Source: Oscillospiraceae bacterium (lineage in GTDB: Bacteria > Bacillota > Clostridia > Oscillospirales > Oscillospiraceae). Taken from it: a stretch of 47,233 nt of DNA. The notes beneath the pieces are model-generated. The model had not been told where the DNA came from. It ran no database searches and worked only from the letters and a program-made list of their open reading frames with translations. The DNA is taken from the NCBI GenBank assembly GCA_902795045.1, contig CADBJU010000007.1:4144-51376 (forward strand). The letters are read 5' to 3'. Positions 1 through 47,233 of the stretch are shown here, in pieces. The first letter of the stretch is position 1. Every line of letters starts with the position of its first letter. Made by a program: the position numbers and the translations under genes.

Positions 1-83
1 CGGCCCGCCAATGGCGCGGCTGCGGAGATTCCGTGCCGCCTTCCTCTGCCACAGGCAGCGGCGGCCCGCAATCCTCCCAGCGG

Positions 84-164
84 CCAGTTAAGATTTCTGA
101 GTGTTTTAGTGCCTCCGGCGGGCGGATTGCCACGACCAGTTTGAGAACTGGTCTCGCAATGACG
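84..164. repeat. Half copy of palindromic repeat family A (inverted)
   Basis: The reverse complement of this stretch matches the left half of the repeats at 21255-21396 and 21855-21995, including the shared GGATTGCCACG and CTCGCAATGAC blocks and the CCTCCGGCGGGCGG spacer. The other half is absent or has diverged towards the window edge, where nothing else is recognisable. Confidence 0.75.
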
Positions 165-366
165 GGTTTAGCTGAGTTAAGCCGATACGCACAAAATAGA
201 ATATGGGTATCGGGTTTAGTCGGCAGCTCCGACACCACAACAGCGAAGCGCTTGCCTGAACACAATACCCGCCATAACGCAAAAATCCGGAAACGTGTAC
301 GTTTCCGAACGCTGTTCGGAAGCGCGGCGAGAAAGTTACATTTTGTAAAAAAGACCAGATTTGCTG

Positions 367-395
367 TTGATTTCCATAAGAGGCTGTGTTATAAT
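367..395 (+). promoter_or_regulatory. Sigma-70-type promoter
   Basis: TTGATT at 367-372, 17 bases, then a perfect TATAAT at 390-395. Transcription would start near 402 and run through the inverted-repeat segment into the gene at 705. The bases between 1 and 366 contain the half repeat and short palindromes (ATCCGGAAACGT occurs at about 283 and 421) but no gene I can support. Confidence 0.6.
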
Positions 396-472
396 GACTA
401 TACAAATATAGATAGTAAAAAATCCGGAAACGTACACATTGGTGGATATTCCGTCACTTAGTGCGGTCCGGT

Positions 473-688
473 CCGGTGGGTTAGAAAAAGGCGTATCGCT
501 GCCGTCACCGTACGGTCGGCACTGTTGCTGCGGGCGGAATGATCGCGGCGAAGACATACGAGACGGCCAGGGTAAAGCCTTTGTTGTTCTTCAAGATCAG
601 CTCCTGATCGCATTGCGTGTCCGCAGTACCGGGAAAACAGCGCGTGACCGCCTTTTTGACAGGGATGCGCCTTTTTCCAGCCCACCGG
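473..688. repeat. Segment bounded by 25-bp imperfect terminal inverted repeats
   Basis: The left arm at 473-497 (starting CCGGTGGG) matches the reverse complement of the right arm at 664-688 at 22 of 25 positions. About 165 bases lie between the arms and encode nothing convincing. The segment ends directly against the ribosome binding site of the next gene. It resembles a short non-autonomous mobile element (MITE), but no target-site duplication is obvious. Confidence 0.6.
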
Positions 689-704
689 GAGAAGGAGTGT
701 TTCT

Positions 705-1643
705 ATGCCGCCCAGGGGAAGAAAGCGCGCCGTGATGGACTGGGAGGACTGGTATCTCCTGGCGGCCGGTTATTTCGGCAGGCACGGCGATCTGCTGATC
801 CCCCGGGACTATGTCTGCCCGACGGGGGAGAAGCTCGGCCGGTGGATCGAGCGCCAGCGCGCCAAGTATAACCGCGTCCCCACCATCTCCGGCCATCTCG
901 ACGAGTGGCAGGTCGAATGCCTCGAGCGCATCGGCATGGTGTGGAAGCTGGAAACCCGGCGCGATTGGGACACTTGGCTCGAAATGCTGGACCGCTACGC
1001 CGCGGAGCACGGCGACATCGACGTACCGCACAGCTATACCGTAAACGGCAGCGGCCTGGGCGACTGGCTTGTCAAACAGCGCCTGCGCTATGCCGCGGGG
1101 GAGCTTGCGCCCTGGGCGATAGACGAGCTGGAGGCGCGCGGCGTCAACTGGAGCCTGCGTACGCGCCCGCGCACCTGGGACGAATGGTTTGCCGACGCCG
1201 AAGCCTACTACCGTGCGCACGGCGATCTCATGGTGCGCCTGGACGATCTGACGCCCGACGGCCGCAAGCTCGGCTATTGGATCTATCGCCAGCGCGACAT
1301 CTACATGGGCCGCAAGAAGGGCCTGCGCCTTACCGAAGACCAGATCAAACGCCTGAGCGGCATCGGCATGGTCTGGGACCCGCTGACCACCCGCGCCGAC
1401 GGCTGGGAACAGATGTACCGCTGGGTGGCGGCATATAAGGACGCGCACCGAAAGCTTCCCGTCTGGCCGCGCGATCTGAAAGCCCCCGACGGGCGCTCCA
1501 TGAGCGGCTGGATTCGCACCCAGCGGCAGCAGCTTTCCGCGGGCAGGGTCCCGGCCGAGCGCGCAGAAAGGCTCGCCGAGATAGGCATATACCCCGCCTC
1601 AGCGGCACCCGCAGGCGCTGTGACGGATAGGCCGGCCCGTTAG
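705..1643 (+). CDS. Stand-alone helicase-associated (HA) domain repeat protein
   Basis: The 312-residue protein consists of four tandem units of about 70 residues with the pattern seen in the helicase-associated domain: W..W..L...Y...HGD..VP, then LG.W...QR..Y, then a helix ending in IG..W. Clear units sit near residues 10-80, 85-150, 155-225 and 230-295. HA domains normally sit behind large SNF2/DEAD-type helicases and are thought to bind nucleic acid; here no helicase motor is present. The ATG at 705 is preceded by GAAGGAG with good spacing; MDWEDW at 735 is an in-frame alternative. A C-terminal Ala/Pro tail is probably disordered. The role is unknown; nucleic-acid binding is inferred from the family only. 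Confidence 0.75.
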   Translation: MPPRGRKRAVMDWEDWYLLAAGYFGRHGDLLIPRDYVCPTGEKLGRWIERQRAKYNRVPTISGHLDEWQVECLERIGMVWKLETRRDWDTWLEMLDRYAAEHGDIDVPHSYTVNGSGLGDWLVKQRLRYAAGELAPWAIDELEARGVNWSLRTRPRTWDEWFADAEAYYRAHGDLMVRLDDLTPDGRKLGYWIYRQRDIYMGRKKGLRLTEDQIKRLSGIGMVWDPLTTRADGWEQMYRWVAAYKDAHRKLPVWPRDLKAPDGRSMSGWIRTQRQQLSAGRVPAERAERLAEIGIYPASAAPAGAVTDRPAR

Positions 1644-1650
1644 CGTGGGG

Positions 1651-1681
1651 GAAAGATTCTTCGCTTGCGCTCAGAATGACA
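1651..1681. repeat. Fragment of repeat family B
   Basis: GATTCTTCGCTTGCGCTCAG and the following AATGACA nearly repeat the right arm of the element at 24913-25052 (GATCCTTCGCTTGCGCTCAG). It lies directly after the stop codon of the HA-repeat gene. Only one arm is present. Confidence 0.6.
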
Positions 1682-1803
1682 GACTTTATCATTTTCGGTT
1701 TCAACGGCTATTCCCGGTAGCCATGAAATACATTACTCGCACCGTTTTCCGAAACGGAGGAGAGGGAACTCTCACACACAACATATACAAGGAGGAAAAG
1801 AAT

Positions 1804-2211
1804 TTGAAGAAAAACAATCGTGGTTTTACTCTCGCAGAACTGCTGATCGTTGTCGCCATCATCGCCGTTCTGGTAGCCATCGCGATCCCCGTGTTCACGA
1901 CGCAGCTTGAGAAGTCAAGAGAAGCTGTTGATCTGTCTAACGTCAGAGCTGCTTATGCTGAAGTTATGTCCGCAGCTTTGACGAACGATACTTCTCCGGA
2001 AGACACTACCATTATCTATACCGCAGGAACTAAGACTTGGTCCAAAGAGTTGACGCCTCTTAAACAAGCTAAGGATGACTGGCAGACTGATGTTTCCACC
2101 ATCGAAATTGGCGGCATTGCTTCTACCGCATGGAATGGCACTCCTAAAGCTGGCGGCAAATGCACCATTTCCTACAATCTGGACACTGGTGCCGCTTTTA
2201 AGTGGGAATAA
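1804..2211 (+). CDS. Type IV pilin-like (prepilin) protein
   Basis: Starts at TTG 1804, nine bases after AAGGAGG at 1789-1795; reading further upstream would place a repeat fragment in the coding region. The 135-residue product opens with a short basic leader KKNNRG followed by FTLAELLIVVAIIAVLVAIA, the classic class III signal: prepilin peptidase would cut between Gly and Phe, and Glu5 of the mature protein is present. The rest is a small globular head with only one Cys. No assembly ATPase, platform protein or prepilin peptidase is nearby, so the partner machinery must be elsewhere. Codon use is visibly more AT-rich than in neighbouring genes, which suggests transfer or a different expression class. 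It could equally be a type II secretion pseudopilin or ComGC-like competence pilin; a link with dprA 5 kb away is only speculation. Confidence 0.85.
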   Translation: MKKNNRGFTLAELLIVVAIIAVLVAIAIPVFTTQLEKSREAVDLSNVRAAYAEVMSAALTNDTSPEDTTIIYTAGTKTWSKELTPLKQAKDDWQTDVSTIEIGGIASTAWNGTPKAGGKCTISYNLDTGAAFKWE

Positions 2212-2294
2212 TTATCCTAATCTGAAAACTGTCGCCCCTCCTCTCCGGGAAGGGATGAGGGCGGCGATATTCCCGGAAACAGCGTCAACAAAAA

Positions 2295-2333
2295 CAGCCT
2301 CCGTCCCTGCATGCGGGACGGAGGCTGCTTTTT
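2295..2333 (+). terminator. Intrinsic terminator of the pilin-like gene
   Basis: A 13-bp perfect stem (CAGCCTCCGTCCC / GGGACGGAGGCTG) with a 7-base loop is followed by CTTTTT. Confidence 0.85.
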
Positions 2334-2384
2334 CGTAAATAGCAGCAAAAACAGGATCAACGCGGACAGCGTAAAACCTGCTCC

Positions 2385-2535
2385 GTAGGGGCCGACGCCC
2401 CCGGCGGCCCGGCAGAGAGAATCCGAAAATATGCATTGCCCCCGGCGAATCCGTAACGCTGTACGTTTTCGCCGGGGGCTGTCTGCTTTATTATACGGCT
2501 GTACCGCGCGGGCCGCCGGGGGCGTCGGCCCCTAC
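2385..2535. repeat. Palindromic repeat family D, copy 1
   Basis: 27-bp inverted arms begin GTAGGGGCCGACGCC and end with its complement GGCGTCGGCCCCTAC. Inside lies a second hairpin (GCCCCCGGCG / CGCCGGGGGC). A second copy is at 29742-29890; its core runs in the opposite direction relative to the shared right flank (see findings). Together with the terminator before it, this fills the 379-base space between the pilin-like gene and the coiled-coil gene. Confidence 0.85.
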
Positions 2536-2590
2536 AATGGCAACTGTTTTTCACAGCTCCTTGCTGTATCTTATGGAATCGGGGAGGCGT

Positions 2591-3193
2591 TTACTGCGCC
2601 TTTTGCAGGGCTTTGACCCTGGTGCCCAGATTTTTTACGGCTTCTTTCAGAATGAAAATATCGGTCTTCGCGTCCTCGATCTCTTCGGGCGGCGTCATGC
2701 GCTCCAGCAGCACCTCGTGGGCTTCCGCCAAAGTGCGAAACTGGGGGGTTACCTCAGACTCGATAATGGTCATCATGTCCTCGTGCATTTCCTTCTTCTG
2801 CTGCGCGGAAATGGCGAGCATGTCCTCGTGCATTTCCTTCTTCTGCTGCGCGGAAATGGCGAGCATGTCCTCGTGCATTTCCTTCTTCTGCTGTGCGGAA
2901 ATGGCGAGCATTTCAGTCCGGAGCTCTTCCTTCTGTTGCGCAAACATAGCCTCGGTGTGTTTGCGCTCCTCGGCAAACATAGCCTCGGTGTGTTTGCGCT
3001 CCTCGGCAAACATAGCCTCGGTGTGTTTGCGTTCCTCGGCAAACATAGCCCCGGTGTGCTTGCGTTCCTCGGCAAACATGGCTTCGGTGTGCTTGCGTTC
3101 CTCGGCAAACATGGCTTCGGTGTGTTTGCGCTCCTCGGCCAGAGCATCACTCACGATCTTGGAAATGATCTGGATATCATTCGCGTCCAGCAT
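2591..3193 (-). CDS. Coiled-coil protein built of 11- and 15-residue tandem repeats
   Basis: 200 residues, almost all predicted alpha-helix. After MLDANDIQIISKIVSDAL come six near-identical 11-residue units (AEERKHTEAMF), then three 15-residue units (SAQQKKEMHEDMLAI), then a non-repeated C-terminal helix containing PPEEIEDAKTDIFILKEAVK. There is no signal peptide or membrane segment. Eleven and fifteen residues (11/3 and 15/4) are both periods of right-handed or nearly straight coiled coils, so a long rod or a scaffold is likely. It has its own promoter (3214-3243) and a start codon behind GAGGTGAG. I do not recognise the family; the function is unknown. The repeats are almost identical at DNA level, so copy number probably varies between strains. 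Confidence 0.8.
   Translation of the reverse strand: MLDANDIQIISKIVSDALAEERKHTEAMFAEERKHTEAMFAEERKHTGAMFAEERKHTEAMFAEERKHTEAMFAEERKHTEAMFAQQKEELRTEMLAISAQQKKEMHEDMLAISAQQKKEMHEDMLAISAQQKKEMHEDMMTIIESEVTPQFRTLAEAHEVLLERMTPPEEIEDAKTDIFILKEAVKNLGTRVKALQKAQ
2775..2909. repeat. Three tandem 45-bp repeats inside the coiled-coil gene
   Basis: Units start at 2775, 2820 and 2865 and differ at one position at most (TGCTGCGCGG versus TGCTGTGCGG); a degenerate fourth follows. Each unit encodes 15 residues in frame. Confidence 0.95.
2943..3140. repeat. Six tandem 33-bp repeats inside the coiled-coil gene
   Basis: Units start every 33 bases from 2943 to 3108 (pattern AACATRGCYYCGGTGTGYTT). Each encodes 11 residues in frame. 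Confidence 0.95.
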
Positions 3194-3213
3194 GTCGTCT
3201 CACCTCGTTTCCT

Positions 3214-3243
3214 ATTCTAACATTGCCGATATACGCTTGTCAA
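3214..3243 (-). promoter_or_regulatory. Promoter of the coiled-coil gene
   Basis: On the minus strand TTGACA (3243-3238), 18 bases, TAGAAT (3219-3214), in the 61-base gap after the threonine ammonia-lyase stop codon. Confidence 0.65.
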
Positions 3244-3254
3244 GGCAGGCACGT

Positions 3255-4472
3255 TCAGTTCAGCTCTACCTCATAGCCGTGGTTTTTCAGCTCGTCCAGC
3301 ACGGCCTGGCCGTGAGCCCGGCCGCCGACCTCGCAGGCGATGTGCACCTTGGTCTCGTTGGGGTTGAGGCCCGCGGCGAGCTTGTCATGCTCGATGGTGA
3401 GGATGTTGGCCCCGCTCCCGGCGAGGATGTTGAGTACCTGCACGAGGCTGCCGGGCTTGTCCAGAAGCCTTGCCGTGAAGCGGATGCGGCGGTGGCGGGC
3501 CGCCATGCCCTGCTCGATGATGCTCTGCACAAAGCTGACATCAATGTTGCCGCCGGAGAGAAGGCACACCACGTTTTTGCCCTTGACATCGATCTTGCCG
3601 TTCAAGACCGCCGCGACCGGCGTTGCGCCCGCGGGCTCCACAATCATCTTGCAGCGCTCCATGAGAAGCAGGATCGCGTCGGCGATCTGGGTGTCGGACA
3701 CCGTGACCACGCCGTCACACCAGTCGTTGATGATGCCGACGGTGATGTCGCCCGGGGCCTTGACCGCAATGCCGTCGGCAATGGTGGCGGCGGTGGCGGT
3801 GGTGACAAGGCGCTTTTCCCGAAAGCTCTGGGCGATGGCGTTGGCACCCTCGGCCTGCACGCCGTAGACTTTTACACGGGGGTTTACCTGTTTGACCGCG
3901 GCGATCACGCCCGCCAGCAGCCCGCCGCCGCCCGCGGGGGTGATGATCATGTCCACCGTCGGCAGATCGCCGAGGATCTCAAGGCCCAGCGTTCCCTGCC
4001 CGGCAATGACCTCAAGATCGTTGTAGGGGTGCAGGAAGGCCGCGCCCTCCTCCTTGCAGATTTCGCAGGCTTTGGCGTAGGCGTCGTCGTACACCTCGCC
4101 CGCCAGCACGACCCTGGCCCCGTAGTTTTCGGTGGCCTGGATCTTGGCGATGGGGGCGTTTTTGGGCATGACGATGGTGGCCGGGATGCCGAAGGCCGTG
4201 GCCGCGCAGGCCACGCCCTGGGCGTGGTTCCCGGCGGAGGAGGCAACCACGGGACAGCGCTCCCCGCGCTCGACCATGGCGGAGAGCTTATTGGTCGCGC
4301 CGCGGATCTTGAACGAGCCGGTCTTCTGCCGGTTTTCACATTTGAGATAGATATTGCCGCCGGTCATGCGGGAGAAGGTGGAGGAAAGGTCCAGCTCCGT
4401 ATGGTGCAGGATGGGCTTTAAGCGGCGGGAGGCCGCCATGATTTCGCTCAGCTCAGGCTTGAGAGCTTCCAT
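3255..4472 (-). CDS. ilvA: Threonine ammonia-lyase (threonine dehydratase)
   Basis: PLP enzyme that converts L-threonine to 2-oxobutanoate and ammonia, feeding isoleucine synthesis or threonine fermentation. The start at 4472 (MEALKPELSE) is preceded by AAGGGG at 4487-4482; GTG at 4481 is an alternative. The PLP lysine sits in KTGSFKIRGA near residue 55, the Asn loop in SSAGNHAQGVA, and the phosphate-binding Gly loop is PAGGGGLLAG. Residues from about 325 on (IRFTARLLDKPGSLVQVLNI onward) form one ACT domain. The length of 405 residues with a single ACT domain fits the shorter TdcB/YgxA-like class usual in clostridia rather than the 500-residue biosynthetic IlvA of E. coli, so a catabolic role is possible. 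It is divergent from the Mn2+-riboswitch transporter unit. Confidence 0.93.
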   Translation of the reverse strand: MEALKPELSEIMAASRRLKPILHHTELDLSSTFSRMTGGNIYLKCENRQKTGSFKIRGATNKLSAMVERGERCPVVASSAGNHAQGVACAATAFGIPATIVMPKNAPIAKIQATENYGARVVLAGEVYDDAYAKACEICKEEGAAFLHPYNDLEVIAGQGTLGLEILGDLPTVDMIITPAGGGGLLAGVIAAVKQVNPRVKVYGVQAEGANAIAQSFREKRLVTTATAATIADGIAVKAPGDITVGIINDWCDGVVTVSDTQIADAILLLMERCKMIVEPAGATPVAAVLNGKIDVKGKNVVCLLSGGNIDVSFVQSIIEQGMAARHRRIRFTARLLDKPGSLVQVLNILAGSGANILTIEHDKLAAGLNPNETKVHIACEVGGRAHGQAVLDELKNHGYEVELN

Positions 4473-4584
4473 ATGTGTCACCCCTTAGAATTTGTAAGTC
4501 GGTTTTCGGTGTTTCTATTCTACCATCTCCCGTCGTACTTTTCCACTGTCTGTGTGAAAAAAACGCTAAAAAGGGAAAATCCCT

Positions 4585-4613
4585 TTGACAATCCCGTGCC
4601 CCTGTGTTACGAT
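4585..4613 (+). promoter_or_regulatory. Promoter of the riboswitch-transporter unit
   Basis: TTGACA (4585-4590), 17 bases, TACGAT (4608-4613). Transcription would begin around 4618-4620, right at the 5' edge of the aptamer. Confidence 0.85.
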
Positions 4614-4748
4614 ACCAAAGTAACAGGGAGTAGCCGGCGCTTTTGGCGTCGGGCAGATCGCCATTCCCGGGGCCCCGGCCCCCGGTCTGCCCGTTAAACG
4701 GCGAGACTTTTACCACCGGAAAGGTCCGCGCGGTAAAGGTCTTTTTTT
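4614..4748 (+). promoter_or_regulatory. yybP-ykoY (Mn2+-sensing) riboswitch with expression platform
   Basis: Hallmarks of the yybP-ykoY aptamer are present in order: the GGGAGTAGCC loop, a GC-rich helix enclosing CAGATCGCCATTC, and the CGGCGAGACTTTTACC 3' strand. The arm AGACTTTTACC (4704-4714) can also pair with GGTAAAGGTCT (4732-4742), which is followed by seven T, giving an intrinsic terminator. In this class Mn2+ binding stabilises the aptamer helix and prevents termination, so the downstream gene is turned on by manganese. The class assignment is from motif memory, not a covariance search. Confidence 0.85.
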
Positions 4749-4767
4749 GTTGTCTGGAGGTAGTGCT

Positions 4768-6078
4768 ATGATACCGGCCCTGATCGTTTTTATCATTACT
4801 TACATTCTGATGCTGAGCTTTCAGAAGTACCGCCCGTACATTGCCCTCGGCTCGGCCTGCGTGATGCTGATCCTCGGCGCGCTGGGGCACTTTGAGATGA
4901 CGCCGCTGTCGGCTTTGAAGGCGGTGGACTACAACGTACTGCTGATGATCTCGGCAACCATGTGCACGGTCACGCTCTTTATCGAAAGCCGCATGCCCGC
5001 GCGCCTTGCGGAGATGATGATGGTCAAGGTGCCGAACGTCATGTGGGCCGTCACGGTGCTGAGCCTCTTTGCGGGCGTTGTGAGCGCGTTCGTTGACAAC
5101 GTGGCGACGCTTTTGATGGTCGCGCCTGTCGGCCTTGCCATCTCCCGCAAGCTCAAGATTTCGCCCGTGCCGGTGCTGATCGCGATCTCCGTCTCCTCCA
5201 ACCTCCAGGGCGCGGCCACCCTTGTGGGCGACACCACCAGCATCCTGCTGGGCGGCTTTGCGAATATCAACTTCATGGAGTTCTTTTGGTTCAAGGGCAA
5301 GCCCAGCATCTTCTTCAGCACGGAGCTCGGGGCGCTGGCGTCGCTGCTGGTGCTGATGTTCCTGTTTCGCAAGTACACCGACAAGGTCGAGTGCAAGGTC
5401 GAGACCGAGGTCGACGACATGGTGCCCACCTGGCTCATGGTCGGGACGGTGCTGATGCTCATCTGCATGTCCTTCGTGCCCGAGCCCGCCGATCCCACGC
5501 TCAAGGTGCTCCACAGCCTCAGAAGCGGGCTTTCCTGCGTGCTCTTTGCCCTGATCGGCCTTCTGCGCCAGAGCATACGCGAACGCAAAATCAGTCCCTT
5601 TGCCCGCGCCATGAAGGAGATGGACACGGACACGCTCCTGCTGCTGTTCGGCCTGTTCATCGTGATCGAGGGCATACGCTCCGCCGGCGTCATCGACGCG
5701 GCTGCGGGCCTGTTCCACAAGGTCGCGGGCAACAGCCCTCTGCGCCTGTACGTGCTGATCGTGGGCGTGTCGGTGGTGCTGTCGGCCTTCATTGACAACA
5801 TCCCCTATGTGGCGACCATGCTGCCTGTGGTGCGCGGCATCGCGGGCCTTATGGGTGTGGACCCAACGGTCTACTACTTCGGCCTTCTGATCGGCGCGAC
5901 CCTCGGCGGCAACCTGACGCCCATCGGGGCCTCGGCCAACATCACGGCCATCGGCATCCTGCGCAAGAACGGCGAGGAGGTTACCACCGGCGACTTCCTG
6001 CGCATCGGCGTGCCCTTCACGCTGACGGCGGTGCTCGTCGGTGCGAGCTTCACCTGGCTTGTGTGGGGCGTGAAATAA
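4768..6078 (+). CDS. ArsB/NhaD/SLC13-type ion transporter under Mn2+ riboswitch control
   Basis: 436-residue integral membrane protein with roughly 11-12 hydrophobic segments. It has the two-fold repeat of the ion-transporter superfamily: FVDNVATLLMVAPVGLAI (near residue 110) and FIDNIPYVATMLPVVRG (near residue 345), each followed by a conserved loop (SNLQGAATLVGD and GGNLTPIGASANI). These D-N and GNLTPIG motifs are typical of NhaD/ArsB/CitM-like permeases (COG1055). The ATG at 4768 follows GGAGG at 4756-4760; a TTG at 4747 inside the T-run of the terminator is rejected. Being behind a yybP-ykoY element, whose known targets are manganese exporters (MntP, TerC, P-type ATPases), export of Mn2+ or a linked ion is the best guess. 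The substrate is not shown by the sequence. Confidence 0.85.
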   Translation: MIPALIVFIITYILMLSFQKYRPYIALGSACVMLILGALGHFEMTPLSALKAVDYNVLLMISATMCTVTLFIESRMPARLAEMMMVKVPNVMWAVTVLSLFAGVVSAFVDNVATLLMVAPVGLAISRKLKISPVPVLIAISVSSNLQGAATLVGDTTSILLGGFANINFMEFFWFKGKPSIFFSTELGALASLLVLMFLFRKYTDKVECKVETEVDDMVPTWLMVGTVLMLICMSFVPEPADPTLKVLHSLRSGLSCVLFALIGLLRQSIRERKISPFARAMKEMDTDTLLLLFGLFIVIEGIRSAGVIDAAAGLFHKVAGNSPLRLYVLIVGVSVVLSAFIDNIPYVATMLPVVRGIAGLMGVDPTVYYFGLLIGATLGGNLTPIGASANITAIGILRKNGEEVTTGDFLRIGVPFTLTAVLVGASFTWLVWGVK

Positions 6079-6085
6079 GCATATT

Positions 6086-6235
6086 GGGCGCATTGCAAAA
6101 TGCGCTGTCATCGCGAGACCAGTTCGCAAACTGGTCGTGGCAATCCGTTTCTCCAGGAAAGAGGACGGATTCCCACACCAGTGACATCGGTCACTGGTTC
6201 GGAATGACAGGGTGAAAGCATTTTGCAATGCGCCC
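6086..6235. repeat. 150-bp nested palindrome: terminal inverted repeat with family A core
   Basis: Outer arms GGGCGCATTGCAAAATGCGC (6086-6105) and GCATTTTGCAATGCGCCC (6218-6235) enclose a family A core that starts TGTCATCGCGAGACCAG and ends CACTGGTTCGGAATGACA. The same outer arms surround an A core at 38347-38496 and a different (B) core at 24913-25052. It lies just after the transporter stop and may act as a terminator. Confidence 0.9.
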
Positions 6236-6329
6236 GGTTTTTTCCCTCCGGGGCTTGCGAAACGGAGGGACTTGTATTATTATTCTGTCGTTGTTATTTA
6301 AATAGTATCGAAGGGGAGGGAAGCGAGGC

Positions 6330-7082
6330 ATGGCCGCGGAACACATCACGTCACGAAAGAACCCCCTGATCCTGCGTCTGCGCGCCCTCGCAGCCGACGG
6401 GGCCTTCCGGCGCGCGGAGAGGGAGTACCTCTGCGACGGGCACAAGCTGCTCGAAGAGGCGCTGGACAAGGGCGCGAAGGTCCGCGCGGTACTCTGGAAG
6501 GGCGAGCCCGGCGGGATCGTGCTGCCCGATGGCGTGCGGCAGTACAGCGCCCCGGAGGATCTCTTTGACTACGCGTCCCCGATGAAAAACAGCCCCGGCC
6601 CGCTCTTTACGCTTGCGATCCCCGAAGAGCCGGAGCCGGTTTTTACACGCGCGATCCTGCTTGAAAACGTCCAGGACCCCGGCAACGTCGGCACGGTCAT
6701 TCGAACCGCCGCCGCCATGGGGGTCGATACCGTGATCCTCTGCGGGGCCTGCGCGGATGTGTACAGCCCCAAGACCGCCCGCGCCACCATGGGGGCCGTC
6801 TTCCGGGAAAAGATCCTGCACTGTGACGTGGAAGGCGCGCGGGCACTTGCGCGGCGCAATGCATTAAAGCTTTACGGCGCGGCGCTGTCGGAGCGGGCCG
6901 CGGACATCCGCACGCTCAGGCTCCAAAACGCCGTCATCGCCGTGGGCAGCGAGGGCAGGGGACTGAGCGCAGAGCTTTTAAGCCAATGCGACGGAGAGCT
7001 CATCATCCCCATGTCCCCGGGCAGCGAGTCGTTAAACGCCGCTGTCGCCGCGTCGATTGTGTTATGGGAAATGGCGCGGTGA
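6330..7082 (+). CDS. TrmH/SpoU-family RNA 2'-O-methyltransferase
   Basis: 250 residues. An N-terminal substrate-binding domain (about 1-95) precedes a SPOUT catalytic domain with its three motifs: LLENVQDPGNVGTVIRTA (near 110-127), AVGSEGRGLS (near 205-214) and IPMSPGSESLNAAVAASIVL (near 226-245). It transfers a methyl group from SAM to a ribose 2'-OH of rRNA or tRNA. It is similar in layout to the YsgA/TsnR-like members found next to pheS or in housekeeping operons of Firmicutes; the exact target nucleotide cannot be read from sequence. The start at 6330 follows GGGGAGGG. A second, clearer RlmB homolog is at 37459-38256, so these are two distinct paralogs. Confidence 0.88.
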   Translation: MAAEHITSRKNPLILRLRALAADGAFRRAEREYLCDGHKLLEEALDKGAKVRAVLWKGEPGGIVLPDGVRQYSAPEDLFDYASPMKNSPGPLFTLAIPEEPEPVFTRAILLENVQDPGNVGTVIRTAAAMGVDTVILCGACADVYSPKTARATMGAVFREKILHCDVEGARALARRNALKLYGAALSERAADIRTLRLQNAVIAVGSEGRGLSAELLSQCDGELIIPMSPGSESLNAAVAASIVLWEMAR

Positions 7083-7190
7083 TTTGCCTCCCTCAGCCGC
7101 TTGCGGCGAATGAGGGAGGGGGACCGCGAAGCGGTGGAAGGAGTCAAACTCCCTCAGTCGCTGCGCGACAGCTCCCTCAGGGAGGGAGCC
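7083..7190. repeat. Palindromic repeat family C, copy 1
   Basis: TTGCCTCCCTCAGCCGCTTG opens the copy, CTCAGGGAGGGAGCC closes it, with GGGGGACCGCGAAGCGGTGG inside. The palindromic tip of this copy is GTCGCTGCGCGAC. It fills the space between the methyltransferase and dprA genes. Confidence 0.9.
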
Positions 7191-7221
7191 ATGAAAGAAA
7201 GAGTTTGAAAGGCGGGGTTAT

Positions 7222-8463
7222 ATGTCATCCATCCGATACTGGGTATGGCTGTCGAGCGTGAGCGCGGCGAATCCGCGGGCGCGCTATGCCCTTGCCGAGC
7301 ATTACGGCGGCGCGGAAAACGCGTTCCTTGCCCCGCGCGGAGAATACAAGACCATCCAGGGCGTGTCCGAGCATGAGGCAGAGCTCTTCGAGCGCCGTGA
7401 CTTATCCGAAGCAGACCGCATCCTTGAAGCCTGCCGCCGGGAGGACATCACGATCCTTACCCTCGCGGACGCGGCCTACCCCCGCCGCCTTCGCAATATA
7501 TACGACCCGCCCGTGGTGCTGTACATCAAGGGCAGGCTCCCGGACGTGGACGCCATTCCCTCCGTTGCGGTCATCGGCACCCGCTCCGCCACGCCCTACG
7601 GCCTCAAAATGGGGCGGGACATTGCCTTTGAGATCGCAAAATGCGGCGGCATCGTCGTCTCGGGCCTCACCGAAGGCGTCGACCGCGCGGCGGCAAGGGG
7701 CTGCCTGCTCGCGGGCGGCACCTGCATCGGCGTCCTCGGCACTGCCCACGGCAAGGGTGGGGAGCTGCGGGACGATGTGAGCGCCCTGGGCGTGCTGGTG
7801 TCGGAATACCCGCCCGGTGCAAAGCCGCAGAACCGCTTTTTCCGCGAGCGAAACCGCGTTGCCTCCGGTCTTTCCCACGCGGTGTGCGTGGTGGAGGCCC
7901 CGGCCAAGAGCGGCGCGCTGCTCTTCGCGGCCGAGGCCCTGGAGCAGGGAAGAGAGATCTTCGCCGTGCCCGGCAACGCCGACGCGGAAAATGCCGCCGG
8001 GATCATGGCATTATTGAAACAGGGCGCGCGCCCCGCCGCCTGCGGCTGGGACGTGCTGGAGGATTTCGCCGCCGTCTATCCCGACAGACTGCGCAGACCC
8101 AACGGCGAGAAGTGCCGGGCCCCCGATCCGGAGCCCATCCCCGCGCGGGTAAAAAGCGCGAAAAAAGCGCCTGCGTCCAAAGCCGGATCCGACGAAGCAC
8201 TCGACGCTTCGACAAAAAAAGAGATTGACAAGCAAACGGACGCGGGATATATTGACTTGCATGACCAACTTAAAGCATTAAGTGAGGATCAGCTGCAGAT
8301 CGTCACGGCCATCAGCCGGGGCGAGACGCATATCGACGATATCATTGAGGCCACCGGCATGGGTGCGGCAAAGGTGCTGTCCCAGCTCACGATCCTGGAG
8401 ATCAAGGGCTATGTCCGCCGGGTGGCCGGCAGGCGCGTCAGCCTGAACATTACGCAAAAGTGA
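7222..8463 (+). CDS. dprA: DNA-processing protein DprA (Smf)
   Basis: 413 residues. An N-terminal SAM/HhH-like region (1-65) precedes the Rossmann-fold DprA core: IGTRSATPYG near 115, SGLTEGVDRAAARG near 150, SEYPPG near 193, FRERNRVASGLSHAVCVVEA near 205-225, SGALLFAAEALEQGREIFAVPG near 230-252. A Lys/Ala-rich linker (about 290-340) leads to a C-terminal winged-helix (residues 345-413). DprA loads RecA on incoming single-stranded DNA during transformation and is also widespread in bacteria not known to be competent. The usual GID motif reads GVD and the following His is replaced by Ala, a mild deviation. It is ten bases upstream of topA, the standard Firmicute pairing, so co-transcription is likely. 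Confidence 0.93.
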   Translation: MSSIRYWVWLSSVSAANPRARYALAEHYGGAENAFLAPRGEYKTIQGVSEHEAELFERRDLSEADRILEACRREDITILTLADAAYPRRLRNIYDPPVVLYIKGRLPDVDAIPSVAVIGTRSATPYGLKMGRDIAFEIAKCGGIVVSGLTEGVDRAAARGCLLAGGTCIGVLGTAHGKGGELRDDVSALGVLVSEYPPGAKPQNRFFRERNRVASGLSHAVCVVEAPAKSGALLFAAEALEQGREIFAVPGNADAENAAGIMALLKQGARPAACGWDVLEDFAAVYPDRLRRPNGEKCRAPDPEPIPARVKSAKKAPASKAGSDEALDASTKKEIDKQTDAGYIDLHDQLKALSEDQLQIVTAISRGETHIDDIIEATGMGAAKVLSQLTILEIKGYVRRVAGRRVSLNITQK

Positions 8464-8472
8464 GGAAACAAC

Positions 8473-10752
8473 ATGGCAAAAGCGAAGGATCTCGTCATTG
8501 TTGAGTCGCCCGCCAAGGCAAAGACGATCGAGAAATATCTGGGCAGCGGCTACAAGGTGACCGCGTCTATGGGACATCTGCGGGACCTGCCCAAGAGCAA
8601 GATGGGCGTCGACATAGAAAACGGCTTCGAGCCGCAGTATATCCCCGTGCGGGACAAGCGGGAGCTTATCAATGAGCTAAAGAAGGAAGCCAAGGACGCC
8701 AAGACCGTCTTTCTCGCAACCGACCCTGACCGCGAGGGCGAGGCCATCTCCTGGCACTTGAAGGAGCTGCTGGAGCTGGACGACAAGAAGGCCAAGCGCG
8801 TCACCTTCAACGAGATCACAAAGAAGGTCGTCACCGAGAGCATCCAGCACCCGCGCAGCATCGACCAGGACCTGGTGGACGCCCAGCAGGCGCGCCGCAT
8901 CCTCGACCGCATCGTGGGCTACGAGCTCTCGCCGCTTCTCTGGAAGAAGGTCAAAAAGGGCCTGAGCGCGGGCCGCGTCCAGTCGGTCGCCACGCGCATG
9001 GTGGTGGACCGCGAGGAGGAGATCGAGGCCTTCGTGCCGCAGGAGTACTGGCTTCTGGACGCAAGGCTCAACTGCGGCGTGGAGAATTCCTCCTTCACCG
9101 CCCGCTTCCACGGCAAGGGCGATAAAAAGCAGGAGCTCCACTCGAAGGAAGAGGTGGACGAGGTCCTCGCCGCCGTGGAGAAGGCTCCCTTTATTGTCAA
9201 TAACGTCAAGCGCGGTGAGAAACAGAAATCCCCCGCGCCCCCCTTCATCACCTCCACCCTCCAGCAGGAGGCATCGAGAAGGCTCAGCATGACGCCGCGG
9301 CGCACCATGTCGATTGCACAGCAGCTTTATGAAGGTGTCGAGATCGCGGGCCAGGGCTCCGTCGGCCTCATCACCTACATGCGTACCGATTCCCTGCGTT
9401 TAAGCGAAGAAGCCCTCGCCGCCGCGCAGGACTATATCACCGGCCACTACGGCCCGGAATACTACCCCGGCAAGCCCCGGCACTTCAAGACCAAGGCCGG
9501 CGCCCAGGACGCCCATGAGGCCATACGCCCCACGGACGTGACCCTCACCCCCGAGCTTGTGCGCAAGGACCTGACCCAGGAGCAGTACCGGCTCTACCGC
9601 CTGATCTGGGGCCGCTTCACCGCCTGCCAGATGGCAAATGCGGTGTACGATAATGTGTCCGTGGACATCGTCTCCGCGGGCTGCACCTTCCGCGCAAACT
9701 ACTCGGAGCTGAAATTCAAGGGCTACACCGCCGTCTATGAGGAATCGAAGGACGAGGAGTCCAGCGAGCTTGCAAACCCGCTGCCGAGCCTTTCCGAAGG
9801 CCAGGAGCTGAACCTTGAAAAGATGATGAGCGAGCAGCAGTTTACCCAGCCGCCCGCCCGCTACACCGAGGCGACGCTCATCCGCGCCATGGAGGAAAAG
9901 GGCATCGGCCGCCCGTCGACCTACGCTCCCACGATCTCCTCCATCACCGCGCGCGACTACGTCATCAAGGAGGGCAAGTACCTCAAGCCGACGCCGCTCG
10001 GCCAGGTGGTGACGGGGCTTATGAAGGAGCGCTTTGCCGACATCGTGGATCTCAAGTTCACCAATCAGATGGAGGCGGAGCTGGACGAGATCGAGAGCGG
10101 GAAGGCCGAGTGGCGCAGTGTCCTGGAAAACTTCTACGGCGGTTTCAGCAAGGAGCTGCACGAGGCCGAGGAGGCCCTGGAGGGCGTGCGCCTCAAGGTG
10201 CCGGATATTCTGAGCGACGAAACCTGCGATGTCTGCGGACGGCAGATGGTGGTCAAGAAGGGAAAATTCGGCTACTTCCTGGCCTGCCCCGGCTTCCCGG
10301 AGTGCACCTTCACCAAGCCCATTGTCATCGAAATGCCCGGCAAGTGCCCCAAATGCGGCGGGCGAATCCTCAAGCGCACCAGCAAGAAGGGCTATGTCTT
10401 CTACGCCTGCGAGCGCGGCACCGACTGCGGCTTCATCACCTGGGACGTGCCCACCAAGGACTTCTGCCCCATCTGCGGCAAGACCATGTTCAAGCACAGC
10501 GGCAGGGGACCGTTAAAGTCCTTCTGCATCAACGAGGAATGCCCGAACTTCGTCCCCGAGGACAAGCGGACCTATAAGAAAAAGACGCCCGAGGAAAAGG
10601 CGGAGGCAAAGAAGGCCGAGAAGAAGGCAGCCGCCGAAGAGAAGAAAGCCGCCGCCAAAAAGACAACGGCGAAGAAGACCACTGCCAAGACCACGACCAA
10701 AAAGACCACCACCCGCAAGACCGCCGCAAAGAAGACGGCTGCGGAGGAATAA
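8473..10752 (+). CDS. topA: DNA topoisomerase I
   Basis: 759 residues, type IA enzyme that relaxes negative supercoils. An N-terminal TOPRIM domain (LVIVESPAKAKTIEKYLG; ATDPDREGEAISWHL) is followed by the topoisomerase core with the catalytic tyrosine at residue 302 in GLITYMRTDS. Three C-terminal zinc ribbons follow, each with two Cys pairs: CDVCG...CPGFPEC, CPKCG...CERGTDC and CPICG...CINEEC. The last 60 residues are a low-complexity Lys/Thr/Ala tail (KKTTAKKTTAKTTTKKTT), like histone H1 tails, probably for non-specific DNA binding. dprA is directly upstream and trmFO follows after three bases, matching the dprA-topA-trmFO order of B. subtilis. Confidence 0.97.
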   Translation: MAKAKDLVIVESPAKAKTIEKYLGSGYKVTASMGHLRDLPKSKMGVDIENGFEPQYIPVRDKRELINELKKEAKDAKTVFLATDPDREGEAISWHLKELLELDDKKAKRVTFNEITKKVVTESIQHPRSIDQDLVDAQQARRILDRIVGYELSPLLWKKVKKGLSAGRVQSVATRMVVDREEEIEAFVPQEYWLLDARLNCGVENSSFTARFHGKGDKKQELHSKEEVDEVLAAVEKAPFIVNNVKRGEKQKSPAPPFITSTLQQEASRRLSMTPRRTMSIAQQLYEGVEIAGQGSVGLITYMRTDSLRLSEEALAAAQDYITGHYGPEYYPGKPRHFKTKAGAQDAHEAIRPTDVTLTPELVRKDLTQEQYRLYRLIWGRFTACQMANAVYDNVSVDIVSAGCTFRANYSELKFKGYTAVYEESKDEESSELANPLPSLSEGQELNLEKMMSEQQFTQPPARYTEATLIRAMEEKGIGRPSTYAPTISSITARDYVIKEGKYLKPTPLGQVVTGLMKERFADIVDLKFTNQMEAELDEIESGKAEWRSVLENFYGGFSKELHEAEEALEGVRLKVPDILSDETCDVCGRQMVVKKGKFGYFLACPGFPECTFTKPIVIEMPGKCPKCGGRILKRTSKKGYVFYACERGTDCGFITWDVPTKDFCPICGKTMFKHSGRGPLKSFCINEECPNFVPEDKRTYKKKTPEEKAEAKKAEKKAAAEEKKAAAKKTTAKKTTAKTTTKKTTTRKTAAKKTAAEE

Positions 10753-10755
10753 GCC

Positions 10756-12081
10756 ATGGAACAGGTAACGGTACTGGGCGCGGGTCTCGCGGGAAGCGAG
10801 TGCGCCTGGCAGCTGGCAAAGCGCGGCGTGCGCGTAAAGCTGATCGAGATGAAGCCGGGGAAGATGACCCCGGCCCACAGCTCCCCATATTTCGGGGAGC
10901 TCGTGTGCTCCAACTCTCTCAGAAGCGACGAGCTTTCCAACGCCGTCGGTCTTCTCAAGGCCGAGATGCGCGCCATGGGCTCGCTCATCATGGGAAGCGC
11001 GGACTCAAACCGTGTGGCGGCGGGCGGCGCGCTGGCCGTCGACCGTGTGGGATTCAGCAAATACATCACCGAAAAACTGAGCAATCATCCAAATATAGAG
11101 ATCGTCTCTGCCGAGGCGACCGACATCCCGGACGGGGAGACAGTTATCGCAACGGGCCCGCTATCCAGCGACGCCATCGCCGAGAAGATCGCCGCCCTCT
11201 GCCCGGACAGCGACCTGCATTTTTACGACGCTGTGGCCCCCATCGTGACACTCGAGAGCGTGGACATGGAAAGCGCCTTTTTCGCCTCCCGCTACAACAA
11301 GGGGACAGCGGATTATGTAAACTGCCCCATGGACAAGGATGAGTACCTGGCCTTTGTGAGGGAGCTGGCCTCCGCCAAGGAGGCGGAGGTGCACGGCTTT
11401 GACGACGGCGGCGTCTTCGAGGGCTGCATGCCGGTGGAGGTCATGGCGCGCCGCGGGGTGGACACCCTGCGCTACGGGCCCTTGAAGCCCGTGGGTCTGG
11501 TCGATCCGCGCACGGGGAAGAACAACTACGCCGTTGTCCAGCTCCGGCGCGACAATGCCGACGGCACCATCTACAACCTGGTCGGCTTCCAGACGCACCT
11601 GACCTGGGGCGAGCAGAAGCGCGTGTTCTCCATGATCCCGGCGCTCAAAAACGCGGAGTTTGTACGCTACGGCGTCATGCACCGCAACACCTACTTAAAC
11701 AGCCCTCAGCTTCTGGACCGCTATTACCGCCTGAAATCCGACCCGCGTATCAGCTTTGCCGGGCAGATGACCGGTGTGGAGGGCTATGTGGAGTCCGCCG
11801 CCTCCGGCATGCTGGTGGGCATCGAGACCGCCGCGCGCATCCTGGGGCTTCCCGCCGTGGACTTCCCGCAGGAGACCGCCATCGGCGCCCTGGGGCTCTA
11901 CGTCTCCGGCGGCAGCGTGGGCGACTTCCAGCCCATGAACATAAACTTCGGCATCATTACGCCTCTGGATCACCGGGTCAAGGGAAAGAGAAACAAGAAC
12001 GCGGAAATCTCGAAGCGTTCGTTGGAGATCATAGAAAAGCTCAAAGAGAAGGAGGTTTTCCGCATTGAGGATCATCATTGA
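10756..12081 (+). CDS. trmFO: Methylenetetrahydrofolate-tRNA-(uracil-5-)-methyltransferase TrmFO
   Basis: 441 residues. A flavin- and folate-dependent enzyme that makes m5U54 in the T-loop of tRNA, the Gram-positive alternative to SAM-dependent TrmA. The FAD-binding GAGLAGSECAWQLAKRG is at residues 8-24, followed by the family signatures SPYFGELVCSNSLRSDELSN and FEGCMPVEVMARRG. The catalytic-site Cys lies in CSNSLRS (near 52). The C-terminal part contains GALGLYVSGG and NFGIITPLD, characteristic of TrmFO rather than MnmG. Its end overlaps the start of plsX by 17 bases. Confidence 0.97.
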   Translation: MEQVTVLGAGLAGSECAWQLAKRGVRVKLIEMKPGKMTPAHSSPYFGELVCSNSLRSDELSNAVGLLKAEMRAMGSLIMGSADSNRVAAGGALAVDRVGFSKYITEKLSNHPNIEIVSAEATDIPDGETVIATGPLSSDAIAEKIAALCPDSDLHFYDAVAPIVTLESVDMESAFFASRYNKGTADYVNCPMDKDEYLAFVRELASAKEAEVHGFDDGGVFEGCMPVEVMARRGVDTLRYGPLKPVGLVDPRTGKNNYAVVQLRRDNADGTIYNLVGFQTHLTWGEQKRVFSMIPALKNAEFVRYGVMHRNTYLNSPQLLDRYYRLKSDPRISFAGQMTGVEGYVESAASGMLVGIETAARILGLPAVDFPQETAIGALGLYVSGGSVGDFQPMNINFGIITPLDHRVKGKRNKNAEISKRSLEIIEKLKEKEVFRIEDHH

Positions 12082-13078
12082 CGCCATGGGCGGCGACAAC
12101 GCGCCCGGCGAAATCGTAAAGGGCGCCATGCGCGCGAAGAACGAGCTCGGCGTGGACATCGTGCTGGTGGGCAAAAAGGAAGAGATCGAGGAATGCCTGG
12201 GGAGTGAGGATCGCTACCGGGTCGAGATCGTGGACGCCCGCGAGGTCGTGACCATGGAGGACGACCCCAGCACCGCCACAAGGCGCAAAAAGGATTCCTC
12301 CATGACCGTTGCCCTGAACCTCCTGCGCGACGGCAAGGGTGACGCGGTGGTCTCCGCCGGGTCTACCGGGGCACTGCTCACCGGGGCGACCCTCATCGTC
12401 AAGCGCATCCGCGGCATCCGCCGGGCCGCCATGGCCCCGGTCCTGCCCGCGGGCGAGCACGGCATCATGCTTATCGACTGCGGCGCAAACGTCGATTGCA
12501 CGCCCGAGTACCTTTTACAGTTTGCCTACATGGGCAGCTTCTACGCCAAGAAAATGATGGGTTGCTCCAACCCCCGCGTCGGCCTTCTCAACGTCGGCAC
12601 CGAGGACACCAAGGGCGGCGAGCTCCAGCACCAGGCCTTCGCCTTATTAAAACAGGCGAGGGACGAAGGGCGCATCAACTTCGTCGGCAACGTCGAGGGC
12701 ACCGGCGTCTTTGAGGGCGCGGCGGATGTCGTCGTGACCGACGGCTTCACCGGCAACGTCCTGCTCAAGGCGACCGAGGGGACCATCAAGTTTTTAATGA
12801 AATCCCTCAAGGGCGTGTTCTACAAGAAGACCCTGAACAAGCTGGCCGCCGCCGCTTTGAAAAAGGACCTCACCGCCATGAAGAAGTCCATGGATGTCAA
12901 CGAGGTCGGCGGCACCGCCTTTGTGGGCATCTCCAAGCCCGTCATCAAGGCCCACGGCTCCTCCAACGCGGCAAGCCTCTTTGCCGCCGTGCGCCAGGCC
13001 GTCGCCTATGTCAACGCGAACGTGGCCCAGGACATCGAGGACAACATCGAATATATGAAGCTGAAAGCGGATAACTGA
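12065..13078 (+). CDS. plsX: Phosphate acyltransferase PlsX
   Basis: 337 residues. Converts acyl-ACP to acyl-phosphate, the acyl donor for PlsY in phospholipid synthesis. The start is TTG at 12065, inside the end of trmFO, supported by AAGGAGG at 12049-12055 and the conserved N-terminus RIIIDAMGGDNAP. Other family motifs are VSAGSTGALL, LIDCGANVDCTPEYLLQFA, GLLNVGTEDTKG and VVTDGFTGNVLLKATEG. The gene runs straight into rnc (stop and start overlap by one base). Many clostridia have fapR, fab genes or acpP here; none is present, so acyl carrier protein must be encoded elsewhere. Confidence 0.96.
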   Translation: MRIIIDAMGGDNAPGEIVKGAMRAKNELGVDIVLVGKKEEIEECLGSEDRYRVEIVDAREVVTMEDDPSTATRRKKDSSMTVALNLLRDGKGDAVVSAGSTGALLTGATLIVKRIRGIRRAAMAPVLPAGEHGIMLIDCGANVDCTPEYLLQFAYMGSFYAKKMMGCSNPRVGLLNVGTEDTKGGELQHQAFALLKQARDEGRINFVGNVEGTGVFEGAADVVVTDGFTGNVLLKATEGTIKFLMKSLKGVFYKKTLNKLAAAALKKDLTAMKKSMDVNEVGGTAFVGISKPVIKAHGSSNAASLFAAVRQAVAYVNANVAQDIEDNIEYMKLKADN

Positions 13079-13752
13079 TGGATAAGCTGGAAGAAAAAAT
13101 CGGATATCATTTTCACGACCGGGACCTGCTCACCACCGCGCTGACACACAGCTCCTATGCCAACGAAAAGCACGGCGAGGCCCAGAGCTATGAGCGCCTG
13201 GAATTTTTGGGCGACTCCATCCTCGGCCTTGTGACGGCGGAGTTTCTGTATACCCACAAGCCGTGCCTGCCCGAGGGGCGCATGACGCGCCTCAGGGCCG
13301 AGCTGGTGTGCGAGGTAAGTTTACATAAAACCGCGCTCGAGCTGGGCCTTGGCCGATACATGCGCCTGGGCCGCGGCGAGGAGCACACCGGCGGGCGCGA
13401 GCGTCCCTCCATCCTCGCGGACATGGTGGAGGCCATCATTGCGGCCATGTACCTGGATTCCGGCATGGATCAGGCGAGAAGCTTCATCCTCGAGCGCATC
13501 CTCCATGACGTGGAGTTCGGCGACAGCCACCGCAGCGCCGACTACAAGACCCAGCTCCAGGAGCTGGTACAGCGCAGGAGCAATCAGGTCATCACCTATC
13601 GCCTCAAGGGCGAGTCCGGCCCCGACCACGACAAGACCTTTCTCTTCGAGGTCCTCATCAACGGCGAGACCTGCGGCGAGGGCAGCGGCAAAACCAAGAA
13701 GGAAGCCGAGCAGATGGCCGCCCGCAAGGCGCTGGAAGCATATCGGGAATGA
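13078..13752 (+). CDS. rnc: Ribonuclease III
   Basis: 224 residues. Endonuclease specific for double-stranded RNA, needed for rRNA processing and for cleavage of sense-antisense hybrids, which is relevant to the antisense locus near 34 kb. The catalytic domain carries the signature ERLEFLGDSILGLVTAEFLY (residues 40-59) and a second acidic cluster DMVEAIIAAMYLDSG (near 118-132). The double-stranded RNA-binding domain occupies about 155-224 (DYKTQLQELVQRR ... SGKTKKEAEQMAARKAL). It is translationally coupled: its start overlaps the plsX stop by one base and its stop overlaps the next start (ATGA). Confidence 0.97.
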   Translation: MDKLEEKIGYHFHDRDLLTTALTHSSYANEKHGEAQSYERLEFLGDSILGLVTAEFLYTHKPCLPEGRMTRLRAELVCEVSLHKTALELGLGRYMRLGRGEEHTGGRERPSILADMVEAIIAAMYLDSGMDQARSFILERILHDVEFGDSHRSADYKTQLQELVQRRSNQVITYRLKGESGPDHDKTFLFEVLINGETCGEGSGKTKKEAEQMAARKALEAYRE

Positions 13753-14762
13753 GCGCGAGAGCATACATCGTCCCGGTCTTCGTCCCGCACTGGGGCTGCC
13801 CCCATGCCTGCGTGTTCTGCAACCAGCGCCGCATCTCCGGGGCGAATAAGCCAGCCTCAGCCGGGGACGTGAAAAATGCCATACAGCAAGCAGCCGCCTT
13901 CCTCCCCAAAGGAGGAAAGCGGCAACTGGCGTTTTATGGGGGCAGCTTCACCGCTATCCCGGTTCCTGACCAGGAGGCATTGTTAGGCACGGCAAAGGAG
14001 GCGCTGGACAGGGGGGAGATCGACGCCGTGCGGCTCTCTACCCGGCCGGACGCCATCGACGACACGGTGCTTGAACGCCTCAAAGCTTACGGCGTCGAGA
14101 CCGTAGAGCTGGGCGCCCAGTCCATGGACGATGAGGTTTTGCGCCGCGCCGAGCGCGGCCATACGGCGCAGGATGTGGAGCGGGCGTCACGGCTTATCAA
14201 GGCTGCGGGCTTCCGCCTTATTCTCCAGATGATGACGGGCCTGCCAGGCGCGACGGATGAAAGTGACATCGAGACCGCCCGCCGCCTCGTTGCCCTGCGC
14301 CCGGACGGGGTGCGCGTCTATCCCACGGTCATCGTGCGCGACACGGCGCTTTTTGACCTGTGGCAGGCGGGGAAATACCGGGAGCACACGGTCGAGGACG
14401 CGGTGCGCGTCTGCGCGAAAATTGTACCGCTGTTTGAGGAAGCGGGCATCCCCATTATCCGCCTGGGCCTCAACCCCACGGAGGAGCTCTCCGGCGGCGC
14501 GGCGGTCGGCGGTGCCTATCACCCCGCGCTGGGGGAGCTGGTCAAAAGCCGCATCCTGCTGGAAAAGGCGCGGGCACTGCTGAACGGAATCGAGCCCGGC
14601 AGCCGCGTGACGCTCGAGGTCGGGCGCGGCAAGACCTCCCAGATGGCGGGCCAGCACCGGGAAAACCTCCGCAGGCTCACCGATGAGTTTTCCCTCGCGG
14701 ACGTGAAAATCAAAGAGAAACCCGAAGCGGACATGGAAATCACGCTGCATTTATATGAATAA
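13749..14762 (+). CDS. Elp3/HemN-like radical SAM protein
   Basis: 337 residues. The radical SAM cluster motif is CPHACVFC (C-x3-C-x2-C) near residue 19. The barrel shows GGSFTAIP, LSTRPDAIDD, ETVELGAQSMDDEVL, GFRLILQMMTGLPGATDESD and VRVYPTVIVRDT, the pattern of the Elp3-like/YhcC group, followed by a C-terminal extension typical of these proteins. It lacks the acetyltransferase domain of true Elp3. A gene of this type between rnc and smc is common in clostridia; its substrate, possibly a tRNA base, is not established to my knowledge. Overlap with rnc by four bases shows coupling. Confidence 0.85.
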   Translation: MSARAYIVPVFVPHWGCPHACVFCNQRRISGANKPASAGDVKNAIQQAAAFLPKGGKRQLAFYGGSFTAIPVPDQEALLGTAKEALDRGEIDAVRLSTRPDAIDDTVLERLKAYGVETVELGAQSMDDEVLRRAERGHTAQDVERASRLIKAAGFRLILQMMTGLPGATDESDIETARRLVALRPDGVRVYPTVIVRDTALFDLWQAGKYREHTVEDAVRVCAKIVPLFEEAGIPIIRLGLNPTEELSGGAAVGGAYHPALGELVKSRILLEKARALLNGIEPGSRVTLEVGRGKTSQMAGQHRENLRRLTDEFSLADVKIKEKPEADMEITLHLYE

Positions 14763-14766
14763 AAAC

Positions 14767-14800
14767 CGCCCCTGCTGTGATTATACGCACAGCAGGGGCG
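14767..14800 (-). terminator. Terminator of the minus-strand pair, possibly bidirectional
   Basis: A perfect 13-bp stem CGCCCCTGCTGTG / CACAGCAGGGGCG. On the minus strand it is followed by GTTTTTATT, so it chiefly ends the YgiT/DUF4258 transcript; on the plus strand there is no T-run, but the hairpin may still slow the radical SAM transcript. Confidence 0.8.
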
Positions 14801-14806
14801 CGTGGT

Positions 14807-15037
14807 TTATGCGGCGCTTGTGTAATCCACAACCATCAGCTGTTGAGCCAGCTTTTTGGCGGATGCGATGATCTGCTCAAGCTGTTCGACAACATCACCG
14901 GTATATAGGATCTCATCACATTGCGTGCATTTATAGCAGGGAATGTTGCGAATCACCAGCAGGCAGCCGTTTTCCAGCTCGATTGCCTCGGAATTGCGGC
15001 TTTCATAAGCGGTGCTGCCGCATTTCAAGCATTTCAT
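14807..15037 (-). CDS. YgiT-type zinc-finger protein (antitoxin-like)
   Basis: 76 residues. Two Cys pairs, C3-x2-C6 (MKCLKCGS) and C37-x2-C40 (YKCTQCDE), flank a short beta segment, which is the YgiT-type zinc finger found at the N-terminus of MqsA-like antitoxins. There is no helix-turn-helix DNA-binding domain after it; the chain ends in a helix (VVEQLEQIIASAKKLAQQLM). It overlaps the end of the upstream DUF4258 gene by four bases. This two-gene arrangement is annotated in many genomes as a putative toxin-antitoxin module; function remains inferred. Confidence 0.85.
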   Translation of the reverse strand: MKCLKCGSTAYESRNSEAIELENGCLLVIRNIPCYKCTQCDEILYTGDVVEQLEQIIASAKKLAQQLMVVDYTSAA

Positions 15038-15351
15038 TCAGGAACCCTCCTTGTTTTCATATCCGATTCCCATTCACTTTCACTGGGATAATATGCTGTA
15101 ATCAGATATATATGTCCCTCGTTGAGACTGACAACAACATGCAGACGGCGTTCGGATGCTGTCAATCCAAAAACCAGACAACTCGGAAATGGAAAGTCCT
15201 CCGGGTATTGCTCAATGATTTCTCCGTGTGCAATAACGTTCATAACATCCCGCAGGCGTATCCCGCGCTCATCCATGCGGCGACGGCTGTGCATGGTAAC
15301 AACATAGTTTTCGGCGGTATTCAACTGTCGAAAACAGTCAATCTCCAACAT
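15034..15351 (-). CDS. DUF4258 domain protein (toxin-like partner)
   Basis: 105 residues. Contains the DUF4258 pattern: HSRRRMDERGIRLRDVMNVI (near 21-40), then EIIEQYPEDFPFPSCLVFGL, then a strand pair LHVVVSLNEGHIYLITAYYP. The His-Arg-rich first helix and final Tyr-rich strand resemble the RelE/HigB-like fold, and such proteins are commonly paired with YgiT-type zinc-finger proteins. First gene of the two-gene minus-strand unit, with promoter at 15384-15411 and ribosome site GGGAGG before the ATG. Toxic activity is not demonstrated by sequence alone. Confidence 0.8.
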   Translation of the reverse strand: MLEIDCFRQLNTAENYVVTMHSRRRMDERGIRLRDVMNVIAHGEIIEQYPEDFPFPSCLVFGLTASERRLHVVVSLNEGHIYLITAYYPSESEWESDMKTRRVPE

Positions 15352-15383
15352 TTCAGATGCCTCCCGAAGATATTCCTGCTATC

Positions 15384-15411
15384 ATTATAACCCAAACGCG
15401 GAATTATTCAA
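15384..15411 (-). promoter_or_regulatory. Promoter of the DUF4258/YgiT pair
   Basis: Minus strand TTGAAT (15411-15406), 16 bases, TATAAT (15389-15384). It diverges from the smc promoter 50 bases away. Confidence 0.75.
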
Positions 15412-15458
15412 GCGTTATATATGGTTTTCAAATCCCCAAAATTTCATCGAGCTTTCCA

Positions 15459-15487
15459 TTGAAAAGTGAGCGGGATGGGTATATAAT
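15459..15487 (+). promoter_or_regulatory. smc promoter
   Basis: TTGAAA (15459-15464), 17 bases, perfect TATAAT (15482-15487). It uncouples smc from the upstream rnc operon. Confidence 0.85.
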
Positions 15488-15527
15488 ATATTGGTTTTTA
15501 TTTTATAGAAGTATTGAGGTCATTGAT

Positions 15528-18500
15528 TTGTACTTAAAGGCACTCGAGATTCAGGGCTTCAAGTCCTTTGCGGACAAGACGCGCCTGAGCTTTGAAAAAG
15601 ACATCACCGCCATCGTGGGGCCGAACGGCTCCGGCAAATCCAATATCTCCGACGCCCTGCTCTGGGTCATGGGCGAGCAGCGCTCCAAGGCCCTGCGCGG
15701 CAGCAAGATGGAGGACGTGATCTTCGGCGGCACCGAAAAGCGCGGGGCGATGGGCTACGCGCAGGTGTCGCTCGTGATCGACAACTCCGCCCACATCTTC
15801 GATTCCGACAGCTCGGAGATCATGCTGACCCGCCGCTATTACCGCAGCGGCGAGAGCGAGTATTACATCAACAAGGAGGCCGTGCGCCTCAAGGACATTA
15901 ACTCCCTCCTGATGGACACGGGCCTCGGGCGTGACGGCTACTCCATCATCGGCCAGGGCCGCATCGCCGAGATCGTCTCCTCCCGCAGCACCGACCGGCG
16001 CGACGTGTTTGAGGAGGCGGCGGGCATCTCCCGCTACCGCTACCGCAAGGAGGAGGCCGAGCGCAAGCTCGAGCGCACCGAGGAAAACCTCGTGCGCATC
16101 AATGATAAAATCGAAGAGCTGGAGCTGCAGGTCGGGCCGCTGAGAAAGCAGGCCGAGGTCGCCAAGCAGTATCTCAAGCTCCGTGACGAGCTGCGCGTGC
16201 AGGAGATCTCCCTCTGGATGGCCCAGCTCGACAAGCTCCACCAGCAAAATGAGGCCGTGCAGCTCGAGTTTGAGCAGGTGAACCGGGAGCTGGAAAAGGC
16301 CCGGGCAGACCTCGAAGCGCTCTATGCCTCGTCCGAGGGCATCGGTGAGCGCATGCACCGCAAGGACGTTGAGACCGAGCAGGCCCGCGAGCGCCTTTCG
16401 GCAGCGGAAGGGGAGAGCGCCAAATGCGAATCCCTCGCCGCCGTTTTGCGGGCAGATCAGAAGAGCACCCAGGAGAACCTGGAGCGCATGCTCGCCGACA
16501 TTGCCGAGCAGGAAAACCGCGTGCGCGAGGTCAGAAAAAACATCGACGAGGCGGAAGGAAAGCTCAAAGAGCTTGACACAAGCCTCAACGAGCTGCGCGA
16601 GGAGAACAGCCGCAACCAGAACGCTCTGGAGGGCGCGCGCATGAAGGTCAAAAACCGCGAGATGAACGTGGAGACCCTGAATGAAAAGGTCAACCGCCTG
16701 TCGGTCGACGCGCGCACCATGGACTCGCGCATCAAAATGCTCGACGATATGCAGCGCGATTTCGAGGGCTTTTCCAAGGCGGTCAAGGGCGTCATGCGCG
16801 AATCCGCACGCGGAAACCTCAAGGGCATTCACGCGCCGGTGGCAAACCTCATCCGCACGGACGACGAGTTTGCCCTGGCCCTCGAAACCGCCCTCGGCGC
16901 CTCGGCCCAGAACATCGTCACCGATACCATGGCCGACGGCCGCGCCGCCATCGAATACCTCAAGCGCTCGGACGGCGGCAGGGCCACCTTCCTGGCCCTG
17001 GACACCGTGCGCGGTACCGTCATGAAAAACGCCCCCGACCGGGACCCCGGCTTTGTGGGCATCGCGTCCGAGCTTGTGCAGTGCGACGAGAAATACAGCG
17101 GCATCATTGCAGAGCTGCTGGGACGCACGGTGATCGCCGAACGGCTCAGCGACGCCATCCGCATGTCGAAGAACAACCAGAACCGACTGCGTATCGTCAC
17201 GCTCGACGGCCAGCTCATCAGCCCCGGCGGCGCCATGACCGGCGGCAGCAGCGTGCGCGGCAGCGGCATCCTGTCGAGAGCAAACGAGCTCGAAAAGCTC
17301 AGAAAGCAGCGCGAGAGAATGCGCGAGGACGAAAAGCGCTCCGCCCAGGAGCTGGAGCGGGCGCGCACAGATCTCGCCTCCGTGCGCTACCAGCTGGACA
17401 TGTGCGTGGAGGAGCAGAGCGAACTGAGGAGCAAGATGTCCTCCCTCGAGGCCGAGAAGCGCGCCACGCAGACCAATACCGCCCAGATGAAGCTGCTGCT
17501 GGAAAGTCTCAGCGGCGACAGCCTGGAACGGCAGAAGACGGTGGACGCCTTCCGCAGCCGCATCGCGGATTTTGACGAACGCATCAGGGAGCGGGAGGAG
17601 GAGCTGCAAAAGCTCCGCGCGAAGGCAGACTCCATCCGGAGTGAGATCGCGGACATCAGCAAGTCCAAGCTCGAACTCGAGGGCAAGCGCACGAGAGCCG
17701 ACAAGGAGGCCCAGACCCGCAACAGCGAGATCCTGGACTTGGAGCGCCGCAGCGCGAGGATCGAGCAGAAAAAGCTCGCCGCCGACATGGAGGAAAAGCA
17801 GCTCATGGACAAGCTCTGGGAAAACTACGAGCTGAGCCATACCGCCGCGCAGGCCCTGCGCCAGGAGGTGGAGAGCATCCCGAAGGCAAGCAAAGCGGTG
17901 TCGGAGCTGCGCGGCAAAATCAACGCCCTCGGCACGCCGAACCTCGGCGCTATCGACGAATTTGAGCGCGTCAACACTCGCTATGAATTCCTCACCGAGC
18001 AGCGCAGCGACATCGACAAGGCAAAGGCTGAGCTGCTGGATATCATCAAGGAGATCACCAGCCAGATGGAGGAGGTTTTCCTGGAGCGCTTCAAGCAGAT
18101 CAATGAATGCTTCCATGAGACCTTCCTGGACCTCTTCGGCGGCGGCAAGGCCGAGCTTCGCCTGGAGGACGAGAACGATGTCTTGAACTGCGGCATCGAG
18201 ATCAAGGTGCAGCCGCCCGGCAAGGCGCTGTCGAACATCAGCCTCCTGTCCGGCGGCGAGATGGCCTTCGTCGCCATTGCGCTGTACTTTGCGATTTTGA
18301 AGGTGCGTCCGACGCCGTTTTGCGTCATGGACGAGATCGAGGCTGCCCTTGACGACGCAAACGTCAACCGCTACGCAAGCTACATGCGCAAGATGGCGGA
18401 CAAGACCCAGTTCCTGGTCATCACTCACCGCCGCGGCACCATGGAGGAGGCCGACATGCTCTACGGTGTGACCATGCAGGAAAAGGGCGTCTCGACCGTT

Positions 18501-18545
18501 ATCGAGCTTGACCTGGAGACCGCGCAGAAGACGGCGGAAGTTTAA
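15528..18545 (+). CDS. smc: Chromosome segregation protein SMC (short-armed)
   Basis: Start at TTG 15528 behind GAGG at 15516-15519 gives the canonical N-terminus YLKALEIQGFKSFADKT; an ATG 57 codons upstream lies before the promoter and is rejected. Walker A is GPNGSGKS (residues 31-38). Coiled coil runs from about 165 to 415, the hinge spans about 420-590 (RGNLKGIHAPVANLI ... LISPGGAMTGGS), a second coil follows, and the C-terminal head has signature LLSGGEMAFVAIAL and Walker B CVMDEIEAALDD. The signature has Met where Lys or Arg is usual (GGERAL). At 1005 residues it is about 180 shorter than B. subtilis SMC (about 1186), with the loss in both coil arms. SMC forms the condensin ring with ScpA and ScpB, which are not in the window. 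Confidence 0.96.
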   Translation: MYLKALEIQGFKSFADKTRLSFEKDITAIVGPNGSGKSNISDALLWVMGEQRSKALRGSKMEDVIFGGTEKRGAMGYAQVSLVIDNSAHIFDSDSSEIMLTRRYYRSGESEYYINKEAVRLKDINSLLMDTGLGRDGYSIIGQGRIAEIVSSRSTDRRDVFEEAAGISRYRYRKEEAERKLERTEENLVRINDKIEELELQVGPLRKQAEVAKQYLKLRDELRVQEISLWMAQLDKLHQQNEAVQLEFEQVNRELEKARADLEALYASSEGIGERMHRKDVETEQARERLSAAEGESAKCESLAAVLRADQKSTQENLERMLADIAEQENRVREVRKNIDEAEGKLKELDTSLNELREENSRNQNALEGARMKVKNREMNVETLNEKVNRLSVDARTMDSRIKMLDDMQRDFEGFSKAVKGVMRESARGNLKGIHAPVANLIRTDDEFALALETALGASAQNIVTDTMADGRAAIEYLKRSDGGRATFLALDTVRGTVMKNAPDRDPGFVGIASELVQCDEKYSGIIAELLGRTVIAERLSDAIRMSKNNQNRLRIVTLDGQLISPGGAMTGGSSVRGSGILSRANELEKLRKQRERMREDEKRSAQELERARTDLASVRYQLDMCVEEQSELRSKMSSLEAEKRATQTNTAQMKLLLESLSGDSLERQKTVDAFRSRIADFDERIREREEELQKLRAKADSIRSEIADISKSKLELEGKRTRADKEAQTRNSEILDLERRSARIEQKKLAADMEEKQLMDKLWENYELSHTAAQALRQEVESIPKASKAVSELRGKINALGTPNLGAIDEFERVNTRYEFLTEQRSDIDKAKAELLDIIKEITSQMEEVFLERFKQINECFHETFLDLFGGGKAELRLEDENDVLNCGIEIKVQPPGKALSNISLLSGGEMAFVAIALYFAILKVRPTPFCVMDEIEAALDDANVNRYASYMRKMADKTQFLVITHRRGTMEEADMLYGVTMQEKGVSTVIELDLETAQKTAEV

Positions 18546-18554
18546 GAATATCAT

Positions 18555-18683
18555 GCCCCCCTTGCCTAAAGGGGGGTGGCCGAAGGCCGGGGGGATACGG
18601 TTGACTGTACTCGGCCGGAGGACTGAATATCCCCCAGTCATCGCCATGAACGGCGATGACAGCCCCCTTTAGGCAAGGGGGCC
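18555..18683. repeat. Palindromic repeat, family C-like, smc-ftsY spacer
   Basis: CCCCCCTTGCCTAAAGGGGG opens it and CCCCCTTTAGGCAAGGGGGC closes it, so the two ends are inverted repeats. The middle has the same plan as family C, with tip GTCATCGCC / GGCGATGAC. It separates smc from the ftsY ribosome site. Confidence 0.85.
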
Positions 18684-18703
18684 AAATAGGAAGGAGATTG
18701 AAC

Positions 18704-19609
18704 ATGGGCTTTTTTGATAAGATTTTTTCCGGTTTGACCAAGACCAGAGTCAAAATGGAGGATCTGGAGCAGATCTTCCAGGACTACCGTCCGGATGACG
18801 ACGATTTCTTCGACGAGCTGGAAGAGCTCCTCATCATGGCGGACATGGGCGTGGACACGGTGGACCGGGTCGTCACCTCCATGCACTACCTCTGCTTTGA
18901 CAAGAACATCAAGCGCGGCGACAAGGCCCGCGAGGTGCTGATCGACGAGCTCAAGAAGGAGCTGGACGCGGGCGAGTCCGAGCTGAAGATCGGGACAAAA
19001 CCCAGCGTGATCCTCATGGTGGGCGTCAACGGCGTCGGCAAGACCACCACCATCGGCAAGCTTGCCGCCCTGCTCAAGTCCCAGGGCAAGAAGGTCCTGC
19101 TGTGCGCGGGCGACACCTTCCGCGCCGCCGCCGCCGACCAGCTTGAGATCTGGGCCAACCGCGCGGGCGTGGACATCGTACGCCATGAGGAGGGAAGCGA
19201 CCCCGCCGCCGTCGTGTATGACGGTATCTGCGCCGGCAAGGCGAGGGACATGGACGTCATCATCATCGACACCGCCGGGCGCCTGCACAACAAGGCAAAC
19301 CTCATGAGCGAGCTGAGCAAGATGCGCCGCATCATCGACCGGGAGCTTCCCGGCGCGGACGTGGAGACCCTCATGGTCCTCGACGCCACCACCGGTCAGA
19401 ACGGCCTTATCCAGGCGGAGCAGTTTTTGGAGACCGCGGGTCTCACCGGCATTGTGCTGACAAAGCTTGACGGCACCGCCAAGGGGGGCGTGGTCTTCGC
19501 CATCGCAAACCGCTTAAAGCTCCCCGTGAAGTTCGTCGGCGTCGGCGAGGGGATCGACGATCTCATCCCCTTTAACCCCAAGGACTACATCGAGGCACTG
19601 TTTAAATAG
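18704..19609 (+). CDS. ftsY: Signal recognition particle receptor FtsY
   Basis: 301 residues; start ATG 18704 behind AAGGAG. The SRP GTPase NG domain has G1 [15 protein letters not shown] (near 107-121), [16 protein letters not shown]3 DTAGRLHNK, the DATTGQNG insertion-box motif, G4 [10 protein letters not shown] and closing [14 protein letters not shown]. The acidic A domain is reduced to a few residues ([15 protein letters not shown]), as in many Gram-positives. It docks the Ffh-ribosome complex at the membrane translocon. ffh is not adjacent. Confidence 0.97.
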
Positions 19610-19614
19610 TATTC

Positions 19615-19751
19615 TTGCCTCCCCCAGCCGCGCATGCGGCGAAAAGGGGGAGGGGGACCGCTTCAGCGGTGGAAGGGGTTTGTACGTAAACCGGCAGACT
19701 CCCTCAGTCACCAGTGTGCGCACTGGTGACAGCTCCCTCAGAGAGGGAGCC
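19615..19751. repeat. Palindromic repeat family C, copy 2
   Basis: Opens TTGCCTCCCCCAGCCGCGCA, contains GGGGGACCGCTTCAGCGGTG, and closes CTCCCTCAGAGAGGGAGCC. Its tip is CACCAGTGTGCGCACTGGTG, the same palindrome carried by family A copies. Confidence 0.9.
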
Positions 19752-19773
19752 TATAAGGAAAAGGAGATTCATT

Positions 19774-20082
19774 ATGCCTATAACCAGTAAACAGCGCGCC
19801 CAGCTTCGCGGCCTTGCCATGGCCGAGGATACCATTATCCAGATCGGCAAGGGCGGCATCACCGCGAGCGTCGTGGCCTCCGTGTCCGCGGCCCTCAAGG
19901 CGCGGGAGCTTGTAAAGGGCAAGGTGCTGGAAAACTCCATGCTGAGTGCCCGCGAGGCCTGCGACGCTCTTGCCGAGGCCTGCAAGGCCGAACCGGTGCA
20001 GGTGATCGGCACCAAGTTCGTGCTCTACAAGCGCAACGAGAAGGAGCCGAAGATCGAGCTTGTAAAGGACAGAAAAAAATGA
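19774..20082 (+). CDS. yhbY: YhbY-family (CRM domain) RNA-binding protein
   Basis: 102 residues, one CRM domain: KQRAQLRGLAM, the GKGGI loop (IQIGKGGITASVVASV), KARELVKGKVLEN and the C-terminal VQVIGTKFVLYKR. Homologs (E. coli YhbY, B. subtilis YqeI) associate with pre-50S ribosomal particles. The ATG at 19774 follows AAAAGGAG; an earlier in-frame ATG lies inside the family C repeat and is rejected. It overlaps the nadD-yqeK start by four bases, matching the yqeI-nadD-yqeK-rsfS block of Firmicutes. Confidence 0.93.
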   Translation: MPITSKQRAQLRGLAMAEDTIIQIGKGGITASVVASVSAALKARELVKGKVLENSMLSAREACDALAEACKAEPVQVIGTKFVLYKRNEKEPKIELVKDRKK

Positions 20083-21245
20083 GAATCGCCATCTACGGCG
20101 GCAGCTTCAACCCGCCTCATATCGGACACGCCGAGGCCGCCCGGGCAGCTTATAAGGCGCTGAAGCCCGACAAGTTCCTCATCATCCCCACCAATACCCC
20201 GCCCCACAAGGAGCTGGAGGCGAACAGCCCCAGCCCGGAGCAGCGGCTGGAATTCTGCCGCCTCGCCTTCGGAGACATCCCGGGGGTGGAGGTCTCCGAC
20301 ATGGAACTGAGGCGCGAGGGCAAGAGCTACACCGCCGACACGGTGGACGCCCTGTTGGAGCAGTACCCGGGGGCGGAGATCTGCATCGTGATGGGCACCG
20401 ACATGTTTTTGAGCTTTCGCAGCTGGTACCGCTGGCAGCACATGCTGGAAACGTGCACCCTCGCGGTACTGAGCCGGGAAGATTTTGACCGCCGCGAGAT
20501 CGAAAGCTTCAAGGCGGAGCTGGAGACGGAAAACGGCGCGAAGGTGATCCTCATCCCGCACCTGCCCCTGCCCATGAGCTCCACGGAGATCCGCGAGCGC
20601 CTGCGCCGGGGCCTCGGGTCGGACGACCTGTGCCAGGGCGTGTACGAGTGCATCATCCGAAACGGCTACTATGACGCAAAGCCGGAGCTTTCCTGGCTGC
20701 GGCAGATGGTGATGCCCTACCTCAAGGAAAACCGCATCGCCCATGTCACGGGCGTGGAGAGTCAGGCGGTCATGCTCGCCATGCGCTGGGGCGCGGACCC
20801 GGACACCGCCGCCGTCGCGGGCATCCTGCACGACATCACCAAGGCGCAGAACAAAGAGAAACAGTTGAAACTGTGCGAGAAATATGGTATCATTCTGGAA
20901 AACGCCGAGCGGGAAAACCCGGCCCTGCTGCATGCCCGCACGGGCGCAGCACTGGCGAGGGAGCGCTTCGGCATCTCCGATGAGATTTACAGCGCCATCC
21001 GCTGGCACACCACCGGCAAGCCCGACATGAGCACGCTGGAGAAGATCATCTACCTTGCTGATTACACCGAGCCCACGCGCGACTTTGAGGGCGTGGAGGA
21101 GCTGCGGGAGCTGTCGTTTGAGGACCTGGACAAGGCCATGGCCCTGGGGCTCGAGATGAGCATCGAGGACCTCACCGAGCGCGGCAAGCCGATCTTCCAC
21201 GACACCATGGACGCGTACAACTGGTATAAAAATCTGACGAAATAA
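20079..21245 (+). CDS. nadD: Fusion of nicotinate-mononucleotide adenylyltransferase (NadD) and YqeK HD hydrolase
   Basis: 388 residues. Residues 1 to about 200 are NadD: the nucleotidyltransferase motif GGSFNPPHIGHAEAA (7-21), TNTPPHKE, GTDMFLSF and the ISSTxIR-equivalent MSSTEIRERL. It makes NaAD from NaMN and ATP. Residues from about 210 on are a YqeK-type HD domain: RIAHVTGVE, GILHDITKA (HD pair), LLHARTGAALA and IRWHTTGKP; YqeK homologs are reported to be symmetrical Ap4A hydrolases. In B. subtilis these are adjacent separate genes; here a short linker joins them with no stop or frameshift. The upstream yhbY overlaps by four bases and rsfS follows after a repeat. Confidence 0.94.
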   Translation: MRIAIYGGSFNPPHIGHAEAARAAYKALKPDKFLIIPTNTPPHKELEANSPSPEQRLEFCRLAFGDIPGVEVSDMELRREGKSYTADTVDALLEQYPGAEICIVMGTDMFLSFRSWYRWQHMLETCTLAVLSREDFDRREIESFKAELETENGAKVILIPHLPLPMSSTEIRERLRRGLGSDDLCQGVYECIIRNGYYDAKPELSWLRQMVMPYLKENRIAHVTGVESQAVMLAMRWGADPDTAAVAGILHDITKAQNKEKQLKLCEKYGIILENAERENPALLHARTGAALARERFGISDEIYSAIRWHTTGKPDMSTLEKIIYLADYTEPTRDFEGVEELRELSFEDLDKAMALGLEMSIEDLTERGKPIFHDTMDAYNWYKNLTK

Positions 21246-21254
21246 GTCCTGCTC

Positions 21255-21396
21255 TGTCATTGCGAGGAACCAGTGCGCACACCGGTGACGTGGCAATCCG
21301 CCCGCCGGAGGTACTGAACAACTCAGAAATCTAAATTTGGCCGCAGGGAGTACGGATTGCCACACCAGTGACATCGGTCACTGGTTCGCAATGACA
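21255..21396. repeat. Palindromic repeat family A, full copy
   Basis: Begins TGTCATTGCGAGGAACCAGT, has GTGGCAATCCGCCCGCCGGA in the middle, and ends GGTTCGCAATGACA. It is nearly identical to 21855-21995, so rsfS is bracketed by two direct copies. No outer TTGCAAAATG arms are present. Confidence 0.9.
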
Positions 21397-21458
21397 AACC
21401 GGAAACCAGTACAAGTTAATTAAATGAACGTGAATCAATACTAAAAGGAGGAAAAACT

Positions 21459-21818
21459 ATGCTTACCGCAGAACAGATCGCCGCGATCGCCGCGAAAGCC
21501 CTTGAGGACAAGAAAGCCAAGGACGTCAAAGTCCTCCGCACGACCGAGCATACCGTGCTTGCCGACTACTTTGTCATCTGCAACGGTACCTCCTCCACCC
21601 ACATCAAGGCCCTGGTCGACGAGGTCGACAAGCAGCTGAGCGAGGCAGGCGAGCCCCCCACGCGCCGCGAGGGCCTGCGCTCCGATATCTGGGTGCTGAT
21701 GGACTTCGGCTGCGTCATCGTCCACGTCTTCACCGACGAGGCCAGAAAGTTCTATGACCTGGAGCGCCTGTGGAGCGACGCCGCCGTCGTAGACCCCGCA
21801 ACCTTAAGCGCCGAGTAA
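21459..21818 (+). CDS. rsfS: Ribosomal silencing factor RsfS
   Basis: 119 residues, whole length is the Iojap/RsfS domain: KDVKVLRTTEHTVLADYFVICNG split around LADYFVI, then HIKALVDEVDKQL, RREGLRSDIWVLMDFGCVIVHVF (core GLRSDIWVLMDFG) and ARKFYDLERLW. It binds uL14 on the 50S subunit and blocks subunit joining in starvation. ATG at 21459 follows AAAGGAGGAAAA. It belongs to the nadD-yqeK-rsfS block. Confidence 0.95.
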   Translation: MLTAEQIAAIAAKALEDKKAKDVKVLRTTEHTVLADYFVICNGTSSTHIKALVDEVDKQLSEAGEPPTRREGLRSDIWVLMDFGCVIVHVFTDEARKFYDLERLWSDAAVVDPATLSAE

Positions 21819-21854
21819 GAATACTGAATAGTATCAGATTACCGCATGATTCCC

Positions 21855-21995
21855 GTCATTGCGAGGAACCAGTGCGCACACTGGTGACGTGGCAATCCGC
21901 CCGCCGGAGGCACTGAACAACTCAGAAATCTAAACTTGACCGCGGGGAGCACGGATTGCCACACCAGTGACATCGGTCACTGGTTCGCAATGACA
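21855..21995. repeat. Palindromic repeat family A, full copy
   Basis: Direct copy of 21255-21396 with a handful of substitutions. It occupies most of the rsfS-leuS spacer; I see no T-box antiterminator or specifier loop there. Confidence 0.9.
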
Positions 21996-22053
21996 GCAGG
22001 AAAAGCTGATGCGATACACAAGCAGATTTCACATTAGGGAGAGAACATCCGTT

Positions 22054-24561
22054 ATGAGATATGATTTCGCAGCCATTGAAAAGAAATGGCAGGACCGCTG
22101 GGAAGAGACCAAGCCCTACGCCGCCGTCACCGGGAGCGACAAGCCCAAGTTCTACGGGCTGATCGAGTTTCCGTACCCTTCCGCCGCCGGCCTGCACGTG
22201 GGTCATCCGCGCCCCTTCACCGCCATCGACATCGTCACCAGGAAAAAGCGCATGGAGGGCTACAACGTCCTCTATCCCATCGGCTTTGACGCCTTCGGCC
22301 TGCCGACGGAGAACTACGCCATCAAGAACCACATCCACCCCGCCATCGTCACCAAGCAGAACATCGAGAACTTCACCCGTCAGCTCAAGATGCTCGGCTA
22401 CGGCTTCGACTGGGACCGCGTGGTCGACACCACCGACCCCAAATACTACAAGTGGACCCAGTGGATCTTCCTGCAGATGTTCAAAAACGGCCTTGCCTAC
22501 AAGACCACCATGCCCATCAACTGGTGCACCAGCTGCAAGTGCGGCCTTGCCAATGAGGAGGTCGTGGAGGGCGTGTGCGAGCGCTGTGGCTCCCCGGTCG
22601 TGCGCAAGGAGAAGAGCCAGTGGATGCTGCGCATCACCAAGTACGCCGACCGCCTGATCGACGATCTGGACGATCTGGACTTCATCGAGCGCGTCAAGGT
22701 CCAGCAGAAGAACTGGATCGGCCGCTCCACCGGCTGCGAGGTCACCTTCAAGACCAACACCCCCGACGACATCACCGTCTACACCACCCGCGCCGACACC
22801 CTCTTCGGCGTCAGCTACGTCGTCATCTCTCCCGAGCATCCGCTGCTCGACAAGTGGCAGGACCGCATCAAAAACTGGGCCGATGTCGCCGCCTACAAGG
22901 AGGCCGCCTCCCGCAAGTCTGACTTTGAGCGCGGCGAATTAAACAAGGACAAGACCGGCGTGCGCCTCGAGGGCATCGAGGTCATCAATCCCGCCACCGG
23001 CGCCGTGGTGCCGATGTTCACCTCCGACTACGTGCTCATGGGCTACGGCACCGGAATCGTCATGGGCGTGCCGGGCCATGACCAGCGCGACTGGGAGTTT
23101 GCCACCAAGTTCGGCCTGCCGATCGTGGAGGTCGTCAAGGGCGGCGACATCACCAAGGAGGCCTTCGTCTCCAAGGACGAGGACGCCATCATGGTAAACT
23201 CCGGCTTCCTCAACGGCATGACCGTCAAAGAGGCCATCCCCGCCATGAAGAAGTACGCCGAGGAGCAGGGCTGGGGCAAGGAGAAGGTCAACTTCAAACT
23301 CCGCGACTGGGTCTTCTCCCGCCAGCGCTACTGGGGCGAGCCCATCCCCCTCGTCAACTGCGAAAAGTGCGGCTGGGTGCCGATTCCCGAAAGCGAGCTG
23401 CCCCTCGTTCTGCCGCAGGTCGAGAGCTACGAGCCCACTGACGACGGCGAATCCCCCTTAAGCAAGATGACCGACTGGGTCAACACCACCTGCCCCTGCT
23501 GCGGCGGGCCTGCCAAGCGCGAGACGGACACCATGCCCAACTGGGCCGGCTCCTGCTGGTACTTCCTGCGCTACATGGATCCCCACAACGACGAGGCTCC
23601 CTTCTCCAAAGAGGCCGAGGAATACTGGGGTCCGGTCGACTGGTATAACGGCGGCATGGAGCACACCACGCTCCACCTTCTCTACAGCCGCTTCTGGCAC
23701 AAGTTCCTGTACGACATCGGCGTCGTGCACACCAAGGAGCCGTATGCCAAGCGCACCTCCCACGGCATGATTTTGGGCAAGAACCCGCACTATGTCGGCA
23801 ACGTCGAGACCGAGGAGGAGAAGCAGGCCCTCATCGAGCGCTACGGCAACGAGGCCCTGCGCACCAGCGTCAAGATGTCCAAGTCCCTCGGCAACGTCGT
23901 CAACCCCGACGATGTGGTCAAGGCCTACGGCGCGGACACCATGCGCGTGTATATCATGTTCATCGGCGACTTTGAGAAGACCGCCACCTGGTCCGACGAG
24001 GCCGTCAAGGGCTCCAAGCGCTTCCTGGACCGCTGCTGGAACCTGATGGAGCAGGCAAAGGACGACGAGGCCGTCACCAAGAAGAACGAGCCCATCATCC
24101 ACAAGACCATCAAGAAGGTGGGCGAGGATATCGACACCCTCAAGATGAACACCGCCATTGCCCAGCTCATGACCATGGTCAACGAGTTCTACGCAAACGG
24201 CTGCACGAAGGGCGACCTCCAGTACCTGATCGAAATGCTCTCTCCCTTTGCCCCGCATATCGCCGAGGAGATGTGGGAGCAGCTCGGCTTTGCCGCCAAG
24301 TACGGCAGGATGGCCATGCAGATGGACTGGCCCAAGTACGACGAAGCCAAGACCGTCGACGCCGAGCGCGAGATGGCCGTGCAGGTAAACGGCAAGCTCC
24401 GCTCCACGATCATTGTCCCCGCCGACGCCGACGAGCAGCACATCATCGACGCCGCCTGCGCCGACGAGAAGATCCAGCGCCAGCTCCAGGGCATGCAGAT
24501 CGTCAAGACCATCGTTGTGAAAAATAAGATTATCAATTTGATCCTCAAGCCGGCAAAGTAA
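22054..24561 (+). CDS. leuS: Leucyl-tRNA synthetase
   Basis: 835 residues, class I synthetase that charges tRNA-Leu. The ATG at 22054 (MRYDFAAIEKKW) follows AGGGAGAG; an ATG 15 codons earlier is less likely. HIGH motif: PYPSAAGLHVGHP (near 40-50). The zinc-binding Cys set CTSCKCGLANEEVVEG ... CERCG is near 160-180, the editing (CP1) domain includes TTRADTLFG and the GVPGHDQRD loop, and KMSKS is at VKMSKSLGNVVNPDD (near 610). The C-terminal domain ends KTIVVKNKIINLILK. Nothing unusual in length. Confidence 0.97.
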   Translation: MRYDFAAIEKKWQDRWEETKPYAAVTGSDKPKFYGLIEFPYPSAAGLHVGHPRPFTAIDIVTRKKRMEGYNVLYPIGFDAFGLPTENYAIKNHIHPAIVTKQNIENFTRQLKMLGYGFDWDRVVDTTDPKYYKWTQWIFLQMFKNGLAYKTTMPINWCTSCKCGLANEEVVEGVCERCGSPVVRKEKSQWMLRITKYADRLIDDLDDLDFIERVKVQQKNWIGRSTGCEVTFKTNTPDDITVYTTRADTLFGVSYVVISPEHPLLDKWQDRIKNWADVAAYKEAASRKSDFERGELNKDKTGVRLEGIEVINPATGAVVPMFTSDYVLMGYGTGIVMGVPGHDQRDWEFATKFGLPIVEVVKGGDITKEAFVSKDEDAIMVNSGFLNGMTVKEAIPAMKKYAEEQGWGKEKVNFKLRDWVFSRQRYWGEPIPLVNCEKCGWVPIPESELPLVLPQVESYEPTDDGESPLSKMTDWVNTTCPCCGGPAKRETDTMPNWAGSCWYFLRYMDPHNDEAPFSKEAEEYWGPVDWYNGGMEHTTLHLLYSRFWHKFLYDIGVVHTKEPYAKRTSHGMILGKNPHYVGNVETEEEKQALIERYGNEALRTSVKMSKSLGNVVNPDDVVKAYGADTMRVYIMFIGDFEKTATWSDEAVKGSKRFLDRCWNLMEQAKDDEAVTKKNEPIIHKTIKKVGEDIDTLKMNTAIAQLMTMVNEFYANGCTKGDLQYLIEMLSPFAPHIAEEMWEQLGFAAKYGRMAMQMDWPKYDEAKTVDAEREMAVQVNGKLRSTIIVPADADEQHIIDAACADEKIQRQLQGMQIVKTIVVKNKIINLILKPAK

Positions 24562-24564
24562 TCA

Positions 24565-24593
24565 TTGACAATTTGCCCCAAAGCCGTTATAAT
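24565..24593 (+). promoter_or_regulatory. rpsU promoter
   Basis: Perfect TTGACA (24565-24570), 17 bases, perfect TATAAT (24588-24593), starting four bases after the leuS stop. Confidence 0.93.
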
Positions 24594-24661
24594 AACAAAG
24601 CTAAAAGCCAATTCATTGGCCCTTAAAGCGCCGTAAGGCGTATTTGGAGGGAGGGAAATAC

Positions 24662-24847
24662 ATGTCTGAAATCTACGTCAAGGAAAACGAGTCTCTGGAC
24701 AACGCTCTGAAGAGATTCAAGCGCAGCTGCGCGAAGTCCGGCGTTCTGGCCGACCTCAGAAAGAAGGAGTACTACCAGAGTCCCAGCGTCAAGCGCCGTA
24801 AGAAATCCGAGGCCGCTCGCAAGAACAAGAACAAGCGTTACTATTGA
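24662..24847 (+). CDS. rpsU: Small ribosomal subunit protein bS21
   Basis: 61 residues, strongly basic: [20 protein letters not shown], then [20 protein letters not shown]. This is the full length of Firmicute bS21, which sits near the anti-Shine-Dalgarno end of 16S rRNA. ATG 24662 follows GGAGGGAGGG. It has its own consensus promoter and terminator, so it is a monocistronic, probably highly expressed unit. Confidence 0.97.
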
Positions 24848-24855
24848 TGACATGT

Positions 24856-24887
24856 AAAACCACCGCTCGAAAGAGCGGTGGTTTTTT
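24856..24887 (+). terminator. rpsU terminator
   Basis: Stem AACCACCGCTC / GAGCGGTGGTT with GAAA loop, followed by six T in all. Confidence 0.95.
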
Positions 24888-24912
24888 GTTGAATAATTTT
24901 ACAGAATGAGAA

Positions 24913-25052
24913 GGACGCGTTGCAAAATGCTTAGCGTTTTGTCATCCTGAGGAACGAAGTGACGAAGGATCTTTCTTTTGAAGGTTTTTGTAAACTTTCA
25001 GAAAAAGATCCTTCGCTTGCGCTCAGGATGACACGTATTTTGCAACGCGCCC
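24913..25052. repeat. 140-bp nested palindrome: terminal inverted repeat with family B core
   Basis: Outer arms GGACGCGTTGCAAAATGC and ATTTTGCAACGCGCCC match those at 6086-6235 and 38347-38496, but the core is different: GTCATCCTGAGGAACGAAGT ... AAGGATC, a spacer, then GATCCTTCGCTTGCGCTCAG and GATGACA. It lies between rpsU and the convergent sortase gene. Confidence 0.9.
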
Positions 25053-25061
25053 TCGTTCCTA

Positions 25062-25898
25062 TCAGTGGATCCTGGTCAGCTTGGCGACGATGACGTAGCG
25101 GCCGTCGTCGCGTTCGTAGGTGCAGGTGGACAGGGTGACGATGTGGTCGGTCTCCTTGACCTCGATATCATCGGCCTTGAAGGTGGACAGGTCGCGGATA
25201 AGCTCGATGTGCTGCATGAACTGTTCGGGCGAGTCGAAGTTCGGCGCGTAGGCGAAGGAGGTCGGCTCGGTGATGAAGCCCGCGAGGATATCCAGGCGGT
25301 AGTTGAAATTCTGGTTGCTCAGGTAGAGGACTTTGTGCTCGGGGTAGTAGTTGGCGTCGCGATAGTTGCGCAGGCTTGCGAACATGGAGCCGTCGTTCAT
25401 GTTGTGGCCGTAGATGCAGGTGTTCTGATCCGAGAAGTCGGAGGCGTTGCGGCAGTCGATGAAGATGGTGCCGTTGGCGTTCTGGCCGCCGTTGTACATG
25501 TGGTCGAGATAATAGAAGTTATCGTCCGTGTACGCGATGGGGTAGTTGATGACGGTGCCGGGCTGGTAGATCCAGGCCACGAGGTCCGAATTCTCGGCGC
25601 GCAGGCCCGCAAAGTCGATGTTCAGGGGGCTGACCTCGGGGTCGATGCCGTCGCCCTGGGGCTGGGCGCTTTCCACGGGCGCAGCCGGGGCGGGAGTGGG
25701 AGAGGCCACGACGGTGGCAAAGTTGTTCGCAACCTCGTTATAGGCCTTCTCGGCCTGCTTGTAGCCGATGATGGTGGAGATGATTTTATAGCCGCTGTAG
25801 ATAAACACACAGAGCAGAATGACACACAGCACGATCAGGATCAGCTTGACGGTGCTGTTGCTTTTACGTCTCGATCTGCGGCGCTTGTTTTCTTCCAA
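25062..25898 (-). CDS. Class B sortase
   Basis: 278 residues. Starts at TTG 25898 behind AAAGGAAGG. A basic N-terminus (KRRRSRRK) and one membrane segment (about 17-37) anchor it with the catalytic domain outside. A Pro/Ala linker (65-85) precedes the sortase fold: catalytic His165 in YGHNMND, Cys259 in LSTCTYE and Arg267 in GRYVIVAKL. The longer helix between strands and the DFAGLRAENSDLVAWI start are typical of class B. It would transpeptidate surface proteins or pilin subunits to the wall. No LPXTG-like substrate gene is visible next to it; the preference cannot be read from sequence. Confidence 0.93.
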   Translation of the reverse strand: MEENKRRRSRRKSNSTVKLILIVLCVILLCVFIYSGYKIISTIIGYKQAEKAYNEVANNFATVVASPTPAPAAPVESAQPQGDGIDPEVSPLNIDFAGLRAENSDLVAWIYQPGTVINYPIAYTDDNFYYLDHMYNGGQNANGTIFIDCRNASDFSDQNTCIYGHNMNDGSMFASLRNYRDANYYPEHKVLYLSNQNFNYRLDILAGFITEPTSFAYAPNFDSPEQFMQHIELIRDLSTFKADDIEVKETDHIVTLSTCTYERDDGRYVIVAKLTRIH

Positions 25899-26234
25899 AA
25901 GATTCGCCTTCCTTTACAATCAGGACGTTGCCTGAAATAATCATGCGTTATTATACCCCAAAAGAAGACAAAAGGGAAGACCCCCTTTGTAACGATTGTG
26001 TGTACAAAGGAGGTCTTCGTAATGGTAATTTTTGCATCTTTGAACGTTCGGCCGTTAACAGGCATCATTCTTTTTTGTGAGGATAATTCAAATCCGTTTT
26101 CGAGGGAGCTTTGGTTCCTCAAAAACACCCTGAGCCGAACGGCGTTATCGTCACGCTTGACGAAAACAGAGTGGCGCGAGCTTCTTCTGACGCAAGCGCG
26201 AGTTTCTCAAATGCGAGCATCGCTCGCATTTGAA
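25899..26234. other. Intergenic region between metQ and the sortase gene
   Basis: 336 bases without a supported gene. It holds a strong hairpin at 25976-26018 (16-bp arms with one mismatch) whose right arm contains the ribosome-site-like AAAGGAGG, a minus-strand TATAAT at 25950-25955 that may serve the sortase gene, a block starting ATTCAAATCCGTTTT (about 26086) that recurs near 37320, and an 11-bp perfect palindrome at 26208-26232 directly behind the metQ stop codon, probably the end of the metNIQ transcript. Confidence 0.6.
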
Positions 26235-27134
26235 TCACTTGATGGAGACGATGCCGGCGCCGGTGTTGGCGTTGAAGGTGTCGACAGCGCCGTCCTGGAG
26301 GGCGGCGACCAGGGCCACGATCTCGGGACGGGTCTCATCGCCGCGGCGGACAGCCACGAGGTTTGCGTAGGTCTGGGCGGCGTTGCCGGAGGCGTCCTCG
26401 ATGGCCAGAGCGTCGGTGGTCTTGAAGCCGGCGTTCAGGGCGTAGTTGTAGTTGATGACGGCGATGGTGCCCTCAGCGCTGTTGACCAGCAGGGAGGGGA
26501 CAGCGTCGGCCTGCGCGGCCTGGATGTTGTAGCCCTTGGCGTCCACGATGTCGAGGACGGAGGGGGCGGTGTCAACGGAGGCACCCTCGGGCAGGACGAT
26601 CAGGCCCTCCTGCTGCAGAAGGAGCAGGGCGCGGGTCTGGTTGGACTCGTCGTCGGGGACCAGAATGGTGGCGCCGTCAGCCAGGTTCTCGAGCTTGTCG
26701 AGGGTCTTGCTGTAGATGCCCATGGGCTCGTAGTGGACGAGACCGGCGGAAACGAGGTCAGTGCCGTTGGAGGCGTTGAAGCTGTTCATATAGGGGGCAT
26801 GCTGGAAGTAGTTGGCGTCCAGGGTGCCGTCCTGCAGGGCGGTGTTGGGCAGCACGTAATCGTCGTAGATCACGATGTCGAGGTTGATGCCCTGCTCGGC
26901 GAGCTTGGGCTTGACGATCTCAAGCAGTTCGCCGTGGGGAGTGGAGCTGGCGCCGACCTTGAGGGTGACGGGCTCGGCAGCAGCGGGAGCCTCGGTGGCA
27001 GCGGGGGCCTCGGTCGCGGCGGGAGCCTCAGTGGGGGCGGGCGTCGCGGTGGCGGCGGGAGCGGAGGAGCCGCAGGCGCTCAGAGACAGCGCGAGGAGTG
27101 CGGCGACAAGGATCAGAGCAAGATTTCTTTTCAT
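26235..27134 (-). CDS. metQ: Methionine ABC transporter, substrate-binding lipoprotein MetQ
   Basis: 299 residues. Signal peptide with lipobox LSAC near residue 21, then an Ala/Pro/Thr linker with repeated TEAPAA units (about 25-52), then the NlpA/MetQ domain: VKVGASSTPHGELLEIVKP-like start, YFQHAPYMNSFN, VHYEPMGIYS, IVDAKGYNIQ and VINYNYALNAG. It captures L-methionine (or D-methionine/peptide) for MetI and MetN. The start at 27134 follows AAAGGAGAA; longer reading lacks a signal peptide at the N-terminus. Last gene of metN-metI-metQ. Confidence 0.95.
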   Translation of the reverse strand: MKRNLALILVAALLALSLSACGSSAPAATATPAPTEAPAATEAPAATEAPAAAEPVTLKVGASSTPHGELLEIVKPKLAEQGINLDIVIYDDYVLPNTALQDGTLDANYFQHAPYMNSFNASNGTDLVSAGLVHYEPMGIYSKTLDKLENLADGATILVPDDESNQTRALLLLQQEGLIVLPEGASVDTAPSVLDIVDAKGYNIQAAQADAVPSLLVNSAEGTIAVINYNYALNAGFKTTDALAIEDASGNAAQTYANLVAVRRGDETRPEIVALVAALQDGAVDTFNANTGAGIVSIK

Positions 27135-27165
27135 GGTGATGTTCTCCTTTACTAAAAAATGGGGT

Positions 27166-27846
27166 TTACTTTGAGATACGTTTATCGGTGCGGTGCGCAA
27201 TGGCAGTCCCCACCTCCTGAATAATCTGGACGATTATTACAGTCAGAAAAACACAGATCCACTTGATGTCGGGATTGAAGCGCTGGTGGCCGTAGCTGAT
27301 GGCGATCTGGCCGAGGCCCGTGCCGCCGATGGTGGCAGACATGGCCGAGTAGCCGAGGATCGTAACCATCGAAATGACCGCCCCCATGATGAGGGAGGGC
27401 TTTGCCTCCGGCAGCAATACCTTCGTCACGATCTGGAAGTTGTTGGCGCCCATGGACTGGGCCGCCTCAATGACACCGAAGCTGACCTCCTTGAGGGAGG
27501 TCTCCACCATACGGGCGATATACGGGGAGGCCGCGATCACAAGCATCACGATCATCGCCTTGTTGCCGAGCGAGGTGCCGACGATGAAGTTTGCCACCGG
27601 CAGCATGGCGACCATCAGGATGATGAACGGGATGGAGCGGAAGAAGTTCACGATGATGCCGAGCAGGCGGTTTAGCCAGGGGATGGGACAGATGCCCTCG
27701 CGGTCGGTGATGTTGAGCACCACGCCCAGCGGCAGGCCGATCACATAGGAGATGGCGGTGGAGATCACGGTCATGTAGATGGTCTCCCAGATGCCGCGCT
27801 GGAGGATGCCCGCGTTCCAGAGCTTGTAAAAGGTTTCGGAAAGCAT
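27166..27846 (-). CDS. metI: Methionine ABC transporter permease MetI
   Basis: 226 residues with five predicted membrane helices and the ABC permease EAA loop EAAQSMGANNFQIVTKVLLP (near 126-145), which docks on MetN. FRSIPFIILM and TILGYSAMSATIGGTGLGQI are family signatures. Its start overlaps the metN stop by one base (TGATG), so translation is coupled. Confidence 0.96.
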   Translation of the reverse strand: MLSETFYKLWNAGILQRGIWETIYMTVISTAISYVIGLPLGVVLNITDREGICPIPWLNRLLGIIVNFFRSIPFIILMVAMLPVANFIVGTSLGNKAMIVMLVIAASPYIARMVETSLKEVSFGVIEAAQSMGANNFQIVTKVLLPEAKPSLIMGAVISMVTILGYSAMSATIGGTGLGQIAISYGHQRFNPDIKWICVFLTVIIVQIIQEVGTAIAHRTDKRISK

Positions 27847-28835
27847 CAGTTCTCCTCCTTCCAGTTGACCGAGCTGTTCTTGAGCCAGGTGAGGACCTTC
27901 TCGGCCTGGTGCGGATCGGTGGGCAGCTCGATGATCATGTGGCCGTAGACGATGCCGTCAAAGTCCTTGGTGTCGGCGAACATGATGTTGACCGGCACCT
28001 GGCAGTCGAGCGTCATGTTGGAGATGACCGGCTCCTTGGACTGCATGCCGTCGAAGATGATGCGGATCTTCTTGCCGCCGCTGGTCTCGATGGCTTTGCG
28101 GTCCTGAGGAAGGATGAGCTCCCGCGCGATCTGGGACTGCGGATTTGTGAACACCTCGCTGACGCGGCCCTCCTCGGCGATTCGGCTGTGGTCGATGACG
28201 GCCACCCGGTCGCAGATCTGGTCGATGACCTTCATCTCATGGGTGATGACGATGATGGTGACGTTCATGGTCTTGTTGATGCTTCTCAGCAGCTCCAGGA
28301 TGGAGCGGGTGGTGTTCGGGTCGAGGGCCGAGGTTGCCTCATCGCACAGGAGGTAGCGCGGATCGGAGGCCAGGGCGCGGGCGATGGCGACGCGCTGCTT
28401 CTGTCCGCCGGAGAGCTGCGAGGGGTACACCTCCGCCTTTTCCTCCAGGCCCACCACCTTCAAGAGCTTCAGTGCCTTTTCCTTTGCCTCCTGGCCCTTG
28501 ACGCCCGCGATCTCCAGCGGGAAGGTGACGTTCCGCAGGACGCTGCGCTGCTCGAGCAGGTTGAAGCCCTGGAAGATCATTGAGATGCTGCGCCGCATTT
28601 TCAGAAGCGCGGGGCGGGGGAGAGTGGTGATGTCCTGCCCGTCGATGATGACGCTGCCGGAGCTGGGGCGCTCAAGTAAGTTTATGCACCTGACCAGCGT
28701 GCTCTTGCCCGCGCCGGACAGACCGATAATGCCAAAAATCTCGCCGTCCTCGATGGTGAGGCTGATGTCGCGCAGGGCCTCCACATCACCGGCGGCGGAG
28801 GTATAGGTCTTGCACAGATTTTTCAATTCAATCAT
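27846..28835 (-). CDS. metN: Methionine ABC transporter ATP-binding protein MetN
   Basis: 329 residues from ATG 28835 (MIELKNLCKTY). Walker A GLSGAGKST (near 38-46), Q-loop MIFQGFNLL, ABC signature LSGGQKQRVAIARAL, Walker B LLCDEATSALDP and the switch His in VIVITHEM. After about residue 250 comes the NIL domain (IRIIFDGMQSKEPVISNM onward), which binds methionine and inhibits transport when the cell is replete. The next upstream Met codon in frame lies on the far side of a transcription terminator and is rejected. A Met-rich leader peptide and attenuator precede the gene. Confidence 0.96.
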   Translation of the reverse strand: MIELKNLCKTYTSAAGDVEALRDISLTIEDGEIFGIIGLSGAGKSTLVRCINLLERPSSGSVIIDGQDITTLPRPALLKMRRSISMIFQGFNLLEQRSVLRNVTFPLEIAGVKGQEAKEKALKLLKVVGLEEKAEVYPSQLSGGQKQRVAIARALASDPRYLLCDEATSALDPNTTRSILELLRSINKTMNVTIIVITHEMKVIDQICDRVAVIDHSRIAEEGRVSEVFTNPQSQIARELILPQDRKAIETSGGKKIRIIFDGMQSKEPVISNMTLDCQVPVNIMFADTKDFDGIVYGHMIIELPTDPHQAEKVLTWLKNSSVNWKEEN

Positions 28836-28881
28836 GCGCCGATTTCCTTTCAAAAATACAAATCGGGTTATAAAAGATGGG

Positions 28882-28921
28882 GCAAAAAAACAAACCCGGA
28901 AAACTCCCATGGTTTTCCGGG
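28882..28921 (-). terminator. Attenuator terminator in the metN leader
   Basis: On the minus strand CCCGGAAAAC (28921-28912), loop of seven, GTTTTCCGGG (28904-28895), then TTTGTTTTTTTGC. It lies between the leader ORF and metN, so transcripts stopping here never reach metNIQ. An upstream strand (CCATG at 28964-28960 and TTTCCG at 28954-28949) can pair with CGGAAA and CATGG of its 5' side and loop, forming a competing antiterminator. Confidence 0.9.
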
Positions 28922-28943
28922 CCTGATGGAATGACCGAAGCGA

Positions 28944-29054
28944 TCAAACGGAAAGCACACATGGCGAGTCACTTTTTTGCGCGCGCATCATCTTGCACAT
29001 GCCGCACATGTACATTTCCATCATCATGCTGTTGCAGACAGTGGCGGTACGCAT
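28944..29054 (-). CDS. Methionine-rich leader peptide of metNIQ
   Basis: 36 codons, too short for usual gene callers. The ribosome site AAAGGAG lies nine bases before ATG 29054. The product starts MRTATVCNSMMMEMYMCGMC and continues KMMRAQKSDSPCVLSV: nine Met (25 percent), four Cys. The Met codons cluster at codons 10-23; codons 31-35 form the 5' arm of the antiterminator. A ribosome waiting for Met-tRNA at codons 10-23 leaves that arm free, so the antiterminator forms and metNIQ is read; a ribosome that finishes at the TGA covers it, and the terminator forms. This is the logic of trp/his-type attenuation. An alternative is a small metal-binding peptide (CGMC motif), but the RNA layout argues for a leader. 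Confidence 0.85.
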   Translation of the reverse strand: MRTATVCNSMMMEMYMCGMCKMMRAQKSDSPCVLSV

Positions 29055-29085
29055 CGTGACAAGCTCCTTTCCAATGATTGCCTGC

Positions 29086-29114
29086 ATTATAGTCTCGCGC
29101 TGCCCGCTTGTCAA
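29086..29114 (-). promoter_or_regulatory. metNIQ leader promoter
   Basis: Minus strand, perfect TTGACA (29114-29109), 17 bases, perfect TATAAT (29091-29086). Transcription starts about 25 bases before the leader ATG. Confidence 0.93.
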
Positions 29115-29226
29115 GCGGCACGGCGCAGTTTCATGAATTTAACCATGCAAAGCGAAAAAGAACTTCAAAGAGATGAAGGATTTGCACAAATCTACCGGGT
29201 CGATATGTGGGGAGAGGTTCCACATC

Positions 29227-29255
29227 TTGACAATAGCGCGCTAAATTGCTAAAAT
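29227..29255 (+). promoter_or_regulatory. Promoter in front of the metA remnant
   Basis: TTGACA (29227-29232), 17 bases, TAAAAT (29250-29255). Only about 25 bases separate it from the first retained metA codons. Confidence 0.7.
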
Positions 29256-29279
29256 CCCAGTCATGCGCGGCGCAGCTCC

Positions 29280-29675
29280 ATGCTCATGCGCGGCTTTGAC
29301 GAGGTTTTCTATGTGCCCCACTCCCGCAACACGACCGTGAAGCTGAAGGATGTGCGCGCCTGCTCCAAGCTCAAGATCCTCGCCACCTCCGAAAAGGCGG
29401 GGCTCTACGCCGCCGCGACCGAGGGCGGGCGGCAGATTTTCATCACGGGCCACTCCGAGTATGACGCCGACACCCTGAAAAACGAGTACCTCCGCGACGT
29501 GAACCAGGGCATCGACCCCCATGTGCCGGAGAACTATTTCCCCGACGACGATCCCACGCGCGCCCCGCTCGTCACCTGGCGCAGCCACGCCAATCTCCTC
29601 TACATGAACTGGCTCAACTACTTCGTCTACCAGTCCACCCCCTACGAGATCGAGACCATCGAGCCGATCGGGTGA
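29280..29675 (+). pseudogene. metA: Truncated homoserine O-acyltransferase (MetA), C-terminal part only
   Basis: The 131 residues match the last 40 percent of Met[32 protein letters not shown], the catalytic His and Glu in [17 protein letters not shown] and [20 protein letters not shown]. Full MetA has about 300 residues; the first 170 or so, with the nucleophile Cys and oxyanion region, are missing. No ribosome site precedes ATG 29280. The sequence just upstream (ATGCGCGGC twice within 30 bases) may mark the deletion junction. Intact MetA would activate homoserine for methionine synthesis; its loss beside the methionine uptake operon suggests dependence on imported methionine, unless another MetA/MetX exists elsewhere. 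Confidence 0.88.
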
Positions 29676-29741
29676 TATTCCGACAGAAAAAGCGAGCTGT
29701 CTCAAAATGGTTTGTTAAAGCGCTTAACCTCCGGGTTCAGC

Positions 29742-29890
29742 GTAGGGGCCGACGCCCTCGGCGGCCCGTGCGGAACAACTTGAAATCATAAAGAAATCCC
29801 CGGCAAAAACGTACAACTGTGCGTCTTTGCCGGGGATAAGTGCATTTTTTCAGAATCTACTGCCGGGCCGCCGAGGGCGTCGGCCCCTAC
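29742..29890. repeat. Palindromic repeat family D, copy 2
   Basis: Arms GTAGGGGCCGACGCCCTCGG and its complement at the right end; inner hairpin ATCCCCGGCAAA / TTTGCCGGGGAT. Similarity to copy 1 continues beyond the right arm (AATGCCAATTG ... TTTTTTCACAGC). The core matches copy 1 only after reverse complementing. Confidence 0.88.
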
Positions 29891-29932
29891 AATGCCAATT
29901 GACTTTTTTCACAGCCCCTTCTTGCACATTCC

Positions 29933-30760
29933 TCAAATATAATGGAAGCGGAAATAGTCCACAATGAGTGCGATGCCCGCAGCCGCGATGCTGCGGCCGT
30001 CCGGGGTGAGGTAGGCGTCGGACAGGTAGCCGTTTTCGTCGTTGAGGAAGGAGGCGAGGTCGGCGTAGTAGGCGCCGGTGTCGGTGCAGACCTGGCGGAT
30101 CCAGTTGTTGGCGCGGGAGATGAGCGCCGGGGTCAGGCCGTCGCCGCCCTGATAGTTGGAGCTGATGGAGGCGATGGAGCAGACCACCACGTTGGTGGAG
30201 GGGCTTGCGCTGCGCAGGCTCTGGATGAGGCCCGTGTAGCCGTCGATGAACTCCTGTTCGCTCGTCTCGGCAAGGCCGTCGCCGCCCAGATAGATGACCA
30301 CCGTTTTGGGCCGCGTGACCATGGCGGCATTCGCGGGGGTGATCTGCGATCCGTCCACAAAGACGATGGGGTTCTCGGCGGCGTTCTTCGCGGGCAGCCC
30401 GGAGCCGTCGTCCGTCCAGATCTGGGGGATGATGCCGTCGCCGTAGTTGGTGGCGTAGGTCTTGATGCCCATGATGGTCTTGTCGCACAGGAAAGTCATG
30501 TTGAACACGCTCTCCAGATTGCCCTTCGTGCTCTCGGGCAGGGGCGTAAGGGTCTTCACGGCGGTCTCCATCCCGGCGATATCGCTGTCTTTTGCCTTTT
30601 TGGTGCGTTCGATCTGGCCGAGGGTGATGGTGCCGTCAGCGCGGGTCTCGCTGTTCTTGCGCGACATGGCGAAGATCAGTCCCACCAGCATCGCCACCAG
30701 ACACAGCAGGATCGCCGCCGCCCACATCATGTTCTTGAGATTGGATAGTTTGTCTTTCAT
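29933..30760 (-). CDS. Membrane-anchored SGNH-hydrolase-like protein lacking catalytic residues
   Basis: 275 residues from ATG 30760 behind AAAGGAAG. One N-terminal membrane segment (about 10-32) leaves an external domain. The later part has the flow of clostridial SGNH/GDSL hydrolases: PKTVVIYLGGDGL, FIDGYTGLIQSLRSASPSTN, VVVCSIASISS, ISRANNWIRQVC, YYADLASFLNDENGYLS and YLTPDGRSIAAAGIALIVDY. The block-I motif (usually FIGDSRT) reads FLCDKTIMG, the block-III Asn is replaced (LGGDG), and the block-V His after the last Asp is Ser (DGRSI). So Ser, Asn and His are all gone; a binding role is more likely than hydrolysis. Function unknown. It follows the EF-G-like gene on the same strand after a terminator. 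Confidence 0.7.
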   Translation of the reverse strand: MKDKLSNLKNMMWAAAILLCLVAMLVGLIFAMSRKNSETRADGTITLGQIERTKKAKDSDIAGMETAVKTLTPLPESTKGNLESVFNMTFLCDKTIMGIKTYATNYGDGIIPQIWTDDGSGLPAKNAAENPIVFVDGSQITPANAAMVTRPKTVVIYLGGDGLAETSEQEFIDGYTGLIQSLRSASPSTNVVVCSIASISSNYQGGDGLTPALISRANNWIRQVCTDTGAYYADLASFLNDENGYLSDAYLTPDGRSIAAAGIALIVDYFRFHYI

Positions 30761-30776
30761 GGCACGACTTCCTTTG

Positions 30777-30810
30777 AAAATATGGGCGACCCTCAGGCCG
30801 CCCATATTTT
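30777..30810 (-). terminator. Terminator of the EF-G-like gene
   Basis: 12-bp perfect stem AAAATATGGGCG / CGCCCATATTTT; on the minus strand the 3' arm ends in TTTT. It sits 17 bases upstream of the next start codon, so the SGNH-like gene depends on readthrough or an unseen promoter. Confidence 0.75.
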
Positions 30811-30826
30811 ATAGATCGGATTCGGA

Positions 30827-32836
30827 TTACTCCTGCTCGGCCAGAGCCTTGGCTTCCTCGATGACCTTCTGCTGCACGTTGCCGGGGGCTTCCTCGTAAC
30901 GCACGAACTTGCAGGTGAAGGAGCCGGCGCCCTGGGTCATGGAGCGCAGGTCGATGGTGTAGGAGCTCATCTCGGCCAGGGGGACCTCGGCCTCGATGGT
31001 GGTCATGCCGTCCTCAGCGGGCATGGAGCCCATCATGGTGCCGCGGCGCTTGGAGTTGATGTCGCCGATGATGGCGCCCTGGAACTCATCGGGGACGGTG
31101 ACGAAGAGCTGGCCGATGGGCTCGAGGATGGTGGGCTTGGCCCTGGGGATGCCGTCCTGGTAGGCCAGGCGCGCGGCGGTCTGGAAGGCCATATCGTTGG
31201 AGTCGACGGGGTGGTAGGAGCCGTCGTACAGGGTGGCCTTGAGGCCGACCAGCGGGTAACCGGCGAGAACGCCCTTCTGCACGGCGTTGCGCAGGCCCTT
31301 TTCGACGGAGGGGAAGAAGTTCTTGGGGACGGAGCCGCCGAAGACTTCCTCGGCGAAGATCATGTCGTCCTGCTCGTCCTGGGGCTCGAAGCGGATCCAC
31401 ACGTCGCCGAACTGGCCGGAACCGCCGGACTGCTTCTTGTGACGGCCGTGGGCCTCGACCTTGCCCTTGATCTTCTCGCGGTAGGCGACGCGGGCGGGTT
31501 TGAGCTCGGTGTCGACATTGTAGAGATTCTTGAGCTTGGAGCAGAGGACGCCGATCTGGATGTCGCCGGCGCCGGAAATGACCATCTGGTGGGTCTCGGC
31601 GTTGTTGACGAGGGTGAAGGAGATGTCTTCCTCGCCGAGCTTGGTCAGGCCGCCTGCGACCTTGTCGTCCTGGCCCTTGGTCTTGGGCGCGATGCACATG
31701 GAGTAGCAGGGCTCGGGAATGTCGATGGGGGGCAGCTCGATATCGTCCTTGGAGTCGGTGACGGTGTCGCCGGTCTTCCAGTCCATCTTGCCGATGGCCA
31801 CGATGTCGCCGCAGCAGGCCTCGGTGACCTCGGTGCTCTTCTTGCCGCACATGGTATACAGGCGGCCGAGCTTATCGGTGGAGGAGGCGCGGACGTTGCG
31901 CAGGGACATGCCGGCGGTGATCTTGCCGGAAAGGACCTTCACAAAGCTGTACTTGCCGAACTTGTCGGACACGGTTTTGAACACGAAGCCGAGAACGCCG
32001 TCGTTCTTTGCCTCGGGGGCGGGGCAGTAGTCGGCGATGCCCTGGAGCATGGCGATGGTGCCGACGTTGGTCATGGCGTCGGTGGCGAACACGGGAACGA
32101 CAGCGCGCTCCTTCACGCCGACCTTGAGGCCCTCGATGATGTCGGCCTCTTCAAGCTCCATGGTCTCGAAGAACTTCTCCATGAGCTCCTCGGTGGCGCC
32201 TGCGGCGGCCTCCATGAGCTCGGCGCGGAGGTCTTCCACATGGCCTGCGTCGGCGGCGGGGACAGCGGTCTTCTCAGCCTTGCTGCCCTTGGTGATGTAG
32301 GCAACATTGTGCACCAGGTCGATGACGCCCTTGCCGTCGGAGGTGGGGATGGTGACGGGGCAGATGATGGAGCCGTACTTGCCCTTGAGGGTCTCGAGGG
32401 CCTTGAAGTAATCGCCGTGCTCCTCATTGCACTTGGAGATGCAGAACATGACGGGCAGCTTTGCATTCTTCAGGTAGTTCCAGCTTCTCTGGCCGCCGAC
32501 GGGCAGGAACTCCGCCGTATCCTTGGCGGAGGTGACGATGACGCCGCACTCCACAGCGCGCAGGGCGCACAGCACGTCGCCCACGAAGTCGAAATAGCCG
32601 GGGCAGTCGAGGACGTTGATTTTATTGCCTGCGAAGTTCACCGGGGCAATGGAGGTGGCGATGGTGATCTGGCGGGCGGTTTCCTCTGCGTCGTAGTCGC
32701 AGACGGTGGTGCCGTCGGCGACCTTGCCCATGCGGTCGATGGCGCCGGTGCAGTAGAGCATGCTCTCAGCAAGGCTGGTTTTGCCGTTGTTGCCGTGGCC
32801 GATCAGGCAGATGTTGCGAATGTTTTTCGTTTCCAT
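30827..32836 (-). CDS. Elongation factor G paralog with altered GTPase motifs
   Basis: 669 residues with all five EF-G domains: GTP-binding domain 1-270, domain II near 285-370 (FGKYSFVKVLSGKITAGMSL), domain III, domain IV (KKQSGGSGQFGDVWIRFEP; YHPVDSNDMAFQTAARLAY) and domain V (GDINSKRRGTMMGSMP). G1 is GHGNNGKTS (13-21) and G2 RQITIA. G3 reads DCPGYFDF: Tyr81 replaces the His that activates water in canonical DTPGH. G4 reads SKCN (134-137) instead of NKxD. These changes separate it from the housekeeping FusA and suggest slow hydrolysis or altered nucleotide choice. It belongs with the EF-G-like paralogs seen in clostridia, some of which work in recycling or stress. It has its own promoter. 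Confidence 0.88.
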   Translation of the reverse strand: METKNIRNICLIGHGNNGKTSLAESMLYCTGAIDRMGKVADGTTVCDYDAEETARQITIATSIAPVNFAGNKINVLDCPGYFDFVGDVLCALRAVECGVIVTSAKDTAEFLPVGGQRSWNYLKNAKLPVMFCISKCNEEHGDYFKALETLKGKYGSIICPVTIPTSDGKGVIDLVHNVAYITKGSKAEKTAVPAADAGHVEDLRAELMEAAAGATEELMEKFFETMELEEADIIEGLKVGVKERAVVPVFATDAMTNVGTIAMLQGIADYCPAPEAKNDGVLGFVFKTVSDKFGKYSFVKVLSGKITAGMSLRNVRASSTDKLGRLYTMCGKKSTEVTEACCGDIVAIGKMDWKTGDTVTDSKDDIELPPIDIPEPCYSMCIAPKTKGQDDKVAGGLTKLGEEDISFTLVNNAETHQMVISGAGDIQIGVLCSKLKNLYNVDTELKPARVAYREKIKGKVEAHGRHKKQSGGSGQFGDVWIRFEPQDEQDDMIFAEEVFGGSVPKNFFPSVEKGLRNAVQKGVLAGYPLVGLKATLYDGSYHPVDSNDMAFQTAARLAYQDGIPRAKPTILEPIGQLFVTVPDEFQGAIIGDINSKRRGTMMGSMPAEDGMTTIEAEVPLAEMSSYTIDLRSMTQGAGSFTCKFVRYEEAPGNVQQKVIEEAKALAEQE

Positions 32837-32911
32837 GTGTCGTTTCCTCTCTGTTGAAGTATATGCAAAGAATGAATCTGTGATCTTTGTCGATCAATTT
32901 GCAATCAATTT

Positions 32912-32940
32912 ATTATATACTATGGCGCTTTGCTTGGCAA
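32912..32940 (-). promoter_or_regulatory. Promoter of the EF-G-like gene
   Basis: Minus strand TTGCCA (32940-32935), 17 bases, TATAAT (32917-32912). Confidence 0.75.
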
Positions 32941-32955
32941 GAGCAAATTTTAAAG

Positions 32956-32982
32956 AAAAATGCCGGGGCAATTCCCCGGCAT
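32956..32982 (-). terminator. Hairpin terminator upstream of the EF-G-like promoter
   Basis: Stem ATGCCGGGG / CCCCGGCAT, on the minus strand followed by TTTTCTTT. No minus-strand gene lies upstream, so it may shield the EF-G-like promoter from stray transcription. Confidence 0.6.
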
Positions 32983-33037
32983 GGAGTATGCAGAAGCGGC
33001 ATTTTTTGCGATACTGAAAAACAATCATTAAAAAGGA

Positions 33038-33067
33038 TTGACAAAACCGGCCCTGAGTATTTATTAT
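33038..33067 (+). promoter_or_regulatory. Promoter of the DUF1269-like gene
   Basis: Perfect TTGACA (33038-33043), 18 bases, TATTAT (33062-33067). Confidence 0.75.
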
Positions 33068-33143
33068 GATAACAACAGGTTAGAAAACAGGCACACGATA
33101 TACCCGGCTTTTCTATATTAAAAAATGAAAGGAAGAAAGCGAC

Positions 33144-33797
33144 ATGTTAAACATTGTAGCGGCAATCTTTGAAGTGGAGAGCGAAGGCTATCAGGCCATG
33201 ACCATGCTGTCCCACACCCCGGTCATCGACAAGACCAAGATCCTCCAAATGTCACTTGTGAAACGCGAAAACGGCACACTGAAGATCTGCGACGGCTTTG
33301 ACTCCGGCATCATCTCGGGCGACGACACCATCAAGGGCGGCCTGCTGGGCGGCCTGATCGGTATTCTGGGCGGCCCGCTGGGCGTACTGCTGATGGGCTC
33401 CTACGGCGCGCTGGCAGGCTCGCTGCTGGACGCGGGCGACGCGCTTGACAGTGCCACCGTCATCGAGAAGGTGGCGGAGAAGCTGGTCGACGGTGAGGTC
33501 GCGCTCATTGCGACGGTGGACGAGGAGAACGAGGACGTGCTTGACGGCAAGCTCAACGCCTTCAAGGTCGTCATCGCCCGCTTTGACGCCGCCGTGGTCG
33601 CCAAAGAGGTGGAGCAGGCTGCCCAGGCCGAGAAGGAGATGCAGCGCCTGGCCCGTGTCGAGCTGCGCGAGGCCAAGAAGAAAGAGCTGAAGGCAAAGGA
33701 AGAGGCGGACAAGGCCAAGTTCAACGCCGATCTCAAAGCCGAGATCGAAGAGCTCAAAGAAACGTTCAAGGACAAGCGCAACTATACCCCCGACTGA
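33144..33797 (+). CDS. DUF1269-like membrane protein
   Basis: 217 residues. The first part (MLNIVAAIFEVESEGYQAM) and the central Gly-rich hydrophobic hairpin (KGGLLGGLIGILGGPLGVLL, near 67-86) match the general plan of DUF1269 proteins: a ferredoxin-like N-terminal half, then a glycine-rich membrane-associated segment. A second strand-rich part (LVDGEVALIATVDEENED) follows. The last 70 residues are a charged coiled coil (EVEQAAQAEKEMQRLARVEL onward). It lacks a signal peptide. Related proteins are often stress-induced, but no function is established. Monocistronic with its own consensus promoter; ATG behind AAAGGAAG. Confidence 0.7.
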   Translation: MLNIVAAIFEVESEGYQAMTMLSHTPVIDKTKILQMSLVKRENGTLKICDGFDSGIISGDDTIKGGLLGGLIGILGGPLGVLLMGSYGALAGSLLDAGDALDSATVIEKVAEKLVDGEVALIATVDEENEDVLDGKLNAFKVVIARFDAAVVAKEVEQAAQAEKEMQRLARVELREAKKKELKAKEEADKAKFNADLKAEIEELKETFKDKRNYTPD

Positions 33798-33849
33798 TCG
33801 GCACAGCGGGAAGCGTACACAATTTCTTAACGCGTTCAATTACCGTGGT

Positions 33850-33881
33850 AAAAAATAGCGGGGCTTGACAAAAGCCCCGCT
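33850..33881 (-). terminator. Terminator of the small hydrophobic peptide mRNA
   Basis: Stem AGCGGGGCTT / AAGCCCCGCT, followed on the minus strand by ATTTTTTACC. The loop contains the -35 box of the opposing antisense promoter. Confidence 0.85.
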
Positions 33882-33893
33882 GACGGTTAGAAT
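33865..33893 (+). promoter_or_regulatory. Promoter of the antisense RNA
   Basis: TTGACA (33865-33870), 17 bases, TAGAAT (33888-33893). Confidence 0.8.
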
Positions 33894-33899
33894 AGAAAT

Positions 33900-33995
33900 A
33901 TAAAAGGCGTTGCCAAAAGCGGCTCCGCTCAAGATTGAATGCTTAGTTTTGCACTAAGAAACCGTCACTTGGCCGAGTGGCGGTTTCTGCTTTTT
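33900..33995 (+). ncRNA. Candidate antisense RNA (type I antitoxin)
   Basis: About 95 nt from the promoter at 33865-33893 to an intrinsic terminator (stem with arms AGAAACCG and CGGTTTCT at 33957-33988, then GCTTTTT). Its 3' half is fully complementary to the last codons and 3' UTR of the small peptide gene on the other strand. The 5' end (AAGGCGTTGCC ... GGCTCCGCT) repeats, in the same sense, a sequence in the 5' UTR of the peptide mRNA. No ORF with a ribosome site is inside. Expression needs experimental proof. Confidence 0.75.
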
Positions 33996-34048
33996 ACCGT
34001 GACCGTGATGGTTAAACCAAACACATGAAAGGTCAATGTAATCGGCAT
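33965..34048 (-). CDS. Small hydrophobic peptide, candidate type I toxin
   Basis: 27 residues: MPITLTFHVFGLTITVTVKS followed by RNRHSAK. The ribosome site AAAGGAGGTG (34064-34055) is near-perfect and six bases from the ATG. A hydrophobic, Thr/Val/Ile-rich stretch with a basic tail is the profile of membrane-acting type I toxins, though it is shorter than TxpA, BsrG or Fst and I do not recognise the exact family. The mRNA would run from about 34124 to 33850 (275 nt) with a 75-nt structured 5' UTR. It is too short for normal gene calling. Being expressed from a consensus promoter yet covered by an antisense RNA supports toxin-antitoxin; a phage-like holin peptide or a translated regulatory ORF are alternatives. 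Confidence 0.75.
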   Translation of the reverse strand: MPITLTFHVFGLTITVTVKSRNRHSAK

Positions 34049-34130
34049 TTACAACACCTCCTTTGCGGAGATGTAGCGGAACCGCCTTTTTTCAACTGGG
34101 CAACGCCTTCCCTGTAGAACAGGTAAGCTT

Positions 34131-34159
34131 ATTTTACCGAATACGACGGAATATGTCAA
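34131..34159 (-). promoter_or_regulatory. Promoter of the small hydrophobic peptide gene
   Basis: Minus strand, perfect TTGACA (34159-34154), 17 bases, TAAAAT (34136-34131), starting right after the terminator of the neighbouring large gene. Confidence 0.88.
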
Positions 34160-34173
34160 TAGTTGACATAACA

Positions 34174-34203
34174 AAAACCTCCCGGCTTTTGCCGGGAGGT
34201 TTT
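34174..34203 (-). terminator. Terminator of the P-type ATPase-like gene
   Basis: Stem AAAACCTCCCGGC / GCCGGGAGGTTTT with AAAA loop on the minus strand, followed by TGTT; 13 bases after the stop codon. Confidence 0.9.
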
Positions 34204-34216
34204 CAATCAATGATAA

Positions 34217-37195
34217 TCAGCGTTTCACACTCACAAAGAAGCTCACCAGCAGCACCGGCAGCGTCCAGAACAGCATGTAGAGAAACAGGTGTGCAAGCGG
34301 ATTGGCGCCCGTTGTGAGAAAGCGCACAAACACCAGGACCACGCCCAGAATCGAGGCGATCACGTTGAGCCAGAGGTTGATGTTCGTCGCAAGATACATG
34401 CTCCTCCCAATGTCCACCACGCTCGTCAGCGGGGCCAGGCCCTCGTTGCAGAGAATGGCGGTGATGCGCTCGTCCTTCTGGTCCTCCGATGGCTCGGACA
34501 GGCGGAAGCGCTCCACGTAGGGCGGGAAGTCGTAGCCGTCGGTGGCGAGATCGAAGGTGTTGTGGAGCATCTCGGGGTTGACGTTGAAGTCGCGTACCGC
34601 GAAGACCGGCGGGTGGGCCGTGCGCATGAGATCCGAAAGCGCCCGGCGGATCTGGGGCTGGCCCTCGTACTTGAGGGAGAAGATGCCGTAGAGGATGCCG
34701 TCGATGGCGAGCAGGACCGTGGTCTTGTCGGTGAGGCGGAAGGGGATGCGCACGTTCATCAGGCGCATGAGATCGGTGCTGCCGCACAGGACCACATGCC
34801 CGTCGATGATGCCCTTCATGCCGCCGCCCGGCATGACCTCGAAGCCGTCGATATTCCGGGAGGGGGAGTCGGTCTCGCGCATGAGCTCACCGAAGCACCC
34901 GGCCGAGCAGCAGCCGGAAGCCTCCATCATCGAGCCCGCGTAGGAGATGACCTTCTGCGCGTCCTCGTCGGCGAAGATGCGGACGCTCTCGATGCTCACG
35001 GCGCTCTCGGGGAAGAGGTCGCGGTCGGTGACGATGAGATTCTTGCTGGCCCCGATGTCGCACAGGCCGGACCAGCCCGCGATCGCCGCGCCGAACTTGA
35101 AGATGCGCGACGAGCCCAGGAAGAAGGGCAGCGCGAAGGACAGCATCGTCCCGAAGGGCACCGTCAGCGAGAGCTGCGCGGAGAGGATGTAGATAAACTC
35201 GGGGTAGGCCTTCTTCGCCACCATCACGATGACGGAAAACAGCAGCGCCAGCACGAACAGGATGGGGGAGAGCTTGGTGTACAGCGTCTCATCCGGCCCC
35301 GCCTCCTCGGTGCGGTGCACAAAGCCGCGCACGGAGCGCAGGGATTTTAATAAAGTGATCTGGTCCTTCTCCAGCGTGTTCTCGCCTGTGACGGCGAAGA
35401 AGTGCTTGCCGATGGCGGGCACGCGCGTGGCCTTGCGCAGGCCGCGGGCGGAGAGAAGGGACGCGAGCATCAGGCCGACAATGGAAGCAGAGGAAATGGC
35501 GCACAGCGGCATGTGCTGCGCCGCGTTCTTGGAAAGCGCCACAATGAGCGCGTCAATGCCCGTAAAGAGGCACGACACCACCGCGAGGCTGTCCGCCCCG
35601 AAGTGCAGGCGCAGGCCGTTCATGGCGGCGTTCGTCACCACGTCCAGGGCCAGCAGCATGATAAGCGCCTGCAGGCCGAAGCAGAAGGCCGCGGCCACGG
35701 GCAGGGACTTCATCATCCCCGGCACCGGCATCTCCAGCGATATGTACACCAGCACCGCCAGCACAACGCCGCTCACGCGCAGGCGGTAGCGCATCGAGCG
35801 CAGGAAGGAGCCGTAGTATTTCGAGGCCGCCGCGGCGCTCAGCTCCTCGCCCAGATCCTCCTCAAAATCCTGCATGGTCTCGGCGGTGCGCCCGCGCACG
35901 GTTCCGCGCACTTTCAGCCATACGGAGGCGAGGATGGACAGCAGGTATTCCCGGAAGCTGGGCGGGACGTAGAGGTCGGACTCGTGGTATTTGCGGCTTG
36001 ATTCATCGTCGTAATCGTCAAAATCGTCATCGTCGTCGTCGCTGTCGGTATTGTCGATGCTGTGCGGCGCGACGACATAGTCCGGGTCGTCCCGATAGGC
36101 GGCATCCACGGCGTAGATGGCGGGACCGGCTGCGGTGTCGGTGACCTCCTCGACCGCAGGCTCCGGATCAATCTGCGCCGCCGTCTCAGGCTCTGGCTCG
36201 GGTTCGGGCACCGCTGCGCGCCGCCGTCTGCCAAAGAGGCCGCGGTGCTGCTTGCGGGGCGGCTCCTCGGTATCCTGACGCTCTGCCAGGGGATCGTCAT
36301 AGTCCGGCGTCCACTGGGAGGGACTGTACCCGGTCTGCTGGGCGGGGACATAGTCCTCGTCCGCGCTCATGTCCACCTCGGTCTCTCCGTAGGACATGGT
36401 CTTCTTCGTGTTCTGGCCGCTGAGATTGAAGCGGCTGTCGATCTCCGGCGGCTGCAAATCCGGCGTATAGGCCGGGGCGGAGTGCTTGCCGGTGTACTGC
36501 TTGACATCGGCGTCGATGTCCATGGCCTCGTCCAGATTGAAGCGGTACTCGTTTTCGTCCGGCGCTTTGGGTGCCTGGGGGAGGGGGTGTATCTTCTCGC
36601 CCTCCTCGGTCGTGATATCCAGCAGATCGTTGAGGTCCACGCGGTGTTCGTCGGCAGTCCTGCGGTCGCGTTTGGCCGCGCCGGATTCGGCCTGGATGGA
36701 GGCAATCAGTTCCCGCGCCTCCTGTTCGGCCTTGCCGCGCGCCCCGCTGTGGGTGGCGTAGAGCCGGCCCCGGTCGGCGCTCGCGTCGTAGGCGGTCCCG
36801 CCGCCTTCGTAGGAATAGCCCGCATCGTCCGGGTAGTCGACGGCGGGGTCGCTGTCGGGGAACTGCCCGTCCGTATTCACGGGTGCGGCCTCGGGCACTT
36901 TCTCCTCTGCGCCGCGCTTTTTCAGGAAACCGAACAGCCCGCCCTTTTTCTTTTCCGGGAAGACCTCCATATTGTGCCTGCGGGCAGGCTGAGGCTCTGC
37001 CTCGTCCTGCTGCTCATACTCGTCGTAGGACAGGTACTCGTCCAGATCCGCATCCTCCGGGTGGAGGTAGGCGTCCTGCTCGTCCTCGTCGGGGACGGTA
37101 TCCGCATCACGCCGCGACGGCAGATCGGGCAGATCGTCGTCAACGGAAACATCCGTATTCAAATGAAGACCGTCAAGCTTTTCAAAATCATCCAT
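34217..37195 (-). CDS. Large acidic membrane protein resembling a catalytically dead P-type ATPase
   Basis: 992 residues. The first 420 are acidic and disordered (runs such as DSDDDDDDFDDYDDE), with LFGFLKKR and LFGRRRRA basic patches. From about 425 on there are membrane segments in the 4+2 arrangement of P1-type ATPases, with an actuator-like region (VRGFVHRTEEAGPDETLYTK nearby) and then a soluble domain: KNLIVTDRDLFPESAVSIES aligns with the phosphorylation loop, but DKTGT reads DRDLF (Asp724 kept, the rest lost). VISYAGSMMEASGC, GGGMKGIIDGHVVLCGS and VLLAIDGILYGIF resemble the nucleotide domain; TGD reads VRD. Two final helices close the protein. ATP-driven transport is therefore unlikely. 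Function unknown. It lies next to rlmB, with the weak ribosome site GGTG before the ATG. Confidence 0.7.
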   Translation of the reverse strand: MDDFEKLDGLHLNTDVSVDDDLPDLPSRRDADTVPDEDEQDAYLHPEDADLDEYLSYDEYEQQDEAEPQPARRHNMEVFPEKKKGGLFGFLKKRGAEEKVPEAAPVNTDGQFPDSDPAVDYPDDAGYSYEGGGTAYDASADRGRLYATHSGARGKAEQEARELIASIQAESGAAKRDRRTADEHRVDLNDLLDITTEEGEKIHPLPQAPKAPDENEYRFNLDEAMDIDADVKQYTGKHSAPAYTPDLQPPEIDSRFNLSGQNTKKTMSYGETEVDMSADEDYVPAQQTGYSPSQWTPDYDDPLAERQDTEEPPRKQHRGLFGRRRRAAVPEPEPEPETAAQIDPEPAVEEVTDTAAGPAIYAVDAAYRDDPDYVVAPHSIDNTDSDDDDDDFDDYDDESSRKYHESDLYVPPSFREYLLSILASVWLKVRGTVRGRTAETMQDFEEDLGEELSAAAASKYYGSFLRSMRYRLRVSGVVLAVLVYISLEMPVPGMMKSLPVAAAFCFGLQALIMLLALDVVTNAAMNGLRLHFGADSLAVVSCLFTGIDALIVALSKNAAQHMPLCAISSASIVGLMLASLLSARGLRKATRVPAIGKHFFAVTGENTLEKDQITLLKSLRSVRGFVHRTEEAGPDETLYTKLSPILFVLALLFSVIVMVAKKAYPEFIYILSAQLSLTVPFGTMLSFALPFFLGSSRIFKFGAAIAGWSGLCDIGASKNLIVTDRDLFPESAVSIESVRIFADEDAQKVISYAGSMMEASGCCSAGCFGELMRETDSPSRNIDGFEVMPGGGMKGIIDGHVVLCGSTDLMRLMNVRIPFRLTDKTTVLLAIDGILYGIFSLKYEGQPQIRRALSDLMRTAHPPVFAVRDFNVNPEMLHNTFDLATDGYDFPPYVERFRLSEPSEDQKDERITAILCNEGLAPLTSVVDIGRSMYLATNINLWLNVIASILGVVLVFVRFLTTGANPLAHLFLYMLFWTLPVLLVSFFVSVKR

Positions 37196-37201
37196 GTTCA
37201 A

Positions 37202-37458
37202 ACACCGTTTTTTCTTCTGGACTCTACTACAAAGGAATCGCCGACAAGGGCTGCGATAATCCTATCGGGGAGTTCAGAGGGATCTCCCTCTGATTTTTCG
37301 CCTCGCAAGGCGAAAAACAATTCAAATCCGTTTTTTCCGGGGGCGTGTACCTCGGAAAAAACACTTCTCAGTCTGCAAGTGTGCGAGCGTCCCCCGCAAG
37401 CGAGTGCGCGCAGCAGACTGCATTCCCCTCGTTTCATAATAATGCCATCAGGGCATTA
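37202..37458. other. Spacer between rlmB and the P-type ATPase-like gene
   Basis: Contains a hairpin TTTTTCGCC / GGCGAAAAA (about 37292-37316), then ATTCAAATCCGTTTTTTCCG, which recurs in the metQ-sortase spacer, then half of the palindrome at 37430-37468. No gene seen. Confidence 0.6.
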
Positions 37459-37468
37459 TTATGAAACG
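37430..37468. terminator. 17-bp perfect palindrome overlapping the end of rlmB
   Basis: CGTTTCATAATAATGCC, five bases, GGCATTATTATGAAACG. The rlmB stop codon TAA (37461-37459) is part of one arm. There is no T-run, so a factor-dependent or RNA-stabilising role is also possible. Confidence 0.65.
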
Positions 37469-38256
37469 ACGATGTTTCTCTGACGTAAAACCTCATACAT
37501 GGTGACGGCCGCCGCCGCCGAGGCGTTCAGCGAATTGAGCTTGCCCTTCATCGGCAGGCTCAGGACAAAATCGCAGCTTTCACGCACGAGGCGGCTCATG
37601 CCGTCGCCCTCCGAGCCGATCACCAGCGCGATGGGCCCGGTGAGGTCGGTGGTCCAGAGGCCGGAGGCCCCGTCGGCTGCCGTGCCGTATACCCAGAGTC
37701 CCGCCTCCTTGAGCTCCTTGATGGCAGCGGAGATGTTGGCGACCCGGGCGATGGCCATGTATTCGGCGGCGCCCGCGGAGGCCTTGCCCACAATGGCGGT
37801 CAGCCCCGCGCTGCGGCGCTTGGGGATCACGACGCCGTGCGCGCCCACGCACTCGGCGGAACGAATGATCGCGCCCAGATTGTGCGGGTCGCTGATCTCG
37901 TCGCAGACGATGACGAAGGGGACCTCATTCCGCTCCTGCGCGACGGCGAGGATGTCTTTTATCTCGCAGTATTCCTGCAAAGCCACCAGCGCGATGACGC
38001 CCTGGTGAGCCTTGGTGCGGCTCATGAAATCGAGCTTGCGGCGGTCGGCCTCGACCACCACCACGCCCTGCTCACGCGCTTTCGACGCGATGTGGCCCAG
38101 GGTCTTGTCCACGTCGCCCTTGGCGATGAAGATCTTGTCGATGGCCCGGCCTGCGCGCAGCGCCTCAATGACCGCGTTGCGGCCTTCAATGATGTCGTTT
38201 TCTATGGCCTCGCGGCCGTTTTCCTTTTCTTTCTCCACTTTTTTACTCGCTCCCAT
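37459..38256 (-). CDS. rlmB: 23S rRNA (guanosine-2'-O-)-methyltransferase RlmB
   Basis: 265 residues. A charged N-terminal extension (KKVEKEKENGREA) precedes the substrate-binding domain (IIEGRNAVIEALRAGRAIDK, 23-42) and the SPOUT domain with motifs VCDEISDPHNLGAIIRSAEC (near 118-137), LVIGSEGDGMSRLV (near 210-223) and LSLPMKGKLNSLNASAAAAV (near 231-250). It methylates the ribose of a conserved 23S guanosine (G2251 in E. coli). In Firmicutes the gene (yacO) is normally next to cysS, mrnC and sigH; none of these is here. Confidence 0.93.
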   Translation of the reverse strand: MGASKKVEKEKENGREAIENDIIEGRNAVIEALRAGRAIDKIFIAKGDVDKTLGHIASKAREQGVVVVEADRRKLDFMSRTKAHQGVIALVALQEYCEIKDILAVAQERNEVPFVIVCDEISDPHNLGAIIRSAECVGAHGVVIPKRRSAGLTAIVGKASAGAAEYMAIARVANISAAIKELKEAGLWVYGTAADGASGLWTTDLTGPIALVIGSEGDGMSRLVRESCDFVLSLPMKGKLNSLNASAAAAVTMYEVLRQRNIVVS

Positions 38257-38311
38257 AATTTCTTGGTTTACATATTAACATAGGATTTCTCTTTTTGAAA
38301 GCCCCTCTTTG

Positions 38312-38328
38312 CAAATTTACAAAATTTT
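38312..38328. promoter_or_regulatory. AT-rich 17-mer, copy near rlmB
   Basis: CAAATTTACAAAATTTT, identical to 40165-40181. It lies about 55 bases upstream of the rlmB start, where it could act as an UP element or regulator site for the minus-strand promoter. Confidence 0.5.
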
Positions 38329-38346
38329 GTTGGGGCGGACAGAAAA

Positions 38347-38496
38347 GGGCGCGTTGCAAAATGCGCTGTCATTGCGAGAACAGTTCGCAAACCGGTCGTG
38401 GCAATCCGTTCCCTTCAGGTAAAAAGGACGGATTCCCACACCAGTGACATCGGTCACTGGTTCGGAATGACGGCTCCACACATTTTGCAACGCGCC
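38347..38496. repeat. 150-bp nested palindrome: terminal inverted repeat with family A core
   Basis: Outer arms GGGCGCGTTGCAAAATGCGC and CATTTTGCAACGCGCC; inner core as at 6086-6235 with small differences (CATTGCGAGAACAGTTCGCA). It fills most of the space between rlmB and the amidohydrolase gene. Confidence 0.9.
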
Positions 38497-38510
38497 TATG
38501 CAATGTTCGG

Positions 38511-40088
38511 TCAGCGCTTGAGTACGATCTTTCCGGCCTTACCGCCGACATAGCGCCCATTTTCCAGCACGGGGCAGCCGTTGATGTAGACATGCTCGAT
38601 GCCTTCGGGCGTGAAGTCGGGCTTGGATTCGTCGACCCTGAGCCGGTCGGTGCACAGGACGGTGATGTCCGCCTTGTAACCGGGCTTTAAATAGCCGCGC
38701 TCTGGGATCTGATAGCGGTCGGCGGTGGCGCCGGTCATCTTGCGCACGATCATCTCCATGGGGATGCCCCAGCGTTTGCCCAGCAGGAAGAACTGCGGGA
38801 AGGTCTGGAAGGCGGCGATATTCTGAAGGCCCTTTTCCTCGACCCAGGCGTCGGTCATGAAGACGGACAGCTCGTCGCCCATGAGCCTGCGCACGATCTC
38901 GTCGTTGTAATACTTGCCGAGGTAGATGCTGCCCGCGCGGTTGGAAAGGTCTACCAGCTTCAGGTACATGTCAAGCTCGGACATTCCCTCCTCCTTCGCA
39001 AGCTGCGGGATGGTCTTGCCCTCGTACTCAGGGTGGTCGTCGGAGATGTAGGCCACCACCATGTCCTCCCAGTCGATGCCCAGTACCTTGCGGTACATGA
39101 GGATGGTGAGCTCAAGCTTTTTGCGGTTGATGGGCTTTTGGGCCTCCTCCTTTGAAAGCTGCGCGTACCACTCGGGGAAGACCACCGTGATGACGGACGC
39201 GCCGTAGTGGAAGGCGTAGTTATCAAAGGCGATGGGCCAGCCCTCGGCCTTCTTGCGGCGGAAGGTGGCGAGCATCTTGTCCAGCAGCTTCCAGCTTCTC
39301 TGACCGGTGAAGATGAGGTGGCTGTACTCCAGGCGGCAGCCGGACCGCTCCATGATCTCCACGGCCTCGTCCAGGCCCATCTCCAGGTGAGACTTTTTGG
39401 TCAGCAGGGGATAGTCCGCGCTCACGATGGAGCAGGCGCGGGGGTGGATGGTGACAATGCCGTCGTATTTGGCGATCTCTCTTGCAAAGGCCAAGATCTC
39501 GTCCTTAGTTGCGTAACGGTCGGGCTCGTACATGAAGCCGAAGGACCCGCCGAAGGCGCCGCCCTCCATGGCCTCGCGCACATGCTTGAGCTCCTGCTCG
39601 ATCTGAGCGGGAGTGAGAGGCGCGGGATCGTAGCCCGCGAGCCCTGCGCGCACGGAGCCCTGGCCGATCAGCGGCACAAGGTTTACATAAAGCCGACCCT
39701 CGGCCCGCTTTTTGAACTCAGCGAAGCTGCACGGGGAAGCCGCGTCGAAGAGTCCGCCGCCGATCTTGTCCCGGTAGGGCGTGTCGGGATCGACGCCGAA
39801 GGGGGAGAAGCTGCAGTTGCCGGTGATCTGGGTGGTGATGCCCTGCTCGATAAAGGGGCGGTAGAACTTCTCCGCGTCCTCGCGGTCATAGAAAAAGTCG
39901 TTGTGGGAATGCGCGTCGATAAGCCCCGGGCAGATCTGGCAGCCCGTGAGGTCGATGACCCTGTCCGCGGCCTCCGTGATCGTGTCGCCCACCGCGGCGA
40001 TGCGGTCGTCCTCGATCAGCACGTCCCCGGTATAGGGCTTATTGCCGGTGCCATCATAAATGGTCCCGTTTTTAAAAAGGGTTTTCAT
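38511..40088 (-). CDS. N-acyl-D-amino-acid deacylase-like amidohydrolase
   Basis: 525 residues from ATG 40088 behind AAGGAG (a GTG three codons earlier overlaps the ribosome site). The N-terminal beta domain (LFKNGTIYDGTG) leads to the metal-dependent TIM barrel: GLIDAHSHNDFF (metal His pair near 60), GITTQITGNCSFSPFG, YEPDRYATKDEILAFA, TIHPRACS, EYSHLIFTGQRSW and FMTDAW near the C-terminal Asp. The closing TGATADRYQIPERGYLKPGYKAD split around TGATADR is standard for the D-aminoacylase group. These enzymes free D-amino acids from N-acyl-D-amino acids; related members act on other amides, so the substrate is uncertain. Divergent from the rhomboid-like gene. Confidence 0.87.
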   Translation of the reverse strand: MKTLFKNGTIYDGTGNKPYTGDVLIEDDRIAAVGDTITEAADRVIDLTGCQICPGLIDAHSHNDFFYDREDAEKFYRPFIEQGITTQITGNCSFSPFGVDPDTPYRDKIGGGLFDAASPCSFAEFKKRAEGRLYVNLVPLIGQGSVRAGLAGYDPAPLTPAQIEQELKHVREAMEGGAFGGSFGFMYEPDRYATKDEILAFAREIAKYDGIVTIHPRACSIVSADYPLLTKKSHLEMGLDEAVEIMERSGCRLEYSHLIFTGQRSWKLLDKMLATFRRKKAEGWPIAFDNYAFHYGASVITVVFPEWYAQLSKEEAQKPINRKKLELTILMYRKVLGIDWEDMVVAYISDDHPEYEGKTIPQLAKEEGMSELDMYLKLVDLSNRAGSIYLGKYYNDEIVRRLMGDELSVFMTDAWVEEKGLQNIAAFQTFPQFFLLGKRWGIPMEMIVRKMTGATADRYQIPERGYLKPGYKADITVLCTDRLRVDESKPDFTPEGIEHVYINGCPVLENGRYVGGKAGKIVLKR

Positions 40089-40132
40089 AGTGTTCACTCC
40101 TTCGTCCGCGCCGATGCGGCGCGCATGAGAGC

Positions 40133-40161
40133 AGTATACAGCATTTTACCCGGTAGGGAAA
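40133..40161 (-). promoter_or_regulatory. Promoter of the amidohydrolase gene
   Basis: Minus strand TTTCCC (40161-40156), 17 bases, TATACT (40138-40133). The weak -35 box is preceded by the AT-rich 17-mer. Confidence 0.6.
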
Positions 40162-40164
40162 CTA

Positions 40165-40181
40165 CAAATTTACAAAATTTT
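40165..40181. promoter_or_regulatory. AT-rich 17-mer between divergent promoters
   Basis: CAAATTTACAAAATTTT lies exactly between the two -35 boxes of the divergent amidohydrolase and rhomboid-like promoters. An identical copy is at 38312-38328. Confidence 0.55.
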
Positions 40182-40182
40182 A

Positions 40183-40211
40183 TAGACATCTTTCTTCTAA
40201 AAGGGTATAGT
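40183..40211 (+). promoter_or_regulatory. Promoter of the rhomboid-like gene
   Basis: TAGACA (40183-40188), 17 bases, TATAGT (40206-40211). Confidence 0.65.
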
Positions 40212-40244
40212 GTGAGAAGATCATAACAAGACAGGAGAAGTCCC

Positions 40245-41075
40245 ATGAAAGATCCGAGAAGCAAAATTGAGGAATTCTGCCGCAAGCACCCGAACTTCGG
40301 CATCCCGAACCTGATGCGCTATATCGTCATCGCAAACGCTGTCTTCTGGGTGATGGGGGCCATCAACCCGGTGCTCATGAACTACATGCTTTTTAACCCG
40401 GCGCTCATCCTGCGCGGGCAGATCTGGCGGCTTATCAGCTTCGTGTTCATCCCGCCCTCGACCGGTGTGCTGGCCTTTATCGCCTTCTACTTCTATTACT
40501 GGATCGGCTCGACGCTTGAGCAGCAGTGGGGCACCGGCCAGTTCACCATCTATTTCTTCACCGGCGTCATCCTCACGATCCTCTACGGCTTCCTGATCTA
40601 CTTCATCACGGGCCGGTCTGTGAGCCTGAGCTCCACCTACATCTTCCTGTCCATGTTCTTCTCCTTTGCGGCGCTGTTTCCGGACATGCAGGTACTGTTC
40701 ATGTTCATCATCCCCGTCAAGATGAAGTATCTTGCCCTGGTGGACGCGGGATTTTTCCTGCTGTCGGTTATTACCACGCCCTTCCCGGAGAATCTGCTGC
40801 CGGTGGTGGCGGTGCTGAACTTCCTGATTTTCTGCGGGGGAGAGCTCAAAAACCTGCTGCCCCGCCGCCAGAGCAGGAGCACCATCAACTTTAAGCGCGA
40901 GTCGGCCCGCATCCGCCGCGAGGAGAGCCGGAAGCTCTACACCCACAAGTGCGCTGTCTGCGGCAGAACCGACGCGGACTACCCGAACCTGGAGTTCCGC
41001 TACTGCTCGCGCTGCGCGGGCTACCACTGCTTCTGCGCGGACCACATCAACAACCACATCCACTTTACGGAGTAA
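40245..41075 (+). CDS. Rhomboid-like membrane protein with C-terminal zinc-ribbon-like domain
   Basis: 276 residues; ATG 40245 behind CAGGAGAAG. About six membrane helices (from LMRYIVIANAVFWVMGAI to about residue 205) follow the rhomboid/derlin outline: long first loop (MLFNPALILRGQIWRLISFV), then a helix after GTGQFTIYFFTG. The catalytic GxSG Ser of rhomboid proteases is absent where expected (SSTYIFLSMFFSF) and no matching His is seen, so it is probably a pseudoprotease. The cytoplasmic tail (from about 220) has CAVCGRTDADYPNLEFRYCS, then CAGYHCFCADHINNHIHF, likely to bind one or two zinc ions. Function unknown; perhaps membrane-protein handling. Confidence 0.72.
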   Translation: MKDPRSKIEEFCRKHPNFGIPNLMRYIVIANAVFWVMGAINPVLMNYMLFNPALILRGQIWRLISFVFIPPSTGVLAFIAFYFYYWIGSTLEQQWGTGQFTIYFFTGVILTILYGFLIYFITGRSVSLSSTYIFLSMFFSFAALFPDMQVLFMFIIPVKMKYLALVDAGFFLLSVITTPFPENLLPVVAVLNFLIFCGGELKNLLPRRQSRSTINFKRESARIRREESRKLYTHKCAVCGRTDADYPNLEFRYCSRCAGYHCFCADHINNHIHFTE

Positions 41076-41081
41076 ACTCCC

Positions 41082-41143
41082 TTGCCTCCCCCAGCCGCTT
41101 GCGGCGTCCGGGGGAGGGGGACCGCTTCAGCGGTGGAAGGGGT
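41082..41143. repeat. Half copy of palindromic repeat family C
   Basis: TTGCCTCCCCCAGCCGCTTG through GGGGGACCGCTTCAGCGGTG and GAAGGGGT. The second half with the palindromic tip is missing. Confidence 0.85.
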
Positions 41144-41180
41144 ATTGTTCGTCAAGCAGCAATTTGGTTTGTTTACACAC

Positions 41181-41205
41181 AAAAGCCGCCCGCCGGGCGG
41201 CTTTT
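41181..41205 (+). terminator. Terminator after the rhomboid-like gene
   Basis: Stem AAAAGCCGCCCG / CGGGCGGCTTTT. Followed by CAGC, so the T-run is the four T of the arm. Confidence 0.75.
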
Positions 41206-41249
41206 CAGCAACAGACAGAGAGAAGCGGACTGAACAAAAGGAGACTGCA

Positions 41250-42548
41250 TTGAAAACAAAGGGCTTGCTTCTTACTGCATTTACGATCTTCATCATGTTC
41301 GGCGCGGTGCTGGGCGTGCGTATCTATCAGGGGCAGGCGCGCCGCGACGAGGCCGCGCGCCTTTTTGAAGCCGGGGCCTATGCCGAGGCACGCGAGCTGT
41401 ATCTCCGTCTCGGGGACGAAGCCCACGCCGAAACATGCACCGAGCGCCTGAACGATGCCCGCTATGAGGAGGCAAAGAAATTGCTGGACTCGGGTGACTA
41501 CAGCGCCGCCGAGACCATCCTTCTGGAGCTTGACCCCTATAAGGAAAGCGCCGCACTTTTGAAGGACTGTGCCTTCCTCCGCGCCGGGGATCTGGCTGCA
41601 AACGGACAGCCGGAGAAGGCACGGGAAGTTTACATAACACTCGGAAACTATCCCGGCGTGAAGGAAGCGCAGGAGGCGCTGATCCCGGCGCTCTATGACC
41701 GGGCGCTGGAGCTTGCGCAGGAGGGGGACCTCAAACAGGCCACCACCCTCTGGTGGGTCTGCAACGACTACAAGGACAGCCAAAAGCTTCTCAAACGGGC
41801 GGACAAGGCCCTGATGCAGCAGGCGGACAAGGAGCGTGTGAAGCTCAACGATCTCTCCCGCCGCTTCGGCAATCCCTTCTATCTCGAGACCTATCAGACG
41901 AACGAGGCGTACATCGTCTTTCCCGAAAAGCCCAACGCCGACACGCGCTTTTTCCTGTACTTTCCCGGCGGGAGAGATACCGAGCTTTATACCGAGTTTC
42001 TGTACTATTATCTCGCAAACCCCGCGCCGAACACCCTGGCGGTCTTCCTGCGGCGAAACGATCTGCCGGACATGGAGGGCTGCTGCAAAAAAGGGCTTCG
42101 CATCCTGGATGAGGCCGCGGCGGACTGCGGCGTCTTCCCGGCGAAGGTGCTGGCGGCGGGCTCGAGCCTCGGGGCCTATCCCGCGCTGCAATCACCCATC
42201 ATCGCAAAACGCGATTCCTGTATCGACATCGAATGCGTCCTCTCGCTGGACGCCGGCAACGAATGGAACGAGCCGGAGCTTGTGCCGACGACTGCCCAGT
42301 GCAAAAAACTGGCGGAGATGCAGACGCGGCTCTATCTCTTCCAGCCCACTTGGGTGGACACAAGCTACGAGCCCGTTGCCCGCATGGTAAACGAGGGCTG
42401 CTGGGTGATGCTCGCGGGCTGCCTGCATGACGACCACGAGCAGATCAGCTACGATGTTCTCGGCATGGGCGTCATCGACTGGGCGCTCACCGACCGGTCG
42501 CAGCACTGCCCGGGAGAGATCTACAGCTTCCGAAGATTGATGAAGTAA
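41250..42548 (+). CDS. Membrane-anchored TPR-like protein with alpha/beta-hydrolase domain
   Basis: 432 residues; start TTG 41250 eight bases after AAAGGAG. One N-terminal membrane segment (LLLTAFTIFIMFGAVLGV). Residues 30-195 contain repeats of the form A..LF..GAYAEARELYLRLGD (also A.KLLDSGDYSAAETILLEL and ALELAQEGDLKQATTLWW), i.e. short TPR/Sel1-like helical pairs. From about 230 an alpha/beta hydrolase fold appears: FFLYFPGGRD, the nucleophile elbow AGSSLGAY, a candidate Asp in LSLDAGNEWN and a candidate His in GCLHDDHEQ. It is probably an extracellular esterase or peptidase-like enzyme, substrate unknown. I do not know this domain pairing as a named family. Confidence 0.7.
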   Translation: MKTKGLLLTAFTIFIMFGAVLGVRIYQGQARRDEAARLFEAGAYAEARELYLRLGDEAHAETCTERLNDARYEEAKKLLDSGDYSAAETILLELDPYKESAALLKDCAFLRAGDLAANGQPEKAREVYITLGNYPGVKEAQEALIPALYDRALELAQEGDLKQATTLWWVCNDYKDSQKLLKRADKALMQQADKERVKLNDLSRRFGNPFYLETYQTNEAYIVFPEKPNADTRFFLYFPGGRDTELYTEFLYYYLANPAPNTLAVFLRRNDLPDMEGCCKKGLRILDEAAADCGVFPAKVLAAGSSLGAYPALQSPIIAKRDSCIDIECVLSLDAGNEWNEPELVPTTAQCKKLAEMQTRLYLFQPTWVDTSYEPVARMVNEGCWVMLAGCLHDDHEQISYDVLGMGVIDWALTDRSQHCPGEIYSFRRLMK

Positions 42549-42566
42549 AAAAGGGAGAGACAAATC

Positions 42567-43724
42567 ATGACCGAGAAACTATACTACCAAAACAGCCATC
42601 TCTTCGCCTTTGACGCCAAAGTCCTCGACTGCCGCGCGGAGAAGAAGGGTTACAGCGTCGTGCTCGACCGCACGGCGTTTTTTCCCGAGGGCGGGGGACA
42701 GCTTGCCGACACCGGTACCCTCGGCGGCGTTCGCGTGTCGGACGTGCACGAGCGGGGAGAGGAGATTCGCCACTATACCGACGGGCCGCTCAACACAGGC
42801 GAGACCGTACACGGCGAGATTAACAAAGAGCAGCGCCTGCGCCGCATGCAGAACCACTCGGGCGAGCACATCCTCTCCGGCCTTGTCCACAATGCTTACG
42901 GCTATGACAACGTGGGCTTTCATATGGGCGCCGAGTGCATGATCATCGACTTCTCGGGCGAGCTTTCCTGGGAGCAGCTCATGGAGCTGGAGACAAGGGC
43001 CAACGAGGTCGTGCGCCAAAATCTTCCCCTGCGCATCTGGTTTCCCGACGAGACTGAGCTTTCCACCCTCGAATACCGCAGCAAGCTGGAGCTTACCGAA
43101 AACGTGCGCATCGTGGAGATTCCCGGCGTGGACCGCTGCGCCTGCTGCGCGCCGCACGTGGAGCGCACCGGTGAGGTGGGCGTCGTCAAGATCCTCGACA
43201 GCCAGCGCCACCGGGGCGGCCAGCGGGTGAGCGTGATCTGCGGCATGGACGCGCTCGAGGATTACCGCGCGAGGCAGGAGAGCGTCACGGAAATCTCCCG
43301 CGCCCTGAGCGCCAAACGGGGCGAGGTGACTGCGGCGGTGCAGCGCGTACTCAATGAGCAGCAGAGCATGAAGGAGCGCTGCGACGCGCTGTCGCTGGCC
43401 CTCATTCAATATATGGCGGACGCGGAAGGGGAGCGGGACGGCAACATCGTCCTGTTCAGCGATGTTCTGGGCGAGATCGCCCAGCGGGAGCTGGTGAACC
43501 TCCTTATGCCCAAGGCCGGGGGCTTTGCCGCCGTGTTCACCGGCAGCGACAGAGACGGCTGGCGCTATATCATCGGAAGCCTCCGCGTTGACCTCCGCGC
43601 CGGGGCGAAACAGATCAACGCCGCCATCGACGGACGGGGCGGGGGAACGCCCCAGATGATCCAGGGCAGCGCCCGCGCTTTCAGAGAAAAAATAGAAGGC
43701 GTACTAAATGTTCTGAGTGTTTAG
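42567..43724 (+). CDS. AlaX-like alanyl-tRNA editing protein
   Basis: 385 residues. The N-terminal AlaRS second-additional-domain-like part contains FFPEGGGQLADTGTL (near 38-52). The editing centre shows HSGEH (near 97-101) and CACCAPHVERTGEVGVVKI (near 192-210), giving the zinc-binding set H-x3-H and C-x3-H. The C-terminal third resembles the DHHA1/C-Ala domain (GGFAAVFTGSDRDGWRYIIG; GRGGGTPQMIQGSA). It would hydrolyse Ser- or Gly-tRNA-Ala made in error. The layout corresponds to the longer AlaX class rather than short AlaX-S. It starts 18 bases after the previous gene, behind AGGGAGAG, so co-transcription is likely. Confidence 0.9.
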   Translation: MTEKLYYQNSHLFAFDAKVLDCRAEKKGYSVVLDRTAFFPEGGGQLADTGTLGGVRVSDVHERGEEIRHYTDGPLNTGETVHGEINKEQRLRRMQNHSGEHILSGLVHNAYGYDNVGFHMGAECMIIDFSGELSWEQLMELETRANEVVRQNLPLRIWFPDETELSTLEYRSKLELTENVRIVEIPGVDRCACCAPHVERTGEVGVVKILDSQRHRGGQRVSVICGMDALEDYRARQESVTEISRALSAKRGEVTAAVQRVLNEQQSMKERCDALSLALIQYMADAEGERDGNIVLFSDVLGEIAQRELVNLLMPKAGGFAAVFTGSDRDGWRYIIGSLRVDLRAGAKQINAAIDGRGGGTPQMIQGSARAFREKIEGVLNVLSV

Positions 43725-43766
43725 ACAAAAGCAGTCAAAATGTACAGAAAAGTTTTCGGAAAAAAA

Positions 43767-43785
43767 CGAATTTGTCACAAATTCG
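43767..43785. promoter_or_regulatory. Perfect palindrome upstream of the dehydratase promoter
   Basis: CGAATTTGT, one base, ACAAATTCG; ends 12 bases before the -35 box. The position suits an activator or operator site. It is not the Rex or CRP consensus. Confidence 0.55.
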
Positions 43786-43797
43786 ACGAAATGAGAA

Positions 43798-43826
43798 TTG
43801 ACAAGGCGTTCACGCTTTGTTAAAAT
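43798..43826 (+). promoter_or_regulatory. Promoter of the 2-hydroxyacyl-CoA dehydratase operon
   Basis: Perfect TTGACA (43798-43803), 17 bases, TAAAAT (43821-43826), leaving a 5' UTR of about 60 bases. Confidence 0.88.
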
Positions 43827-43895
43827 AAACGCATAAGGATGGGCGTACTGCGCCCGCTTGGTATTCAACGGAAATCTAATTTGGAGGGTTATCTT

Positions 43896-45107
43896 GTGAA
43901 AGATCTCAAGCATCTGATCTACTTTGAGAATCTACTTCAGGAAGCCAATAACGAGCTGGTACAGCAGGCCAAGAAGGACGGTCTGCGCGCGATCGGCTAC
44001 ACCTGTTATTTCATGCCTGAAGTGCTTCTCGACCTGCCCGGCTGCTTCTCCGTCAGACTGAGAGCGCCCCGCTGCACATCCCCCGACATCGCGACCTACT
44101 ACATGTCCGCCCGTGTCTGCCATTACGCAAGAAGCCTCATGGAGCGCGCCCTGGAGGGCGGCTTCAACTTCCTCGACGCGCAGATGGCCACCGAGACCTG
44201 CACCGCCACCTGCCGCTTCCAGGAGCATCTGCAGCAGAAGCACCTCGACTCCGTCGACGATATGCGCATCATCGACAACGACGACTTCTTCTGCGAATTC
44301 TCCGATGTCCCGTTCAAGAATAACGAGATTTCCTACGAGCACTACGCCACCCAGCTTCGCGCCCATGTCCTCCAGCCCCTGCACGACCACTTCGGCATCG
44401 ACATTTCCGATGAGGCCATCCGCAAGGCCGTCGAGCAGCAGAATGAGGTAAGCCGCCTCATCAACGAGATCGGCGACTACCGCAAGCTCGATAACCCCAC
44501 CATCACCGGCTATGAGTTCCATGTCATTCAGCTCTGCTCCCTGGTATGTCCCAAGTACCTGATCCTCCCGTACCTGCGCGAGACCGCCGAGGAGATGAAG
44601 ACCCGCGAGCCCGACATGAAGAAGGAATTCCGCTGCAAGGTGGTCCTGGCCGGCTCCGAGAACGACGATCCCGACTTCACGAAGCTTGTCGAGAGCTGCG
44701 GCGCCCGCGTCGTGGTCGACCGCTACTGCTACGGCGCGGTCGAGTCCCGCCAGATCATCGATCTGCCCGAGGGCGTCGATCCCGTCTACGCCATTGCCAA
44801 GCACTATCTGCACTCCTCCAACTGCCCGCGCTTCATGCCCCAGGACGAGATGCGCGCCAGAAAGAAGAGGATCGCGGAGCTTGCCAAAGAGTACCACGCC
44901 GACGGCGTCATCATCGCCTCCAACAAGTTCTGCGAGTACTGGAGCTATGAGCGCGTCATCGACACCGTCATCCTCAAGCGCGACTTCGGCCTGCCCGTCT
45001 GCTCCATCGAGAAGGAGTACATCAACACGGCCTCCGGCCAGCTGCGCACCCGTTTCCAGGCCTTCGTAGAGAGCGTCGAGATCAAGAAGATCCAGGAGGG
45101 CAAGTAA
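43896..45107 (+). CDS. 2-hydroxyacyl-CoA dehydratase, small subunit (HgdB/FldC-like)
   Basis: 403 residues, start GTG 43896 behind GGAGGG. Members of this family hold a [4Fe-4S] cluster and eliminate water from (R)-2-hydroxyacyl-CoA in amino-acid fermentation. Conserved pieces: AIGYTCYFMPEVLLDLPGCF, ARVCHYARSLMERALEG, TETCTATCRFQEHLQ, PTITGYEFHVIQLCSLVCP, KVVLAGSENDDPDF, VVDRYCYGAVESR, HSSNCPRFM and GVIIASNKFCEYWSYE. Several Cys in these blocks are cluster-ligand candidates. The stop is one base from the next ATG. Whether the substrate is 2-hydroxyglutaryl-, lactoyl- or phenyllactyl-CoA cannot be told. Confidence 0.9.
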   Translation: MKDLKHLIYFENLLQEANNELVQQAKKDGLRAIGYTCYFMPEVLLDLPGCFSVRLRAPRCTSPDIATYYMSARVCHYARSLMERALEGGFNFLDAQMATETCTATCRFQEHLQQKHLDSVDDMRIIDNDDFFCEFSDVPFKNNEISYEHYATQLRAHVLQPLHDHFGIDISDEAIRKAVEQQNEVSRLINEIGDYRKLDNPTITGYEFHVIQLCSLVCPKYLILPYLRETAEEMKTREPDMKKEFRCKVVLAGSENDDPDFTKLVESCGARVVVDRYCYGAVESRQIIDLPEGVDPVYAIAKHYLHSSNCPRFMPQDEMRARKKRIAELAKEYHADGVIIASNKFCEYWSYERVIDTVILKRDFGLPVCSIEKEYINTASGQLRTRFQAFVESVEIKKIQEGK

Positions 45108-45108
45108 A

Positions 45109-46725
45109 ATGGCTAAAATGAGCATCAGCAAAGCACTGAAGGATTTCTGGTACGGCAAGCCCCATACCGCCGAAGAGGGCGGCCGCCGCCTCGGAGATCT
45201 GCACGAGGACAAGACCCACCTCTACAAGCACAGAGAGTGGCGCGGTGTCGCGGACACCATGTACTACTTCTACAACATCTGGCTGTATAACTACATCTTC
45301 ATGGTCAAGGACATCATGGTCATGCACGGGCCCATCACCTTCGCCAAGGGCCTGTGGCGCTACCGCTGGGTCGGCCAGACCTACCTGCCGGTTCTCCACT
45401 GGTTTGACCGCGGCCTTGAGGGTATGCGCGGCGAGGCCATGAAGGCCTCCGCCTGGCACTACCGCGCCATGGTTTCCACCACCATCCGCCAGTTCCAGCG
45501 CATGTTCGCCGCCGATACCCGTCTGCACGGCGGCAAGCAGAACGACCTGTACAAGCACACCATCGCCCACAACGAGACTGTCTGGGGCGGCGTGTTCTAT
45601 CCCTGGGACGGCGAGATCACCAATGTCCCGCTGGAAATGATCCCCTACTTCGTCACCTGCCACGTCAACTCCCACACTGTTCTCAACTACATCGACGCGG
45701 TGCAGTCCATCGGCCTGCCCGGCGACCCGTGCCCCATGTGCCAGGCCGAGTCCGGCATCTTCGTCCTGGACGACGTGCCCGACTACGCCCCCGCTGTCAT
45801 CACCTGCAACGAGGCCTGTGACGCGTCCGTCTCCACCTCCACCCTGCAGGACTGGTTCTTCGACAAGCCTCTCTTCTCCCTGCCCATGCCCATGCTCTTC
45901 GATGACCCCCTGGTCAAGAAGTACGTCATGCGCGAGATCGAGGAGCTGTGGAAGTTCGTCGAGCAGCAGTACGGCATCCCCTTCAGCTGGGAGAAGCTCA
46001 CGAAGAAGCTGGAGCTCCAGAACGAGCTGCAGCGCTTCGAGTGGGAGAAGTGGGAAGTCGCGGCCAAGTCCGACTACTATCCCGTCAACGGCGTCGCCCA
46101 GGCCCTGTACCGCATCTACCAGACTCAGTACGGCGACTGGGAGATCTGGCATGTCACCGACAAGAAGGTCCGCAAGATCCTCGAGAAGTGCGTGTCCAAG
46201 AAGATCAACTCCTTCCCCCAGACCCGCCACCGCGTGATCGCCTGGTCCTGCGCGCCGCTTTACTACTCCAACTGGTGCACCTGGGCCTACAACTGCTGGG
46301 GCCTGAACGTCATCATCAACATGGACTCCCTGATGTTCGACATGGAGATCCGCACCGACTCCTACGAGCACACCCTCGAGGATATGGCCCAGTACCACAT
46401 GTGGGCTCCGATGCGCCGCATGGCCGTCGGCGGCATGCACCACATGTTTGAGCTGTGGGACTACATGAAGCGCTTCAACTGCGACATGGTCGCCATGTAC
46501 GACCAGCTCCAGTGCAAGGGCGTGCAGGGCCTGCACGGCCTGTTTGAGGACGAGTTCCGCAAGAGAGACATCAAGGCGTTCTGGATCCCCCACGCCCTGC
46601 CCGACAGCCGCACTGTCTCCCGCGCCGAGATCCGCCGCCTCATCAACGACTACATGAGCACCGTCATGCACGAAGAGCCTCTGGACCCGTCTCTGCTTGA
46701 CTTTGACGACTCCATGACCTGGTAA
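45109..46725 (+). CDS. 2-hydroxyacyl-CoA dehydratase, large subunit
   Basis: 538 residues, longer than typical HgdA (about 477) or FldB/LcdA (about 410-430). The N-terminal 120 residues (RREWRGVADTMYYFYNI-like, rich in Trp and Tyr) look like an extra module. Family features include MIPYFVTCHVNSHTV, GDPCPMCQAESG, VITCNEACDASVSTS, ELQNELQRFEWEKWE and WSCAPLYYSNWCTWAYNCWG; Cys in CPMC, CNEAC and SCAP are cluster candidates. ATG 45109 follows AGGAGG inside the previous gene; a second ATG three codons on is also possible. It partners the 403-residue subunit and the activase at the window end. Confidence 0.87.
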   Translation: MAKMSISKALKDFWYGKPHTAEEGGRRLGDLHEDKTHLYKHREWRGVADTMYYFYNIWLYNYIFMVKDIMVMHGPITFAKGLWRYRWVGQTYLPVLHWFDRGLEGMRGEAMKASAWHYRAMVSTTIRQFQRMFAADTRLHGGKQNDLYKHTIAHNETVWGGVFYPWDGEITNVPLEMIPYFVTCHVNSHTVLNYIDAVQSIGLPGDPCPMCQAESGIFVLDDVPDYAPAVITCNEACDASVSTSTLQDWFFDKPLFSLPMPMLFDDPLVKKYVMREIEELWKFVEQQYGIPFSWEKLTKKLELQNELQRFEWEKWEVAAKSDYYPVNGVAQALYRIYQTQYGDWEIWHVTDKKVRKILEKCVSKKINSFPQTRHRVIAWSCAPLYYSNWCTWAYNCWGLNVIINMDSLMFDMEIRTDSYEHTLEDMAQYHMWAPMRRMAVGGMHHMFELWDYMKRFNCDMVAMYDQLQCKGVQGLHGLFEDEFRKRDIKAFWIPHALPDSRTVSRAEIRRLINDYMSTVMHEEPLDPSLLDFDDSMTW

Positions 46726-46737
46726 GGAGAGTAAGAT

Positions 46738-46956
46738 ATGAATAAGATCTGCAAGTTTTTCGTGAAGCTGTTAGGCATCCTCTTTGTGGTGAATGCGGCT
46801 CTGTTCGCCGTGTTCTTCTTCGACCTGGACGGCAAGCTCCTCTTCAACGTGGTGGAGCCCTTCCTCAAGAAGCACTACGACAACATGGAGCGCAAGGACA
46901 CCCTCAAGGCGCCCTACGAGATCGACAAGTTCCCCAAGTACGACTTTAATTCCTGA
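46738..46956 (+). CDS. Small membrane protein of the dehydratase operon
   Basis: 72 residues, ATG 46738 behind AAGGAGAG, 12 bases after the dehydratase subunit. A basic start (MNKICKFFVKL) and one membrane segment (LLGILFVVNAALFAVFFF), then a charged tail ending KAPYEIDKFPKYDFNS. No motif is recognised. Its position between the dehydratase and its activase suggests a role with that enzyme, for instance membrane placement, but this is inference from context. Confidence 0.75.
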   Translation: MNKICKFFVKLLGILFVVNAALFAVFFFDLDGKLLFNVVEPFLKKHYDNMERKDTLKAPYEIDKFPKYDFNS

Positions 46957-46962
46957 AAGCCC

Positions 46963-47110
46963 TTGCCTCCCTCAGCTGCTTGCAGCGAAATGAGGGAGGG
47001 GGACCGCTTCAGCGGTGGAGGGAGTCCCCCACACGCACGTTGCGCTGGACACAGCGACTCCCTCAGTCACCAGTGTGAGCACTGGTGACAGCTCCCTCAG
47101 AGAGGGAGCC
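46963..47110. repeat. Palindromic repeat family C, copy within the dehydratase operon
   Basis: Opens TTGCCTCCCTCAGCTGCTTG and closes CTCAGAGAGGGAGCC; tip CACCAGTGTGAGCACTGGTG. It lies between the small membrane protein and the activase gene, so its RNA hairpins may set expression differences within the operon. Confidence 0.9.
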
Positions 47111-47135
47111 TATCATGATTTACGGAGGCTACATA

Positions 47136-47233
47136 ATGAAATACTTCGGCGGTTGTGACGTAGGTTCCACCTACACCAAGGCAGTCATTCTGGACGAGAA
47201 CGGCAAGATGATTGCCGACACCACCATTCGCAG
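47136..47233 (+). CDS. 2-hydroxyacyl-CoA dehydratase activase (HgdC-like), cut by window end
   Basis: The first 32 codons read MKYFGGCDVGSTYTKAVILD and ENGKMIADTTIR. GCDVGSTYTKAVIL is the phosphate-1 motif of the ASKHA ATPase fold in HgdC-type activators, which use ATP to inject one electron into the dehydratase. ATG 47136 follows GGAGG at 47124-47128; ATG 47115 lies before that site. The [4Fe-4S] Cys region is beyond the window. Confidence 0.9.
   Translation, partial: MKYFGGCDVGSTYTKAVILDENGKMIADTTIR

Follow-up and report, generated by a model that had tools for sequence, protein, structure and literature searches.

The region under study lies on the minus strand of the window, by which we mean the whole 47,233-nt stretch of Oscillospiraceae DNA that was analysed. 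At 29114-28884 (-) it runs from a promoter over a ribosome-binding site and a Met-rich open reading frame (ORF) to an intrinsic terminator, followed by the genes metN, metI and metQ. By homology, metN (27846..28835, -) encodes the ATPase of a methionine ABC transporter (TIGR02314, E 1.8e-108; score 362.6, cut-off 499.7), metI (27166..27846, -) its permease (NF008049, E 1.2e-62; 211.5 bits, cut-off 212) and metQ (26235..27134, -) its substrate-binding lipoprotein (TIGR00363, E 1.3e-36; score 126.6, cut-off 228.85), the start of metQ being set by choice at an inner ATG. Since none of the three genes reaches its curated NCBIfam cut-off, the shortfall of metI being half a bit, their names and the substrate of the transporter rest on this homology. 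With the same reservation, the downstream genes serve methionine, the amino acid in whose codons the leader is rich.

Elements of the leader region

The promoter (29086..29114, -) matches the TTGACA and TATAAT consensus in 12 of 12 positions with a spacer of 17 nt and is the sole 12-of-12 site on either strand of 28000-32500, a section in which we found two promoter-like sites against 1.1 expected in shuffles. In most relatives, too, a promoter matching in 11 or 12 of 12 positions lies some 60 nt upstream of the leader ATG. Transcription would start near 29079 (-), about 25 nt ahead of the leader ORF. The second promoter-like site (11 of 12; 29227-29255, +) points in the direction opposite to metNIQ and faces an ORF at 29280-29675.

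The leader ORF (MRTATVCNSMMMEMYMCGMCKMMRAQKSDSPCVLSV; 28944..29054, -) is preceded by an AAAGGAG ribosome-binding site at 29070-29064 (-), begins with ATG and comprises 36 codons plus stop. It contains four Cys and nine Met codons, start included, and eight of the latter are clustered in codons 10-23 (28986..29027, -), with Met columns that are conserved in relatives. From the last Met codon, a spacer of four codons reading RAQK (28974..28985, -), about as long as the downstream reach of a ribosome, leads to a strand termed R2 (codons ~28-36; 28949..28972, -). The terminator (28891..28925, -) has 14 pairs and a U-tract of seven T (28884..28890, -); its 5' arm, its loop and the first bases of its 3' arm constitute R3. 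For R2 there are two alternative partners: either the 5' side of the terminator, which gives an antiterminator and in which CATGG and CGGAAA are complementary to CCATG (28964-28960) and TTTCCG (28954-28949), or R1 (29056..29073, -), which consists of the ribosome-binding site and the stretch toward the start codon. The original prediction had named the promoter, the AAAGGAG site, the 36-codon ORF with nine Met, the terminator and the strand pairing with it, and all of them were found in place on the minus strand; it had missed R1 as a third element that pairs with R2. Folding energy alone is no evidence here, because the fold of the entire leader RNA is not more stable than that of shuffles (z -1.17).

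Across all six reading frames of the 47 kb, eight ATG codons within 20 codons occur only in the leader. The only other 20-codon stretch with seven ATG codons lies at position 45335 on the minus strand.

Distribution and conservation of the Met-rich leader

In the own genome of 2.75 Mb, the leader profile has a single match even when E values as high as 10 are admitted. As built from 24 leaders, the profile matches 57 of the 102 genomes of the genus at E 0.01, in 60 places. This number is a lower bound, as another genome (G001) carries a leader (L107) that the profile missed at this threshold. Fifty-nine of these places (all except G003:C190) were looked at: 57 precede metN or metQ, and contig ends truncate the remaining two (L087, L093). 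A pattern scan of the genome contigs gave 204 pattern matches, only two of which were confirmed as leader loci. Starting from the gene, a MetN query with a threshold of E 1e-100 found a match in 41 of the 61 genomes sampled from the genus. Upstream of these 41 metN genes there are 26 Met-rich leaders (24 of the 30 loci from the first set together with L088 and L107), eight T-boxes and one contig end (L023), and six metN genes (L031, L032, L035, L037, L115, L116) lack both a leader and a T-box directly upstream. The Met-rich ORF is therefore kept in related metN leaders, as the original prediction had proposed to check. Homologous metN operons with no such ORF, which it had counted as evidence against itself, do exist in the T-box group and in the group with neither element.

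Some of these genomes deserve a separate remark. By eye, the gene ahead of metN in L115 and L116 resembles metQ. Two genomes (G368, G369) have two Met leaders each (L089, L097, L098, L099), ahead of two different metN operons with about 40% and 70% identity to the MetN of the window, which suggests that operon and leader were duplicated or transferred together. In another genome (G017), a second leader place is located at a contig edge.

Within a family sample of 300 genomes from 106 genera, the profile matched in 15 genomes of 11 genera, one of the 15 by chance; of the 13 matches outside the genus, 12 lie ahead of metN or metQ, whereas the remaining one (L053) seems to be due to chance. A profile of 47 leaders matched five of 394 genomes in an order sample, two of them from other families. 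Among the four new places obtained in this way, three precede metQ or metN, and L127, from outside the family, precedes metY, which we take to encode an O-acetylhomoserine sulfhydrylase. A phylum sample gave three matches in 398 genomes, namely the own genome and two apparent chance matches (L131, L132). L053, L131 and L132 were rejected as leaders, as they lack a Met cluster as well as any match to metN, metI or metQ. Most genera in the family, order and phylum samples gave no match to the profile. Of the two named records retrieved, the closer is the Ruminococcaceae MAG RUG13650 with 94% leader identity, and the other, an Oscillospiraceae MAG from goat reticulum, shows 61%.

Collecting all 92 rows with a Met cluster and dropping one chance row (L028) and duplicates left 71 distinct leaders. 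A terminator follows in 70 of them, and the 71st (L093) comes without downstream sequence. A script located 65 of the 70, and the other five were identified manually or visually, those of L038, L046, L097 and L104 being set by hand. Leaving out L093 as well as L105, for which the terminator finder had picked a wrong hairpin, gives a set of 69, in which 614 non-start ATG codons are in the leader frame versus 37 in the other two frames combined. Small ORFs are common, and a Met-rich one might lie ahead of an ordinary terminator by chance. Against such a coincidence stand the occurrence of the leader in 13 genera ahead of methionine genes, its frequency within the genus, the excess of in-frame ATG and the coevolution of the helices described below; we regard the idea as refuted and its probability as next to nil.

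The 65 distinct peptides have a mean of 8.9 Met in 33.4 non-start codons (range 5-11) and of 3.0 Cys (range 1-6). Among the first 24 leaders, Met is invariant in five columns, and in the wider set of 47 six columns, start included, have at least 90% Met. The residues between the Met codons mostly vary, apart from a Cys that follows an invariant Met and is kept in 41 of the 47. The C-terminal part is variable, and some leaders stop early, after 26-29 residues. Besides the Met columns, the spacer after the last Met stands out and reads [RCH]-A-Q-[KN] across leaders. In the 67 of 69 leaders in which this pattern was found, Ala is kept 62 times (GCG 29, GCC 24, GCT 6, GCA 3) and Gln, as CAA or CAG, 52 times.

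Competing helices and the position of the ribosome

According to duplex predictions, the registers of R1:R2 and R2:R3 are largely shared across leaders. For coevolution and ribosome modelling we used 68 leaders, L024 being left out for want of its 5' side, and from these took 19 representatives with less than 70% identity, pairing each strand with its own partner and with that of every other representative. R1:R2 reached -18.3 kcal/mol with the own partner and -14.9 kcal/mol with others (z -4.8; reached by one of 20,000 permutations), and R2:R3 reached -19.8 versus -16.3 kcal/mol (z -5.1; reached by none of 20,000). The controls gave no signal, neither for R1:R3 (z -0.4) nor for R1 with reversed R2 (z 0.3) or reversed R2 with R3 (z -0.2). 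Own partners beat another partner in 78% (R1:R2) and 77% (R2:R3) of the cases, and are the single best in four and two of the 19, respectively. As the own partner is so seldom the single best, the signal has to be understood as a shift in the mean and not as lock and key. Within R1, coevolution with R2 is located in -12..+3, from the Shine-Dalgarno sequence to the start codon (z -5.7), and the upstream half of the ribosome-binding-site region (-24..-8) shows none (z -0.8). In addition, R2 folded with R3 forms a mean of 16.2 pairs compared to 8.3 with R2 shuffled, and 18 of the 19 representatives exceed the shuffle mean. Both the antiterminator and the second helix thus coevolve, in line with the covariation of helices that had been proposed as a check.

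A plain MAFFT alignment was made of 56 of the 68 leaders, leaving out 12 loci of other genera and keeping L054, which comes from a named record. The share of paired cells in register exceeds that in slid registers for R1:R2 (64% versus 38-54%), R2:R3 (76% versus 29-51%) and the terminator (86% versus 27-57%). Double-change pairs exceed the slid registers in the terminator (13 versus 6-9), but neither in R1:R2 (8 versus 6-12) nor in R2:R3 (8 versus 4-10). Since these counts separate only the terminator from slid registers, the permutation test is the stronger evidence.

These data also bear on the question whether the ORF encodes a functional small Met- and Cys-rich protein, for instance a metal-binding one, with the RNA pairing being incidental. 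Met and Cys are metal ligands, and the peptide is conserved. Nevertheless, a search of 47 peptides against family libraries gave E 0.011 (Pfam) and 0.014 (NCBIfam) at best, each family in a single peptide, and the variable C-terminal part with its early ends also speaks against it. Considering further that both competing helices coevolve and that the ORF keeps a constant position ahead of terminator and methionine genes, we judge a small protein very unlikely.

The positions of the helices relative to the ribosome were modelled for an A site occupied by the last Met codon, with the upstream RNA masked, requiring at least six pairs for the antiterminator and at least eight for the terminator. 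The 3' reach of the ribosome was taken as 16 nt from the P site. In this model of a stalled ribosome, the antiterminator (median 18 pairs) forms in all 68 leaders before most of the 3' arm of the terminator exists, and its first base lies a median of 15 nt past the last Met codon, which is about the reach of the ribosome. Once the ribosome has reached the stop codon, the model predicts a terminator in 68 of 68 leaders. The same holds with no ribosome at all, a situation in which R1:R2 forms with at least six pairs in 65 of the 68. By sequence and folding, antiterminator and terminator are mutually exclusive, and the former would be free when a ribosome stalls at Met codons and masked when it stands at the stop. 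At equilibrium, with the ribosome stalled and the whole terminator made, 64 of 68 leaders still favour the terminator, and for this reason antitermination must win by timing. In known attenuators, antitermination is likewise regarded as kinetic.

Based on our data, the leader is very probably a ribosome-mediated transcription attenuator of the trp/his type, which would gauge charged tRNA-Met and thereby control a methionine importer. With an ample supply of charged tRNA-Met, the leading ribosome would cross the Met cluster up to the stop codon and cover R2, so that the terminator forms and metNIQ is switched off. When it is scarce, the ribosome would stall within the Met cluster and leave R2 free, as this strand begins about 15 nt beyond the last Met codon; R2 could then capture the terminator's 5' side and loop by pairing while these are still emerging, the terminator would come too late, and metNIQ would be transcribed. 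If no ribosome translates the leader, R2 would pair with R1, which leaves the terminator free and would also close the leader to late initiation. The stalling logic of the original prediction is therefore supported by the conserved ORF, the coevolving helices and the geometry, with the provision that equilibrium folds mostly favour the terminator. The part added here, the closure of the ribosome-binding site by R1:R2, may not be unique, because in enteric bacteria the ribosome-binding site of the trp leader is reported to be blocked by downstream RNA.

The probable signal and related control systems

Methionine control in Gram-positive bacteria is known via SAM riboswitches, T-boxes and repressors. 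Rfam gave no match at gathering score over the whole window, including the T-box (RF00230) and SAM riboswitch (RF00162) models, and no T-box or SAM riboswitch match ahead of metN in the leader-bearing loci L009, L016 and L026; the leader itself was rejected as a T-box or SAM riboswitch, as neither covariance model matches before metN. Elsewhere in the own genome there are one SAM riboswitch, directly before metK (L117), and eight T-box matches at E 0.001, two of which exceed the gathering score.

In the same genus, a T-box stands in place of the Met-rich leader ahead of seven metN operons at gathering score (L028, L108, L109, L110, L112, L113, L114); an eighth (L111) falls below this threshold and was recognised by the core motifs GGTGGTACC and GAACATGG only. 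All seven aligned T-boxes show GAACAUGG, that is AUG followed by a purine, at the presumed specifier position of the loop. AUG is found there in all eight metN T-boxes and a Cys codon in none. Because the elements which replace the leader carry AUG at the specifier loop, charged tRNA-Met is indicated as the shared signal. Together with the single SAM riboswitch before metK, this leads to a picture in which metK would follow SAM and metNIQ methionyl-tRNA.

A different signal is conceivable if the nascent peptide itself arrests the ribosome: a Met-rich chain ending in [RCH]-A-Q-[KN] could stall on a metabolite such as Met, SAM or another sulfur compound and not on uncharged tRNA-Met. The Ala and Gln of the spacer are kept with synonymous drift, and coevolution reveals no pairing of the spacer either with codons 6-14 (z -0.1) or with the start-codon region (z -0.6), so that RNA pairing with these regions is not supported as the cause of its conservation. 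On the other hand, the Met columns are the most conserved ones and the other residues of the cluster mostly change, one Cys column excepted. R, C and H at the first spacer position share a codon shape but not a chemistry, K alternates with N, and the AUG of the replacing T-boxes points to tRNA. We therefore consider arrest by a metabolite improbable. For the spacer as such, the length fits the reach of the ribosome, and the sequence may point to a nascent-chain effect.

The original prediction suggested that the Cys codons may add cysteine sensing. Compatible with a Met-tRNA-dependent attenuator, this would mean an additional response when Cys-tRNA runs short and make the leader a sensor of sulfur amino acids. 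Cys accounts for 8.8% of the non-start residues, being the third commonest, and the one conserved Cys after an invariant Met fits this idea. However, the other Cys positions exchange with F, R, Y, S and G, the number of Cys drops to a single one in some peptides compared to at least five Met, and the T-boxes on metN are of the Met type throughout, which leaves the additional sensing of cysteine a rather doubtful prospect.

In its logic, the putative attenuator resembles trp/his-type systems, as it combines a leader ORF rich in the regulatory codon, an antiterminator competing with a terminator and downstream genes for the same amino acid; it differs from them in that the strand competing for the antiterminator strand is the region of the leader's own ribosome-binding site. 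His-leader attenuators are known in Firmicutes (PMC2965389, PMC9413887). Unlike these, the present leader is devoted to methionine, and its five to eleven regulatory codons (mean 8.9) are interspersed, whereas three to five consecutive His codons are reported for the His leaders (PMC9413887). The Met T-box of the same genus shares with the leader the position before metN, the inferred signal (uncharged tRNA-Met) and the expected readthrough on starvation, but is a structured RNA that binds the tRNA directly, with no leader ORF. The SAM riboswitch, which also serves methionine-related control and is present in the own genome, senses SAM and not tRNA charging.

The statement that no methionine leader-peptide attenuator has been described was slightly too strong, since one, metL before metNIQ in Streptomyces lividans TK24, was proposed in a transcriptome-based reannotation (PMC8079986). 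Like our leader, metL is a short ORF that contains Met and Cys, lies ahead of metNIQ and was suggested to act as an attenuator. It differs by its 29 residues with three Met including the start, a leaderless transcript and the lack of a typical terminator, and is reported for a single organism (PMC8079986). For Actinobacteria, a survey does not report any conserved RNA structure ahead of methionine operons (PMC1262725). Among the matches listed in the open-licence literature, a body of work that leaves most subscription journals and all preprints outside, we found no other methionine leader peptide. What is new is the well-supported methionine specificity, the use of the own ribosome-binding-site region as competing strand and the T-box stand-in within one genus, on a logic of the trp/his type.

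A conserved attenuator of this kind would add a well-supported new amino acid to leader-peptide control. The swap of T-box and leader peptide on homologous operons within one genus constitutes a natural experiment in regulator exchange. The attenuator furthermore predicts methionine-regulated uptake in many, mostly unstudied genomes, and the Met-rich leader provides a searchable signature for methionine genes. More tentatively, and with a low probability in our own estimate, one may envisage a lineage-wide attenuator that joins the counting of Met codons with a nascent-chain effect of [RCH]-A-Q-[KN], closes its own ribosome-binding site, thus allowing one methionyl-tRNA test per transcript, and interchanges with Met T-boxes.

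A minor observation concerns the sequence CGAATGTG, which is located between the leader terminator and the first gene in five metQ- or metY-first operons (L041 ~1712, +; L050 ~1731, -; L127 ~1767, +; L128 ~1714, -; L129 ~1760, +) and is absent from L049, L105 and L130. As the bare string occurs in 18 of the 92 leader loci, only its position is notable. In some of the five operons, it sits inside a tiny ORF reading RMC.
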